A stretch of DNA of 64,000 nt from Cryptosporangium aurantiacum. GTDB taxonomy: Bacteria; Actinomycetota; Actinomycetes; Mycobacteriales; Cryptosporangiaceae. This document shows, one piece after another, positions 1 to 64,000 of the stretch; within the stretch, counting starts at the first letter, position 1; the number at the start of each line of letters is the position of its first letter. The position numbers were made by a program, and so were the translations under genes. Location: positions 558,001-622,000 of the forward strand of contig NZ_FRCS01000004.1 of assembly GCF_900143005.1 (NCBI RefSeq), written 5' to 3'. The notes beneath the pieces were generated by a model that saw only the letters and a list, made by a program, of their open reading frames with translations, did no database searches and was not told the DNA's origin.

Positions 1-432
1 GTCGGAACTGCGTACAACACCGCCCCGGCACAACCGGTCCGCGCTCTGTGGAGCGACCACGACGCGGGCCTCGCGGACCCCCCGGAACAGGCGTTCGCCG
101 ACGTCTTCGGCGACGCGGACCGGGTCCGCATCGCGCTCTGGATCGACCGGATGGCCCCCGCACACGGCGGGCTGTTCGGCGTCGACAGCTGCGCGGCCGA
201 ACTCCACCTGCCCGAGTCGACGGTGCGCAGCGCCCTCGGCCCGCTGCAGCACGTCGGGATGGTGCAGTACCGCGGCGGTCTCTACATGCGCCGCGACCAC
301 ACGCTCTGGTCGGTGCTGAAGGTATTGCGCAACTTCGCCGGCCCCGCGTTGATGCAGGAGGCCGTCGGACCCCCGGAGGAGCCGGCGAACGAACCGCGCG
401 ACGCCCGCGCCGCGACGTTCTACTTCGGCTGA
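1..432 (+). CDS. Winged-helix-like transcriptional regulator, C-terminal part (5' end outside window)
   Basis: The reading frame is open from the first base to the TGA at 430-432, so the gene starts upstream of the window. The visible 143 residues contain a stretch around residues 55-85 (FGVDSCAAELHLPESTVRS, then ALGPLQHVGMVQYRGGLY) that reads like a helix-turn-helix followed by a beta wing: small residues, a serine/threonine-valine-arginine recognition helix and a glycine turn. A DNA-binding role is therefore inferred, possibly of the ArsR/MarR fold class; no ligand or partner can be named. A strong hairpin follows at once. Confidence is good that this is coding and moderate for the fold. 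Confidence 0.6.
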   Translation, partial: VGTAYNTAPAQPVRALWSDHDAGLADPPEQAFADVFGDADRVRIALWIDRMAPAHGGLFGVDSCAAELHLPESTVRSALGPLQHVGMVQYRGGLYMRRDHTLWSVLKVLRNFAGPALMQEAVGPPEEPANEPRDARAATFYFG

Positions 433-445
433 GCACCCGTCGTAC

Positions 446-478
446 ACGGCCCGCCACCGTACGGTGGTGGGCCGTTTC
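446..478 (+). terminator. Hairpin terminator after the first gene
   Basis: Two 15-nt arms (446-460 and 461-475) form a nearly perfect stem with one G-U type mismatch, followed by TTT. It separates the regulator gene from the flavoprotein promoter. Confidence 0.7.
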
Positions 479-509
479 ACGCGCGTAAAACCGGCCCCCA
501 CCTGGTTTG

Positions 510-543
510 CCTACTTGATAGGTAGGGAATCTGAGACTAGGGT
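510..543 (+). promoter_or_regulatory. Promoter with operator-like inverted repeat for the flavoprotein gene
   Basis: A -35 box TTGATA (515-520), a 17-nt spacer and a -10 box TAGGGT (538-543) precede the ATG at 550 by exactly 6 nt, so transcription should start at or next to the start codon and the mRNA would be leaderless. The -35 is embedded in the imperfect palindrome CCTACTTGATAGGTAGG (510-526), placed where a repressor would block RNA polymerase. A related element lies upstream of the cysteine dioxygenase gene at 7633-7649. The regulator is not identifiable from this window. Confidence 0.6.
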
Positions 544-549
544 CGTGGC

Positions 550-1887
550 ATGACGGTGGAGAGGTCTGTGGGCGGCACCGTGGTGATCGGTTCCGGTGCG
601 AGCGGTGTGCTCACCGCCGTCCGGCTCGCCGCGCAGGCGGACGGACCGGTGACCGTGGTCGAGTCCGCTCCGACGGTCGGCCGCGGGGTCGCGTACTCGA
701 CGACCGACTACGGCCACCTCCTCAACTCGCGCACCGAGACGATGAGCCTCTACCCCGACCGGCCGGGCCACTTCCTCGAGTGGTGCCGCGAGCACGGCCT
801 GTACTGCGGTCCGGCCGGTTATGCCCCGCGCGCGACCTACGGTCGCTACCTGGCCGAGGCGCTGGAGAACACCGTGCGCCGGTCCGGCGGCCGGGTGCGG
901 GTCGTGCGGGGCCGCGCGGTCGCGGTCGAGGACGCCGGGAGCGTGCGCGTCGTCCGGCTGGCGGACGGGGGCGCGCTGTCCGCTTCCGACGTCGTGCTGG
1001 CGCTCGGCCACCCCCCGACCCGCACCGCCGACATCGACCCGTGGTGTCCGGGCGCGCTCGACCGGATCGACCCGTCCGACGACGTCGTGCTGCTCGGCAC
1101 CGGCCTGACCGCCGTCGACGTCCTGGTGACGCTGGCCGGGCGCGGGCACACCGGGCAGCTCGTCGCGATCTCCCGGCACGGGCTCCTGCCGCGCATCCAC
1201 GTCGATCCGCCGCCGCGCCCGGTGCCGCCGAAGGTCTCCGGCCACACCAGCCGGGAGCTGCTCGGGCAGATCCGCCACGCGGTCGACCTCCACGCCCGGA
1301 CCGGCGGTGACTGGCGCGGCGTCGTGGACGGGCTACGGCCGGACGTCGACCGGCTCTGGACCGGCTTGCCGGTGACCGAGCAGGACCGCTTCCTCCGCCA
1401 CCTGTCGCGGCTCTGGGAGATCCACCGCCACCGGATGGCTCCGGTGATCGGCGCGCAGCTACGGCGACTGACGATCGAGGGCCGGTTGCGGGTGGTGGCC
1501 GGCTCGATCTCGCGCGTCGAGTCAACACCGCACGGGGCGACGGTCACCTGGACGCCACGCGGCACCGGTCGGCCGGTTCCGCTCACCGCCGACGCGGTCG
1601 TGGACTGCCGCGGGCCCGGCGCCTGGGTCGGACACCCAGACCCGCTTGCCCGTCAGCTCGCCGCCGACGGCCTGACCAGCCCCGACGCCCACCGCATCGG
1701 GTTCGCCACCACCGACGACGGCCAGTTGATCGGCGCCGACGGCGAGCCGGTGCCCGGTCTCTGGACGCTCGGCCCGCTCCGCCGTGGCTCGCGCTACGAG
1801 ACGACCGCGATCCCGGAGATCCGGGCGCAGGCCGTCACGATCGCCGACCGGATCAGCGCCCGCTCGGCGCTCCCGATCGCCGGCTGA
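550..1887 (+). CDS. FAD/NAD(P)-binding flavoprotein
   Basis: A 445-residue protein beginning VVIGSGASGVLTA at residues 11-23, a Rossmann dinucleotide-binding motif (GxGxxG type) for FAD, with the acidic residue closing the first fold at VVESAP. A second nucleotide-binding segment, VVLLGTGLTAVDVLV near residue 180, suggests NAD(P)H binding. The N-terminal pattern YSTTDYGHLLNSRTETMS resembles the NAD_binding_9 family of flavoproteins, whose substrates are mostly unknown; a monooxygenase or oxidoreductase role is likely. It stands alone between a terminator and a convergent gene. The start is the ATG at 550 because the -10 box lies 6 nt upstream. The shared promoter element with cysteine dioxygenase hints at sulfur metabolism, which is inference. 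Confidence 0.75.
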   Translation: MTVERSVGGTVVIGSGASGVLTAVRLAAQADGPVTVVESAPTVGRGVAYSTTDYGHLLNSRTETMSLYPDRPGHFLEWCREHGLYCGPAGYAPRATYGRYLAEALENTVRRSGGRVRVVRGRAVAVEDAGSVRVVRLADGGALSASDVVLALGHPPTRTADIDPWCPGALDRIDPSDDVVLLGTGLTAVDVLVTLAGRGHTGQLVAISRHGLLPRIHVDPPPRPVPPKVSGHTSRELLGQIRHAVDLHARTGGDWRGVVDGLRPDVDRLWTGLPVTEQDRFLRHLSRLWEIHRHRMAPVIGAQLRRLTIEGRLRVVAGSISRVESTPHGATVTWTPRGTGRPVPLTADAVVDCRGPGAWVGHPDPLARQLAADGLTSPDAHRIGFATTDDGQLIGADGEPVPGLWTLGPLRRGSRYETTAIPEIRAQAVTIADRISARSALPIAG

Positions 1888-1906
1888 GCCGGCCCGGGCC
1901 GCCCGG

Positions 1907-2989
1907 TCAGAACAGCTCCGTGGCGTGGTCGATCAGGGCGGTGACCACGGCGGGCCGGTCGCGTAGCTGCCAGAGCCACGCCGGGCCGTTCCCCTCGGCG
2001 GCGAGCTTCTCGGCCTCCTCGACCAGCAGCATCCGCAACTCCCCCGGCGCCGGGCCGCTCGGCGGACGCCGCGACAGCTCGCCATCCTCGGCCAGCACGC
2101 CGCTGCGCGGCCGCTGCTCGGCCTCGCGTGCCAGCTCCCGCACCCGGTCGAGGAAGCGGCCGAGTAACGCGCCGGCCGCCGCGACGTGCTCGGTGCCCAC
2201 CACCCACCGCCCCCGCTGCTCGATCACCACCTCGGCGACGTCGTCACCCGCGGGCCCCCCGGCCAGGTGCGTGAACTCGACGTCGGATCGCAGCCCGGCG
2301 ACGTCCAGGCTGAGCACGGTGCGGTTGGCCTCGGCGAGATCCACCAGCGCCGCGTACTGCTCGGGCCGCGCGTCCCGCCAGGCGATCAGCGCCGCCGCGA
2401 GGTGCCCGGCGCACGCCGCCAGGTCGGGCTCGGCGTCCGTGGGCCAGGCCCGGGTGAGCGCCGACGCGAACGCGCCCCGCCGCACTCCGTCGACCAGCGG
2501 AGCGACCACCGCGGGCCCGAGCCGGACCCGCCCGCCGGACGTCGGGATACACGTGTAGTACCCGACGCTGACGATCAGCGCGACCAGCAGCACCCGCCCG
2601 GTCGGGTCGACGTGCGGCAGGAACGACCGCTGATCGAGCCAGCGTTCCGGCCGGGCGACCAGGCCGGCCACCGACAGCCGGGTCCGCACCCGGTCGGCGA
2701 GCACCGACTGGGCGCAGCTGACGATGCGCGCCTGCGTCCACGGCTCGCGCGCGGGCTGGCGCTGCCAGGCCGCCACGACCCGCTCCTGGGCGTCCAGCGC
2801 GAGCTCGTCGCAGACCAAGCAGTGCTGTGAGTGCGCGTTTCGCAGCAGCGGGCTGCGGGACGCCGTGCAACGACGTCCCTGGTGCAGCTGCTGCCGCTGA
2901 CGCGTGAGCGCGGTCCAGACCACACGCGCGACTTCCGCGGTGTCCCGATCCGGTGTGAGGCGGGCCGGACCCGCCGAGACGACGACCAC
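1907..2989 (-). CDS. Conserved-looking hypothetical protein of unknown function
   Basis: A 360-residue soluble protein with a GTG start preceded by a CGGAG ribosome site 6 nt upstream. It has a CLVCDE segment near residue 58 (a CxxC pair that could bind metal or be redox active), several Trp/Arg-rich helices and a hydrophobic stretch VLLVALIVSVGYYTC near residue 135. The C-terminal third is acidic and helical. I do not recognise a family. It lies on the same strand just downstream of a two-component system, separated by 132 bp, so it may be a target or accessory of that system. Codon bias with high G/C at third positions supports it as a real gene. Confidence 0.6.
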   Translation of the reverse strand: MVVVSAGPARLTPDRDTAEVARVVWTALTRQRQQLHQGRRCTASRSPLLRNAHSQHCLVCDELALDAQERVVAAWQRQPAREPWTQARIVSCAQSVLADRVRTRLSVAGLVARPERWLDQRSFLPHVDPTGRVLLVALIVSVGYYTCIPTSGGRVRLGPAVVAPLVDGVRRGAFASALTRAWPTDAEPDLAACAGHLAAALIAWRDARPEQYAALVDLAEANRTVLSLDVAGLRSDVEFTHLAGGPAGDDVAEVVIEQRGRWVVGTEHVAAAGALLGRFLDRVRELAREAEQRPRSGVLAEDGELSRRPPSGPAPGELRMLLVEEAEKLAAEGNGPAWLWQLRDRPAVVTALIDHATELF

Positions 2990-3121
2990 CTCGACTCCGT
3001 TCAGCTTCCTGGTGCAGTACGGGAATCTGTGACCGGCTGTGACGAGAGAGAGCGTGGACTCAAAGTCTCGGCGCTCGCCCGTGGGGCTCGCGCCCGCTGA
3101 ACAGTGGTCATCGGCGCGCTC

Positions 3122-3796
3122 TCAGCTAGGAATCCGACGGATCGCCCGCGGCCCGAGGGCCGGTGACGGACGCAGGATCCCGTCCTCGAGGGCGCGCTCG
3201 CGAAGGTCCAGCTTCGTGCGCGCGGCCCGGCCCGCATCGTCGTACTTCGCCCGGACCCGGTCGAGGTAGCCCTTCGCCGTCGAGGGTTTGACCCCGAGCC
3301 GGCGTGCCACGTCGGTCATCCGCAATCCGGACGCGTACAGGCGGAGCGACTCGGTCTCCTGCAGGCTCAGCGACGGCCGGGTGGGCCGCCGGTCGCTGCG
3401 GAGCGCGAACGCCAGCGCGGGCGTCATGAACTTGTGCCCGATGGCGGCCGCGCGCACCGCGTTCCTGATCTCGGTCGGGTCGAGGCTCTTGTGCACGTAG
3501 GACAACGCGCCGGCCTCGATCGACTCGACGATCAAGTCGGTGACGTCCTGCGTGCTGATCGTCACGACGGCGGGGCCGGCAGCGGTCACCGCGCGCACGT
3601 TGTCGCCGACCGCGCTTCCGTCACCCAACCAGACGTCCAGCAGGACGACGTCCGCACCCCGTCCCCGCCCCTGGAGGAGCTCGTCCACGGACTGGGCGAG
3701 ATCGACCACCACGAGTCCGGTGTCGGCCGGCGCCAGCCAGGCCGGGAGCCCTTGCAAGACCAACGGGTCGTCGTCGACAGCAGCCACTGTGATCAT
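3122..3796 (-). CDS. NarL/LuxR-like response regulator
   Basis: A 224-residue protein with an N-terminal receiver domain (acidic pocket AAVDDDP near residue 8, phospho-acceptor Asp in VVLLDVW near residue 55, Ser/Thr switch in VTIST, conserved Lys in VHKSLD) and a C-terminal helix-turn-helix (LSLQETESLRLYASG, then DVARRLGVKPSTAKGYL). The role is phosphorylation-dependent DNA binding. It starts with an ATG overlapping the stop of the histidine kinase upstream by 4 bp (ATGA), showing translational coupling. The C-terminal tail beyond the HTH (about 25 residues) is longer than usual. Target genes cannot be read from the sequence; the adjacent unknown gene at 1907-2989 is a candidate. Confidence 0.85.
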   Translation of the reverse strand: MITVAAVDDDPLVLQGLPAWLAPADTGLVVVDLAQSVDELLQGRGRGADVVLLDVWLGDGSAVGDNVRAVTAAGPAVVTISTQDVTDLIVESIEAGALSYVHKSLDPTEIRNAVRAAAIGHKFMTPALAFALRSDRRPTRPSLSLQETESLRLYASGLRMTDVARRLGVKPSTAKGYLDRVRAKYDDAGRAARTKLDLRERALEDGILRPSPALGPRAIRRIPS

Positions 3797-6315
3797 GAGA
3801 CCCACCTCACCTCCACCCAGAAACTGCTCGAACCCGGTTCTTCGACATCCGTGCTGACCGTGCCGGGTATCGCTGCCCGGACCCGGTTCAGCAACGTCCA
3901 CATCGCTGCTTTGACCGCCGACCGCTCGGACGCGACCGGGAGCAGCACGGTCGCGGAGGCGTCCTCCGTGCAGCCGCTCAACGTCACCACCGCCTCACCA
4001 GGGCTGGTCAGCCGCAGGATCGCGAGGACCACTGCCACCAACTCGGCGCGCACCGGTTCGGGTACCTCGCCGAAGTCGGGGGCGATCCGCGCCTCCAGCG
4101 TGGCCGATCGGTCGGCGGCGGCGCCGGAGAACGACGAGACCATGTCCCGGCGCCAGACCGAATGTTCACCGGCCTCGGTGAGTTCGGAGAGCATGGCCCG
4201 CAGCCGGCTGGCCTCGATCGCGCATCGCGCCCGCACCTCGTGGTCGGCGGGGTCGAGCGCGCCGTGGGCCAGCGCGCGGACCAGCGGACGCAGCGAGGCC
4301 CCGAGCTCGCGCTGCCACCGCTGCCGGTCTCGCGCCACCGCGGCCAGCGACTGGCGGCTGTCGGAGATCCTGGCCGCCTCCTGCACACCGGCCTCGGCCA
4401 GCGCGCCGTTCCGCCGCACCAGGCCGTACGCCACCACCGCGGCCAGTTGCAGGACCAGCGCGCAGAGCAGCGCGGTGACGATCCGGCCGATCGCCTGGGC
4501 GTCCGGGCCCATCTGGGCGAGCACCGCACCCACGCAGAGCGCGACGACCAGCGCCGACCAGCCGAGATACTCGGTGATCGGCCGGTGCAGCGCGACGAGC
4601 GCCAGCGGCCAGCCGATGTCACCCGGAATCCAGTTGATCCAGAGCACGACCTGGTCGGATCCGTCGATCGCGGCGAGGCCACCGGCCGCCGCCGCGAGCA
4701 CCAGCAGCTGTGCGCCGATCATCCCGGCGACCGGGAGCGGCTTGGTCGGGCCGCGGACCGCGACGCCGACCACGACCGCGAGGATCGTCAGCCAGGCCGC
4801 CACCTCGAGCCAGAGCGGCTGATAGGCGTCGCGCGAGGCGAGCAGGAGCGAGCCGCAGTACAGGTGCCAGACCAGCGCGATGACGACCAGCGCCCAGGCC
4901 ATCCCGGCCCGGTAGCCGGCGGCGACCGCGGCTTCGTCGGGCTCCGGGCGCCTGCGCGCGGGGACGGCGGGGCCGGGCCCGTCGGGCGACCGCCAGCTCA
5001 GCGTCACCTCGGTGCCGCGGCCGACCGCCGAGTCGATCCGCGCCCGGCCACCGACCGCCGCCATTCGCTCGACAATCGACCGGCGGACGCCGGTCTGGTC
5101 GGCCGTGGTCGCGGTCGGGTCGAAGCCCTTGCCGTGGTCGGAGATCACGATTCGGACGCCGCCGTCGACCGCGGTGCCGGTCAGCTCCGCGTCGTTGACC
5201 CCGGCGTGCCGTTCGACGTTCGACAGGCTCTCGCGTACCGCGCCGGCGATCGCTTCGACGACATCCGGCGGAAGGCGTGGTTCCTCGCCGGGGAGCGACA
5301 GCCGGACCGACATCGCACGGCAGCCCGCTTCCCAGCCGATGCTCGCGAACAACCCCGACGTCTCCGGGGCCGCGTCGAGCCGGTCGAGGTCGAGCCGGTC
5401 GAGCAGGGCCAGGTCGCGTCCGCACCGGGCGCGCACCAGGTCGGGCCGGTCGGCCAGCGTTCCCCTGGCCACGACGGTCAGCGTGCTGAGCACGGTGTCG
5501 TGCAGGTTGCGTTCGAACTGCCGCCGGCTGTGCAGGCGGCTGCGTTCGACGGTCAGCTCGGCGCGGGCCCGTGCGACGTGGTCGAGCGTGGCGTCCGCGC
5601 GGCGCGCGCCGCCGCGGATCAGCCGCATCACCGCGACCGCGAGGAAACCCTGCAGGACGAAGATCGCCGCCTGGTTGTCGTGGCTGCCGATCAGCGGCTT
5701 GCCCGCCGCGACGACGCCGACCAGGAACGCCGCGCTCTCCGCCACCGCGAGCAGGATCGTCCAGACCGGAGCCAGCGACCACGACGCGACGAAGATCGCG
5801 ACGCTGGCGCCGCCGACCACCCACGTCGTCGGGTCACCGACCGCCGCGGCGGGCAGGATCCACGGCGCGAGCGCCAGGTACGCGCAGAAAAGCAGGCTGT
5901 CGGCGACCGCTACCCACGGCACTAATCGGCCGTGCCGGAGGAACCAGGCGTACGACGCGCCCCAGACGACGGTGCTCGCCACCGCGGCGTGCTGCCACGC
6001 GTCGACGCCGCCCGCCGCGATCGCCTGCGGATAGGCCAGCGCCGGAGTGAGCGCCGACCACGCCACCCGGAAGATCAGCGCGATGCGTGCGGCGGAGGCG
6101 TCCAGGGCGTCCTGCGCGACGGTGCCCGCGGCCGGTGCCGCGCTCCGTCCTACCTGGGCGCTTCCGCTGTCGTCTTTACCGTCCATTTTGTCGTCCGCGT
6201 CGGACCGGTCCGCGGGGCCCCCGCCCCGAACCTCAACCGCTGCCGTCCGCGCGGCGCCGCCGCCCTGTCGGCGCGGCTCAGCCGTGCGGCGCGGCGCGAA
6301 CACCCTCGCCGCCAT
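3793..6315 (-). CDS. Membrane histidine kinase with duplicated sensor-kinase architecture
   Basis: An 840-residue protein. Residues 75-230 contain about five or six membrane segments; a DesK/NarX-type phospho-acceptor helix follows with His272 in ERNLHDTVLS; the ATPase domain has the N box (ESLSNVERHAG, 362-372) and G box (DHGKGFD, 393-399). After it a second membrane block (about 468-635) and a second coiled helix appear, in which the equivalent of His272 is Gly672 (QRELGASLRPL), followed by a degenerate ATPase-like region without N or G boxes. The second half therefore looks like an inactive copy of the first. ATG 6315 has GGAGG 10 nt upstream; Met44 is an alternative start. It pairs with the overlapping response regulator gene. 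Confidence 0.85.
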   Translation of the reverse strand: MAARVFAPRRTAEPRRQGGGAARTAAVEVRGGGPADRSDADDKMDGKDDSGSAQVGRSAAPAAGTVAQDALDASAARIALIFRVAWSALTPALAYPQAIAAGGVDAWQHAAVASTVVWGASYAWFLRHGRLVPWVAVADSLLFCAYLALAPWILPAAAVGDPTTWVVGGASVAIFVASWSLAPVWTILLAVAESAAFLVGVVAAGKPLIGSHDNQAAIFVLQGFLAVAVMRLIRGGARRADATLDHVARARAELTVERSRLHSRRQFERNLHDTVLSTLTVVARGTLADRPDLVRARCGRDLALLDRLDLDRLDAAPETSGLFASIGWEAGCRAMSVRLSLPGEEPRLPPDVVEAIAGAVRESLSNVERHAGVNDAELTGTAVDGGVRIVISDHGKGFDPTATTADQTGVRRSIVERMAAVGGRARIDSAVGRGTEVTLSWRSPDGPGPAVPARRRPEPDEAAVAAGYRAGMAWALVVIALVWHLYCGSLLLASRDAYQPLWLEVAAWLTILAVVVGVAVRGPTKPLPVAGMIGAQLLVLAAAAGGLAAIDGSDQVVLWINWIPGDIGWPLALVALHRPITEYLGWSALVVALCVGAVLAQMGPDAQAIGRIVTALLCALVLQLAAVVAYGLVRRNGALAEAGVQEAARISDSRQSLAAVARDRQRWQRELGASLRPLVRALAHGALDPADHEVRARCAIEASRLRAMLSELTEAGEHSVWRRDMVSSFSGAAADRSATLEARIAPDFGEVPEPVRAELVAVVLAILRLTSPGEAVVTLSGCTEDASATVLLPVASERSAVKAAMWTLLNRVRAAIPGTVSTDVEEPGSSSFWVEVRWVS

Positions 6316-6669
6316 GAAGTACTGCGCCTCCGTCCCCCCTCGCGGTTCCCCCTGGTACCGCAGACCGACCGCGGTCGGTGAACCGCGATTGCCGAGAGGC
6401 CCTCACGCTGTCAGGCCCGAAAGGGGCCTCTCCACCGTGCTAGCCCTAAGAAAGAACCCGCCTTCTCCCCCGAGAAGGCCGGTTGTTTGGCGACCGCGAC
6501 CTCGGTTGCCGGAGTCTAGCTGGGGAAACGCGTCCGTCGAGAGTGGTCGAGTCCACGTTGACCGGCCGTACCGTTCGCGCTCAACCGTTGGTGCTGACCA
6601 GCACGAACGAACGGTTCACCGGACATACCCCGGGCGGCGCGAACCGACCCACATGCCCGAAGAATGCCC
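6316..6669. other. Non-coding upstream region of the double-module kinase
   Basis: No convincing gene is seen. It holds an inverted repeat with arms GAGAGGCCC (6394-6402) and GGGCCTCTC (6424-6432), a terminator-like hairpin at 6460-6479, and a nested palindrome (AACCGTT 6583-6589 with AACGGTT 6610-6616, enclosing GTGCT and AGCAC). The amount of structure suggests a regulated long 5' leader for the minus-strand kinase gene, but it matches no riboswitch class I know. Confidence 0.4.
6451..6483 (-). terminator. Intrinsic terminator, minus strand
   Basis: An 8-bp perfect stem (6460-6467 with 6472-6479, loop of four C) is followed on the minus strand by GGGTTCTTTCTT, a U-rich tail. It would stop transcripts coming from the small gene at 6670-6843, or attenuate the kinase leader. 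Confidence 0.55.
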
Positions 6670-6843
6670 CTAAAAGGGGTTCAAGGTCGCCGATCGGTCC
6701 GGTACCAGACCGTCCGCAACGAGGATGTCGAGCCACGAGGCCAGCACGCGCTCCTCGGCGAGCAGACGCCGCGCCACGGCGTCGCTCCGCACCTTCGGTC
6801 TCGGCGCGGGCAGAGGCGGACGCGCAGCGGACGGGTCAACCAC
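6670..6843 (-). CDS. Possible 57-residue small protein
   Basis: A short frame starting at GTG 6841-6843 with a strong purine-rich site GAGGGGGAG directly upstream. The protein is proline-rich at its start and ends with an amphipathic segment, VARRLLAEERVLASWLDILV, that has normal actinobacterial codon bias and looks like a helix. It sits alone on the minus strand, with a terminator-like hairpin about 190 bp downstream. No family is recognised. It may be a real small protein or a remnant of a larger gene. Confidence 0.35.
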   Translation of the reverse strand: MVDPSAARPPLPAPRPKVRSDAVARRLLAEERVLASWLDILVADGLVPDRSATLNPF

Positions 6844-6921
6844 TGCTCCCCCTCGGCGTCGCAACCGTGCTAGCCCCCAAACCCGGCCAGCCACGTCCGC
6901 TGCATGTTGACGGACACACCC

Positions 6922-6961
6922 CAAAAAAGATGCCGGGCCGACTCCGTGGAGTCGGCCCGGC
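6922..6961 (-). terminator. Intrinsic terminator of the cysteine dioxygenase gene
   Basis: A perfect 14-bp G/C stem (6932-6945 with 6948-6961, so the closing loop must open a pair or two) followed on the minus strand by ATCTTTTTT. It lies 14 nt after the dioxygenase stop codon. Confidence 0.85.
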
Positions 6962-6975
6962 GTCGGTACTGCTCG

Positions 6976-7482
6976 TCACCAATCGGTGCCCGCCTTCTCG
7001 ACGGAGGTCACCTCGGGACCGTGCTCGGTCCAGCGGTAGCGGGTCATGCTGGTCAGCCGCGGCGAGTAGAGGTGAATGCTGACCGCGGGCTCGGCGCCGT
7101 CGTTGACGACGTCGTGCAGGTGGCGGGGGCCGAACACCCGCTGCTCGGACGCCTGGAGCACGCGGCCGCGCAGCTGCGGCAGCGCGCTCGCGGGCGCCCA
7201 GACCGTGTTCTCGCGGAGCCTGCCACGGACGACGGCGAAGCCGCCCGCGGAGCCGCCGTGGTCGTGCAGGCCGGTCCGCTGTCCGGGCCACCAGCTCAGC
7301 AGCCACGCCTCCACGGTGTCGCCGCCCAGGACGTCGCCGACGTCCAGGCGGCCGTACCAGCGGCGGTCGACGTCGTACCGGACCTGTGACTGCCAGTCCA
7401 CCTCGGCGACCAGGCGCTGCAGCAGCGATCCGAGCCGGAGCCCGGGCACCGTGGGAGCGGGCAGGGTGTCGTTGATCGTCAT
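6976..7482 (-). CDS. Cysteine dioxygenase family protein
   Basis: A 168-residue cupin-fold protein that should oxidise cysteine to cysteine sulfinate with Fe(II) and O2. Visible ligands are His73 and His75 in GLHDHGGSAGGFAVVRG, the third histidine at 121 or 123 (GPRHLHDVVNDG), and Tyr149 (MTRYRW), matching the catalytic tyrosine of type I enzymes. The chosen ATG at 7480-7482 is 6 nt after GGAG; an ATG at 7485 and a longer in-frame start giving a cysteine-containing leader are alternatives. The gene is monocistronic, with its own terminator, and has a promoter-region element at 7633-7649 resembling that of the flavoprotein gene at 550. Its length is typical of bacterial members. Confidence 0.85.
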   Translation of the reverse strand: MTINDTLPAPTVPGLRLGSLLQRLVAEVDWQSQVRYDVDRRWYGRLDVGDVLGGDTVEAWLLSWWPGQRTGLHDHGGSAGGFAVVRGRLRENTVWAPASALPQLRGRVLQASEQRVFGPRHLHDVVNDGAEPAVSIHLYSPRLTSMTRYRWTEHGPEVTSVEKAGTDW

Positions 7483-7632
7483 CATGCTCTCCGGGTTGTC
7501 GCGGTTATCGGTCGGATGCGTCAGACAACCGATTTGCGACATCGCGGTACGCCGCCGGAGGGCGCATGCCTCGCCAGCCCCGCCTGCCCCAGAAAGCACT
7601 CCTGACCCATGAGTCCAGTAAAGCACATAAGC

Positions 7633-7649
7633 CCTACCAGTTTGATAGG
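7633..7649 (-). promoter_or_regulatory. Operator-like element upstream of cysteine dioxygenase
   Basis: The sequence CCTACCAGTTTGATAGG (plus strand) is an imperfect palindrome sharing CCTAC and TTGATAGG with the element at 510-526. It lies about 150 bp upstream of the dioxygenase start on the AT-richest stretch of this intergenic region, so a promoter with a long leader is possible. Confidence 0.45.
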
Positions 7650-7690
7650 ACTATGGCACAGGCGCAGTTCTGCTCCGTTCGGAGCGGGTG

Positions 7691-8059
7691 TTAGTTGGGT
7701 GACGTTCCCGCCGCGGCCAGTTCGACCGCGTGGTCGAGCGAGTTCGCCGTCGGCAGTACGGTGGACAGGCCGGAGATCGCGAACACGGCCTCGACGTCCG
7801 GCCGCAGCCCACAGACGACGAGCGCACCACCGACGCTCATCACCCACCGGGCGTGCGTCGCAACCGTGCCGAGGCCGGTCGAATCGCAGAAGGTCACGCC
7901 ACTCAGGTCCAGAACGAGGCTCTCCCGACCCTCGTTACGCAACGCGTCGAGGGATTGGCGCAGGGTGCCGGACGTGGCAATGTCGAGTTCCCCGGAGAGC
8001 CGGAGAACGCCGACGTTACTGGCCTCTCCGGCATTACTCACCACGACGGACAAGTTCAT
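7691..8059 (-). CDS. STAS-domain anti-sigma factor antagonist
   Basis: A 122-residue protein consisting of a single STAS domain: LRLSGELDIATSG, then LVLDLSGVTFCDSTGLGTV, whose DST motif holds the serine normally phosphorylated by an RsbW/SpoIIAB-type kinase. In the dephosphorylated state such proteins bind the anti-sigma kinase and free the sigma factor. ATG 8059 is chosen because AAGGGG lies 5 nt upstream. It is transcribed divergently from a SpoIIE-type phosphatase 48 bp away, the natural partner for its dephosphorylation; a protein with an RsbW-like kinase domain follows at 9484-11871. No sigma factor of the SigB type is in the window. Confidence 0.88.
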   Translation of the reverse strand: MNLSVVVSNAGEASNVGVLRLSGELDIATSGTLRQSLDALRNEGRESLVLDLSGVTFCDSTGLGTVATHARWVMSVGGALVVCGLRPDVEAVFAISGLSTVLPTANSLDHAVELAAAGTSPN

Positions 8060-8107
8060 CTCCACCCCTTCAGCACGTGTCAACGGATACCCCTCGAGGA
8101 GGGCGAA

Positions 8108-9487
8108 ATGACCGACGCCGAGAGCGCAGCCTCCGCTGGTGACCAGGCCCGCCCCCAGGTGAGCGGCCTGATTCCGCCCAACGAGGCCGAGCGACTGCGG
8201 GCGGTCCGTCGATACGACATCCTCGATACGCCCCCCGACGGGGCATTCGACCGCATTGCGGCACTCGCCGCACGCATCTTCGAGGTTCCCGTCGCCACGG
8301 TGACGATCGTGGACGAAGACCGGATCTGGTTCAAGGCCACCCATGGCGTCGACGTCACTCAGATAGGCCGTGACCCGGGACTCTGTGCATCTGCAATTCT
8401 CGTCGACGGGCCCACCGCGATCGAGGACGCCACGCTCGACCCGGTCGCCTACAACAACCCGTTGGTCCGCGGTGAGTTCGGGCTTCGCTACTACGCGGCC
8501 GCGCCGATCACCACCAGCGACGGCTACAACCTCGGCACGGTCAACGTGATCGACCGGGTGCCGCGGCAGACGGGCGACACCGAGTTGGAGACGCTCGGCG
8601 ACCTCGCGTCGATCGTGGTGGACGAGTTGGAGCTGCGGCTGTCGGCGATCCGTGAGGTGCGGCTGGAACGGCGTCGGCGTGAGGAGGTGCAGCGGTCGAA
8701 GGGGCAGGTCGAGGAGGTCGCCCGCACGCTCCAGCAGACGCTGCTGCCGCCGCGGATGCCGCAGGTACCCGGGATGGAGTTGTCGGCGTTCTACCACGCG
8801 GCTCCGCTGCAGGAGGTCGGCGGTGACTTCTACGACGTCTTCCCGCTGGGCGGCCGGCGGTGGGCGATCTCGATCGGGGACGTCTCCGGCAAGGGCGTGA
8901 ACGCCGCAGCGCTGACGTCGCTCGCCCGCTACGCGCTGCGAGGCGCGGCGATCCAGACGTCGGATCCGTCGCTGGTGATGGCCGCGCTGAACGAGACGAT
9001 CGTCGCCGACCAGGCCGGGCAGGACGTGCCCCGGTACTGCACCGCGGTGTTCTGCGTGATCGAGCAGACCGACAGCGGATCGGCGCAGGTCCGGCTCGCG
9101 AACGGCGGGCACCCGCCGGCCGTGGTGTGCCGCGCCGACGGCAGCATCGAGCGGCTCACCGAGTCCGGTCCGATGCTCGGGTGGCTGCCCGACAGCCAGT
9201 ACCCGACGCTGGAGACGCTGCTCGGGCCCGGCGACGGGTTGCTGTTCTACACCGACGGCATCACCGACGCCCGCCGCTACGGGCAGCGCTTCGGCGAAGG
9301 ACGGCTGGCCGCCGCGCTCGCGGACCGGCCCCACAACAACGCGAAGTCGCTGGTGCGGTGGGTGCGGAACCTGATGAACGAGTTCGACCCGCCGGGCTAC
9401 GACGACGTCGCGGTGATCTCGATCAGCGTCGAACCCGCGCCGGTCCAGGAGCGGCAGCTCACGGGCCTGTGGGCAGCGGGCGACTAG
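8108..9487 (+). CDS. GAF-domain PP2C phosphatase (SpoIIE/RsbU type)
   Basis: A 459-residue cytosolic protein. Residues about 25-190 form a GAF domain (ERLRAVRRYDILDTPPDGAF, DEDRIWFKATHG, AAPITTSDGYNLGTVNVID), then a coiled linker, then a SpoIIE phosphatase domain with the metal-binding motifs EVGGDFYDVFPL (about residue 236), ISIGDVSGKG and LLFYTDGITDA. It should remove phosphate from a STAS antagonist in response to a small ligand, redox or light signal sensed by GAF. ATG 8108 has GAGGAGGG 7 nt upstream. It is divergent from the STAS gene and convergent with the next gene, with which it shares the bases CTAG as overlapping stop codons. Confidence 0.9.
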   Translation: MTDAESAASAGDQARPQVSGLIPPNEAERLRAVRRYDILDTPPDGAFDRIAALAARIFEVPVATVTIVDEDRIWFKATHGVDVTQIGRDPGLCASAILVDGPTAIEDATLDPVAYNNPLVRGEFGLRYYAAAPITTSDGYNLGTVNVIDRVPRQTGDTELETLGDLASIVVDELELRLSAIREVRLERRRREEVQRSKGQVEEVARTLQQTLLPPRMPQVPGMELSAFYHAAPLQEVGGDFYDVFPLGGRRWAISIGDVSGKGVNAAALTSLARYALRGAAIQTSDPSLVMAALNETIVADQAGQDVPRYCTAVFCVIEQTDSGSAQVRLANGGHPPAVVCRADGSIERLTESGPMLGWLPDSQYPTLETLLGPGDGLLFYTDGITDARRYGQRFGEGRLAAALADRPHNNAKSLVRWVRNLMNEFDPPGYDDVAVISISVEPAPVQERQLTGLWAAGD

Positions 9488-11871
9488 GGCGCCGCGCGGA
9501 GCACGAGAATCGCGAGGTCGTCGCGCAGGGGACCGTCGCCGAAGTCGGTGGCGGCGGTCCGCAGGCGGGCGGCGATGTCGGCGGCCGGCAGGCCGGCGAC
9601 CCTGGCCAGCACCTCGGCCACCCCCTCCTCGCCGAACTGCAGGTCACCGCGGCGACGCTCGGTCACGCCGTCGGTGAAGAAGACCAGCGTGTCCCCCGGC
9701 CCGAGGTCGACCACGGACTCCTCGACCTCGATGTGATCGGCCAGCCCCGCGGCCATCCCGCCGATGCCGACCGGCTCCGCTCCCCCGCTCGCGCGGACCA
9801 GGATCGGCAGCGGATGCCCGGCCAGGCAGAGCCGCACCCGCAGCCCGCCCTCCCGACGCTCGGCCAGCGCGGCCGCGACCGTGCAGAACACCGTCTGGCC
9901 GGTGGATGGCCCGCCGCCTTCCCGCACCAGGTCGGCCTCCTCCACCAGCGCGCGGTTCAGCGCGGCCAGCGCGTACGGCAGGTCGCGCCCCTCGCGCGCG
10001 AGCGTGCGCAGCACGTCCCGCACCATGCCGGTCACCGACGCGGCCTGCGGCCCCTTGCCGCACACGTCCCCGATCGCCAACAGCCACCGGTCGTCGCCCA
10101 GCGGCAGGACGTCGTAGAAGTCACCACCGACCTCGTTGCTCGCCCCGGCCGGCCGGTACTGCGCCGCGAACTCCAGCCCCTCCGCGACCGGCAGCGACGC
10201 CGGGAGCAACGCGCTCTGCAGCGCCTCGGCCACCGAGTCGCGCTCGGAGTAGAGCCGCGCGTTGTCGACCGACAGCGCGGCCCGCCGCGCCAGGTCGACC
10301 GCGATCGCGACCTCCTCGGACGTGTGCCGACGCCCCGGCGGGTCACCGATCGACATCGTGCCGACGACCTCGCGCCGCGCGGTGAGCGGAAGCACCAATC
10401 CGGACAGTGGGCCGGTCAGCGGCGTCGCCGCGTGCGTGACGGTGGCCGCCCGGATGCGCTCCCGCAGAACCGCGCCCTCCGGCGCGAGAAACGCCTCCTC
10501 CAACTCGGGGACGCCACGCTCGTCGTTGTGCACGGCGACGACCAGCTCGGGATCGCCGGCGTCGTCGAGGGTGTGGATCACGCACCACTCGCCCAGGCGC
10601 GGCACGCACAGCTGCGCGACCAGCGCGAGCGTCAGGTCCACGTCGAGCGACGACGCGAGCAGCTCGCTGGCGTCGGCGAGGAACGCGAGGTCACCGCGGC
10701 GGGTCTGCTCGGTGTCGCGCAGCCGGGCGGCGTCCAGGCTCACCGCCAGGCGCTCGGCGGCCAACAGTGCGAACACGGCGTCCGTCGACCGGAACAGGCT
10801 GCCCGCGGGCATGCCCAGCTCCAGGCGGCCCCGGATCGGCGGGCTCGACGGCAGCGCCACCGAGAGCGCCACCCCGGCGCCTGCCTCCGCGAGCGCGGTG
10901 GTCGGCGGTAGCAGGTCGGCGTTGCGCGGGCGCGGCGGATCGTCCGGCCAGAGCCGGACCGGCGGGTCGATCGGGTCCTCGGTGATGCCCACCGAGGCCA
11001 GCGCCTTGACGCCGGACCCCTCGTCCACCCAGAGGATGCCGAACGCCGCGCCGGTGACCTCGCAGACCCGGTAGAGGATCTCCTGGGCCAGCTCGGTCGA
11101 GTCCAGCTCGTGCACGACGCGGTCGGTGAGGTACGTCAGCCAGCCGGCCGCTTCGGCGGCGGGCACCACCGCGGCGCTCCGACCGGCGACCGGGCGTCGC
11201 ATCTGCTTCGGTGCGGGGACCGGCGTGGGCGCGGATTCGGCGACCGCGGGTGCCGGTGCCGGCGTCGCGGGCCGGATCGTGAGGCCGCCGGAGGCGACGC
11301 CACCCGCGGTGACCGTCGCGTTGCGGCGTCCGCGGATCTTGCGTCCCAGCCCGACGCCGGGTTCGCGGCGCAGGCCCCAGCGGGCCTCGACCGGTTCCGC
11401 CGGTTCGTCCACCGGCGGCGGCGTCGGGACCGAGCCCGCGCGGGTCACCACCGGGTCGTCCGCGTCGAGGCGGAACCAGACCGACTTGCCCTGCCTGCCA
11501 TAGGCGACGCCCCACTCGGACGCGAGCGAATCGACGAGGTGCAGGCCACGACCACCCTCGGCCAGCATCGGCGGCGGTAGCGACGGGCCGAGCACCGCGC
11601 GGCTGCCGTCGGTGACCCGGACCGTGATGCTGCCCCCGTCGCCGACGACCTCGATCTGCATCGCGGTTCCGGCGTGGACGACCGCGTTCGTCGCGAGTTC
11701 GGTGGTGAGCAGCGCCACCTCGTCGGCGAGCGAGGCGAGACCGCACTCCTCCACCACGTCGCGGGCCAGCGCGCGGGCCAGTGCCGGAGACCGGGCGTCG
11801 CCCGGCAGTGGTGCCCGTCTCGACACCACCGCGGAACCCGCCGGTTCCGAAGAACTCATCTGATGACCCAT
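9484..11871 (-). CDS. RsbW-like kinase / GAF / SpoIIE phosphatase fusion
   Basis: A 795-residue protein. Residues about 15-130 are an RsbW-type ATPase domain (ELATNAVVHA as N box, VTDGS, GGRGLHLVDSLA as lid), followed by a Pro/Ala-rich linker, one or two GAF domains (about 230-530; HELDSTELAQEILYRVCEV, LVLPLTARREVVGTMSIG) and a C-terminal SpoIIE PP2C domain (EVGGDFYDVLPLG, AIGDVCGKG, LVFFTDGVTERR). Kinase and phosphatase in one chain could set the phosphorylation of one STAS substrate in both directions. ATG 11871 is preferred because GAGGTGA is 8 nt upstream; ATG 11859 and 11937 are alternatives. Its stop overlaps that of the convergent GAF-SpoIIE gene. Confidence 0.85.
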   Translation of the reverse strand: MGHQMSSSEPAGSAVVSRRAPLPGDARSPALARALARDVVEECGLASLADEVALLTTELATNAVVHAGTAMQIEVVGDGGSITVRVTDGSRAVLGPSLPPPMLAEGGRGLHLVDSLASEWGVAYGRQGKSVWFRLDADDPVVTRAGSVPTPPPVDEPAEPVEARWGLRREPGVGLGRKIRGRRNATVTAGGVASGGLTIRPATPAPAPAVAESAPTPVPAPKQMRRPVAGRSAAVVPAAEAAGWLTYLTDRVVHELDSTELAQEILYRVCEVTGAAFGILWVDEGSGVKALASVGITEDPIDPPVRLWPDDPPRPRNADLLPPTTALAEAGAGVALSVALPSSPPIRGRLELGMPAGSLFRSTDAVFALLAAERLAVSLDAARLRDTEQTRRGDLAFLADASELLASSLDVDLTLALVAQLCVPRLGEWCVIHTLDDAGDPELVVAVHNDERGVPELEEAFLAPEGAVLRERIRAATVTHAATPLTGPLSGLVLPLTARREVVGTMSIGDPPGRRHTSEEVAIAVDLARRAALSVDNARLYSERDSVAEALQSALLPASLPVAEGLEFAAQYRPAGASNEVGGDFYDVLPLGDDRWLLAIGDVCGKGPQAASVTGMVRDVLRTLAREGRDLPYALAALNRALVEEADLVREGGGPSTGQTVFCTVAAALAERREGGLRVRLCLAGHPLPILVRASGGAEPVGIGGMAAGLADHIEVEESVVDLGPGDTLVFFTDGVTERRRGDLQFGEEGVAEVLARVAGLPAADIAARLRTAATDFGDGPLRDDLAILVLRAAP

Positions 11872-12243
11872 CCGCTGGCTCACCTCGCGCCGCTCGTCCT
11901 GCGCCGCCCGTTCACTGCCCCAGCTATCGCCGTACAAACCCCCGCCCGGGACAGCTCGGCCGGTGCCGAACTCGAGGGAGGACCCTCCGGTCGACCCGGT
12001 GCAGGCCGGGTCGGTTCGGGAAGTCCCGGACAGACCCTAGCGTCCAGGGGCCAACCGCTGCAGAGTCCAGCACGATTCGGGCCGTTGTCCGACACTGTGA
12101 ATCGCACGAGGCGCCCGAAGTGATCCGATCGGGGGGTACCGATCGGATCCGACGCTCCACCGTGCGTGATACGCAAAGATGGAGGGGTCCACGCGGCACC
12201 GGAACCTTCGGCGTCACGGACACCCGGCGAGATGAGGCACACG
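11872..12243. other. Divergent intergenic region
   Basis: This is the regulatory space between the minus-strand kinase/phosphatase and the plus-strand HAMP-repeat kinase. It contains a GC-rich imperfect repeat near 11980-12030 and a perfect inverted repeat at 12122-12149. No small gene is supported. Confidence 0.4.
12122..12149. promoter_or_regulatory. Perfect 11-bp inverted repeat, possible operator
   Basis: Arms GATCCGATCGG (12122-12132) and CCGATCGGATC (12139-12149) with a 6-nt spacer GGGGTA. It lies 95 bp before the HAMP-repeat kinase start; a dimeric regulator site is the simplest reading. Confidence 0.4.
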
Positions 12244-15200
12244 ATGACGACAGCCGAACGGGGCAGGCGCAACCGCCGTCCCGAAGAGCTCGGGTCAGCG
12301 CCCGCCGACGATCCGGCAGCGCCCCAAGGTGGGACGATGCTTGCTGAACGCCCCGAGATCCTCGGGGAACTGACCGGCGCACTCGACACCCTGCGCCGCG
12401 GTGACTTCAGCGCGCGGCTGGCCAGGCGGGACGGCCCGGATGCGGAGATCGCGGAGATCTTCAACGAGCTCGCCGGCCGCATGGAGAAACGCAATCGCGA
12501 GTTCGAACGGGTCAGTCGGGTCATCGGACGCGACGGCCGGATGGCCGAGCGGGTCGATGAGTCGATCGGCAGCGGCGACTGGGCCGCGGGCGCGCAGGCG
12601 ATCAACTCGCTTATCGACGACCTGGCCCGCCCCACCACCGAGGTGGCTCGCGTCATCGACGCGGTGGCCCGCGGTGACCTCACCCAGAAAATGGCGCTGG
12701 AGATCGCCGGTCAGCCGCTCAAGGGTGAGTTCCTCCGCATCGGCACCACCGTGAACCGGATGGTGGACCAGCTCTCGTCGTTCGCCGACGAGGTCACCCG
12801 AGTCGCCCGCGAAGTGGGCACCGAAGGAAAGCTCGGCGGCCAGGCCCAGGTCCGCGGCGTCTCCGGGGTGTGGCGCGAGCTGACCGACAACGTGAACTCG
12901 ATGGCCGGGAACCTGACCGGTCAGGTGCGGAACATCGCTCAGGTCACCACCGCCGTCGCCCGTGGTGACCTGACCCAGAAGATCACCGTGGACGCCCGGG
13001 GCGAGATCCTCGAGGTGAAGAGCACGGTCAACACGATGGTGGACCAGCTCTCCTCGTTCGCCGACGAGGTGACGCGAGTCGCCCGCGAGGTGGGCACCGA
13101 CGGAAAGTTGGGCGGCCAGGCGCACGTCCGCGGGGTCTCCGGTACCTGGAAAGAGCTGACCGAGAACGTCAACCAGCTCGCCGGGAACCTCACCGGCCAG
13201 GTCCGCAACATCGCCCAGGTCACCACCGCGGTGGCGAAGGGTGACCTGACGCAGAAGATCACGGTCGACGCGCAGGGCGAGATCCTCGAACTCAAGAACA
13301 CCGTCAACACGATGGTCGACCAGCTCTCGTCCTTCGCCGACGAAGTCACCCGAGTCGCCCGCGAAGTGGGCACCGACGGCAAGCTGGGCGGCCAGGCGCA
13401 GGTTCGCGGGGTCTCCGGTACCTGGAAAGAGCTGACCGAGAACGTCAACCAGCTCGCCGGGAACCTCACCGGCCAGGTCCGCAACATCGCCCAGGTCACC
13501 ACCGCCGTCGCCAAGGGCGACCTCACCCAGAAGATCACCGTCGACGCCCGCGGCGAGATCCTCGAACTCAAGAACACCGTCAACACGATGGTCGACCAGC
13601 TCTCCTCGTTCGCCGACGAAGTCACCCGAGTCGCCCGCGAAGTGGGCACCGACGGCAAGCTGGGCGGCCAGGCACAGGTCCGCGGCGTCTCCGGAACCTG
13701 GCAGGAACTCACGAACAACGTGAACCAGCTGGCCGGGAACCTGACCAGCCAGGTCCGCAACATCGCCCAGGTCACCACCGCGGTGGCGAAGGGTGACCTG
13801 ACGCAGAAGATCACCGTCGACGCGCAGGGCGAGATCCTCGAACTCAAGAACACCGTCAACACGATGGTCGACCAGCTCTCGTCCTTCGCCGACGAGGTCA
13901 CCCGAGTCGCCCGCGAGGTCGGCACCGAGGGCCGGCTCGGCGGCCAGGCCCAGGTCCGCGGCGTCTCGGGCACGTGGCGCGAGCTGACCGACAACGTCAA
14001 CTCGATGGCGGGCAACCTGACCAGCCAGGTCCGCAACATCGCCCAGGTCACCACCGCGGTCGCGAAGGGTGACCTCGGTCAGAAGATCACGGTCGACGCC
14101 CAGGGCGAGATCCTGGAGCTCAAGAACACCGTCAACACGATGGTCGACCAGCTCTCGTCGTTCGCCAACGAGGTCACCCGAGTCGCCCGCGAAGTGGGCA
14201 CCGAAGGAAAGCTCGGCGGCCAGGCGGAGGTGCGAGACGTCTCCGGCACCTGGCGCGACCTGACCCAGAGCGTGAACATCCTGGCCGGCAACCTCACCAC
14301 GCAGGTCCGCGCGATCGCGGACGTGGCGACCGCGGTGACCCGGGGCGACCTGTCCCAGGCGATCACCGTCGAGACGCAGGGTGAGCTCGCCGAGCTCAAG
14401 GTCAACATCAACCAGATGATCAGCAACCTGAAGGACACGACCACCAAGAACGCCGAGCAGGACTGGCTCAAGTCCAACCTCGCGCGGATCGGTGCTCAGC
14501 TCCAGGGGCAGCGCGACCTGCGTCAGGTCTGCCAGATGATCATGAGCGAGATCACCCCGGTGGTGGACGCTCAGCAGGGCGCGTTCTTCCTGCTGGAAGC
14601 CACTCGAGAGGGCCTGCGGCTGCGGCTGGCGTCGTCCTACGGGTACGCGCCCCGGCGCGGCGAGTCGGTGCTCTCGCTGGGTGAGGGCCTGGTCGGCCAG
14701 GCCGCGGTGGAGCGGCGGTCGATCCGCGTCCCGCAGACGCCGCCGGGTTACCTGACGATCGGCTCCGGCCTCGGTGAGGCGCCGCCCGCCGACCTGGTGA
14801 TCGTCCCGGTGCTGTTCGAGGAGCGGGTGCTCGGCGTGATCGAGCTGGCCAGCTTCAAGAGCTTCTCCGACCTGCACATGAGCTTCCTGCAGCAGCTGGT
14901 CGACACGCTCGGCGTCGTCCTGAACACGATCATCGCGAACGCCCGCACCGAGGAGCTGCTGGCCCAGTCGCAGCGGCTCACCCAGGAGCTGCAGGCGCAG
15001 TCGATGGAGCTCCAGCGCACCAACGCCGAACTGCAGGAGAAGGCGGCGCTGCTGAGCGAGCAGAACCGCAACATCGAGATCAAGAACCGCGAGATCGAGA
15101 TGGCCCGGCTGGGTCTTGAAGAAAAAGCCGAACAACTCGCGCTGTCGTCGCAGTACAAGACCGAGTTCATGGCGAACATGAGCCACGAGCTGCGGACGCC

Positions 15201-16566
15201 GCTCAACTCGCTGCTCGTGCTGGCCAGACTGCTGGCGGAGAACACCGAGTCGAACCTCACCGGGCGGCAGATCGAGTTCGCCCGGACGATCCACGACGCC
15301 GGGTGGGACCTGCTCACGCTGATCAACGACATCCTGGACCTGTCGAAGGTCGAGGCCGGGAAGATGGACGTCCACGCCGGCCGGGTGGCGCTGGACGACG
15401 TCTGCGGCTACGTCGAGCAGACGTTCCGCGCCCAGTCCGAGCTGAAGGGCCTGCGGTTCGCGGTGGACCGTGGTCCTGGCGTCCCGGACCACCTGTTCAC
15501 CGACGAGCAGCGCCTGCAGCAGATCCTCAAGAACCTGCTGTCGAACGCGGTGAAGTTCACCGACGCCGGCACGGTCACGCTCTCGATCCATGTCGGTCCG
15601 GAGGACATGCTGTTCGCCAGCCCGACGCTGAACGCGGCCGACCGGGTGGTGGCGTTCGCGGTCAACGACACCGGCATCGGCGTCGCCGCCGACAAGCTCA
15701 AGCTGATCTTCGACCCGTTCCAGCAGGCCGACGGCTCGACCAGCCGCAAGTACGGCGGCACCGGCCTCGGACTGTCGATCTCGCGGGAGATCGCGCGGGT
15801 GCTCGGCGGGTCGATCACCGTGCAGAGCGACGTCGGGCGCGGCAGCACGTTCACGCTGTACCTGCCGGAGCGGTACCCCGGCGAGGCGGCAGAGCCCGGT
15901 AGCGGCTTGGAACGGCTCCACGACGAGGACCACGGGCTGTTCGCCGGGTCGACGTACTCCGGGCCGCTACGGGCGTCGCTCCCGGGCCCGAGCAGCATCG
16001 TCGACGCCGAGGACATCGGCGCCGCGATCATCACCCAGGCCGCCGGCCCGGCCCGGCCGACACCGCCGGAGGAATCCGTCCGACCGCCCACACCCGCACC
16101 GCGTCAGGTGGAGCCGCCGCGGCCGATGCGCGGCAAGGCCGGCCCGACCGTGGACACCGCGGTGCTCGCCGGACGGACCGTACTGATCGTCGATGACGAC
16201 GTCCGGAACGTCTTCGCGCTCACGTCGGCGCTGGAGTTGCACGGCCTCACCGTGCTCTACGCCGACAACGGTGCGGCCGGTATCGCGACGTTGCAGGCAC
16301 ACCCGGAGGTAGACCTCGTCCTGATGGACGTCATGATGCCCGACATGGACGGTAACGAGACGACAGCGGCGATCCGGAAGATGCCCGGGTTCAGCGAGCT
16401 GCCGATCCTGTTCCTCACCGCGAAGGCGATGCCCGGCGATCGGGACAAGAGCCTCGCGGCGGGTGCCAGCGACTACATCACGAAGCCCGTGGACCTCGAC
16501 CGCCTCCTCCGGCTGATGGCCGGATGGTGCACGCGTGACGCGGGCGCGCCCGGACCTGCCGCGTGA
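12244..16566 (+). CDS. Giant cytosolic HAMP-repeat hybrid histidine kinase
   Basis: A 1440-residue protein without membrane segments. After an N-terminal HAMP-like unit it carries six tandem 92-residue units (each with [46 protein letters not shown]), then a GAF domain (about 760-890), a long coiled coil, a HisKA domain with phospho-acceptor His981 ([12 protein letters not shown]), a HATPase domain ([24 protein letters not shown]) and a C-terminal receiver with Asp1362 ([11 protein letters not shown]). The HAMP array should relay signals along a rod, as in fungal group III kinases. ATG 12244 is chosen because GAGG lies 6 nt upstream. The next gene, a receiver protein, overlaps by 4 bp. Confidence 0.9.
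12790..14445 (+). repeat. Six tandem 276-bp coding repeats (HAMP units)
   Basis: The same landmark (GAGGTCACCCGAGTCGCCCG or a close variant) recurs at 12790, 13066, 13342, 13618, 13894 and 14170, exactly 276 bp apart. Units 2 to 4 are nearly identical in DNA, including synonymous positions; units 1 and 6 are the most diverged. Confidence 0.92.
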
Positions 16567-17150
16567 GCACTGAACGGAAGCGGGCGAAAGTCCTCCTCGT
16601 CGACGACCGCCCCGAGAACCTGCTCGTCCTGGAAGCGATCCTGCAAGGGCTCGACCACGACCTGGTGACCGCGCCGTCCGGTGAGGAGGCGTTGAAGCGC
16701 CTGCTCACCGACGACTTCGCGGTGATCCTGCTTGACGTCCAAATGCCCGGAATGGACGGTTTCGAGACCGCCGAGCACATCAAGCGGCGGGAACGGACCC
16801 GGCACATCCCGATCGTGTTCCTCACCGCGATCGACCGGAAGCCGCACCACGCGTTCCGCGGGTACGCCACCGGTGCGGTCGACTACCTCGCCAAGCCGTT
16901 CGACCCGTGGGTGCTGCGCGCGAAGGTCAGCGTGTTCATCGACCTCTGGGAGAAGAACCGGCTGCTGCTGGAGCGGACCGAGCTGCTCCAGCAGCGGGTG
17001 CACTCGACCGAGGTCGCGACCACCGAGCGGACGTCGGCGCTGGACCGGGCTCGGCTGCGGGTGCAGGAGGCGCTGGCGCGCTGCGAGGCGACCGACCCGG
17101 AAACGGCCGAACTCCTCCGTGCGGCTCTGCACGACCTCGACATGATCTGA
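16563..17150 (+). CDS. Receiver-domain protein with C-terminal coiled coil
   Basis: A 195-residue protein: receiver domain (VLLVDDRPENLLVLEAIL, phospho-acceptor in VILLDVQMPGMDG, VFLTA, AVDYLAKPFDP) followed by a helical tail of about 70 residues rich in Glu, Arg and Leu, probably a dimerising or kinase-docking coiled coil. There is no DNA-binding domain. The GTG start overlaps the upstream kinase stop as GTGA, so the two are translationally coupled, and this protein is the likely second receiver of that kinase, acting as a phosphorelay partner or adaptor. A strong bidirectional terminator follows. Confidence 0.87.
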   Translation: MSTERKRAKVLLVDDRPENLLVLEAILQGLDHDLVTAPSGEEALKRLLTDDFAVILLDVQMPGMDGFETAEHIKRRERTRHIPIVFLTAIDRKPHHAFRGYATGAVDYLAKPFDPWVLRAKVSVFIDLWEKNRLLLERTELLQQRVHSTEVATTERTSALDRARLRVQEALARCEATDPETAELLRAALHDLDMI

Positions 17151-17186
17151 CCCGGTCGGCGCCCCCGTGCGGGGGCGCCGACCGGG
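17151..17186. terminator. Bidirectional terminator
   Basis: A perfect 16-bp stem (17151-17166 with 17171-17186) with loop GTGC, between two convergent genes. There is no U-tract, as is common for actinobacterial hairpin terminators. Confidence 0.85.
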
Positions 17187-17187
17187 C

Positions 17188-19167
17188 TCAGCGGATCGTG
17201 ATCGTGCGGGTGACGCTGTACTGGTCGATGTCGGACGTCCGTAGCGTGAACGTGAACTTCCAGTCGCCGACCAGCGGCAGGTCCACCTGACCCACCGCGT
17301 GGTTCTCGGTGAGCGGCAGCGCGACGACGTCGGTGGAGACGTTGCCGCTGGGCAGCTCCGCCGAGCCGCCCCACTCCTCGACCTTGACCGGCAGGCCGTT
17401 CTGGTCGAACGCCGTGAGGTGCAGCTCGTTCGTCCCGATCCGGGCCGGGCTCAGGTCGATCTGCAGCACGTTCGGGCCGGCGTTCACCTGGGCGCTGTAC
17501 GGCAGGTTGGCCGCGGCCTCGGCGGCGTCGTCGGCGCTGCGGGCCGGCGCGACCTGCACCAGTGCGGTGGCCAGCGCGAGGACCACGGCGCCGAGCAGCA
17601 CCTCGATGCTGACTCGCGTCCGCAGCCGGCGGATCTCGTCGGCGGCGCGACCCGCCGCCGAGAAGTCCGCGGTCTCCGGCTCAGGCGCGCGCTTCTTGCC
17701 CGCCTTGGTCGCGGGGGCCTTGGCCGCCTTGGCCGCCTTGGTCTCGGGGGCCTTGGCTGCCTTGGTCTCGGGGGCCTTGGCTGCCTTGGCCTCGGGGGCC
17801 TTGGCCTTGGCCTTGGCCGCCTTGGTGGCGGGGGCCTTGCTGGGCTCCTCCGCGGCCAAGGCGTACGCGACCGGCATGCCGAAGCGGCGGCGGATCCATG
17901 CCCGCGCGTTCGCCGCGACCACCATGATCGCGCCCAGCCAGATCACCTTCGTCAGCACGAGTTGGCCGTAGACGGTGTTGACCAGCCGGTCGAGGCCCCC
18001 GAATCCGCCGATCTCCAGGAACGTCTCGATCAAGCCGCTGAACACCAGCGCACCGATCGCCCAGAACGCCCAGCGCGACCAGACCGGCAGGATCACCTCG
18101 AGTTCCCGGTACCGCGCCCGCGGCAACAGGTACCGGGCCAGCACCGCGAGCCCGCCGAGCCACACCGCCATCGCGCCGACGTGCAGCGTGATCGCCGGAA
18201 CCGAGATCAGCGGCGCGGGCGACTGGCCCGCGTGCCCGGCGAACGGGAACGTGACCAGCACCGCGACGCCGAGCACTCCGACCAGCGCCCGGTCGACCGG
18301 TCCCGCCCAGCCGGGGTCGTCCCCGTCCGCGGACGCCGCCGGGCGCAACACCCGGATCAGCACCGGGATCGCCGCCACCAGCAACCCGAGCCGGGCCAGC
18401 AGCGCACGCCCCACCGTCTCGTCGAGCGTTCCGCCGATACCGCTGACCGAGATGTCGGCGAGCGTGCCGCCGTCCGCGTAGGGCTGCTGCAGGACGAGCG
18501 TGCCGATGGTGCCGCCGACGAGCAGCCCCCACCCGGTCCAGGCCAGGCGTCGCGGTCCCGACGTCGCCAGGCGTCGTGGCCAGAGCCCGAGCAGGATCAC
18601 CAGCGGACCGGCGAGCAACGCGACGCCCGCGTACGCGGCGTAGCGGCTGACCGACTGCACCGCGCGGACGCCGCTGTCGACCGAGGCCGACTCGGCGCCT
18701 GCGCTGAGGTCGCCAGCCTTGGCGCCGAGCGCCGACGGCACCCGGATGCTGAACGTGTAACCGCCGGAGATCGGGTGCCCGTCGGCGGAGATCACCCGGT
18801 AGCTGACCAGGTACGTGCCGTCACCCAGGTCCTTCTTCAGCGGGATGCGCAGCCGGGCGCCGTTGTTGACCGTGGTGGGCTCGCCCTCGGCGACGTTCTT
18901 GCCGTCCGGGGCGACGACCTTGATCCGCCCGTCGACCGGCACGACGCGCTCGCTGAAGTTCATCGTGACGACGCTCGGCGCGGTGTCGACGATCGATCCG
19001 CGCGGCGGGTCGGTGCCCTCCAGCGTCGCGTGGGCCTGTGCCGGGGACGCCCCGAAGCCGAGTGCCAGCAGCGCGAGCAACCCGACGACGAGCGTCCGCC
19101 TGCTGAGCCGTCGCAGACCGGCCCGCTGGACCTTCGGCACGCTTCTCCCCATCCTGTCGTTCGTCAT
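17188..19167 (-). CDS. CopC-CopD fusion, copper uptake/resistance membrane protein
   Basis: A 659-residue protein. A signal peptide (about 1-45, ending AQA) exposes His46 as the mature N-terminus, the copper ligand of CopC; the CopC domain follows (ATLEGTDPPRGSIVDTAP to the YRVISADGHPISGGYTFS motif with its conserved His). Eight or so membrane segments of the CopD family follow, then an Ala-Lys-Pro-rich loop, one more membrane helix and a C-terminal extracytoplasmic beta domain ending TITIR. It probably moves or stores copper at the envelope. The gene overlaps the anti-sigma factor gene by 4 bp (ATGA) and so belongs to the ECF sigma locus. Confidence 0.88.
   Translation of the reverse strand: MTNDRMGRSVPKVQRAGLRRLSRRTLVVGLLALLALGFGASPAQAHATLEGTDPPRGSIVDTAPSVVTMNFSERVVPVDGRIKVVAPDGKNVAEGEPTTVNNGARLRIPLKKDLGDGTYLVSYRVISADGHPISGGYTFSIRVPSALGAKAGDLSAGAESASVDSGVRAVQSVSRYAAYAGVALLAGPLVILLGLWPRRLATSGPRRLAWTGWGLLVGGTIGTLVLQQPYADGGTLADISVSGIGGTLDETVGRALLARLGLLVAAIPVLIRVLRPAASADGDDPGWAGPVDRALVGVLGVAVLVTFPFAGHAGQSPAPLISVPAITLHVGAMAVWLGGLAVLARYLLPRARYRELEVILPVWSRWAFWAIGALVFSGLIETFLEIGGFGGLDRLVNTVYGQLVLTKVIWLGAIMVVAANARAWIRRRFGMPVAYALAAEEPSKAPATKAAKAKAKAPEAKAAKAPETKAAKAPETKAAKAAKAPATKAGKKRAPEPETADFSAAGRAADEIRRLRTRVSIEVLLGAVVLALATALVQVAPARSADDAAEAAANLPYSAQVNAGPNVLQIDLSPARIGTNELHLTAFDQNGLPVKVEEWGGSAELPSGNVSTDVVALPLTENHAVGQVDLPLVGDWKFTFTLRTSDIDQYSVTRTITIR
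17697..17860 (-). repeat. Low-complexity Ala/Lys/Pro repeat inside the CopC-CopD gene
   Basis: Imperfect copies of a unit containing GCCTTGGTCTCGGGGGCCTT encode KAPETKAA-type repeats for about 50 residues, a flexible, highly basic cytoplasmic loop between membrane segments. Length variation by slippage is expected. Confidence 0.75.
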
Positions 19168-19865
19168 GCCTGGCCAGGAACCGTGCGATCGGTCCCGTCC
19201 CCGGAGAACGGTTCCGGGCCGACCGGCGTTCGATCCGTGCGCGCCAGCAACCACACCAGCACCGCTTGCACGCCGGCGAGCAGATGGTTCAGCTCGTGCC
19301 CGAGTTGCGCGGCCCCGTCGATGACGTCGATCGAACTCGTCAGCAACAGACAACCAGCCAGCGCAACCGCGAGCGGCACCAGGGCCCTGGCCCAGGCCGG
19401 ACGTCCGGCGACGAACAGGAAGCCGATCGCGACCGCCACGTCGAACGAGGCCATCTCCCGGCCGGTGTGCGACGCGGCGTCGCCGATGCCGGGATCGGCG
19501 AGCATGGCGGGGAGCGCGAGCAGCAGCTGCGCCACCGCCGACAGTCCCAGCGCCCAGCGCAGGACACCCGCGTGCACCAGGCTCCGACCCGCCGGAGCCC
19601 CGGCGCCGGCCCGAGCAGCCCGGGCGGCCTTCCGTGGGCGACGATCGGCAGCGACGGCGGCCAGTACTTCGGCCGTGAGGTCGGGCACGTCCGCCTCGCG
19701 GCGCCAGCCGGCCCGTGCCGCCGCGGTGGCGTCCGCGGCGGCCGCGTGCCAGGCGCGGCACTCGGTGCAGCCGGTGAGGTGGGCGTCGACGTCGTCCCGG
19801 TCGATTCCGGGGTCTTCGTCGTCCGCCAGAGCGGAGAGGGCAACCCTGATCTGAGCGCACTGCAT
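19164..19865 (-). CDS. Zinc-finger anti-sigma factor (membrane)
   Basis: A 233-residue protein. The N-terminal 50 residues carry the ZAS signature: Cys3 in MQCAQIRVALSALADDED and HLTGCTEC. These are the usual His/Cys ligands that bind zinc and hold an ECF sigma factor. Four or five membrane segments follow (GVLRWALGLSAVAQLLLALP onward), an arrangement of the membrane-bound, multi-helix type. It is divergent from the ECF sigma gene 61 bp away and in an operon with copC-copD. ATG 19865 is preferred: there is no ribosome site, but an ECF-type promoter ends 7 nt upstream, so a leaderless message is likely. Confidence 0.85.
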   Translation of the reverse strand: MQCAQIRVALSALADDEDPGIDRDDVDAHLTGCTECRAWHAAAADATAAARAGWRREADVPDLTAEVLAAVAADRRPRKAARAARAGAGAPAGRSLVHAGVLRWALGLSAVAQLLLALPAMLADPGIGDAASHTGREMASFDVAVAIGFLFVAGRPAWARALVPLAVALAGCLLLTSSIDVIDGAAQLGHELNHLLAGVQAVLVWLLARTDRTPVGPEPFSGDGTDRTVPGQA

Positions 19866-19872
19866 ACGGGGG

Positions 19873-19901
19873 TAGTCGTCCGCCGCCCGGCGATGGTTCC
19901 C
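19873..19901 (-). promoter_or_regulatory. ECF-type promoter of the anti-sigma/copC-copD operon
   Basis: On the minus strand GGGAACC (19901-19895), a 16-nt spacer and CGACTA (19878-19873) match the general ECF pattern of a GGAAC-type -35 with a CG-rich -10. The start codon follows 7 nt later, where transcription should begin. Autoregulation by the adjacent sigma factor is inferred. Confidence 0.6.
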
Positions 19902-19926
19902 GGGGATTCGGCCGTACGCTGATCGT

Positions 19927-20478
19927 GTGCGCCCCTTCGACGACGTCAGCAACGATGACGTCACGGAGTGGGCGTTGCGCGCCCAGCAGGGTGATGCGCT
20001 GGCCACCGCTGCGTTCGTCCGGGCGACCCAGGCGGACGTCTGGCGGTTCTGCGCCTCGCTGGTCGACGCGGATGCCGCCGATGACCTCACTCAGGAAACG
20101 TATCTGAGGGCGTTCCGTGCACTGCCGGGGTTCGCCGCGCGGGCCAGCGTCCGGACGTGGTTGCTCGGGATCGCACGACGGACCTGCGCGGACCACCTGC
20201 GCTCGGTCATCCGCAGGCGGCGCTTGGACGACGTGCTCCGGGCGCGGGTACCCAAAGTCGCGGCAGTCGCGGATCCGTCCGCCACGTCGGCGACCGCCGA
20301 CCTGCTGGAGCGGCTGCCCCCCGAACGGCGCTCCGCGTTCGTGCTGACGCAGCTCGTCGGGCTCTCGTACCAGGAAGCCGCCGCCGTAGAGGACGTCCCC
20401 ATCGGCACCATCCGCTCCCGAGTAGCGAGAGCAAGAGACGACCTGACAACCGCCCTACAACAAGCCGCCACGTCTTGA
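19927..20478 (+). CDS. ECF sigma factor, SigC-like
   Basis: A 183-residue sigma factor with region 2 (TQADVWRFCASLVDADAADDLTQ... RAF, FAARASVRTWLLGIARRTCADHLR) and region 4 (LPPERRSAFVLTQLVGLSYQEAA, VPIGTIRSRVARARDDL). These stretches closely match M. tuberculosis SigC as I remember it, which is linked to copper acquisition; the neighbouring CopC-CopD gene agrees with that link. The GTG start at 19927 is preceded by TACGCT ending 6 nt upstream and no ribosome site, consistent with leaderless translation. The divergent anti-sigma factor is its likely partner. Target promoters should include the operon at 19865. Confidence 0.9.
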   Translation: MRPFDDVSNDDVTEWALRAQQGDALATAAFVRATQADVWRFCASLVDADAADDLTQETYLRAFRALPGFAARASVRTWLLGIARRTCADHLRSVIRRRRLDDVLRARVPKVAAVADPSATSATADLLERLPPERRSAFVLTQLVGLSYQEAAAVEDVPIGTIRSRVARARDDLTTALQQAATS

Positions 20479-20500
20479 AAACCCGAACAACGGCGGTGGA

Positions 20501-20598
20501 GCCCGCTCAGGGCGGCGCTGACATCCGCGCGCATGGCCGCCTCGTATTACCCATACTCAAGGCCATGCGCGCGGCTGTCAGCGTCGTCCTGAGCGGGC
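20501..20598. repeat. Long inverted repeat, 38-bp arms
   Basis: Arms at 20501-20538 and 20561-20598 match at 35 of 38 positions; the 22-nt loop contains GTAT/ATAC and is markedly AT-richer than its surroundings. The long stem could be a terminator, a small structured RNA, or a miniature transposable or REP-like unit. No target-site duplication or transposase is seen. Confidence 0.75.
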
Positions 20599-20611
20599 CG
20601 TGCACAAATGA

Positions 20612-20647
20612 AGGCTGCCTGGGAGAGGGGCGTCTCCCAGGCAGCCT
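20612..20647 (+). terminator. Hairpin, probable terminator
   Basis: A perfect 15-bp stem (20612-20626 with 20633-20647) with loop GGGGCG and no U-tract. It would end sigma-factor transcription, about 130 bp beyond its stop. Confidence 0.65.
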
Positions 20648-20815
20648 CAGACCTGCGGGACAGAAGTCACGCCGGTCGATCTGATCGCGGCTCCTCGGCC
20701 CGCCCGAGGTTTCAGCCGCGACCCGGGCCCCCTGTCTCCCAACCCGGGCCGCGGCCGCCACCGCTCCCACCCGCTACCCCGGGCCGCCCACCTCCGACGA
20801 CCGGGACCGCGCTGC

Positions 20816-20832
20816 GGTGAACTAAGTTCACC
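20816..20832. promoter_or_regulatory. Perfect palindrome, possible operator
   Basis: GGTGAAC-TAA-GTTCACC, a 17-bp perfect palindrome about 200 bp before the MauE-like gene. Its size and symmetry fit a MarR/TetR-class dimer site; no regulator is adjacent. Confidence 0.4.
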
Positions 20833-21032
20833 AGCCCAGAACGCCGATCGACACGGGATGCGGGCACCATTACGCACCGCTTAATGTCGGCTTGAGAGAT
20901 CTCGGCCACCGTGGGACAGCCCCGAACCGCCCCGTGCGGTTGGATCGCCTTCATGCCGATTGGTGCGCTTTACTCGATCGTGGCCTGGCACACATCGGGA
21001 ACCGGCCGGGCCCGGCAAACGACCAACTACTG

Positions 21033-21578
21033 ATGTCCACGCCGCGAAGCGATTCCCCCCGCCGCGCCCCGGGCCGCGAGGTCCGCGGCCACTCCGCGGC
21101 GTGGCGCCGGATGCTCCCCTGGCTGCCGCTCGTCGCCCGGCTGGTGCTCGGTGGCGTCTGGCTCTGGGCGGGCGCCGCGAAGGCCACCGACCTGGACGCG
21201 TCGGTCCGCGCCGTACGGGCCTACCGCCTCCTGCCGGAGGGTGCGGCGACCGTGATCGGCGCCGGCCTGCCCTGGCTGGAGATCGCCCTCGGCCTGCTGC
21301 TGGTGGCCGGGGTCGCGGTGCGCTTCGGGGCGCTGTTCTCGGCCGCGCTGATGGTCGTCTTCCTGATCGGCATCGTCTCGGCGGCGGCGCGCGGCCTGCG
21401 GATCGACTGCGGCTGCTTCGGTAGCGGCGGCGAGCTCGACGCCGGGCAGAGCACCGCCTACACCACCGAAATCGTCCGGGACAGCGCGTTGCTGCTGATA
21501 GCGCTCGCGCTGGCCCGGTGGCCACGCGGCCGGCTGGCCGTTGACAACTGGATCGCCGCGGAGGCTCCCCGCAAATGA
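21033..21578 (+). CDS. MauE/DoxX-type membrane redox protein
   Basis: A 181-residue protein with four membrane segments (VARLVLGGVWLWAGAAK, VIGAGLPWLEIALGLLLVAG, LFSAALMVVFLIGIVSAA, DSALLLIALALARW). After the third, RIDCGCFG (Cys126, Cys128) is the conserved cysteine pair of the MauE family, which passes electrons or disulfides to periplasmic partners. The start at ATG 21033 has no clear ribosome site; a longer frame opening at 20892 gives an implausible N-terminus. It overlaps the following DsbA-like gene by 4 bp, so the two form a disulfide-handling pair. Confidence 0.75.
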   Translation: MSTPRSDSPRRAPGREVRGHSAAWRRMLPWLPLVARLVLGGVWLWAGAAKATDLDASVRAVRAYRLLPEGAATVIGAGLPWLEIALGLLLVAGVAVRFGALFSAALMVVFLIGIVSAAARGLRIDCGCFGSGGELDAGQSTAYTTEIVRDSALLLIALALARWPRGRLAVDNWIAAEAPRK

Positions 21579-22297
21579 GCGCAAAGTCGAACCGAGCCCG
21601 ACGCATCGCCGCCGAGCAACTCGCCAAGCAGCGCACCGCCGAGCGACGTCGACGCACGCTGATCGTGTCGGTCATCGCGCTGGTGGTGCTGGTCGTCGCG
21701 GCCGGCATCGGCGTCGCGTACTACCGATCGAACCAGCCGGAGAACGTCGCGCTGCCGAAGAGCGCCACGCTCGCAGGCGTCACCGTCGGGCAGGCGGACG
21801 CGCCGGTCACGGTCGACGTCTACCTCGACTTCCAGTGCCCGGTCTGCAAGACGTTCGAGGACGAGAGCGGCGCCACCCTGCAGAAGTACGTCGACGAGGG
21901 CACGGTGAGGCTCGTCTACCACCCGGTCGCGTACCTCGACCGGTTCTCGTCCGGCACCAAGTACTCCAGCCGCTCGTCGTCGGCGTCGGGGTGCGCGTCC
22001 GACGCCGGGAAGTTCCCCGAGTTCCTCACCGCGCTCTTCGGCAACCAGCCCGAGGAGGGCGGCACCGGCCTCACCGACGAGACGATGATCAGCCTGGCGA
22101 GCAAGGCCGGGATCACCGGCGACACGTTCGCCGAGTGCGTCAAGGACCAGAAGTACGCCGACTGGACGAAGGCCGTGACCGACGAAGCCTCGAAGTCGGG
22201 CGTCACCGGCACCCCGACGGTCAAGGTCGACGGCACCGCGCTGGAGAACCCGACGACGGCGAACCTCACCGCCGCGATCGACGCCGCGAAGGGCTAG
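21575..22297 (+). CDS. DsbA-family membrane-anchored thiol:disulfide protein
   Basis: A 240-residue protein with a basic cytoplasmic N-terminus, one membrane anchor (about 28-50) and an extracytoplasmic thioredoxin-fold domain with the active site Cys88-Pro-Val-Cys91 in YLDFQCPVCK and the cis-proline loop GVTGTPTVKV. It should oxidise or isomerise disulfides of secreted proteins, with the upstream MauE-like protein as membrane partner. A further Cys pair (about 138 and 183) is typical of actinobacterial DsbA homologues. Its stop TAG overlaps the stop of the convergent transporter gene in CTAG. Confidence 0.88.
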   Translation: MSAKSNRARRIAAEQLAKQRTAERRRRTLIVSVIALVVLVVAAGIGVAYYRSNQPENVALPKSATLAGVTVGQADAPVTVDVYLDFQCPVCKTFEDESGATLQKYVDEGTVRLVYHPVAYLDRFSSGTKYSSRSSSASGCASDAGKFPEFLTALFGNQPEEGGTGLTDETMISLASKAGITGDTFAECVKDQKYADWTKAVTDEASKSGVTGTPTVKVDGTALENPTTANLTAAIDAAKG

Positions 22298-23040
22298 AGC
22301 GCGACCGACGGATCGAAGCCGTAGGGCAGCTCCAAGCGGTGCTTCCGCATCAGCTCGGCGTCGAGCAACAGCTCCGCGGTCGGGGCGTCCGCCACGACGA
22401 CACCGCCGTCGAGCAGCACCGACCGGGGGCAGAGCTCCAGCGCGTACGGCAGGTCGTGGGTGACCATCAGCAGCGTCACGTCCAGGCTCCGCAGGATCTC
22501 GGCGAGCTCGCGGCGGCTGGCCGGGTCGAGGTTGCTCGACGGCTCGTCGAGCACCAGGATCTCCGGCCGCATCGCCAGCACCGTGGCGACGGCCACCCGA
22601 CGGCGCTGCCCGAACGACAGGTGGTGCGGGGCCCGGTCGCGGAACTCGGCCATGCCGACCGCGGTCAGCGCCTCGGTGACCCGCTCCTGGAGTGCGGTGC
22701 CGCGGAGACCCAGGTTCGCCGGCCCGAACGCGACGTCCTCCGCGACCGTGGGCATGAACAGCTGGTCGTCGGGGTCCTGGAAGACGATGCCGACCCGACG
22801 CCGAATCTCGGTCAGGTTCTCCTTGATCACGGGCAACCCGGCCACCCGGACGCTGCCCGCACCGGCGGTGTGGATGCCGTTGAGGTGCAGGACCAGCGTC
22901 GTCTTACCGGCGCCGTTCGGACCGAGCAGCGCGACCCGCTCACCCCGCCCGACCGTGAGATCGACGCCGAACAGCGCCTGCCTGCCGTCCGGGTAGGCGA
23001 AGGCCAGGCCTTGCACGTCGAGGGTCAGGTCGTCAGCCAC
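22294..23040 (-). CDS. cbiO: ATPase of ECF-type nickel/cobalt transporter
   Basis: A 248-residue ABC ATPase: Walker A GPNGAGKTT, Q-loop FQDPDDQLF typical of energy-coupling-factor ATPases, signature LSFGQRRRVAVA (a variant of LSGGQ), Walker B EILVLDEPSSNLD and the switch His in VTHD. It powers metal uptake by the CbiM/NikM-type transporter encoded upstream. It overlaps the T-component gene by 16 bp and is the last gene of a four-gene operon. A single ATPase gene implies a homodimer. Confidence 0.9.
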   Translation of the reverse strand: MADDLTLDVQGLAFAYPDGRQALFGVDLTVGRGERVALLGPNGAGKTTLVLHLNGIHTAGAGSVRVAGLPVIKENLTEIRRRVGIVFQDPDDQLFMPTVAEDVAFGPANLGLRGTALQERVTEALTAVGMAEFRDRAPHHLSFGQRRRVAVATVLAMRPEILVLDEPSSNLDPASRRELAEILRSLDVTLLMVTHDLPYALELCPRSVLLDGGVVVADAPTAELLLDAELMRKHRLELPYGFDPSVAL

Positions 23041-23789
23041 GCCGTAACGCTAACCGCCGCGGCCGCCGCCGGAATCGTCAGCGCGGTCGCCCACTGCCGA
23101 GCGGGCGGCCGGTCCGTGTTTCCCATCGGCAGCGCGCCGGTGTACCCCCGCGACAGCATCGCGACGTAGACCCGCTCACCCCGCTCGTAGGACCGCAGGA
23201 ACAGGCTGCCGATCGACGTCGCGAACGCCCGCACCTGCCAGAGGAACCGTGGGTCGTGGCACCGCGAGAGGCGCGCGATCCGCATCGCCCTGGCGTTGCC
23301 GAGGATCACGTCGGCGTAGCGGAGCATGAACGTCGCGATCTGCACGATCGGCCCCGGCGTCCGGAGGCGCTGCAACCCGAGCAGCAGGTCACGGCCGTTG
23401 GTGGTCGCGGCCAGCAGCAGCGACGCGAAGACACCGAGCGTGCCCTTCGCGACGATGTTCCAGCCGGCCCACAGCCCGGCCTCGCTCAGCGTCAGAAAAC
23501 CGAGGTGGACGACCGGCCCGCCCTCGAGGAACGGCAGCAGCACCGCGAGCACGACGAACGGCGTCTCGATCAATCCGCGGGTCACCAGCCATCCGGCCGG
23601 GATCCGGGCGACCGCCGCGACCGAGGCCAGCAGGACCGCGTACAGGCCGAACGCCCAGACCGCTTCCCGGGGCGTCGCCACGACGCTGACGACGAACGCC
23701 AGCGCCGCGACGATCTTCACCTCGGCCGGAAGCCGGTGGACCGGCGAGGTCCCCGGACGGTGCAGCGGATGAGAGTGGCCGGCGCCCAT
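23025..23789 (-). CDS. cbiQ: Transmembrane T component of ECF nickel/cobalt transporter
   Basis: A 254-residue integral membrane protein with about six segments and the two coupling motifs of CbiQ-type T components: RYADVILGNARAMRIARLSR and SYERGERVYVAMLSRGYTG (both with the A-R-G type sequence that contacts the ATPases). The His-rich N-terminus (GAGHSHPLHRPG) could bind metal. It connects the ATPase with the substrate-binding CbiM component. It overlaps cbiO by 16 bp and follows the PDGLE gene after 3 bp. Confidence 0.9.
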   Translation of the reverse strand: MGAGHSHPLHRPGTSPVHRLPAEVKIVAALAFVVSVVATPREAVWAFGLYAVLLASVAAVARIPAGWLVTRGLIETPFVVLAVLLPFLEGGPVVHLGFLTLSEAGLWAGWNIVAKGTLGVFASLLLAATTNGRDLLLGLQRLRTPGPIVQIATFMLRYADVILGNARAMRIARLSRCHDPRFLWQVRAFATSIGSLFLRSYERGERVYVAMLSRGYTGALPMGNTDRPPARQWATALTIPAAAAAVSVTAWLTT

Positions 23790-23792
23790 CTC

Positions 23793-24164
23793 TTACTGAC
23801 CGGCCGGCCCGCGGCGACGCAGCACCCAGAACAGGCCGCCGCCGACCGCCGCGACCAGCAGGACGCCCGCCACCCCGGACAGGCCGGTCGAGACGAACGA
23901 GTTGTCGATGCCCCGGATGCCGTAGTCGGCCAGCGGCGAGTCGCCCAGGTCGTGCTCCTTCGCGGACTTCGCCAGGCAGTTGCCGCCGGTGATCTCGTCG
24001 TCGGCGTTGAACGTGCACCCTTCGCGGGCGGTCGCGTCCAGGCCGTCGGGCTTCGAGCTGGCCGCGGAGCTGACCACACCGGCCAGCAGCAGCGCGACCA
24101 GCAGGCCGAGGCCGAGAAAGACCGCGAGCCGGACCCGGCTCCGGCCGGTGGTGTGGTTGCTCAT
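23793..24164 (-). CDS. PDGLE-domain protein, CbiN/NikN-like component
   Basis: A 123-residue protein with two membrane helices (LAVFLGLGLLVALLLAGVVSSA and GVAGVLLVAAVGGGLFWVL) flanking an extracytoplasmic loop that contains SSKPDGLDATARE, the PDGLE signature, and two Cys. It corresponds to the small N component that assists metal loading of CbiM/NikM. It overlaps cbiM by 4 bp (ATGA). Confidence 0.82.
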   Translation of the reverse strand: MSNHTTGRSRVRLAVFLGLGLLVALLLAGVVSSAASSKPDGLDATAREGCTFNADDEITGGNCLAKSAKEHDLGDSPLADYGIRGIDNSFVSTGLSGVAGVLLVAAVGGGLFWVLRRRGPAGQ

Positions 24165-24910
24165 GCGTTGCTCTCCGCGGCCCTGGTCGATTCGGACGAC
24201 GTCGATTCGGACGACGTCGTGGTGGACGCCGTCGGCGGCGCCGTGATCAGCAGCGGCTGGGTGCGGTAGCGGCGCAGCGCGTAGACCAGGTCCGGGCGGA
24301 CGGCGGCCACCGTGGCCACGGTCGTCGCGGTGATCAGGCCTTCGCCGATGCCGATCAGCAGGTGAACGCCGGCCATCGTCACCGAGATCTCGCCGAGCGC
24401 CTTGTCGACCTCACCGCCGAGCGCGTACTGCGCCACGAATCCCTGGGACGCGACAACCACCGACACCGTCGCGGCGACGAACGACGCGAGAACGATGCCG
24501 AGCCGGTTCTTCGGCAGCACCCGCAGCGCCACCGCGACGACGCCGTACGCGACCAGTGTCGTGATGACCGCCATGTTCGTGATGTTCAAGCCGAGCGCCG
24601 AGAGGCCGCCGTCGGCGAACAGCAGAGCCTGGACGAGCAGCACGGTCGCGACGCAGAGCGCGCCCACCCACGGGCCGACCAGGATCACCGCGAGCGCACC
24701 ACCCAGCAGGTGCCCGCTGACGCCTGGCAGCACCGGGAAGTTCAGCATCTGCACGGCGAAGATGAACGCGGCGACCAGGCCGGCCATCGGCGCGAGCCGG
24801 TCGTCGAGGTCGCGGCGGGCCTTGACCAGGCTTAACGCGATCCAGGCCACGGCGACGACGCCGAAGACGGCCGAGACCGGAAGATTGACGATGCCGTCGG
24901 AGACATGCAT
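24161..24910 (-). CDS. cbiM: CbiM/NikM substrate-binding component of ECF transporter
   Basis: A 249-residue membrane protein from the ATG at 24910, which gives the family N-terminus MHVSDG; His2 with the free amino end binds the metal in this family. Further motifs are GVSGHLLGGALAVILVGPW and GLSALGLNITNM. The C-terminal tail is Ser/Thr/Glu-rich (TSSESTSSES), encoded by a 15-bp direct repeat. A GTG at 24935-24937 with a far better ribosome site (GAGGGGGAG) would add nine residues and bury the ligand. Nickel rather than cobalt is suggested by the Nur box upstream. First gene of the operon cbiM-PDGLE-cbiQ-cbiO. Confidence 0.85.
   Translation of the reverse strand: MHVSDGIVNLPVSAVFGVVAVAWIALSLVKARRDLDDRLAPMAGLVAAFIFAVQMLNFPVLPGVSGHLLGGALAVILVGPWVGALCVATVLLVQALLFADGGLSALGLNITNMAVITTLVAYGVVAVALRVLPKNRLGIVLASFVAATVSVVVASQGFVAQYALGGEVDKALGEISVTMAGVHLLIGIGEGLITATTVATVAAVRPDLVYALRRYRTQPLLITAPPTASTTTSSESTSSESTRAAESNA
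24189..24218 (-). repeat. 15-bp direct repeat in the cbiM tail
   Basis: GATTCGGACGACGTC occurs twice in tandem and encodes the repeated Ser/Thr/Glu tail of CbiM. Confidence 0.8.
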
Positions 24911-24977
24911 CGCGACGGGCGTTCCCGTTGGCTCCACCGCTCCCCCTCGATTAACGCTTGCCGCATCATCTCTGCTG

Positions 24978-24994
24978 TTGCAACTTATCTGCAA
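24978..24994 (-). promoter_or_regulatory. Nur-type nickel operator
   Basis: TTGCAA-CTTAT-CTGCAA, that is two TTGCAA-like half sites separated by 5 nt, the layout described for the Fur-family nickel regulator Nur of Streptomyces (TTGCAA-N5-TTGCAA). Eleven of 12 half-site bases agree. It lies 68 bp before the cbiM ATG, at the promoter. A TTAATCG sequence between box and gene could serve as -10. Confidence 0.8.
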
Positions 24995-25057
24995 TAGCAG
25001 GCGGCGTGCCGTTCGCTAGCTAACACAGGCAGCGCGGCGGAGGGGCAACGGACGGCT

Positions 25058-25069
25058 TAGGCTCGGGCC
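25058..25069 (+). promoter_or_regulatory. -10 box and leaderless start of the bcp gene
   Basis: TAGGCT (25058-25063) ends 6 nt before the ATG and no ribosome site is present. Confidence 0.5.
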
Positions 25070-25546
25070 ATGACTGCCGCGCCACGCCTCGCCCCCGGCG
25101 ACACCGCTCCCGACTTCGAGCTGACCGACGACTCCGGCAACACCGTGCACCTGGCCGACCTGCGCGGCGGACGGGTCGTGCTGTACGCCTACCCGTCCGC
25201 GATGACGCCGGGCTGCACGAAGCAGGCCTGCGACTTCCGCGACTCGCTGGACTCGCTCAAGGCCGCCGGTCTCACGGTCATCGGCATCTCGCCGGACAAG
25301 CCGGAGAAGCTCGCGAAGTTCCGCGACAAGGAGTCGCTCACGTTCCCGCTGGTCTCCGACCCGGACAAGAGCGTGCTCTCGGCCTACGGCGCGTACGGCG
25401 AGAAGACCATGTACGGCAAGACCGTCACCGGCGTCATCCGGTCGACGTTCGTGATCGACGCCGACGGCAAGGTGGAGAAGGCCCAGTACAACGTCAAGGC
25501 CACCGGGCACGTCGCCAAGCTCCGTCGCGACCTCGGGATCGACTGA
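25070..25546 (+). CDS. bcp: Peroxiredoxin, bacterioferritin comigratory protein type
   Basis: A 158-residue AhpC/TSA-fold protein: N-terminal APRLAPGDTAPDFELTDDSG, peroxidatic cysteine in the TPGCTKQACDFRD motif with the resolving cysteine five residues later (alpha-2 type of the BCP/PrxQ subfamily), and the arginine in GVIRSTFVIDADG. It reduces hydroperoxides in the cytoplasm with thioredoxin. The gene is divergent from the nickel transporter and followed directly by a tRNA gene. The ATG is placed 6 nt after a TAGGCT -10 box. Confidence 0.92.
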   Translation: MTAAPRLAPGDTAPDFELTDDSGNTVHLADLRGGRVVLYAYPSAMTPGCTKQACDFRDSLDSLKAAGLTVIGISPDKPEKLAKFRDKESLTFPLVSDPDKSVLSAYGAYGEKTMYGKTVTGVIRSTFVIDADGKVEKAQYNVKATGHVAKLRRDLGID

Positions 25547-25575
25547 GGGTCCGGGGTGCGTACGATGTCAGCCGA

Positions 25576-25659
25576 GCGGGAGTGGCGGAAAGGCTAGACG
25601 CGCCGGGTTTAGGTCCCGGTGTCCTCACGGACATGTGGGTTCGACTCCCACCTCCCGCA
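25576..25659 (+). tRNA. tRNA-Leu (anticodon UAG)
   Basis: An 84-nt gene with 7-bp acceptor stem GCGGGAG/CTCCCGC, anticodon stem CCGGG/CCCGG around loop TTTAGGT (anticodon TAG), a long variable arm TGTCCTCACGGACA typical of class II tRNA-Leu, and T-arm GTGGG-TTCGACT-CCCAC. The 3' CCA is not encoded. TACGAT shortly upstream may be the -10. Confidence 0.95.
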
Positions 25660-25731
25660 CTTCAGCCGGCGCGATTTTCACTCCCCGCCGCGCGCAGGGA
25701 CTGATGATGATCACGGCCGAGTGGTTCAACC

Positions 25732-25947
25732 TCACTGCGGTGGATGCGGCCAGACCCAGGCGATGACGCCGACGGTCGCCGCGGCCGACACGACGAGGAT
25801 CCCGAGCGCGAGCACGCGGAAAGGCGTGGTCTCGCGGACGCGCGTCTTCAGCCGGCTCTGCACGAACGCGAGCAACAGCAGGAGGACGCCGAACGCGCCC
25901 ATCGCCGCGCTCAACACGTAGAGCGCAGTCCGCAGACCGTCCGACAT
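25732..25947 (-). CDS. Small two-helix membrane protein
   Basis: A 71-residue protein starting at ATG 25947, which has GGAGGAGG about 6 nt upstream; a longer frame to 25998 is less likely. Two membrane segments (TALYVLSAAMGAFGVLLLLLAF and VLALGILVVSAAATVGVIAW) flank a basic loop. No family is recognised. It is located 51 bp after the MscS gene on the same strand, so co-transcription is probable. Confidence 0.6.
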   Translation of the reverse strand: MSDGLRTALYVLSAAMGAFGVLLLLLAFVQSRLKTRVRETTPFRVLALGILVVSAAATVGVIAWVWPHPPQ

Positions 25948-25998
25948 CGGTTCCTCCTCCGCAGCCGGTGCCATTCTGACGGCACGGCCCGCGGACAC

Positions 25999-27249
25999 CT
26001 ACGGCCGGTGGTCCTCTTCCGTGGGGCCGGCGAACGCGGCGGAGCGCTCGCGCCCCTCCACCGAGCCGCTGAACACCCGCGCGTCCCGCGAGGCGTCCGG
26101 CACGTTGCCGGGTGGCAGCGCCCGGCCGGCAGCGCCGGCACCGGGGACTCGCTCCGGCTGCTCCGGGATCGAGTGGCCGTTGAGGCCCTCGACCTTGTCG
26201 ATCCGCAGCCCGGGGATGCCGGTGACGTCGGCGCGCGACCGGGGCAGCGCCTCCGGGTAGCTCTCCCGCAACCACTGGACCAACCGCTCGCGGACGTGAC
26301 ACCGCAGGTCGAACAGCGTCGGCGCATCCTTGGCGGTGACCAGCGCCCGCACTCGCACCAGCCCACCGATCGCGTCGGTCACCTGGAGGATGCAAGCGCG
26401 CGTGTCCCAGAGGTCGGTGCCCTCGCAGATGTGCCGCAGCTCCCGGCGCATCTCCTCGGTCGGCACCGCCCAGTCGACGTCGATCTCGACGGCACCGAGC
26501 AGCGCGGACTCGTTCCGTGTCCAGTTCTGGAACGGCTTGGTGGTGAAGTACGACGTCGGCAGCGTCAGCCGCCGGTCGTCCCAGAGGTGCAGGACGACGT
26601 AGCTCAGCGTGATGTCCTCGACGCGGCCCCACTCGTTCTCGACGACCACGACGTCGTCGAGCCGCAGTTCGTCGCTGAATGCCAGCTGGATGCCGGCGAA
26701 CACGTTGCCCAGCACCGACTGGGCGGCCAGCGCCGCGACGACACCCAGGAGACCGGCGGAGGCCAGCAGCGACGCTCCGGCGGCGCGCGCGGCCGGGAAC
26801 GTCACCAGCACCGCGCCGATCGCGACGACGACCACCACCGCGATCGTGACCCGCCGCACCACCGTGATCTGCGTGTGCACCCGGCGGGCGGTCTTGTTGT
26901 TCTCCACGTCGGTGCGGAACCGGGCGAGCGCGGTGTCCTCCAGCACCAACAGCAACGCGCCGACGACCCAGGCGCCGGACGCGATCACGAGCACCGTGAC
27001 CCCGTGCAGTAAAGGGCCTCGCCAGTCACCGGTGGCAGTAGTGGCGTGCAGCGCGCCTTGGACGGCGAGCACGACCGCCAGACACTGCACCGGCCGGTGC
27101 AGTCGCGTGGCCAGCTGGTCGAAGAGCGGGGCGCGGCGGCCGATGCGCCGCACCACGATGTGCACGATCTGCACGAGCACGAGCGCGAGCACCACGCTCA
27201 CGGCCGCTGTCACCAGGGTTGTCACGACATCGGGCAGCTCGTCGAACAC
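25999..27249 (-). CDS. MscS-family mechanosensitive channel
   Basis: A 416-residue membrane protein. Four or five helices in the first 180 residues lead to the pore helix of the MscS type (ASLLASAGLLGVVAALAAQSVLGNVFAGIQLAFSD), followed by the beta domain (LRLDDVVVVENEWGRVEDITLSYVVLHLWDDRRLTLPTSYF). It should release solutes on osmotic downshift. The C-terminal 70 residues form a hydrophilic cytoplasmic tail. GTG start with GGAG 9 nt upstream. Confidence 0.9.
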   Translation of the reverse strand: MFDELPDVVTTLVTAAVSVVLALVLVQIVHIVVRRIGRRAPLFDQLATRLHRPVQCLAVVLAVQGALHATTATGDWRGPLLHGVTVLVIASGAWVVGALLLVLEDTALARFRTDVENNKTARRVHTQITVVRRVTIAVVVVVAIGAVLVTFPAARAAGASLLASAGLLGVVAALAAQSVLGNVFAGIQLAFSDELRLDDVVVVENEWGRVEDITLSYVVLHLWDDRRLTLPTSYFTTKPFQNWTRNESALLGAVEIDVDWAVPTEEMRRELRHICEGTDLWDTRACILQVTDAIGGLVRVRALVTAKDAPTLFDLRCHVRERLVQWLRESYPEALPRSRADVTGIPGLRIDKVEGLNGHSIPEQPERVPGAGAAGRALPPGNVPDASRDARVFSGSVEGRERSAAFAGPTEEDHRP

Positions 27250-27322
27250 GAAGTGGACTCCTCACGAGGTCGGGGACGGCTGCAGCCCTTTGTTTAGCCC
27301 CATGTCTCGCCCTGAAAACGGA

Positions 27323-27937
27323 CTAAGCGGTGGTGAGAGTCTCAGAAAGTACCTTGGCGAGCGCGCGGAACGCCTTGCCGCGGTGGCTGATCGCGTCCTT
27401 GTCGGCGGCCGTCATCTCGGCGGACGTGAGGACCGAGCCGGACGGCAGGAAGATCGGGTCGTACCCGAAGCCGTTCGTCCCGCGCGGCTCCCGGACCAGC
27501 GAGCCCTCCATCCGGCCCTCGACCACGTGCGTCGCCCCGGACGGCAACACCAGCGCAGCCGCACACACGAACGCCGCACCCAGCCGGGTGTCCGGCACGT
27601 CGGTCACCTGCTCCAGCACCAGCCGCAGGTTCGCCTCGTCGTCCTTGGCCCGGCCGGCCCAGCGCGCCGAGAGCACACCCGGCATGCCGTTGAGCGCGTC
27701 GACCGCGATCCCGGAGTCGTCGGCGATCGCGGGCAATCCGGAGATCTCCGCCGCCTCCCGGGCCTTGAGCAGCGCGTTCTCCGCGAACGTCGCGCCGTCC
27801 TCGACCGTGTCGGGGTAGGGCGGCACTTCGTCCAGCCCGACGACCTCGATCTGCGGCACCGCCACCGCGAGGATCCGCCGCAGCTCGGCGATCTTCTTGG
27901 CGTTACGGCTGGCCAGGACGACCCTGGTAAGCGTCAT
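27323..27937 (-). CDS. rdgB: dITP/XTP pyrophosphatase (RdgB/HAM1)
   Basis: A 204-residue protein with N-terminal [17 protein letters not shown], catalytic core [43 protein letters not shown] split over residues 65-115, and [12 protein letters not shown] near residue 155. It hydrolyses non-canonical purine triphosphates to monophosphates, keeping them out of DNA. It overlaps rph by 4 bp (ATGA), as in mycobacteria (Rv1340-Rv1341). Confidence 0.93.
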
Positions 27938-28689
27938 GAGAGTGCCTTTTGCTGCAACGACGTCAGCTCCGCGCAACCCGCGACCGCGAGGTCGAGCAGG
28001 GAATCCAGCGTCGAACGGCCGAACGTGATCGCCTCGCCGGTGCCCTGGACCTCGACGAACTCGCCGGAGCCCGTGCAGACCACGTTCATGTCGACGCCGG
28101 CCTTGACGTCCTCGTCGTAGTTGAGGTCGAGCCGGGGCTCGCCGTCGATGACACCGACGCTGACCGCGGCGACCGAGTTCTTCAGCGCCTTCTTCGGGGA
28201 CGCCGCGAGCGCGTGCCGCGACGCCAGCCACTGGACGGCGTCGGCCAGCGCGACGTAGGCGCCGGTGATCGCGGCGGTGCGGGTTCCGCCGTCGGCCTGG
28301 AGCACGTCGCAGTCGAGCGTGATCGTGTTCTCGCCCAGCGCCTTGAGGTCCAGGCAGGCGCGCAGGCTGCGACCGATCAGCCGGGAGATCTCGTGGGTGC
28401 GGCCGCCGATCCGGCCCTTGACCGACTCGCGGTCGCCGCGGGTGTGGGTGGCGCGCGGCAGCATCGCGTACTCGGCGGTGACCCAGCCCAGGCCGCTGCC
28501 CTTGCGCCAGCGCGGAACACCCTCGACCACGCTCGCGGTGCAGAGCACCCGGGTCCGGCCGAACTCGACGAGCACCGAACCCTCGGCGTGGTCGGACCAG
28601 CCGCGTTCGAACGAAACCGGGCGAAGAGCATGGGCTACCCGCCCGTCGGGCCGGTGACCGATCGTCAGCACGGTGGAGGAGTCCGTCAT
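27934..28689 (-). CDS. rph: Ribonuclease PH
   Basis: A 251-residue exoribonuclease of the PH fold: [51 protein letters not shown] and [18 protein letters not shown] are its conserved blocks, including the phosphate-binding arginines. It trims tRNA 3' ends by phosphorolysis. TAGGCT (28697-28702) ends 7 nt before the ATG, so the rph-rdgB operon probably has its own leaderless promoter overlapping the end of the GDSL gene. Confidence 0.94.
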
Positions 28690-28699
28690 GGGCGGCAGC

Positions 28700-29500
28700 C
28701 TATCCTCCCGTGCGACCCCACCGACGGGGGCGGATCGCAGCCCAGAGTTCCCGCGCCGCCAGCCCGGCCAGGTACGGCACCAGGTCGGTGCCCCGGTCGA
28801 TCACCCAGCCGGTGCCCTTCGTGGCGAGCCACCAGACGTGCTCGAACGGACGGGGCGCCGCACCGCCGCCGGGCTCGGCCGAGGGCATCCGCGGCACCGG
28901 CACGCCCCGGTCGGCGAGCGCTCCGGCGAACTCCCTGGCCACCACCCGGTGACCGCGCTCGTTGGGGTGGAGCCGGTCGACGTGCCAGGCGGACCGGTCC
29001 GCGACGGCCGGATGATCAGCGAGGTCGACGTGGATGGTCCGGTGCCGGCTGGCGACGGCCTGGACGGCCGTGTTCAGGTCGTCGGTACGCCGGCCGAGCG
29101 GGCGACGCAGCGCGCCGGGCAGCCGCAGCATCCGGCCCGGGTCGGGCATGCGGGCGGTCAGCACGACAGCGCCGGACGCGCAGAGCGCGCTGACGACGTG
29201 GTCCAGCCGGTCCTCGATCGCCGCCGGATCGAAGTTGGGACGCAGGACGTCGTTCACGCCGACGACCACGCTCGCCACCGTCGGGGCGAACTCCAGCGCC
29301 GACGGCAACTGCTCGTCGACCACCCGCGCGGTGGTCGCCCCGCTGCTCGCGTAGTTCACGAACCGCTCGGACGACAAGCCCTCGGCGAGCAGCGCCGCCC
29401 ACCCGCGCCAGCCACCGCCGGGCAGCGGGTCACCCAACCCCTCGGTTACCGAGTCCCCGAGCGCCGCGAAGCGGACGCTCGGACGGTCGATCCCGGCCAC
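28700..29500 (-). CDS. SGNH/GDSL-family hydrolase
   Basis: A 266-residue cytosolic esterase-like protein. Block I is [10 protein letters not shown] (Ser of the GDS motif), block [13 protein letters not shown] (Asn of GxND) and block [13 protein letters not shown] (Asp and His of DxxH). These give the Ser-His-Asp triad and oxyanion hole of SGNH hydrolases. The substrate is unknown; the neighbours are glycosyltransferases, so a glycan or lipid ester is possible. GTG start with GGAGG upstream; it overlaps the upstream glycosyltransferase gene by 55 bp. Confidence 0.85.
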
Positions 29501-30660
29501 GACGCCACCTCCTCGAACGTCTGCAACGCGTCAAGGCCATGAGCGGCGAGCATCCCGCTCACCGCCGTCGGCCAGCCGAAACGCTGTGCTCTCTGCCGCG
29601 CGGCCGACCGCCGGTCCGCTTCCGGACGCGCGGCCAGCTCCAGCACCGCCTCGGCGAAGCGGAACCCGGTGCTCCCCGGCACCGCGACCCCCGCGTCACC
29701 GACCACCTCGCCGAGCGCGCCGTCGCCCGCCGCGACCACCGGCGTCCCGCACGCCATCGCCTCCAGCGCGGCGAGCCCGAACGTCTCGGCCGGCCCGGGG
29801 GCCAGCACGGCGTCCGCGGTCGCCAGCAGCCGAGCCACCAGCCCGCGGTCGGGCACGAACCCGAGGAACCGCACCGGCAGGCCGCGGGCGCGCCGCTCGA
29901 GAAACGGACGCCGCGGCCCGTCGCCGACCACGACGAGCACCGCGGACACCCCGCGGGCCCGCAGCGCCGCCAGCGCGTCCACCGAACGCTCGACCCGCTT
30001 CTCCGGCGACAGCCGCCCACAGTGGACCAGCAACAGCTCGCTGGGCCGGGCGAGCGAGGCCCGGAGCGACGCGTCACGCAGCCCCGGGTGGAACCGCGCG
30101 AGATCGACGCCGAGCGGCACCTTCACCAGGCCGGTCGCGCCGATCCGGCGGAACTCGGCAGCGGCGAACTCGGTCGTCGCGACCACCGTGTCGAACGTCT
30201 CCGCGGTGCGCTGGTTCAACGAGTCGGCGATCCGCCGCACCGGGGCCCAGAGCGGCAGCGCCATCTCCAGCAGCGCGGTGAGGTTCTCGTGCGACACCAT
30301 GATCGACGCGATCCCGTGCCTGCGGGCCCACGCGCCGGTCCAGCGCAGCGTCGTGCGATCCGAGACCTCCAGCCGATCCGGGCGCAGCTCCTCCAGCAGC
30401 GCGGTCAGCCGGCGACGGCCGACGACCACCCGGTAGCCGCCCATCCACGGCACGGTGGGGCCGGGCAGCGTGATCACCCGGCCCTGCGGTGTGTCGTTCT
30501 CCTCGAAGCGTGGGCCGGGGACGACCAGCACCGGGTCGTGTCCGGCCGCGCGGTATCCGCGGCCGAGCTCGTACAGCGCCGTCCGCAGGCCACCCGAGCG
30601 CGGCCCGACGAAGTTCGCCAGCCGGACGATCGTCGCCGGTTCCGCGCCGGGCTCGGTCAC
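29446..30660 (-). CDS. Glycosyltransferase family 4, mannosyltransferase-like
   Basis: A 404-residue GT-B enzyme: N-terminal RLANFVGPRSGGLRTALYELG, the hinge VKVPLGVDLARFHP, donor-binding domain LLLVHCGRLSPEKRVERSVDAL and the catalytic EXE motif in PAETFGLAALEAMACGTPVV. It is likely to use a GDP- or UDP-sugar to extend a phosphoinositol or polar lipid, as PimC-type enzymes do, but specificity cannot be told. It overlaps the next glycosyltransferase gene by 4 bp and the hydrolase gene by 55 bp. Confidence 0.85.
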   Translation of the reverse strand: MTEPGAEPATIVRLANFVGPRSGGLRTALYELGRGYRAAGHDPVLVVPGPRFEENDTPQGRVITLPGPTVPWMGGYRVVVGRRRLTALLEELRPDRLEVSDRTTLRWTGAWARRHGIASIMVSHENLTALLEMALPLWAPVRRIADSLNQRTAETFDTVVATTEFAAAEFRRIGATGLVKVPLGVDLARFHPGLRDASLRASLARPSELLLVHCGRLSPEKRVERSVDALAALRARGVSAVLVVVGDGPRRPFLERRARGLPVRFLGFVPDRGLVARLLATADAVLAPGPAETFGLAALEAMACGTPVVAAGDGALGEVVGDAGVAVPGSTGFRFAEAVLELAARPEADRRSAARQRAQRFGWPTAVSGMLAAHGLDALQTFEEVASWPGSTVRASASRRSGTR

Positions 30661-31787
30661 GCGGCGCGCTCCACCGGCGCAACCGTGCCACGGCCGATCA
30701 CGTCCTGGTAGTGGCCGATCAGCGCGTCGCCGACCGCGGTCCAGCTGCGCCCGGCCACCGCGGCACGCCCCGCAGCGCCGAACTCACGGCGGAGCGCTGC
30801 GTCCTCGGCCAGCGCGCGAACGGCAACGGTGATCGCGCCGGCGTCCGACGGCGTCACCAGGTAGCCGGTCCGGCCGGAGCGGACCAGGTCGACCGGGCCA
30901 CCGGCGGCCGGTGCCACGACCGGGACACCGGACGCCATCGCCTCCTGCACGGTCTGGCAGAACGTCTCGTGCGCGCCGGTGTGCACGAAGACGTCGAGGC
31001 TGGCGAACGCGGTGGCGAGATCCTCGCCGACCAGCTCGCCGAGGAACGTGGCCCGGGGCATCTGCTTCCGCAATGCCGGTGCCGCCGGTCCGTCACCGAT
31101 GATCACGACCTTGACGCCGGGCAGGTGGGTGACCGGCTCCAGCAGATCCACCCGCTTCTCCGGTGCCAGCCGCCCGACGTACCCCACGATCACGTCACCG
31201 CCGACGGACTCCCGGAACGCGTCCGAGCGCTTCGCCGGGTCGAACCGCACCGCGTCCACACCCCGCGGCCACAGGTGGACCGGTCCGATGCCGTGTGCCG
31301 CCAGCTCGGTCGCGGTCACGCTGGACGGGGCCAGTGTCCGCGCGGTCACCCCGTGTACCCGGCGCAACCAACGCCACGCGGCCGCGCGTCCGGCACCGAG
31401 TTTGTAGAATCCGGCGAAGCCGGGGACGTCGGTCTGGTAGATCGCGACCGCGGGCACGCCCTGCCGGGCGGCCGCGAACGCGCCCTGCGCGGCGAGCGCG
31501 ATCGGTGACGCCAGGTGGACGACGTCCGGCCGGTGCCGGCGCAGCGCCGCAGCCACCCGACGGGTCGGCAGCCCGACCCGGAAGCTCGGATAACCGGGCA
31601 ACCCGACGCTCGGGACCCGCACGACCGGGATGTCCGGCAGCCCGGAACGGGCCACCGCCGTCGAGACCGGCGCCACTACCAGTGGTTCGTGCCCGCGGGC
31701 GAGCAGATGCTCCACGGTGCGCAGCACCGAGTGGGCGACCCCGTTGACGTCCGGCGGGTACGACTCCGTGATGATCGCGACACGCAT
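30657..31787 (-). CDS. Glycosyltransferase family 4, MgtA/PimB-like mannosyltransferase
   Basis: A 376-residue GT-B enzyme beginning MRVAIITESYPPDVNGVAHSV, the acceptor-domain signature of actinobacterial alpha-mannosyltransferases such as MgtA (glucuronosyl-diacylglycerol mannosylation). Donor domain: VGYVGRLAPEKRVDLLEPV and the EXE region GAHETFCQTVQEAMASGVPVV. It should transfer mannose from GDP-mannose to a membrane lipid at the cytoplasmic face. It is first in a compact three-gene unit with the second glycosyltransferase and GDSL hydrolase. Confidence 0.85.
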   Translation of the reverse strand: MRVAIITESYPPDVNGVAHSVLRTVEHLLARGHEPLVVAPVSTAVARSGLPDIPVVRVPSVGLPGYPSFRVGLPTRRVAAALRRHRPDVVHLASPIALAAQGAFAAARQGVPAVAIYQTDVPGFAGFYKLGAGRAAAWRWLRRVHGVTARTLAPSSVTATELAAHGIGPVHLWPRGVDAVRFDPAKRSDAFRESVGGDVIVGYVGRLAPEKRVDLLEPVTHLPGVKVVIIGDGPAAPALRKQMPRATFLGELVGEDLATAFASLDVFVHTGAHETFCQTVQEAMASGVPVVAPAAGGPVDLVRSGRTGYLVTPSDAGAITVAVRALAEDAALRREFGAAGRAAVAGRSWTAVGDALIGHYQDVIGRGTVAPVERAA

Positions 31788-31968
31788 GCGACTCAGCGTC
31801 GCGATCGAGGCTTTTCCCCTGGTCACTACCGGATGGCCGGGAGGGGAACGACCGGCCAAAGGTGTCCGCACCCCGCGAAGTCGGCTACCTTCGGTGCGCC
31901 GCGGTCAGCGACGAGGCAGGATGGCTCCACCGGGTTATCGCTGTGATGGCCCGGACAGCGGAGGTGAC

Positions 31969-32802
31969 GTGCCAACCGACACGCTCAGGTTGGGTGCTGA
32001 CCTGACGGTGACTACCTTGTGTGACGCCGCCGGAACGTTTCCCGAACCTCTCGAGGAGGCCTTCCCCGACGCGGGGAACACCGGCCGGTGGCCGATGCAT
32101 GTGCATTGCCACCTGGTCCGGACGCCGACCAGGACCGTTCTGGTGGACGCGGGCATCGGGCCGGTGTGGGCGCCGGCCGGAGGCTGGTTCGGCCGCCCCG
32201 GGCGACTGCCCGAGGAACTCGCCGCGCTCGGCGTCGGCCCCGAGGAGATCACCGATGTGATCCTCACCCACCTGCATCCCGACCACATCGGGTGGGTGGT
32301 TGCCGACGAGGACGATCCGAAGCCGTACTTCGCCAACGCGCGGCACGTCGTGCAGGGCGCGGAACTGAAGTGGCTGCGGGAATCCGGCGAGGAGTGGGAC
32401 GAGCTGTACGAGTCCCACGTCAAACCACTCGTCGACGCGCAGCTCCTGGTCGAGGTCGCCGGCGCGGCGACGCTGGACGAGCGGCTGGACCTGGTGCTGG
32501 CCCCCGGCCACACGCCGGGCCACCAGTGCCTGCTGGTCGACGCGCCGGACCGTCCGCTGCTGATCACCGGCGACGCGTTCGTGCACCGCGGCCAGATGAC
32601 GACCGCGAGCCTGGCCTACCGCTACGAAGAGGGCACCGACGACGCGGCGAAGACCCGCAAGCGGCTGCTCTCGGTCGCGGCCGAGCGGGGCGTGCTGCTG
32701 GCGCCGTGTCACCTGGACGAGGGTGTGGTGCTGGTGGAGAGCGCCAGCGAGGACTCGTTCCGCACCACCGCGATGGCGCGCTGCCCGAACTCGGTGGCTT
32801 GA
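31969..32802 (+). CDS. Metallo-beta-lactamase-fold hydrolase (lactonase-like)
   Basis: A 277-residue protein whose metal site is THLHPDHIGW (HxHxDH), followed by VLAPGHTPGHQCLL and LITGDAF, the order seen in AHL-lactonase and related hydrolases. Substrate unknown. The GTG start at 31969 is chosen because GGAGG lies just upstream; longer in-frame starts lack ribosome sites. It is the only plus-strand gene between 25.7 and 39.2 kb and faces the next gene across a strong hairpin, so it looks like an insertion into an otherwise co-oriented cluster. Confidence 0.82.
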   Translation: MPTDTLRLGADLTVTTLCDAAGTFPEPLEEAFPDAGNTGRWPMHVHCHLVRTPTRTVLVDAGIGPVWAPAGGWFGRPGRLPEELAALGVGPEEITDVILTHLHPDHIGWVVADEDDPKPYFANARHVVQGAELKWLRESGEEWDELYESHVKPLVDAQLLVEVAGAATLDERLDLVLAPGHTPGHQCLLVDAPDRPLLITGDAFVHRGQMTTASLAYRYEEGTDDAAKTRKRLLSVAAERGVLLAPCHLDEGVVLVESASEDSFRTTAMARCPNSVA

Positions 32803-32806
32803 TTTC

Positions 32807-32837
32807 CGCCGCCGCTGCGCCGAACGCAGCGGCGGCG
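32807..32837. terminator. Bidirectional terminator hairpin
   Basis: A perfect 13-bp stem (32807-32819 with 32825-32837, loop CCGAA) between two convergent metallo-hydrolase genes. Confidence 0.8.
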
Positions 32838-33596
32838 TCAGATCTGGTACTCGGCGCCCGCGTAGGCCAGGTCGATCGGTCCCGCGTACGCGCTGCGCGC
32901 CTCGGCCAGCGTCTTCTCCGGGTCTCCCCAGGCCTGCACCAGGTGGGTGAGCACCAGCCTCCCGGCCTGGGCGCGGGTGGCGTACTCGCCGGCCTCGAGG
33001 CCGGTCAGGTGCAGGTCCGGCGGGTGCGGCTTGTCCTCTAAATAGGACGCCTCGCACAGGAACAGATCGACGTCACGCGCCAGGTCGACGAGCGCCTCGC
33101 TCCGCCCGGTGTCGGCCGAGTAGGCGATCGCGCTGTCTCCGTGCTCGATCCGCACGCCGAACGTCTCCACCGGATGGTTCACCCTGGCCGCGACGATCGC
33201 GAACGGACCGACCGCGAACCGTCCCGGCTGGAGCGTCTTGACGTCGTACACATCCTCGACGCTGCCGCCGACGTAGTCCTCCGGGCCGTAGATCTGGGCG
33301 AGCCGCTCCCCCGTACCCGCCGGGCCGTACAGCGGCATCGGGCGGTGTTTACCCGCCGGGTCGTACCGCCGCACGACGACGTACGAGCAGGCGTCCAGGA
33401 TGTGGTCGCAGTGCAGGTGCGAGAGCACGATCGCGTCCACGCCGTGCATGCCCGCCGGGTGACGCTGCAGCGCGCCCAGCGCTCCGGTGCCGAAGTCGAG
33501 CAGCAACCGGAAACCCTCGGCCTCCAGCAGGTACGACGAGCAGGGCGAATCCGGGCCCGGGAAGCTGCCGGCGCACCCGAGAACGGAGAGCTTCAT
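32838..33596 (-). CDS. MBL-fold phosphodiesterase, Rv1339-like
   Basis: A 252-residue protein starting [25 protein letters not shown] with metal ligands in [18 protein letters not shown] (Asp) and the final LTHL His. This is the RNase Z/atypical class II cyclic-nucleotide phosphodiesterase fold; the M. tuberculosis neighbour of murI, Rv1339, is reported to hydrolyse cAMP. It directly follows murI with a 4-bp overlap, the same arrangement as in mycobacteria, which supports the orthology. It acts in the cytoplasm. Confidence 0.85.
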
Positions 33597-34420
33597 CCGG
33601 CCACCTCCAGCTTTCCTCCTGCTGGCAGCCTAAGGGAACCCACCACTGCCGCCTCCGGCCCCAGGAACCGGCGGCCCAGCCGCGCGAACGGCCCCGGATC
33701 GCCGGTCGCCAGGAACTCGTGCTGCGGCGGTCCGGCGTCGTCCCCGCGCAGGAGGTCCCGGGCGGTGAGCGCCCGGTAGACGTCCTTCGCGGTCTCGTCC
33801 GCGCTCGACACCAGCGTGACTCCGTCCCCCATCACCAGGCTGATCACTCCGGTCAACAAGGGGTAGTGTGTGCACCCCAACACCAGCGTGTCGACCTCGG
33901 CACGCTGCAGTGGTTCCAGGTACGCCTGGGTGAGGCCCAGCAGCTGCCGCCCGCTGGTCACCCCGCGTTCGACGAACGAGACGAACTCCGGGCACGCCAC
34001 CGCGGTCACCTCGACGTCCGGTGCCGCCGCGAACATGTCCTGGTAGGCGCCGCTGGTCACGGTGGCCCTGGTCCCGATCACGCCGACCCGGCCGTTGCGG
34101 GTCGCCGCGACCGCCCGTCGCACCGCGGGCAGCACGACTTCGACCACCGGGACGTCGTACCGCTCCCGAGCGTCACGCAGGCACGCCGCGGAGGCGCTGT
34201 TACACGCGATCACCAGCATCTTCACGTTCCGCTCGACCAAGTGATCGAGCACCTCCAGCGCGAAGCGGCGAACCTCGGCGATCGGCCGCGGGCCGTAGGG
34301 CACGTGGGCGGTGTCGCCGACATAGATCAACTGCTCGTTCGGGAGCTGGTCGAGCACGGCACGCGCCACGGTCAGCCCGCCGACTCCGGAATCGAAAATC
34401 CCGATTGGCGCCTCCGTCAC
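33593..34420 (-). CDS. murI: Glutamate racemase
   Basis: A 275-residue protein: [22 protein letters not shown] at the N-terminus and the two catalytic cysteines in [12 protein letters not shown] and [11 protein letters not shown]. It makes D-glutamate for peptidoglycan. The GTG start is preceded by TACGCT ending 7 nt upstream and no ribosome site, so it is probably leaderless. It heads an operon with the Rv1339-like gene. Confidence 0.94.
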
Positions 34421-34516
34421 GGCGCCGAGCGTACGCGGCAGGGGTGGTGGTCTGTCTGTCCGGAAGCTAACTCGACGGGCAGTGTCATGACTGTCACCTG
34501 ATCGGGGCGACGGCGG

Positions 34517-35503
34517 TCACCGAGCGGTCGCGAGACTCAGCCCGAACCGGTGGTCCTCGTCGGTCCACCACCGGGTCGGCTCGAACCCGGCGGCGGCCAG
34601 TTCCGCGGCCACCCCGTCCTGGCGGAACTTCGCCGAGATCTCGGTCCGCACCTCCTCGCCGCGGGCGAACTCGACGGTCAGGTCGACGGCCGGGATCCGT
34701 ACCCGCATCGCGTGCCGGGCCCGCAGCCGCATCTCGATCCACTCGTGCTCGGCGTCCCAGACCGCGGCGTGGTCGAACTCCTCCGGCTCGAAGTCCGCGC
34801 CCAGTTCCCGGTTCAGCACCCGGAGCACGTTGCGGTTGAAATCGGCGGTCACGCCCGCGGCGTCGTCGTAGGCGGGCACCAGGACGTCCGGCGACTTCAC
34901 CAGGTCGGTGCCGAGCAGGAGCGTCTCGCCCGGGCGCAGCGCCGCCCGGACGTCCCGCAGGAACCGGGCCCGGTCCGCGGGCACCAGGTTGCCGATCGTC
35001 CCGCCGAGCAGCACCACCGACCGGTGGCCGGTGGCCGGCAGCCGGTCCAGGTGATGCTCGAAGTCGGCGACGACCGCGTGCACGGCGAGCCCGGGGTACT
35101 CCCAGAGCAGACCCGCCGCCGCGGTGCGCAGCGCGGCGTCGGAGACGTCGACCGGGACGTAGGTCCCCAGGCTTCCGGTGGCTCGCAGCGCGTCGACCAG
35201 CAGGCGGGTCTTCTCCGCCGAGCCGGCGCCGAGCTCGACCAGCGTCGTCGCCGCCGACACGGTGGCGATCTCGGCGGCCCTGGCCCGGAGGATCGAGCGC
35301 TCGGCCCGGGTCGGGTAGTACTCCGGCAACCGGGTGATCTCGTCGAACAGCTCGCTTCCGCGGTCGTCGTAGAACCAGCGCGGCGGGAGCCACTTCGCCG
35401 GCGCGGACAGCCCGGTGACGACGTCCTGGCGGAGCGCGCGGGCGGTGAAGTCGGCGGGCAGGTGGTTCTCGACGGTGAGGGTGCTGGCCACTGCAACGGT
35501 CAC
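34517..35503 (-). CDS. egtD: L-histidine N-alpha-methyltransferase, ergothioneine synthesis
   Basis: A 328-residue SAM-dependent enzyme that trimethylates histidine to hercynine. Motifs: PPRWFYDDRGSELFDEITRLPEYYPTR in two parts near the N-terminus, SAM-binding ELGAGSAEKTRLL, LLGGTIGN and the C-terminal EISAKF block. Start is GTG overlapping the egtC stop (GTGA) with GGAGG upstream. It is the last gene of egtABCD. Confidence 0.95.
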   Translation of the reverse strand: MTVAVASTLTVENHLPADFTARALRQDVVTGLSAPAKWLPPRWFYDDRGSELFDEITRLPEYYPTRAERSILRARAAEIATVSAATTLVELGAGSAEKTRLLVDALRATGSLGTYVPVDVSDAALRTAAAGLLWEYPGLAVHAVVADFEHHLDRLPATGHRSVVLLGGTIGNLVPADRARFLRDVRAALRPGETLLLGTDLVKSPDVLVPAYDDAAGVTADFNRNVLRVLNRELGADFEPEEFDHAAVWDAEHEWIEMRLRARHAMRVRIPAVDLTVEFARGEEVRTEISAKFRQDGVAAELAAAGFEPTRWWTDEDHRFGLSLATAR

Positions 35504-36264
35504 GACACGACCTCCACGGTGAGTGCGAGCGGGTTGACGGTGACCGCGTCGGCGGTGGCCACCAGCAGCGAGTTGTCGGGGACCTCGTGCCACCCCGGTC
35601 CGTCGTCGGTCGGCTCTGAGGCGACCAGGACGCCGGCCGGTGACGCGCGGCGCCAGCTGAGCGTGTCGCCCACGACCGTGGCCACGATCGTGGTGCCGTC
35701 GGTGGCGAGCAGGTTCAATCGCGCTCCCAGAGCGTCCGCAGCGGTTTGCTGGACGGTCGCGGTCAACGCGACCGGCAGCGGATCACCGGCGGCCAGCCGG
35801 TGCTTGGCGTAGGCCCAGAGCAGCGCGGAGTCGGTCGGGGCCTCCAGCCCGACCAGGTCCTCCGGCGGGAGCGCGGCCGCCAGGCCGTGCAACGACCCCG
35901 GCCAGCCGGGTACCGCGCCGTTGTGGCTGAACAACCACCGGTCGGACGCGAAGGGCGCGGCGGCAGCCTCGGCGAACCCCATGCCCTCGGTGCCCGACCG
36001 CACGGCGGCGAGCACCGCACCGGAGCGGACGACGCGGGCCAGGTCGAGCAGGTTGGGGTCGCCCCAGATCGGCCGGTCCCGGCGGTAGCGCGCGGGCACC
36101 GGGTCGCCGGGCGCGTACCAGCCGACGCCGAACCCGTCGGCGTTCACCGTGCCGTACCGCTGCCGCCGCGGGGCCCACGACTGGCGGAACAGCCCGTGTT
36201 CCGGCGCGATCAGGAGCTCGGCCAGCGAGATCGCCGGCCCGAGGTAGGCCAGATGCCTACACAT
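35500..36264 (-). CDS. egtC: Gamma-glutamyl hercynylcysteine sulfoxide hydrolase
   Basis: A 254-residue class II glutamine-amidotransferase-fold enzyme. The N-terminus MCRHLAYLGP places Cys2 as the nucleophile once Met is removed; SHNGAVPGW is the conserved substrate-binding loop. It removes the glutamyl group from the EgtB product. Eight-bp overlap with egtB and four with egtD. Confidence 0.94.
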   Translation of the reverse strand: MCRHLAYLGPAISLAELLIAPEHGLFRQSWAPRRQRYGTVNADGFGVGWYAPGDPVPARYRRDRPIWGDPNLLDLARVVRSGAVLAAVRSGTEGMGFAEAAAAPFASDRWLFSHNGAVPGWPGSLHGLAAALPPEDLVGLEAPTDSALLWAYAKHRLAAGDPLPVALTATVQQTAADALGARLNLLATDGTTIVATVVGDTLSWRRASPAGVLVASEPTDDGPGWHEVPDNSLLVATADAVTVNPLALTVEVVS

Positions 36265-37585
36265 CGGCGTCCCGGGCGTCCCTGGCGCAGCGGAACCCGC
36301 TGAAGATCTGGCGGCGGATCGGGTAGTCCCAGTTGCGGAACGTCGCCCGGACCGCGCTCTGGTCGGCCGCCCACGAGCCACCGCGCAGCACCTTGTACTC
36401 GGGCCCGAAGAACACCTCGGAGTACTCCGGGTACGGGAACATCGCGAACCCCGGGTAGGGGGTGAAGTCGCTGGAGGTCCACTCCCAGACGTCCCCGATC
36501 AGCCCCCGGACGCCCAGCGGCGACGTGCCCTTCGGGTAAGCGCCGACCGGGGCGGGCTGCAGGTAGACGCCGCCCAGGTTCGCGTGCTCGGGCGTCGGGT
36601 CCTCGTCGCCCCACGGGTAACGGAGGCTCCGGCCGGTGGCCGGGTCGTAGCGGGCGGCCTTCTCCCACTCGGCCTCGGTAGGGAGGCGCTTGCCCGCCCA
36701 GCGGGCGTAGGCGTCGGCCTCGAACCAGCAGACGTGCTGCACGGCTTCGTGCGGTGGTACCTCTTCGACGTGACCGAACCGGGTACGCCACCAGACGCCG
36801 TCCTCGCGGTGCCAGAACTGGGGCGCGGTGAGGCCCGCCGTGTTCTTGTGCGCCCAGCCCGCGGGCGTCCACCAGCGCTCGTCGTCGTACCCACCGGCGT
36901 CGATGAACGCCGCGTACTGCGCGTTGGTGACCGGGTCGGTGTCGATCCAGAACGAGTCGACGCCGACCGCGTGTGCCGGGCGCTCGTTGTCCAGCGCCCA
37001 GGGCTCGAGGTCGGTGCCCATCAGGAACATCCCGCCGGGGACGTAGACCTCGGTCCGGTCGGCTGCCGGGCCCGTCGGCGGCGGCGGCGGCGCGTCGAGG
37101 ATCGGGGCACCCACCCGGAGCTGGTGGGTGGCGAGCATCGTCTCCACGTGCTGCTGCTCGTGCTGGACGATCATGCCGAACGCGAACCCGGCCTCGGTGA
37201 GGCGGCGGCCCTCCAGCGGTGTGCGCTCGAGGACCTCGAGCGCCTTGCGCCTGACCTCGGCCACGTAGGCTCCGGCCTCGTCCGGTCCGAGCAGCGGTAG
37301 CGAGGGGCGGTCGGACCGCTTGTGCTGGAACGCGTCGTAGAGGTTGTCGATGTCCTCGCGGACCGGCTCGCGGCCGCCGACGTCCCGGACGAGCCAGAGC
37401 TCCTCCTGGTTGCCGATGTGCGCGTAGTCCCAGACCAGCGGTGACATCAGCGGGGAGTGCTGGCGCACCAGGTCCTCCCGGTCGATGTCGGTGAGGCGCG
37501 CGCTCCGGCTCCGCGCCCGGTCGAGTTCCTCGGCGATCCGGGTCCGCAGCTGCTCGGGAGAGTGGCGGAGCTGTTCGAGGGTCAT
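36257..37585 (-). CDS. egtB: Hercynine oxygenase
   Basis: A 442-residue two-domain protein: an N-terminal DinB-like domain with the iron ligands HIGNQEE and HEQQHVETM, and a C-terminal formylglycine-generating-enzyme-like domain (VPGGMFLMGTD, RLPTEAEWEKAARY, GDVWEWTSSDF, LRGGSWA, FSGFRC). It couples hercynine and gamma-glutamylcysteine with O2 to a sulfoxide, using non-haem iron. Overlaps egtA by 4 bp. Confidence 0.95.
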   Translation of the reverse strand: MTLEQLRHSPEQLRTRIAEELDRARSRSARLTDIDREDLVRQHSPLMSPLVWDYAHIGNQEELWLVRDVGGREPVREDIDNLYDAFQHKRSDRPSLPLLGPDEAGAYVAEVRRKALEVLERTPLEGRRLTEAGFAFGMIVQHEQQHVETMLATHQLRVGAPILDAPPPPPTGPAADRTEVYVPGGMFLMGTDLEPWALDNERPAHAVGVDSFWIDTDPVTNAQYAAFIDAGGYDDERWWTPAGWAHKNTAGLTAPQFWHREDGVWWRTRFGHVEEVPPHEAVQHVCWFEADAYARWAGKRLPTEAEWEKAARYDPATGRSLRYPWGDEDPTPEHANLGGVYLQPAPVGAYPKGTSPLGVRGLIGDVWEWTSSDFTPYPGFAMFPYPEYSEVFFGPEYKVLRGGSWAADQSAVRATFRNWDYPIRRQIFSGFRCARDARDADV

Positions 37586-38937
37586 GAGATCGCCTCCGGG
37601 GCCTCGCGGTGCAGGTCGTGGGTGGACGCGAAGTGGTCGAGCTGGTCGTCGGCGGGTGTCCGGCCGCGGAACGTGTACCGCTCGGCGAACCGGCTGATCC
37701 GGGCGATCGCGTCGCCGGGGAGACCGGCCGCGGACGCACCCTCCAGCACGATCGTGAGCAGTTGCGACGCCGCGTGGGCCGTGCCCGGGTCGGTGAGGCC
37801 GTCGCGAGCCGCCGTGGCCCAGGCGTCCGGCCAGGTGGGCTCGCCGAGCGGCTCGACCGCCGCCAGCGCGGCGTCCCGCAGCCGGCCGGACCCGAGCAGC
37901 GTCCAGAGGACGGCGGGCGGCACCTGCCAGTCGTCGCCCGCCTGGGCGTCCAGGTAGCGCACCTCCAGGAAGCCCTTCGCGCGCACCGGCGGGAACAGCG
38001 TGCTGAGGTGGTACTCGAGGTCGGCGTAGGTGGCCGGACGGTCCAGCGCGCCGTCGATCCAGTCCGCGAACGTGACGTCGCGCGGAGCGTCCCAGCAGTC
38101 GGACTCGTTCGGCAGGCAGAGCAGCCGGGCGTCGAGCGCGGCGGCCGCGTAGGCGGCCCTCGGGTCGCCGGTGGCGCTGACCGAGGTGGTTCGCCCTGGG
38201 TCGAGCTTGATCCAGACCCGCTGCCGGGTGGAGTGCCAACCGGTCGGGGCGCCCGCGTAGATCGGCGAGTTCGCGAACAGCGCGACCAGCGTCGGGCCGA
38301 TCGCGTGCAGCGTCCGCCACCGCTCGGCGAGCGCGTGTTCACCGGACTCCGTGCCCGCATCGACCGAGAGCTGGACCGACGCGGTGGACCCCATCATCAG
38401 CCTGCCCGCTGCGCCGTCCCGGTCGAAGTACCGCTCCATCGCCGCGTACCGGGCCTTCTGCACGATGCGGGTGGCCGGCCGGTGGGCGTCGATGCCGGAG
38501 TGGCCGACCGCGAGGCCGTAGCGGGCCAGCGCGGCCCGGACGGCGTCCGCGTCGGTGCTCGCGGCGGCCAGACAGTCGGCGAACGTCCCCCACGCCTGCG
38601 TGGAGAGCTCGACCTGGCCACCGGGTTCGACGGTGACCGTCGAGCCGGCGGGGAGCGGGGCGCCGAGGGCCGTCGGATCGGCCGTCGACGAGGTGAGAAT
38701 GGGAGGGCTCCAGCGTCCGAGTGCGGAGGCGAGCCGCTCGACCGGGATGAGCGCGGCGGGGTCGGTGGGGTCGTAGATCAGGCGTTCCAGCTCGATACCC
38801 GCCAGCCGCGGTGGTCCGATCTTGAAGCAGATCTTCGCCACGAACGCCTCGGCGTCCGCGCGAGTACGGATCGGTTCGGCGAGCGGATCCTGCTCGGCCA
38901 CCGCCGTACCGCGCGACGTCACCGTCGTCTCGGACAC
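37582..38937 (-). CDS. egtA: Glutamate-cysteine ligase, ergothioneine type
   Basis: A 451-residue GCS2-family ligase making gamma-glutamylcysteine for EgtB. Visible blocks: FKIGPPRLAGIELERLIYD, EPGGQVELST, MMGSTASVQLSVDAGTE and FLEVRYLDAQAGDDWQVP. The GTG start at 38937 has GGAGG upstream; a longer frame to 39066 has no support. First gene of egtABCD; the promoter should lie in the 281-bp gap before it. Confidence 0.92.
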   Translation of the reverse strand: MSETTVTSRGTAVAEQDPLAEPIRTRADAEAFVAKICFKIGPPRLAGIELERLIYDPTDPAALIPVERLASALGRWSPPILTSSTADPTALGAPLPAGSTVTVEPGGQVELSTQAWGTFADCLAAASTDADAVRAALARYGLAVGHSGIDAHRPATRIVQKARYAAMERYFDRDGAAGRLMMGSTASVQLSVDAGTESGEHALAERWRTLHAIGPTLVALFANSPIYAGAPTGWHSTRQRVWIKLDPGRTTSVSATGDPRAAYAAAALDARLLCLPNESDCWDAPRDVTFADWIDGALDRPATYADLEYHLSTLFPPVRAKGFLEVRYLDAQAGDDWQVPPAVLWTLLGSGRLRDAALAAVEPLGEPTWPDAWATAARDGLTDPGTAHAASQLLTIVLEGASAAGLPGDAIARISRFAERYTFRGRTPADDQLDHFASTHDLHREAPEAIS

Positions 38938-39218
38938 GTGTCTTCCACCTCCGCTGTCGCACTGCCCGACTGGCCATGTTCTCTCGGAATCGGGCGACCT
39001 GCATCCGAGGATGCACGACACGGAGATGCACAGTTGCCAACAAAGAGGGGAAAACGGCCTGGCCAATTCGGCTAGACGGTCGTCGACAAAAGGGCCGAAT
39101 CTGGCCGGTTCTGCCGCCTACGCCGCCTCCGCACTCCGCGCTGCGTATGCTCCGCCCTACGTGACGGATGTGATGGACGTTGTTGACACTGACAGGTGTC
39201 AACGCCTAACGCGGAGCA
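38938..39218. other. Divergent intergenic region between egtA and the SBP-VWA gene
   Basis: A relatively AT-rich 281-bp gap that must hold the promoter for egtABCD and that of the divergent gene. The only clear structure is the palindrome at 39183-39204. No gene is supported. Confidence 0.5.
39183..39204. promoter_or_regulatory. Perfect 8-bp-arm palindrome, operator candidate
   Basis: GTTGACAC-TGACAG-GTGTCAAC ends 14 nt before the SBP-VWA start codon. It also contains TTGAC-like -35 material, so a bound dimer would block either transcription start or translation. Confidence 0.6.
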
Positions 39219-39221
39219 ATG

Positions 39222-41042
39222 ATGGCTCGCGGTCGACACCGCAGTGAGCAAGTCAGCCGACGGTCGGCGGTCGAACGGGTCGCCGCCACTCGATCCTCCC
39301 GGCGGAGTCGCGCGATCGCCCCGTGGGTGGTCGTGGCGATCGTTCTCGCAACCGTGGTCAGCGGAACTACCTTCGGCTACCTCTGGGTGACCGCGAGTTG
39401 CGGAGGCAGCCCGGTCGAGCTGTCGATCGCCGCTTCCCCCGATCAGGCGCCGGTCGTCGAGTCGCTGGCCGAGAAGTGGCAGGACGACGCCCCCGAGATC
39501 GACGGACGGTGCGCCGAGATCAGCGTCCGGGCGGTGCAGTCCGCCGAGGTCGCGAACTCGCTGACCACGAACTGGAAAGCGGACTCCGACGAGCCGCGGA
39601 TCGACGTCTGGATGCCGGACTCGTCGATCTGGGTGCAGAGCGCCGCCGCCCGCACCGAGATCGCCGAGATGGTGTCCAACAAGCCCACGCTGATCGCCAA
39701 GTCGCCGGTCGTGATGGCGCTGCCGAAGCCGATGGCCGAGGCGCTGGGCTGGCCCGACAAGGTGATCTCCTGGGCCGAGCTGGCCAAGGCCAGGGTCGCG
39801 GGCACCACGTGGGCGCGGTACCAGCACGCCGACTGGGGTCCGCTGAAGATCGGTATCGGCGACCCGCGGGCGTCGTTCGCCGCGCTCGGCACGCTGCTCT
39901 CGGTCGCCGACGCCGACGGCAACAACGCCGTCGCCGAGGCCGAGCTCGGCAATGCGCTGGTGCTGTCCCGCGCCTCAACCGTGACCGACGTCACCGCGGA
40001 CGCGTTCATCGCCAAGATGCGGCAGGTCACCAGCGAGGGCGCGCTGAAGGACGCCGGGCCGTTCCCGGCGACCGAAGCTCAGGTGGCCGCCTACGACAAC
40101 GCGAAGCCGAAGGTCCCGCTCGTCGCGGTCAACCCGCTCGAGGGCACGGTCTTCGCCGACTACCAGTACCTGGTGCTCAAGGCCGACTGGGTCGACTCGG
40201 TGCGGCAGCAGGTCGCCGCGGAGTTCCTGAAGTACCTGCAGGGCGACGAGAGCCGCAAGGCCTACGGAGCGGCCGGGTTCCGCGACCCGCAGCTCTCGAC
40301 CCAGTACGCGGTCGGGCTCGACACCGAACTCGGCATGGGACAGACCGCGGAGGCGGCCCGCGAGCTGCCCGAGCCCAAGTCGGTCACCCAGACCGTGGGC
40401 TACTGGACCGCGCTGCAGCGCCGGGCGAACCTGCTGGCGGTCATCGACAGCTCCGGCTCGATGGCGGAGCCGGCGCCGGACGGCAGCGGTACCCGGATGC
40501 AGGTGGTCCAGCAGGCCTGCCTGCGGGCGGACGCGCTGTTCCACCCCGAGTCCTCCGTCGGTAGCTGGCGGTTCTCCACGAACCTGGACGGCGACAAGGA
40601 CTACGAGGAGATGGTGCCGATCGGGCCGGTCGGTGGCCAGCTGCCGGACGGCACGCCCCGGCGGGACGCACTGGACGCGTCGGTCTACCGCGACCTCCAG
40701 CCGGAAGGCTCGACCGGGCTCTACGACACCCTGCTCGCCGCATACAAGTTCATGCAGGAAAACTGGCTCGGTGACAACCGGCTCAACCTGCTGGTGCTGA
40801 TGACCGACGGCAAGAACGAGGACCCGGACGGCATCTCGCAGCAGGAGCTGATACAGCAGCTGCGGGCCACCGCCAACCCGGACAAGCCGATCCAGGTGCT
40901 GATCATCGGGTACGGGCCGGACACCGACCTCGTCGAGCTGAAGACGATCACTAACGCGGTCGGCGGCAACGCCTACCCGGCCCGAACCGGCGCCGACATC
41001 GAAAAGGTGTTCCTCGCCACCCTGATCGGTAGGGAGAGCTGA
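39222..41042 (+). CDS. Solute-binding-protein / von Willebrand A fusion
   Basis: A 606-residue protein with a basic N-terminus, one membrane anchor or uncleaved signal (about 33-58), an extracellular solute-binding domain (SIAASPDQAPVVESLAEKWQ to about residue 390) and a C-terminal VWA domain with the MIDAS motif DSSGSM (Asp409) and LMTDGKNEDPDG. VWA domains bind ligands or partner proteins with a divalent metal, so this may be a surface sensor or assembly factor; no transporter is adjacent. The second of two ATGs is preferred for spacing from GGAG; 39219 is the alternative. A strong hairpin follows. Confidence 0.82.
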   Translation: MARGRHRSEQVSRRSAVERVAATRSSRRSRAIAPWVVVAIVLATVVSGTTFGYLWVTASCGGSPVELSIAASPDQAPVVESLAEKWQDDAPEIDGRCAEISVRAVQSAEVANSLTTNWKADSDEPRIDVWMPDSSIWVQSAAARTEIAEMVSNKPTLIAKSPVVMALPKPMAEALGWPDKVISWAELAKARVAGTTWARYQHADWGPLKIGIGDPRASFAALGTLLSVADADGNNAVAEAELGNALVLSRASTVTDVTADAFIAKMRQVTSEGALKDAGPFPATEAQVAAYDNAKPKVPLVAVNPLEGTVFADYQYLVLKADWVDSVRQQVAAEFLKYLQGDESRKAYGAAGFRDPQLSTQYAVGLDTELGMGQTAEAARELPEPKSVTQTVGYWTALQRRANLLAVIDSSGSMAEPAPDGSGTRMQVVQQACLRADALFHPESSVGSWRFSTNLDGDKDYEEMVPIGPVGGQLPDGTPRRDALDASVYRDLQPEGSTGLYDTLLAAYKFMQENWLGDNRLNLLVLMTDGKNEDPDGISQQELIQQLRATANPDKPIQVLIIGYGPDTDLVELKTITNAVGGNAYPARTGADIEKVFLATLIGRES

Positions 41043-41072
41043 GAAGGCGGGGCGCCTCGGCGCCCCGCCTTC
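41043..41072. terminator. Bidirectional terminator hairpin
   Basis: A stem of up to 14 bp (41043-41056 with 41059-41072), GAAGGCGGGGCGCC and its complement, between two convergent genes. Confidence 0.85.
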
Positions 41073-41077
41073 CGGCG

Positions 41078-41860
41078 CTACTTCACCTCGTGGCGTAGGA
41101 CTCGGAAGACTCCGCCGACCAGGGGCAGCAGCACCCAGAACGCCACCGACACCGCGAGGCGCGTCCAGTCGTCGCCGGTCATCGACGCGGTCAGCAGCGG
41201 CTCGGTCGTGGTGCCCAGGTCGAGCCACCCGGCGACGTCCGCCAGCACCGTGATCGTCGTACCGAGGATCGACCAGACCGTCGGAACGACGAAGTACAGG
41301 ACGATCGCGAGCCCGGACGCGAGCAGCAGCGCGCCGAACGCCACCCCCATCAGCATGTTGATCAGCTGGAACAGCAGCGCGTAGAACACCGCGTCCACGC
41401 CCAGCTCCCACGCGCCGCCGCGGTTCAGCAGGTCGGCCGCCAGGTTGCCGAGCACCGCGACGACCACCGAAACGATCACCGACAGCAGCGTGATGACGAC
41501 CGCGGCCAACAGCTTCGCGGTCAGCACCCGGTGCCGCCGCGGTACCAGCGCGAACGTCGTCAGCGCGGTGCGCTGGTTCCACTCGCTGGTCACCGCGAGG
41601 ATGCCGAGCACCGGCAGCAGCACGCTCACCCCGCCGGTGGCGAACGTCAGGAAGTTCTCCAGCGTCCGGGTGTCCGACGGCCCGGCGAAGACCCGCACGG
41701 TCACCAGCCCGACGACGATCAGCCCGACGCTCGCCAGCAACCAGCGCCCGGCCCTGGTGTCGGCCATCTTCCGCAGCTCCACGAGCGTGAGGCGACCCAT
41801 CGACGGGGCCGCAGGCGCCGCCGGCCGTTGCACGGCGATCTGTTCGGCTACCGCGGTCAT
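41078..41860 (-). CDS. ABC-2-type exporter permease
   Basis: A 260-residue integral membrane protein with six helices and a cytoplasmic N-terminus carrying the pattern LTLVELRKMADTRAGRWLLAS, seen in ABC-2 permeases coupled to antibiotic/lantibiotic-type exporters. It works with the ATPase gene it overlaps by 4 bp. Substrate unknown. Confidence 0.85.
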   Translation of the reverse strand: MTAVAEQIAVQRPAAPAAPSMGRLTLVELRKMADTRAGRWLLASVGLIVVGLVTVRVFAGPSDTRTLENFLTFATGGVSVLLPVLGILAVTSEWNQRTALTTFALVPRRHRVLTAKLLAAVVITLLSVIVSVVVAVLGNLAADLLNRGGAWELGVDAVFYALLFQLINMLMGVAFGALLLASGLAIVLYFVVPTVWSILGTTITVLADVAGWLDLGTTTEPLLTASMTGDDWTRLAVSVAFWVLLPLVGGVFRVLRHEVK

Positions 41861-42753
41861 GCCGCCACCTCCTCGTGCTGGGCAGCGGTGAGCTGCAGGA
41901 ACATCTCCTCCAGGCCGTTTCCGTCGGCCGATCGGAGCTCGGTGAGGACAACACCCGCCGCGGCGGCCGCACGACCGACCGCTTCGGTGTCCGCGTCGAC
42001 CGAGAAGCCGCCGCCGGGGGCTCCGGCCGCCGACAGCCCGGCGGCCTCCAGGGCCGCGCGGAGCGCGTTCGGGTCGGTGGCTCGCACCCGGACACCCGCA
42101 GCGCTGAGCAGGTCGGCCTTGCTGCCCTGGGCGACGATCCGGCCGCGGCCGATGACGACCAGGTGGTCGGCGATCACCTCGACCTCGCGGAGCAGGTGCG
42201 AGGAGAGCAGCACGGTGCCGCCGCGGTCGGCGAACTCGCGGAGCAACCCGCGCATCCAGAAGATGCCCTCCGGGTCGAGACCGTTGGCCGGCTCGTCGAG
42301 GATCAGCACGGTCGGGTCGCCGAGCAGCGCGTGCGCCAGCCCGAGACGCTGACGCATGCCGAGCGAGTAGGCACCGACGCGGCGCTTGGCGGCCTCCGGC
42401 GGCAGCCCGACCCGGTCGAGCAGCGCGCGGACCCGGTCCCGCTCGACGCCGAGGACGCGGGCGGAGACGGCCAGCACCTCGTAGCCGGTGCGGCCGGCGT
42501 GCTGCGCACCGGCGTCGAGCAGGACGCCGACCTCGCGTCCGGGGTTGGGTAGGTCACGGTACGGCAGGCCGCTGACGGCCGACGTGCCGTGCGTGGGCGG
42601 GGTGAGCCCGCAGATCATCCGCAGCGTGGTGGACTTGCCTGCGCCGTTCGGGCCCAGGAAGCCGGTGACGCTACCCGGTTCGCAGCGGAACGAGACGTCG
42701 TCCACCGCGAGATAGCCGCCGTACCGTTTGGTGAGTCGGTCAACAACGATCAT
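41857..42753 (-). CDS. ABC exporter ATPase
   Basis: A 298-residue ATPase of the CcmA/DRR type: Walker A FLGPNGAGKSTTLRMI, signature YSLGMRQRLGLAHAL, Walker B VLILDEPANGLDPEG, switch His in LLSSHLL, and a C-terminal extension of about 80 residues. With the permease it forms an exporter of a small molecule or peptide. It is divergent from a DesK-like two-component system, 128 bp away, the common sensing arrangement for such exporters. Confidence 0.9.
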   Translation of the reverse strand: MIVVDRLTKRYGGYLAVDDVSFRCEPGSVTGFLGPNGAGKSTTLRMICGLTPPTHGTSAVSGLPYRDLPNPGREVGVLLDAGAQHAGRTGYEVLAVSARVLGVERDRVRALLDRVGLPPEAAKRRVGAYSLGMRQRLGLAHALLGDPTVLILDEPANGLDPEGIFWMRGLLREFADRGGTVLLSSHLLREVEVIADHLVVIGRGRIVAQGSKADLLSAAGVRVRATDPNALRAALEAAGLSAAGAPGGGFSVDADTEAVGRAAAAAGVVLTELRSADGNGLEEMFLQLTAAQHEEVAA

Positions 42754-42869
42754 GGGTATGAGCGTCGCTGCGGACGGCGTCCCCAGGCTTCGCCCGGAAG
42801 GCTACGGCGGGTCACCGAAGTCGCAACGACGATCAACTTTGGTCGGTATCCGACCGCCTTCGGCGGTCG

Positions 42870-42875
42870 TAGCCT
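42870..42875 (+). promoter_or_regulatory. -10 box TAGCCT, leaderless start
   Basis: TAGCCT ends 6 nt before the kinase ATG; a CGACCGCC hairpin (42851-42869) lies in the spacer region just upstream and could be a regulator site. Confidence 0.45.
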
Positions 42876-42881
42876 GACCGC

Positions 42882-44129
42882 ATGGGCTCGGTGGCGGACA
42901 AACTCGAGGCGGACGCCGAGCCCGTCACCGACGAGGCGATGCTGCTGACGCTCGCGACCGACCGCCCGGAGCCCGACTCGTCGCCCCGGCGCCAACGCCT
43001 GATCGACGTGATCTGCGTGGTGGTGTCGGCCGCGCTGCCCTGTGGTTTCTGGATCGCGCTGGCGACCGGCCACACCGTGGTCGAGGAGCCGATCCAGTGG
43101 TTCGACCTGATCATGGCCACGGTGTGCGCCCCGCTGGTCTGGTGGCGCCGTCGCTGGCCGACGACGATCTCGGTCGTCGTCTCGGTGCTGGCCACCGTCG
43201 CGACGCTGGCCAGCATCGCGCAGGGCATCACGCTGCTCACGGTCGCGATCCACCGACGGCCGCGGCAGGTCCTGCTCGCCTCGGCGGTGTTCGTCGCGAC
43301 CGGCGCGGTCTACAACATGGTGCGGCCGAGCCCGGATGTCCCGTACTGGGTCACGTTCCTCATGGTGAACCTGCTCGCCGCCGGTCTGGTGGCGTGGGGA
43401 AGCTTCATCAAGGCCAGGCGCGCGCTGATCGCCTCGCTGCGCGAGCGGGCCCGGCGCGCCGAGGAGGAGCAGCACCGCCGCGTCGAGCAGGCCCGCCAGC
43501 TGGAGCGCACCCGGATCGCCAGGGAGATGCACGACGTCCTCGCGCACCGGATCTCGCTGCTGAGCCTGCACGCGGGTGCGCTGGAGTTCCGCCCGGACGC
43601 GCCGCCGGACGAGATCGCACGGGCCGCCGGCGTGATCCGGGCGAGCGCTCACGAGGCGCTCCAGGACCTCCGCGACGTCATCGGCGTGCTGCGCGCCGGG
43701 GGCAACGACACCGAGCACGACCGGCCCCAGCCGACGCTCGGCGACGTGCCGGGGCTGGTCACCGAGGCGCGGCGGGCCGGGTCGACGATCGACCTGGACG
43801 TCCAGGTGGACGATGCGGACGCGGTGCCGCCGGTGATCGGCCGGACGGCGTACCGAGTCGTGCAGGAGGGGCTCACCAACGCCCGCAAACACGCGCGGGG
43901 CGCGGCGGTGCGGGTGATGGTGAGCGGCAACCGGCACGAGGGGCTCACCGTCGAGGTGCGGAACTGGCTGCCGCTTCGGAGTGCGGTGGTGACCGATCAA
44001 ATTCCTGGTACCGGCACCGGCATCATCGGGCTCGGCGAACGCGTCGGGCTCGCCGGCGGACGGTTGGAGCACGGCCCCTCGACAGCAGGCGACTTCCGGC
44101 TGAAAGCATGGTTGCCGTGGGAGAGCTGA
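42882..44129 (+). CDS. NarL-family sensor histidine kinase
   Basis: A 415-residue kinase: four to five membrane helices in the first 165 residues, then the HisKA_3 motif RTRIAREMHDVLAHRISLLSLHAG in two halves (His near 210), and a HATPase domain with YRVVQEGLTNARKHARG as N box and GTGTGIIGLGERV. It resembles DesK-type sensors. It overlaps the response regulator gene and is divergent from an ABC exporter, suggesting it senses the exported compound. Confidence 0.88.
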   Translation: MGSVADKLEADAEPVTDEAMLLTLATDRPEPDSSPRRQRLIDVICVVVSAALPCGFWIALATGHTVVEEPIQWFDLIMATVCAPLVWWRRRWPTTISVVVSVLATVATLASIAQGITLLTVAIHRRPRQVLLASAVFVATGAVYNMVRPSPDVPYWVTFLMVNLLAAGLVAWGSFIKARRALIASLRERARRAEEEQHRRVEQARQLERTRIAREMHDVLAHRISLLSLHAGALEFRPDAPPDEIARAAGVIRASAHEALQDLRDVIGVLRAGGNDTEHDRPQPTLGDVPGLVTEARRAGSTIDLDVQVDDADAVPPVIGRTAYRVVQEGLTNARKHARGAAVRVMVSGNRHEGLTVEVRNWLPLRSAVVTDQIPGTGTGIIGLGERVGLAGGRLEHGPSTAGDFRLKAWLPWES

Positions 44130-44746
44130 CCAGGGTGCTGATCGTGGACGACGACGCGCTGGTACGGGCCGGGCTGACGATGATCCTGTCCGGCACCGAC
44201 GACCTGCGGGTGGTCGGCGAGGCCGCGGACGGCATCGAGGTTAGCGCCGCGGTCGCCGCGTGCGCGCCGGACGTCGTCCTGATGGACATTCGGATGCCCC
44301 GGCTGGACGGCCTGGCCGCCACCGAGGCGCTGCGCAAGCGACCGGATCCGCCCGAGGTGATCGTGCTGACGACGTTCGACGCGGACGAGTACGTGCTGCG
44401 CGCGCTGCGGGCCGGGGCAGGCGGCTTCCTGCTCAAGGACACGCCGCCCGCCGAGATCGTCCGCGCGATCCGGTCGGTCGCGGCCGGCGAGCCGATGCTC
44501 TCCCCCACCGTCACCCGGCAGTTGATCGCGCACGTCGCCGAGGCGGGCGTCGACTCGCGCAAGGCGCATGCGACCCGCCTGCTCGGCCAACTCAGCCCGC
44601 GCGAGCTGGAGGTGGCCGAGGCGGTCGGACGGGGCGCCTCGAACGCCGAGATCGCCGGTGAACTGTTCATGAGCGTGGCCACCGTCAAGGCGCACGTGTC
44701 GCGGATCCTGACCCGGCTCGGGCTGAACAACCGCGTGCAGCTGGCG

Positions 44747-44773
<27 letters not shown>
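44108..44773 (+). CDS. NarL/LuxR response regulator
   Basis: A 221-residue protein: receiver ([34 protein letters not shown]) and LuxR HTH ([33 protein letters not shown]). ATG 44108 overlaps the kinase gene by 22 bp; GTG 44117 is an alternative. Probable target: the divergent ABC exporter. Its 3' end overlaps the convergent thiE gene by 27 bp. Confidence 0.9.
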
Positions 44774-46350
<1,577 letters not shown>

Positions 46351-46354
<4 letters not shown>

Positions 46355-47510
46355 CGCCCACCCCCGCGATGCGCCGCCCGCGGCACTCCCGCCGCGTCGG
46401 CCTCGCCGGGACCCGTGGCACGGGATGTTCCCGCTGCTGCGGGGAAGCGGTCGGGGGCGAACGCGCCGGCGACGGCCGCGTCCGGCGTGTGCCCCGCGCC
46501 GGTGACCAGGTGCGTGATGATCGCGGCCGTGAGCGGCGCCAGCAGGATTCCGTTACGCCCGTGCCCGGTCGCCACCAGGGTGTCGCCGCCGACCCACCCG
46601 ACCAGCGGCGCTCCGTCCGTGCTCATCGGCCGCAGCCCGGCCGACGTCTCGACCAGCGCGTACTCGTCGATCGACGGCAGCACCCTGCGCGCGTCGGTGA
46701 GCAGCCGGTGGACCCCTCCGGCGGTGACCGTCCGGTCGAAGCCGACCTCGTCCTGGGTGGCCCCGACGACGAGTTCGCCGGTCGTCCGCGGAACCAGGTA
46801 CACCCCGCGGCCGTCGACCAGTGCCCGCACCGTCCGGGTGAGCACCGGCGTGTGCCGCCCGGCGACCAGCCGCACGTTCTCGCCGCGCACCGGACGGACC
46901 AGCCCGGCGAGCGTCGGCGTGAGCCGCGGTGTCCAGGCACCCGCGGCGAGCACCATGACGTCGGCATCGAGCGTGAGCGGTGCTTCCACGGTGTCGGTGA
47001 CGACGTGGACGCCGACGACTTCCAGCGCGGCCCAGAGCGCCCGCAACAGTGCCCGGTTGTCGACGCTGTGGTCGCCCGGCACGCTCAGCCCGCCCCGGAC
47101 GCCCGGGGCGAGCGCCGGCTCGGACCGGCGGCAGGCCGTGCCGGTGAGCCGCTCGACGTCGAGGCCGAGCGTGGCCAGCCGGGCCGCGAGCTCGTCCAGG
47201 GCTGCCACGTCGTCCGCGCTGTACCCCGCGACGAGCGTGCCGGTCGTCCGGTAGCCGGGGTCGATGCCGGTGGACGTCAGGTCGGCCGCGAACGCCGGCC
47301 AGGCGTCGACGGCACGGCGACCGGCGGCGAGCAGGGCCGGTTCGGTGGGGTGGGCCTCGGTGATCGGCGCGAGCATGCCGGCCGCGATCCGGCTCGCACC
47401 CTGGGCCGGGTCCGGCTCGATCAGCGTGACGTCGGCGCCTGCCCGGGCCAGCTGCCAGGCGCACGAGAGCCCGATCACCCCGCCCCCGACGACCGCGACA
47501 CGGACGGCGC

Positions 47511-47514
<4 letters not shown>
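46351..47514 (-). CDS. thiO: Glycine oxidase ThiO
   Basis: A 387-residue FAD enzyme: VAVVGGGVIGLSCAWQLARAG at the N-terminus, SVDNRALLRALWAA and GHGRNGILLAPLTA near the C-terminus. It oxidises glycine to the imine needed by ThiG. GTG start overlapping the thiD stop (GTGA). Confidence 0.92.
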
Positions 47515-50090
<2,576 letters not shown>

Positions 50091-50130
50091 GTACAAGTGA
50101 CGCGGCCACCATAACCCCGAGACCGGCCGA

Positions 50131-50161
50131 CGGAACAGCCCACGGCGCGCGGGCTGTTCCG
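50131..50161 (-). terminator. Hairpin between the MFS gene and thiC leader
   Basis: An 11-bp perfect stem (50131-50141 with 50151-50161) around CACGGCGCG-like loop; second of two tandem hairpins after the MFS gene. Confidence 0.55.
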
Positions 50162-50177
50162 CCTTCACGCGCGGATC

Positions 50178-50224
50178 GACGCGAAAGCGGCCTCTAAGGG
50201 CGGCTTAGAGGCCGCTTTCGCGTC
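50178..50224 (-). terminator. Terminator of the MFS gene
   Basis: A perfect 21-bp stem (50178-50198 with 50204-50224) with a 5-nt loop; its arm includes two bases of the MFS stop codon. One of the strongest hairpins in the window. Confidence 0.85.
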
Positions 50225-51392
50225 AGGCGACGGGCTGGGGCTCGCGGACGTGGATCGTGGGGACGACCGCGACGGCCAGTGCCGCTGCGCACGCGGCCGA
50301 AGCGAACGCCACCGGGTAGCCCGCGTGCGTCACGACCGCACCGAGCACCGGCGCGGTCAGCGCGGCGACCGCGTTCTGCCCGGTGTTGTGGATGCCCAAC
50401 GCACGCCCGGCCCACCCCGGCCCGGCGTATTCGGCCACCGCGGTGAACGAGAGCCCGTTCGTCGACACCGACACGACGGCGGCCGCGACCAGCGCGGTCA
50501 CCGCCACGCCCGGCACGCCGGCGGCTCCGGCCGCGAGCAGCGCGACGACGACGCCGGTGGTGCCGGCGAGCACTCGCATCGGCCCGGTGCGGCTGCCGGC
50601 TCGGTCGGACCACCAGCCGGCCATCAGACGTGCCGCCGCCCCGCCGAACGCGGCGACCGCGAGCAGCCGACCGGCCTGCGCGGCGTCCCAGTGTTCGACG
50701 TCGACCAGGAACACCAAACCGAACGTCGCGACCGCGAACTGCGGGAAGACCAGCAGGGCGCCGGAGCCGTGCAGCCGCCAGAGCATCGGAGTGCGGTATG
50801 GGCTCCCGGCTTCGGACGCTCCGCCGGACTCGACCCGCGCCGGATCGCGCACGACGACCGCGATCAGCACCGCGGTCACCAGGCACGCCGCGGCCAGGAA
50901 CACGAGCGCGGGGGCGCGGCCGGATTCGCTGAGCACCGGCACCGCGACCGCGGCCACCGCGACGCCGAGCGGCTGCGCCATCTGGCGGATGCCCATGGCC
51001 AGCCCACGCTCGGCGGCGCCGAACCAGCCCAGGATCAGCCGCCCGCTGGCCGCGTTCACCGAGCCCGCGGCGGCACCGCCGACGACGAGGCAGGCCCCGA
51101 GCGCGATCGGGCCGGACACCGCGGCCGCGACCAGCAGCGCCACGCCCGCCCCGGCCAGCCCCAGCCCGATGACGCCGCGCTCGCCGTAGCGGTCGGCCAG
51201 TGCACCCCAGACCACCAGCGTCGCCAGTAGTCCAAGCGACGGGCACGCGACCAGGACGGCGGCCTCGGTGAGCGAGAGGCCGTCGGCGCGGAGACGCGGG
51301 AGGAGGTACGGCAGCCCGTAGAGGAACGCGCACCCGGCCGTCATCCCGGCCACGCCCGCCGCCAACACCACCCAACGCCGCCTTGATTCCAT
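50223..51392 (-). CDS. Major facilitator superfamily transporter
   Basis: A 389-residue protein with 12 predicted helices; the loop between helices 2 and 3 has VWGALADRYGERGVI, the MFS motif A variant. It resembles CynX/NimT or oxalate-formate-type permeases; the substrate is unknown. No ribosome site precedes ATG 51392, but TAATCT ends 6 nt upstream, so the mRNA is probably leaderless. An AT-rich palindrome covers this promoter. Confidence 0.85.
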   Translation of the reverse strand: MESRRRWVVLAAGVAGMTAGCAFLYGLPYLLPRLRADGLSLTEAAVLVACPSLGLLATLVVWGALADRYGERGVIGLGLAGAGVALLVAAAVSGPIALGACLVVGGAAAGSVNAASGRLILGWFGAAERGLAMGIRQMAQPLGVAVAAVAVPVLSESGRAPALVFLAAACLVTAVLIAVVVRDPARVESGGASEAGSPYRTPMLWRLHGSGALLVFPQFAVATFGLVFLVDVEHWDAAQAGRLLAVAAFGGAAARLMAGWWSDRAGSRTGPMRVLAGTTGVVVALLAAGAAGVPGVAVTALVAAAVVSVSTNGLSFTAVAEYAGPGWAGRALGIHNTGQNAVAALTAPVLGAVVTHAGYPVAFASAACAAALAVAVVPTIHVREPQPVA

Positions 51393-51418
51393 ATTTCGAG
51401 ATTAGCGTCTCGATATAT
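51391..51418 (-). promoter_or_regulatory. AT-rich operator palindrome over the MFS promoter
   Basis: Arms ATATTTCGAGA (51391-51401) and TCTCGATATAT (51408-51418), one mismatch, spacer TTAGCG. It covers the -10 box TAATCT (51404-51399 on the minus strand) and the start codon. An AT-rich site with TCGA arms suggests a PadR-, ArsR- or GntR-class repressor. Confidence 0.65.
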
Positions 51419-51450
51419 GAGATCTGAAGCAGGGGTGGCAGGCTGTTCCC

Positions 51451-53147
<1,697 letters not shown>

Positions 53148-53150
53148 CTA

Positions 53151-53172
53151 GCGGGGGCCCGCAGGCCCCCGC
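53151..53172 (-). terminator. Intercistronic hairpin between cysO and cysM
   Basis: A perfect 9-bp stem (53151-53159 with 53164-53172), loop CGCA, in the 61-bp gap. It could attenuate or process the message and set a CysO:CysM ratio. Confidence 0.5.
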
Positions 53173-53181
53173 CGGCCGTGC

Positions 53182-53460
53182 TCAGCAGCCGCCGGCCACC
53201 GCGGGCAGCACGGTCACCGAGTCGCCGTCCTTCAGGCCGGTGTCGAGGGCACCGGTGAACCGGACGTCCTCGTCGTTGACGTACACGTTCACGAAGCGGT
53301 GGAGCGTGCCGGTGTCGGTGACCAGCCGGCCACGCAGGCCGGGGTACTTGCCGTCGAGGTCGGCGATGAGCGCCTCGAGCGTCTCACCGTCGCCCTGCAC
53401 GGTCTTCTCGCCGCCGGTGTAGGTGCGCAGGATCGTCGGAATGCGGACTTCGATCGCCAT
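53182..53460 (-). CDS. cysO: CysO-type sulfur carrier protein ending Gly-Gly-Cys
   Basis: A 92-residue ubiquitin-fold protein, very similar to mycobacterial CysO (VRIPTILRTYTGGEKTV, HRFVNVYVNDEDVRF, DGDSVTVLPAVAGG). The known protein ends in Gly-Gly, the form that is adenylated and thiocarboxylated; here the codons are GGC GGC TGC TGA, giving a C-terminal cysteine. This mimics the CysO-cysteine adduct, and the encoded form probably has to be trimmed by Mec first. GGAGG lies 11 nt before ATG. It is preceded by a 166-bp gap that may hold a leader. Confidence 0.92.
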   Translation of the reverse strand: MAIEVRIPTILRTYTGGEKTVQGDGETLEALIADLDGKYPGLRGRLVTDTGTLHRFVNVYVNDEDVRFTGALDTGLKDGDSVTVLPAVAGGC

Positions 53461-53626
53461 AAGTACTTAAACCTCCTGGAAGTGACGAAAGAGCAGCCGG
53501 CGGGGGCAGGCTGATGCGGTGGATCCTCACGTGCCAGATCGTGCGGCACGGGTTGGACTCAGCGGCAACGACAGTCGTAGACCACCTCGGCCGGAGTATG
53601 GCCGAAGAGGTAGGACTGGGTGGGGG

Positions 53627-54043
53627 TCACGACGCGGACTCCATGATCTCCACCGGCTCTTCGGTCACCACACCGTCGACGATGCGGAACGAGCGGAACT
53701 CGACGGTGTCCGCGTCCCGGGTCGAGACCAGGACGTAGTGCGCACCCGGCTCCTGCGCGTAGGAGATGTCGGTGCGCGAGGGGTACGCCTCGGTCGCGGT
53801 GTGCGAGTGGTAGATGACGACGGGCTCTTCGTCCCGGTCGTCGAGCTCCCGGTAGAGCTTGAGCAGGTCCATCGAGTCGAACTCGTAGAACGTGGGCGAC
53901 CGGGCGGCGTTCAACATCGGGATGAACCGGTCAGGCCGGTCGCTACCGGCCGGACCCGCCACCACGCCACACGCCTCATCGGGGTGATCGCGGCGGGCGT
54001 GCGCCACGATGGCGTCATAGATAGCCCGGTCGAGAGTCAACAC
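53627..54043 (-). CDS. mec: CysO-cysteine peptidase Mec
   Basis: A 138-residue JAB/MPN+ metalloprotease: Glu in HPDEACGVVAG, zinc ligands in YHSHTATEAYPSRTDISYA (HxH, then S and D). It releases cysteine from CysO-Cys. GTG start; TACGCT ends 7 nt upstream, so it is likely leaderless, and the promoter of mec-cysO-cysM probably begins here. Confidence 0.93.
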   Translation of the reverse strand: MLTLDRAIYDAIVAHARRDHPDEACGVVAGPAGSDRPDRFIPMLNAARSPTFYEFDSMDLLKLYRELDDRDEEPVVIYHSHTATEAYPSRTDISYAQEPGAHYVLVSTRDADTVEFRSFRIVDGVVTEEPVEIMESAS

Positions 54044-54096
54044 GACGTCCAGCGTACCCAGCCCATCGCGCGGGATTCACCCAGACGGGACGCGCA

Positions 54097-54807
54097 TCAC
54101 TCCGGGTCTATCGCATCGACGAGGCTGGCCTGCAGGCCGGTCAGGAACTGGTACAGCGAGAGCCCGAGCACGCGGGCACCGGTCGGGTCGACGCCCGCAG
54201 CCGCCTCGAGCTCGGCGAGCGGGTCGGTGTCGGCCTCGATCTCCAGCGCGGTGCCGAGCATCAACCGGGCGTCGTTGAGCGCGAGCAGCCAGGCCTCGGC
54301 CCGATCGTCGTCCAGCCGGATCTCGCCACCCTCGAACGGGAGGTCGTCGAGGATCACGCCCGCGTTGCCGATCTTCTGCTCACGCAGCGACGACTCGGTG
54401 AGGCTGCGCAGCTCGGCCGCCGCCTCCGGGTCGTCCCGGTAGCCGTCCGGGAAGAGGCGAGCCAGGACCGGGTCGGCGCTCGGACCGGCGACCCCGACCG
54501 CGTCGACCCCGTCGTCCACCAGCTCGACCTCGAGGTCCTCCGGGTCGGGTTCGATCTTGTCGAAATCGTCGAAGACGTCGCCCGGCCGGGGTGAAGCCCC
54601 GAACGGCCCGGGCCCGAACGGGTCCGGGTCGGCAGCCGAGACCCGCCCCAGCGAGGACGGGCCGAGGTCGAGGCTCATGACGCCGCGTCGGTCGCCGGCC
54701 TGGATCAGCCCGGCGACCTGCGCGACCACCAGCCCGACCGCTTGCGCTTCCTCAGCGCTCAGCCGCAGCGTGTAGGCGTTGTTCGACCGTGTGAAGCCGT
54801 ATGTCAT
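54097..54807 (-). CDS. DUF2017 protein
   Basis: A 236-residue acidic cytosolic protein with MTYGFTRSNNAYTLRLSAEEAQAV at the N-terminus and a helical C-terminus (AWLLALNDARLMLGTALEIE). It is the homologue of Rv1332, always next to clpS in actinobacteria; a function in ClpS-linked proteolysis is often assumed but unproven. It starts 1 bp after clpS. Confidence 0.85.
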   Translation of the reverse strand: MTYGFTRSNNAYTLRLSAEEAQAVGLVVAQVAGLIQAGDRRGVMSLDLGPSSLGRVSAADPDPFGPGPFGASPRPGDVFDDFDKIEPDPEDLEVELVDDGVDAVGVAGPSADPVLARLFPDGYRDDPEAAAELRSLTESSLREQKIGNAGVILDDLPFEGGEIRLDDDRAEAWLLALNDARLMLGTALEIEADTDPLAELEAAAGVDPTGARVLGLSLYQFLTGLQASLVDAIDPE

Positions 54808-54808
54808 C

Positions 54809-55108
54809 TCAGTCCTGCTGCAGGGTGGCCCAGAGCCCGTGCGAGTGCAGCCTGGCGACGTCGTGCTCCATGCGTTCCCGGCTGCCGCTCGACACCACGG
54901 CTCGGCCCTTGTGATGCACGTCGAGCATCAGCTGGGTCGCCTTGGATTTGTCATATCCGAACAGCTTCTGGAACACGTAGGTCACGTACGACATCAGGTT
55001 GACCGGATCGTCCCAGACAACCGTGACCCACGGTCGTTGCTGCGCGGGCCTTTCTACGGTGCTCGGTGTCTCCGCCGGAGCGACCAGGGGAGCGGTCATG
55101 AACCCCAT
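54809..55108 (-). CDS. clpS: ClpS adaptor of the Clp protease
   Basis: A 99-residue protein with the ClpS core [43 protein letters not shown] and GLWATLQQD. It binds N-degron substrates and hands them to ClpC/ClpA. The start may be ATG 55108 or 55099. Divergent from pncB. Confidence 0.93.
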
Positions 55109-55195
55109 CGTGCCATCGCTGGAGGTTCTCGCAACAACCCCGGGCAACGCAGTTCTCGTCCGTGGGGTCGAGCCGGGGTACCGATCGGCGGCTCG

Positions 55196-55207
55196 TAGGC
55201 TGGAGTC
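55196..55207 (+). promoter_or_regulatory. -10 box and leaderless start of pncB
   Basis: TAGGCT (55196-55201) ends 6 nt before the ATG; no ribosome site. Confidence 0.5.
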
Positions 55208-56485
55208 ATGGGGACAGCACTGCTGACCGACCACTACGAGCTCACGATGCTGGCCTCCGCGTTGCGCGACGGCTCGGCCCAACGCGAGTGCGTGTTCGAG
55301 GTGTTCGCCCGCCGCCTGCCGAAGGAGCGACGCTTCGGCGTCGTCGCGGGCACCGGCCGCCTGCTGGACGCGCTGGCCGACTTCCGGTTCGACGCCGACG
55401 AGCTCGACTTCCTGCGCAGCGCCGGAGCGGTCGACGCCGACACCGCCGCCTGGCTGAAGGACTACCGGTTCAGCGGTGACATCGACGGTTATCCGGAGGG
55501 TGAGCTGTACTTTCCCGGATCGCCGATCCTCACGGTGCGGGGAACGTTCGGCGAGGCCGTGCTGCTGGAGACGCTCGCGCTCTCGATCCTCAACCACGAC
55601 TCGGCGATCGCCACCGCGGCCGCCCGGATGGTCATCGCCGCGAGCGACCGGCCGCTGATCGAGATGGGCTCCCGGCGCACCCACGAGGAAGCCGCGGTGG
55701 CTTCCGCGCGGGCCGCCTACCTGGCCGGTTTCACCGCGACGTCCAACCTCGAGGCGGGTCGGCGCTACGGCATCCCGACGACCGGCACCAGCGCACACGC
55801 GTTCACGCTGCTGCACGACACCGAGAAGGCCGCGTTCGCCGGCCAGCTCGCGGCGCTGGGCGTCGGCACCACGATGCTCGTCGACACGTACGACATCACG
55901 GCGGGGATCCGCACCGCGATCGAGGTGGCCGGGCCGTCGCTCGGTGCCGTCCGGATCGACTCCGGCGACCTCGGTGTGCTCGCCGTCCAGGCCCGCCACC
56001 AGCTGGACGCGCTCGGCGCGACCGCCACCCGGATCGTCGTCTCCGGCGACCTGGACGAGTACGCGATCGCCGCGCTGGCCGTCGCCCCGGTCGACGCCTA
56101 CGGCGCCGGAACCGCGGTGGTCACCGGCTCCGGCGCACCCACCGCGGGCATGGTCTACAAGCTGGTCGAGGTCGAAGGCCGGCCGGTGGCCAAGCGCAGC
56201 GAGAACAAGGCGTCCCGGGGCGGGCGGAAGACCGCGGTCCGGCGCTACAAGCCCACCGGCACCGCCGTCGACGAAGTGATCACCGCAGGGGCGGCCACCC
56301 CGGAACTCGGCGACCACGACCGGCTGCTGCAGATCCCGCTGGTCCGCAACGGGATCCGGGTACCCGAGGCCCCGACGCTGCTGCAGTCGCGGGACCACCT
56401 GGAAAAGGCCCTCGTGACGATCCCCTGGGAGGGTCTGAGCCTGTCGGCCGGAGAGCCGGCCATTTCTGTCGCTTTTGCTAGCTGA
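55208..56485 (+). CDS. pncB: Nicotinate phosphoribosyltransferase
   Basis: A 425-residue enzyme: [68 protein letters not shown] (catalytic His) and RIDSGDL. It converts nicotinate to its mononucleotide for NAD salvage. The following nicotinamidase gene (12 bp away) supplies nicotinate. Confidence 0.95.
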
Positions 56486-56497
56486 GAGGGCACGCTC

Positions 56498-57076
56498 ATG
56501 GCTCGCGCGTTGATCGTCGTCGACGTCCAGAACGACTTCTGTGAGGGCGGCTCGCTGGCCGTGGCCGGTGGCGCCGGGGTAGCCGGCGGCATCTCCGCCG
56601 CGCTGGCCGCCGACGCCCGGAAGTGGGACCACGTGGTCGCCACCCGCGACCACCACATCGACCCCGGCCACCACTTCTCCGACCAGCCGGACTTCGTCGA
56701 CACCTGGCCGGCGCACACGGTCGTCGGCACGGCGGGCGTCGAGCTGCACCCGAACCTGGAGACCGGGCGGATCGCGACGATCTTCGACAAGGGCGAGTAC
56801 GCCGCGGCGTACTCCGGGTTCGAGGGCCGCGACTCCGACGGCGCGGACCTGACGACCTGGCTGCGGGCGCACGACGTGACCGAAGTGGACGTCGTCGGCA
56901 TCGCCACCGACCACTGCGTGCGGGCGACCGCGCTGGACGCCGCCCGCAACGGCTTCGCCACGACCGTGCTGCTCGACCTCACCGCTGGTGTCGCGGCCCC
57001 CACCACTCAGCGCGCGCTCCTCGAGCTCGAGCAGGCGGGCGTCGCGCTGGTGGGCGAGCCGGTCGTCGCCGGTTAG
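56498..57076 (+). CDS. pncA: Nicotinamidase
   Basis: A 192-residue isochorismatase-fold hydrolase: [17 protein letters not shown] (catalytic Asp), [13 protein letters not shown], metal-binding His residues, and [16 protein letters not shown] with the nucleophilic Cys. It deamidates nicotinamide. ATG with GAGAGGG upstream; end overlaps the next convergent gene by 4 bp. Confidence 0.94.
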
Positions 57077-57609
57077 GCGTTCGCCCGCTTCGGGAAGACC
57101 GTGTAGGTCAGGGCGACGATTCCCCAGATGACCACGACCTTGAGCAGCGCGGACAGGGTTACGTCGAGCGCTGCGGTCCGGTCGTGGTCGTCGATGAGCC
57201 GGATCGCGCCGAACAGCAACGCGGCCGAGATCCCGCACGCCACGACCGCCCGGATCCAGAGCGTCCACTCGTACCGTGCCCGGGCCATGCCGTACTTCGG
57301 CGGCTTCGTCGGCGCAGGGCCCTCGGCGAACCGGTGCGCGAACCGCTGATCAGCCCAGCGCACCATCATCGGCCCGAACGCCACCGAGAACCCGATGTAC
57401 ATCGCCGCCAAACCATGCGTCCAGTCGGCCGTCGCACCACCGCGCAGGTCGATGATCGCGGCCGTCAACGCGACCAGATCCACGAGCGCGGTCGACAGCA
57501 ACAGCCCCGCGCCGATCTTCCGCAACCCGAAGACGTACCGCGCCACCAGCCCCGCGAGCAGGACGGCCCAGAACCCGATCTCACACGCGGCCAAGACATA
57601 AACAACCAT
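57073..57609 (-). CDS. Conserved membrane protein
   Basis: A 178-residue protein with five membrane helices ([25 protein letters not shown] onwards, [57 protein letters not shown]), of a type annotated as integral membrane protein in actinobacteria. I cannot assign a substrate or reaction. ATG 57609 has no evident ribosome site. A palindrome lies at 57630-57648. Confidence 0.7.
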
Positions 57610-57629
57610 GGATCGAGCATCGCGTCCGT

Positions 57630-57648
57630 GCTGACGCATCGCGTCAGC
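57630..57648. promoter_or_regulatory. Perfect palindrome, operator candidate
   Basis: GCTGACGC-ATC-GCGTCAGC (8-bp arms) begins 21 bp upstream of the membrane-protein start; TetR-class size. Confidence 0.5.
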
Positions 57649-57745
57649 TCAGCGACGATCTGCCGGTACGTCGTCCGACCGACGTTCACCGCTTCTGTCC
57701 GTACATCCTTCGGCGGACGCCGGTCAGCGGCCGTCCGTCGTTCCG

Positions 57746-58897
57746 GTGGACGCCGTCCGCCGGCGGCCGTGGTCGAATCGGGAGGTGGGATTGAGCTGGC
57801 GGCGATTCGGGCTGGCGGTCGGCGCGTTCGCCGTCGGCCTGGTGCTGTTCGCGCTGGGCTACCCGCTGGACTCCTGGGTCGGGGTGGCCACGCTGGGCGC
57901 CTCGACGGCGTCGCTGCTGTTCCTCCGCAGTTACCCCCGGCTCAGCCTCGGGGTGGCGTCAGCGGCGCTCGCCGTGGACTGGATGGTCGGGCCGAACCTG
58001 GTGCCGATCTTCGTCCTCGCCAACGCGCTGTACGAGCTCACCGAACGGGGGTCGGAGCGGACCGGTCGTCGGTTGATGATCGGCTCGATCGGTGCGGTCC
58101 TGGTGTTCACCGTGATCGGCCTGGCGCGGCAGGGTGACATCGAAGGCGCCCTGTACGGGGTGCAGGTGGCCCTGTTCACGGTGCTGCCGGTGGACACCGC
58201 GATGACGGTCCGGCGCCACCGGCAGACCGCCGCGGCCGAGCGGGAACGTGCGGAGCAGACCGCCCGGCTCGCCGAGCTCGATCAGCGGGCCGCGATCACC
58301 GCCGAGCGGACCCGCGTGGCCCGTGACCTGCACGATTTGGTGGCCAACGACCTGAGCGTGATCGCGCTGCACTCCACCGCGGCGCTGGCGCGTCCGGACG
58401 ACGCCGAGGCCGCGCAGGAGGCGCTCGGCGTCATTCGGCAGCACAGCGTCAGCGGGCTGGCCGAGATGCGGCACCTGATCGGGGTGCTGCGGGCCGACGA
58501 CGGGGGCGACTCCCCCGCCGAGGCGCGGCTCGACCAGCTACCGACGCTCGTCGAGAGCATCCGGGCGGACGGCCAGGACGCCACGCTCCGGGTGGACGGT
58601 GAGGCGCGCAGGCTGGCGCCCGCGGTCGAGTTGGCGGGTTACCGGATCGTCCAGGAAGCGCTCGTCAACGCCCGGAAGCATGCCGCGAGCCAACCGGTGG
58701 ACACGCTCGTCCGGTACGGTCCGGACGCGCTGACGCTGACCGTCGAGAACCCGCTGCCGACCGAGGACTGCCCGTTCCCGCTGGTCGGCGGCGCGGGTCT
58801 GGTCGGGATGGCGGAGCGGGCGACGCTAGTGGGAGGTGCGTTGGACGCGGGGCCACGCGACGGACGATGGCGAGTACACGCGGAGATCCCGCTGTGA
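57746..58897 (+). CDS. NarL-family sensor histidine kinase
   Basis: A 383-residue kinase: five membrane helices (about 20-155), the HisKA_3 motif RTRVARDLHDLVANDLSVIALHS (His near 195) and a HATPase with YRIVQEALVNARKHA and GGAGLVGMAERA. The signal is unknown. GTG 57746, GTG 57785 and TTG 57791 (the latter with GGGAGG 5 nt upstream) are possible starts. Confidence 0.85.
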   Translation: MDAVRRRPWSNREVGLSWRRFGLAVGAFAVGLVLFALGYPLDSWVGVATLGASTASLLFLRSYPRLSLGVASAALAVDWMVGPNLVPIFVLANALYELTERGSERTGRRLMIGSIGAVLVFTVIGLARQGDIEGALYGVQVALFTVLPVDTAMTVRRHRQTAAAERERAEQTARLAELDQRAAITAERTRVARDLHDLVANDLSVIALHSTAALARPDDAEAAQEALGVIRQHSVSGLAEMRHLIGVLRADDGGDSPAEARLDQLPTLVESIRADGQDATLRVDGEARRLAPAVELAGYRIVQEALVNARKHAASQPVDTLVRYGPDALTLTVENPLPTEDCPFPLVGGAGLVGMAERATLVGGALDAGPRDGRWRVHAEIPL

Positions 58898-59538
58898 CCG
58901 TTCGGGTGCTGGTCGCCGACGACCAGGCCGCGGTGCGGACCGGGCTGGTGCTGATCCTCGGCTCCGCGCCCGGGATCGAGGTCGTCGGCGAGGCCGCGGA
59001 CGGCATCGAAGCGGTGGACCTCGCCCGGGAACTGCGCCCGGACGTCGTCGTCATGGACGTGCGGATGCCGAGGCTCGACGGGATCGCCGCGACCGCGACG
59101 CTGGCCGCGGAGGGCGTGGCCGACGTCCTCGTGCTGACGACGTTCGACCTGGACGAGTACGTGTTCGGCGCGCTCCGGGCCGGCGCAGCCGGTTTCCTGC
59201 TCAAGGACGCGGAGGCCGCCGACCTGATCGCGGCGGTGCGGCTGGTGGCCGCCGGGGAGGGCATGGTCGCGCCCCGGGTGACGCGGCGGCTGATCGACGC
59301 GTTCGCCCGCGGCCCGGCCCCGATCACCGAGCCGCCGCCCGGGCTGGAGAAGCTGACGCCGCGCGAGCGCGAGGTGCTCGATTGCCTCGGCCAGGGGCTC
59401 TCGAACGCGGAGATCGCGGACCGGCTGGACATGGCCGAGGCGACCACCAAGACCCACGTCAGCCGGATCCTGGCGAAGCTCGGGCTCCGGAGCCGGGTGC
59501 AGGCGGCCGTCCTGGCCCGCGAGCTCGGCCAGCTCTGA
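58894..59538 (+). CDS. NarL/LuxR response regulator
   Basis: A 214-residue protein: receiver ([36 protein letters not shown]) and LuxR HTH (LTPREREVLDCLGQGLSNAEI, EATTKTHVSRILAKLG). GTG overlaps the kinase stop by 4 bp. No divergent target is obvious. Confidence 0.92.
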   Translation: MTVRVLVADDQAAVRTGLVLILGSAPGIEVVGEAADGIEAVDLARELRPDVVVMDVRMPRLDGIAATATLAAEGVADVLVLTTFDLDEYVFGALRAGAAGFLLKDAEAADLIAAVRLVAAGEGMVAPRVTRRLIDAFARGPAPITEPPPGLEKLTPREREVLDCLGQGLSNAEIADRLDMAEATTKTHVSRILAKLGLRSRVQAAVLARELGQL

Positions 59539-59565
59539 GCGCGACCCGGTGCCGGCGAGGGAGTC

Positions 59566-62618
<3,053 letters not shown>

Positions 62619-62772
62619 AGCCGGACCCTCCTGGCAGATCGGCGTCGCTGAGCCTGTGTGCGGGCCCGCGGCTGGCAAGCCTCGCGAGCAGAATAGTCCG
62701 TCTCTCATGTCTGACTCGGCGGGGGTCTACCTCGCGTCGGCGTGTCTGAATGATCCCCTTCGTAGGCGTGGT

Positions 62773-64000
62773 TCACACAGATGCGCGAATCGCGGCGAAG
62801 AGGGGGGTCAGGCGGTGGCGCGGAATCTCCATCAGCGTCGCGTCGATCTCCGGCGCGGCGGCCGGGGCGCCCGGGCGCCCCGGCGGCCGCGCCGTGGGGA
62901 GGAACTCGGCGACGCGCCTCGTGGCGTCGGGCTTCGGGAGGCCGCAGATCGTGACCAGCCCGTCCCGCCAGACGTTCACCAGCTTTCCGTGCGCCCGGTC
63001 CAGCACGTGCCGCACCAGCCGATCGCCCTGGTCCGGCGGCTCGTCCACGGCTACGGCCTCGACCAGCGCGGACGTCGGTCCCGGCGTACTCCGCCGGAAG
63101 CGCAGCGCCCACTTCGGCGCGACCAGCTCCGCGAGCGCGCGCTGGCTCACCGCGTCCGCCAGGTCAGGATGCTGGTTACCGACCGCCACCGCGACCCGCC
63201 GGGCGTCCACCGCCAGCAGGATCCGGAGCAGCCAGCTCCCCGGGTCGGCGGTCGCGTCGACCGCGACGGCCCCGGAACGCGCCGGCCCGGGTATCCCGCC
63301 GGTCCAGACCGCCCCGAGCGGCCGCTCCCCCACCAGCCGCGCGGCCGAGCCGCCCCGCGTGAGCGCGGCCCTCAGCACGCCTGGCGTCGGCGCCGCCTCG
63401 AGCACCGGTAGACCCTCCGGGCCGGCGGCGGCCTCCACCAGCGCGACCGCGACCTCCGCCGAGGCCACGCCGGACGCCTCGGCCGACTGCTCGCCGTGCG
63501 TATAAATCGTGGGCCGGCCGCCCCGCGCACCCTTCCGGCGCGCCTTGTTCGTCGGACGCAAGAGATAGAGGTCGCTCGCGCTGCCGACCGCCTGGGCGCC
63601 GTCGTAGCGGGAGAACGCGGGCCACTGCGCCTCGACCACGAGTTCCAGCTCCCCGAACGTCCGCTGGACGGCCAGCCCGAGGGCAGGCGTCCGCTCCGAG
63701 AACCCGTACGCGAGAAGAACCTGGCCGCCCGCCGTCAGCCCTTCGACCGCCCGTTCGAGGAACAGCCGCACGCCGTCCGGCGTGTACGGCGGGTCGGTGA
63801 ACGCGAGTCCGGCTCGCCCGGCCGCCGCCGGCGGTAGCCCGAACCGCAGGTCACCGGCGAGGCACCGCACCGAGAGCCCGGCCGACACCGCCGCCCCGTC
63901 GAGGTACGCGAGCAGCCGCTCGTCCACGTCCACCACGGTCGCGGTCAGCTCCGGCCGGAGCAGGCAGGTGGCCAGCGCGGTCAGGTCGTGGTCCCCGACG
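62773..64000 (-). CDS. Bis-aminopropyl spermidine synthase-like protein (partial, 5' end outside window)
   Basis: The frame runs off the right edge. The visible 409 residues contain GDHDLTALAT (SAM-type loop), VDVDERLLAYLD, and FTDPPYTPDGVRLFLERAVEGL, the DPPYT motif of the BpsA branched-chain polyamine synthase family. Such enzymes add aminopropyl groups from decarboxylated SAM to form branched polyamines, mainly known in thermophiles; actinobacterial members have unproven substrates. The C-terminal half (from about residue 230) has no recognised domain. Distinct end IPRHRLTPLFAAIRASV. Confidence 0.7.
   Translation of the reverse strand, partial: VGDHDLTALATCLLRPELTATVVDVDERLLAYLDGAAVSAGLSVRCLAGDLRFGLPPAAAGRAGLAFTDPPYTPDGVRLFLERAVEGLTAGGQVLLAYGFSERTPALGLAVQRTFGELELVVEAQWPAFSRYDGAQAVGSASDLYLLRPTNKARRKGARGGRPTIYTHGEQSAEASGVASAEVAVALVEAAAGPEGLPVLEAAPTPGVLRAALTRGGSAARLVGERPLGAVWTGGIPGPARSGAVAVDATADPGSWLLRILLAVDARRVAVAVGNQHPDLADAVSQRALAELVAPKWALRFRRSTPGPTSALVEAVAVDEPPDQGDRLVRHVLDRAHGKLVNVWRDGLVTICGLPKPDATRRVAEFLPTARPPGRPGAPAAAPEIDATLMEIPRHRLTPLFAAIRASV

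What the first reader, a model, noticed from the sequence alone, without database searches (positions are those of the whole stretch)
53182..53460. CysO carrier protein encoded with an extra C-terminal cysteine (Gly-Gly-Cys)
The sequence shows codons GGC GGC TGC TGA at the end of cysO. In M. tuberculosis the functional CysO ends in Gly-Gly and cysteine is added only as the reaction product that Mec removes. Here the unmodified protein already looks like CysO-Cys, so Mec may act first as a maturase, as JAB-type QbsD does for the QbsE carrier in Pseudomonas. The gene product would be inactive until trimmed, a possible control on cysteine synthesis.
Basis: partly seen in the sequence, partly recalled or inferred. 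Interest (0 to 1): 0.7.

Follow-up and report, generated by a model that had tools for sequence, protein, structure and literature searches.

The report
Extra cysteine ending sulfur carrier CysO
A small sulfur-carrier protein used to make cysteine is encoded with one extra cysteine after its working end, one of many short tails seen on this protein in related bacteria, which a neighbouring protease most likely trims off; the idea is already known from other bacteria, so this is a fairly ordinary case.

Summary
On the minus strand, window 53460-53182, cysO encodes 92 residues ending Leu-Pro-Ala-Val-Ala-Gly-Gly-Cys (GGC GGC TGC TGA). The gene order is clpS, DUF2017, mec, cysO, cysM. Two of the four genomes of the genus end in Gly-Gly-Cys and two in bare Gly-Gly, so it is not a sequencing slip.

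It is not special. Of 214 distinct actinobacterial CysO sequences sampled, all keep LPAVAGG, 73 stop there and 141 carry a tail of 1-43 residues; 23 of these are a lone Cys. ThiS and MoaD from the same order have no tail in 30 of 30 and 30 of 30 loci. A Mec gene lies upstream of 211 of the 214, with the JAMM motif in 211 of 211.

The maturase idea is thus well supported by comparison, but it is in print: in Streptomyces platensis, carriers "capped" after Gly-Gly, one by a single C, are described, and a JAMM knock-out loses the thioacid products (PMC6006322, passages). A special control role for Cys is not supported: the state changes at least 10 times on the tree. A new member of a known kind.

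The parts
53182..53460 (-). cysO, sulfur carrier protein, 92 aa, ends ...LPAVAGGC
   Evidence: ORF; PF02597 E 2e-18; 3dwg_C E 9.7e-32
53182..53187 (-). TGC TGA: the extra Cys codon and stop after Gly-Gly
53627..54043 (-). mec, JAB/JAMM metalloprotease, 138 aa, motif HSHTATEAYPSRTD
   Evidence: PF14464 E 2.2e-31; only Prok-JAB match in the genome; HxHx7SxxD in 211 of 211 rows
52170..53141 (-). cysM, cysteine synthase, ends ALEGQLWA like its best solved match
   Evidence: 3dki_A, Cysteine synthase B / O-phosphoserine sulfhydrylase, E 2.7e-154, aligned to the last residue
54097..54807 (-). DUF2017 protein of the same gene cluster
   Evidence: PF09438 E 9.4e-44; operon type described in PMC1779556 (passages)
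54809..55099 (-). clpS, first gene of the cluster
   Evidence: PF02617 E 7.3e-24
53559..53630 (-). small ORF between mec and cysO, MTPTQSYLFGHTPAEVVYDCRCR (GTG start), overlaps the mec stop by 4 bases; candidate cysteine leader peptide
   Evidence: not part of the claim given

Best explanation
The gene encodes an ordinary CysO made as a capped precursor. Shown: the protein ends Gly-Gly-Cys, in a cluster with Mec and CysM, and the genome holds one strong ThiF match, whose open frame continues into a rhodanese-like stretch (MoeZ type, by my reading). Inferred: the fresh protein has the same structure as the CysO-cysteine adduct of the pathway, so it enters the cycle at the Mec step; Mec clips off the Cys as it would a normal product, exposes Gly-Gly, and MoeZ can then load sulfur. 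Because Mec is nearly always at hand, the tail is under little constraint in most lineages, so tails appear, change and vanish often. The lone Cys may arise and be lost by duplication or deletion of one GCT triplet (GGC TGA to GGC TGC TGA).
For: CysO tails in 141 of 214 distinct sequences with LPAVAGG in 214 of 214; at least 38 changes between tailed and bare on a tree of 211. Control: ThiS bare in 30 of 30, MoaD bare in 30 of 30, and in the own genome only CysO of the four ThiS-family matches is tailed. Mec upstream of 211 of 214, catalytic motif in 211 of 211. The first tail residue is A, S, C, M, G or T in 136 of 141, the second in only 25 of 107, as a pocket built for Cys might allow. All 23 lone-Cys cases read GGC TGC TGA. 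Independent genetics: capped carriers and the JAMM knock-out in S. platensis (passages).
Against: No trimming was measured in this organism, and the S. platensis passages that I saw show the knock-out, not cap removal by the enzyme in vitro. Mec is so constant that there is no Mec-less tailed CysO to test: of the three without an adjacent hit, two have only 14 and 118 bases held upstream and the third, L302, has JAB matches elsewhere in its genome. The first-residue bias could come from mutation at the junction with the cysM start (ATGCGC repeats in L063) and is inflated by Micromonosporaceae. In Micromonosporaceae the first nine tail residues are conserved (pN/pS 0.133 against 0.376 for the last 60 core codons and 0.189 for the last 35), so some tails are not free. 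GGC is the commonest last Gly codon anyway (167 of 217), so the triplet-slip idea has little power.
Confidence: 0.8

Rival explanations
1. The encoded Cys is a selected switch: CysO is born inactive and Mec activity gates cysteine synthesis.
For: The product should be inactive until trimmed (inference from the chemistry); lone-Cys ends occur in three separate places of the tree and are the commonest single-residue tail, 23 of 34.
Against: Two of the four genomes of the genus lack it with mec and cysM in the same places; C against not-C changes at least 10 times on the tree; lone A and lone S tails change 3 times each in only 4 and 3 sequences, so Cys is not the only single residue gained often.
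Confidence: 0.07
2. Tails are trimmed by another peptidase, such as a general carboxypeptidase, with Mec acting only on CysO-Cys adducts.
For: Not excluded by sequence; no protease family other than Prok-JAB was searched for in the genome.
Against: ThiS and MoaD in the same order had no tails (60 of 60 loci), so a general trimmer does not seem to license tails; the S. platensis JAMM knock-out loses the products (passages).
Confidence: 0.1
3. The Cys is kept and has its own role, for example metal or disulfide binding, and this CysO is not a sulfur carrier.
For: None found.
Against: LPAVAGG is unchanged in 214 of 214 and mec is upstream in 211; bare relatives in the same genus.
Confidence: 0.03

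Closest known systems
PtmS1 / PtmS2 / PtmS3 of Streptomyces platensis (PMC6006322, passages seen)
   Same: Carriers capped after Gly-Gly, PtmS3 by a single Cys; JAMM gene clustered with a capped carrier; JAMM deletion abolishes the thioacid products
   Different: PtmS2, not PtmS3, is the one named as clustered with the JAMM gene; whether PtmS3 is a CysO was not stated in the passages seen; shown for thioacid antibiotics, not for cysteine
M. tuberculosis CysO-CysM-Mec pathway (PMC3227635, passages seen; chains 3dwg and 3dki, organism recalled)
   Same: CysO core aligns over residues 2-91; CysM aligns over nearly its full length (6-323 of 323) and both end ALEGQLWA; operon type with ClpS listed for Mtub in PMC1779556 (passages)
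   Different: That CysO ends at Gly-Gly; here Cys follows
QbsD/QbsE of Pseudomonas (QbsD named in PMC6006322, passages; QbsE details recalled)
   Same: JAB protease exposing Gly-Gly of a capped carrier
   Different: Siderophore pathway; sequences not compared here

Membership tests
CysO sulfur carrier (CysM/Mec pathway) | ThiS family and closest to CysO by sequence | tested here: met
   PF02597 E 2e-18; 3dwg_C best hit (its identity as CysO recalled)
CysO sulfur carrier (CysM/Mec pathway) | Encoded with mec and cysM | tested here: met
CysO sulfur carrier (CysM/Mec pathway) | E1-like MoeZ with rhodanese domain in the genome | tested here: inconclusive
   one strong ThiF match, 275 bits; its frame continues into a rhodanese-like stretch, judged by eye; no rhodanese or MoeZ model was run
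CysO sulfur carrier (CysM/Mec pathway) | Thiocarboxylate on the last Gly, made and used for cysteine | not testable with these tools
   needs mass spectrometry
Capped sulfur carrier matured by a JAMM protease | Extra residue(s) after Gly-Gly | tested here: met
   Cys after Gly-Gly
Capped sulfur carrier matured by a JAMM protease | Linked JAMM gene with intact catalytic motif | tested here: met
   mec upstream, HSHx7SxxD
Capped sulfur carrier matured by a JAMM protease | Protease removes the cap | not testable with these tools

The most novel reading that the evidence does not exclude
In actinobacteria the CysO gene is free to encode almost any tail because the cycle's own protease cleans it, and with Gly-Gly-Cys the ribosome makes a reaction intermediate directly. 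In Micromonosporaceae the tail (A-F/L-G-F-A-A-A-A-A) has become conserved, perhaps as a degron or gate that makes untrimmed CysO short-lived, in an operon type that also holds clpS.
Probability: 0.2. Interest if true: 0.5.

Novelty: new member of a known kind. Interest (0 to 1): 0.3.

Why it matters
It suggests that bare Gly-Gly, as in M. tuberculosis, is the minority state of CysO (73 of 214 sampled), and that a second job for Mec as maturase is the likely rule in actinobacteria rather than a curiosity. Anyone expressing such a CysO for sulfur transfer should remove the tail or add Mec; in the S. platensis work the caps were removed by cloning (passages). The contrast with untailed ThiS and MoaD gives a simple sequence sign of which carriers have a trimming protease.

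Tried and rejected
Sequencing error or chance: rejected, a second genome of the genus and other families have the same end. Special selection for Cys: lone C changes 10 times in 23 sequences, lone A 3 in 4, lone S 3 in 3, lone M 1 in 4; the sample leans towards relatives of the query, so the excess of C cannot be read as selection. Mec columns that tell tailed from bare CysO: the best mutual information was 0.146 bits, without correction for relatedness, so nothing usable. Tail present only where Mec is present: not testable, Mec is nearly constant. Rfam over 51000-56000: no match at gathering threshold. NCBIfam for the small-ORF peptides: no match. Structure prediction was not run; it would not settle trimming. 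Literature: searches, of which I saw listings, and passages of four papers; the 2014 Nature paper on 2-thiosugars, which I recall as relevant, is not held. A survey of CysO tails over actinobacteria did not appear in these listings, which cover open-licence papers alone.

Full report
What is there. The gene runs on the minus strand from 53460 to 53182 and encodes 92 residues ending LPAVAGGC, codons GGC GGC TGC TGA. It is a ThiS-family protein whose best match among solved chains is 3dwg_C, recalled as M. tuberculosis CysO. Upstream on the same strand lie mec, a DUF2017 gene and clpS; downstream lies cysM. This is the actinobacterial operon type listed by Iyer and colleagues in 2006 as ThiS/MoaD, JAB, cysteine synthase and ClpS with a helical protein (PMC1779556, passages). 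The same paper suggests that JAB proteins could free the end of ThiS or MoaD where these are fused to other proteins. The genome (9.58 Mb, unnamed) has four ThiS-family matches; the other three end in bare Gly-Gly. It has one Prok-JAB match, Mec, and one ThiF match over the cut-off, whose frame looks like MoeZ with a rhodanese part by eye; three weaker ThiF matches lie below the cut-off.

Is it real and how old. Of the four genomes of the genus, two end in Gly-Gly-Cys (G000, G002) and two in Gly-Gly (G001, G003), all four with mec upstream and cysM downstream; the one sister genome of the family ends in Gly-Gly-Ser. So the state is young and labile.

How common. From 234 loci, 217 distinct entries remained; three are a different paralogue ending LPSVAGG (L091-L093) and were dropped, leaving 214. 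The sample leans towards relatives of the query. All 214 keep LPAVAGG. 73 stop there. 141 go on: 34 by one residue (C 23, M 4, A 4, S 3), 46 by two (AR 14, SR 9, MR 5 and others), 61 by four to 43 (the bare count is 76 with the paralogues). Some long tails are repeats of the end itself, such as VAGG copies in L259 and L292. On a FastTree tree of the 211 rows with Mec, bare against tailed needs at least 38 changes, and lone Cys against the rest 10; branch support was not assessed and direction cannot be told. Lone Cys occurs in the window's genus (2), Geodermatophilaceae (12) with f16 (5), and Nocardioidaceae (2) with f41 (2); f16 and f41 are unnamed family codes whose rows lie among these families in the tree order.

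The control. If tails were tolerated on any such carrier they should be seen on ThiS and MoaD too. They were not: 30 of 30 ThiS loci (the 30 returned of 69 matching genomes among 101) and 30 of 30 MoaD loci (the 30 returned of 76 matching among 81) end exactly at Gly-Gly. The difference that fits is Mec, which lies upstream of CysO in 211 of 214 and has HxHx7SxxD in 211 of 211. Of the three without an adjacent hit, L073 and L112 have only 14 and 118 bases held upstream, so nothing can be said, and L302 has none in the 1200 bases held but its genome has two JAB matches elsewhere, the nearer about 5 kb away.

How it most likely works. In the M. tuberculosis pathway CysM makes a CysO-cysteine adduct and Mec hydrolyses it to cysteine and CysO (PMC3227635, passages). 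That the adduct rearranges to an ordinary amide, and so equals Gly-Gly-Cys, is from my own knowledge. A ribosome-made Gly-Gly-Cys then needs no new enzyme: Mec treats it as its usual substrate. The first tail residue is small or Met in nearly all cases (A 66, S 32, C 23, M 12, R 3, G 2, D 2, T 1 of 141), unlike the second (25 of 107 in the set A, S, C, M, G, T), which fits a Mec pocket made for Cys, although family bias and copying of the cysM start could also give this. All 23 lone-Cys cases are GGC TGC TGA, one GCT triplet more than GGC TGA, so a slip is a simple origin; GGC is common at that codon anyway (167 of 217), so this is only suggestive.

What is already known. Dong and colleagues (PMC6006322, passages) describe S. 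platensis carriers capped after Gly-Gly by MV (PtmS2) or by a single C (PtmS3), a JAMM gene ptmS1 clustered with ptmS2, loss of both thioacid products on deleting ptmS1, and no loss on deleting ptmS2. For in vitro work they removed the caps by cloning; the passages show no cap removal by the enzyme itself. They name QbsD as the precedent. I found no support for a control role.

Side results. All 29 named Micromonosporaceae rows have a tail of one type, and with two more rows (L124, L146) its first nine codons give pN/pS 0.133, against 0.376 for the last 60 core codons or 0.189 for the last 35, so that tail seems kept by selection; the counts are pooled over non-independent pairs. Between mec and cysO a small ORF overlaps the mec stop by four bases and ends in Cys codons (MTPTQSYLFGHTPAEVVYDCRCR). 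A related ORF was found in 15 of the 158 loci with a gap of 60 or more: 4 of 4 of the genus, L025, and 10 of 10 Actinoplanes or Paractinoplanes, but in none of the other 18 Micromonosporaceae loci. Small ORFs of any kind with two or more Cys among their last seven residues were seen in 14 of 185 loci, several of them unrelated to this one, against 6 of 925 shuffles. Cysteine leader peptides without clear terminators upstream of actinobacterial cys operons were described in 2005 (PMC1262725, passages). This is a more natural candidate for cysteine control than the CysO tail, but it is untested.

Noticed in passing
window 53559-53630, minus strand; L025, L043, L048, L054-L056, L061, L064, L068, L069, L078, L086-L089: Small ORF between mec and cysO, overlapping the mec stop by 4 bases in the window, ending in Cys codons (QSYLFGHTPAEVVYDCRCR type); found in the window's genus (4 of 4) and in Actinoplanes/Paractinoplanes (10 of 10); candidate cysteine-responsive leader peptide, no NCBIfam match.
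   Followed up: partly
29 named Micromonosporaceae loci, e.g. L030, L032-L034, L036, L037, L039; end of cysO: Long CysO tail starting mostly A-F/L-G-F-A-A-A-A-A, conserved at the amino acid level over its first nine residues (pN/pS 0.133), with a variable far end.
   Followed up: partly
L052, L063, L070, L274, L278, L290 and L040, upstream of cysO: A different small ORF, LLVARLHVDLCRLASAIC type, between mec and cysO in 6 of 6 Streptomycetaceae and f33 loci with a gap of 60 or more, and a likeness in one Frankia locus, L040; resembles Streptomyces putative leader peptides (recalled).
   Followed up: no
L019, L123, L156, L162, L255, L259, L292: CysO tails that repeat the end of the protein, with one or more extra AGG, VAGG or LPAVAGG copies, as from tandem duplication.
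   Followed up: no
window 53153-53170: G+C-rich inverted repeat (GGGGGCC, loop of 4, GGCCCCC) between the cysO stop and cysM, seen by eye, with a similar one in L089.
   Followed up: no
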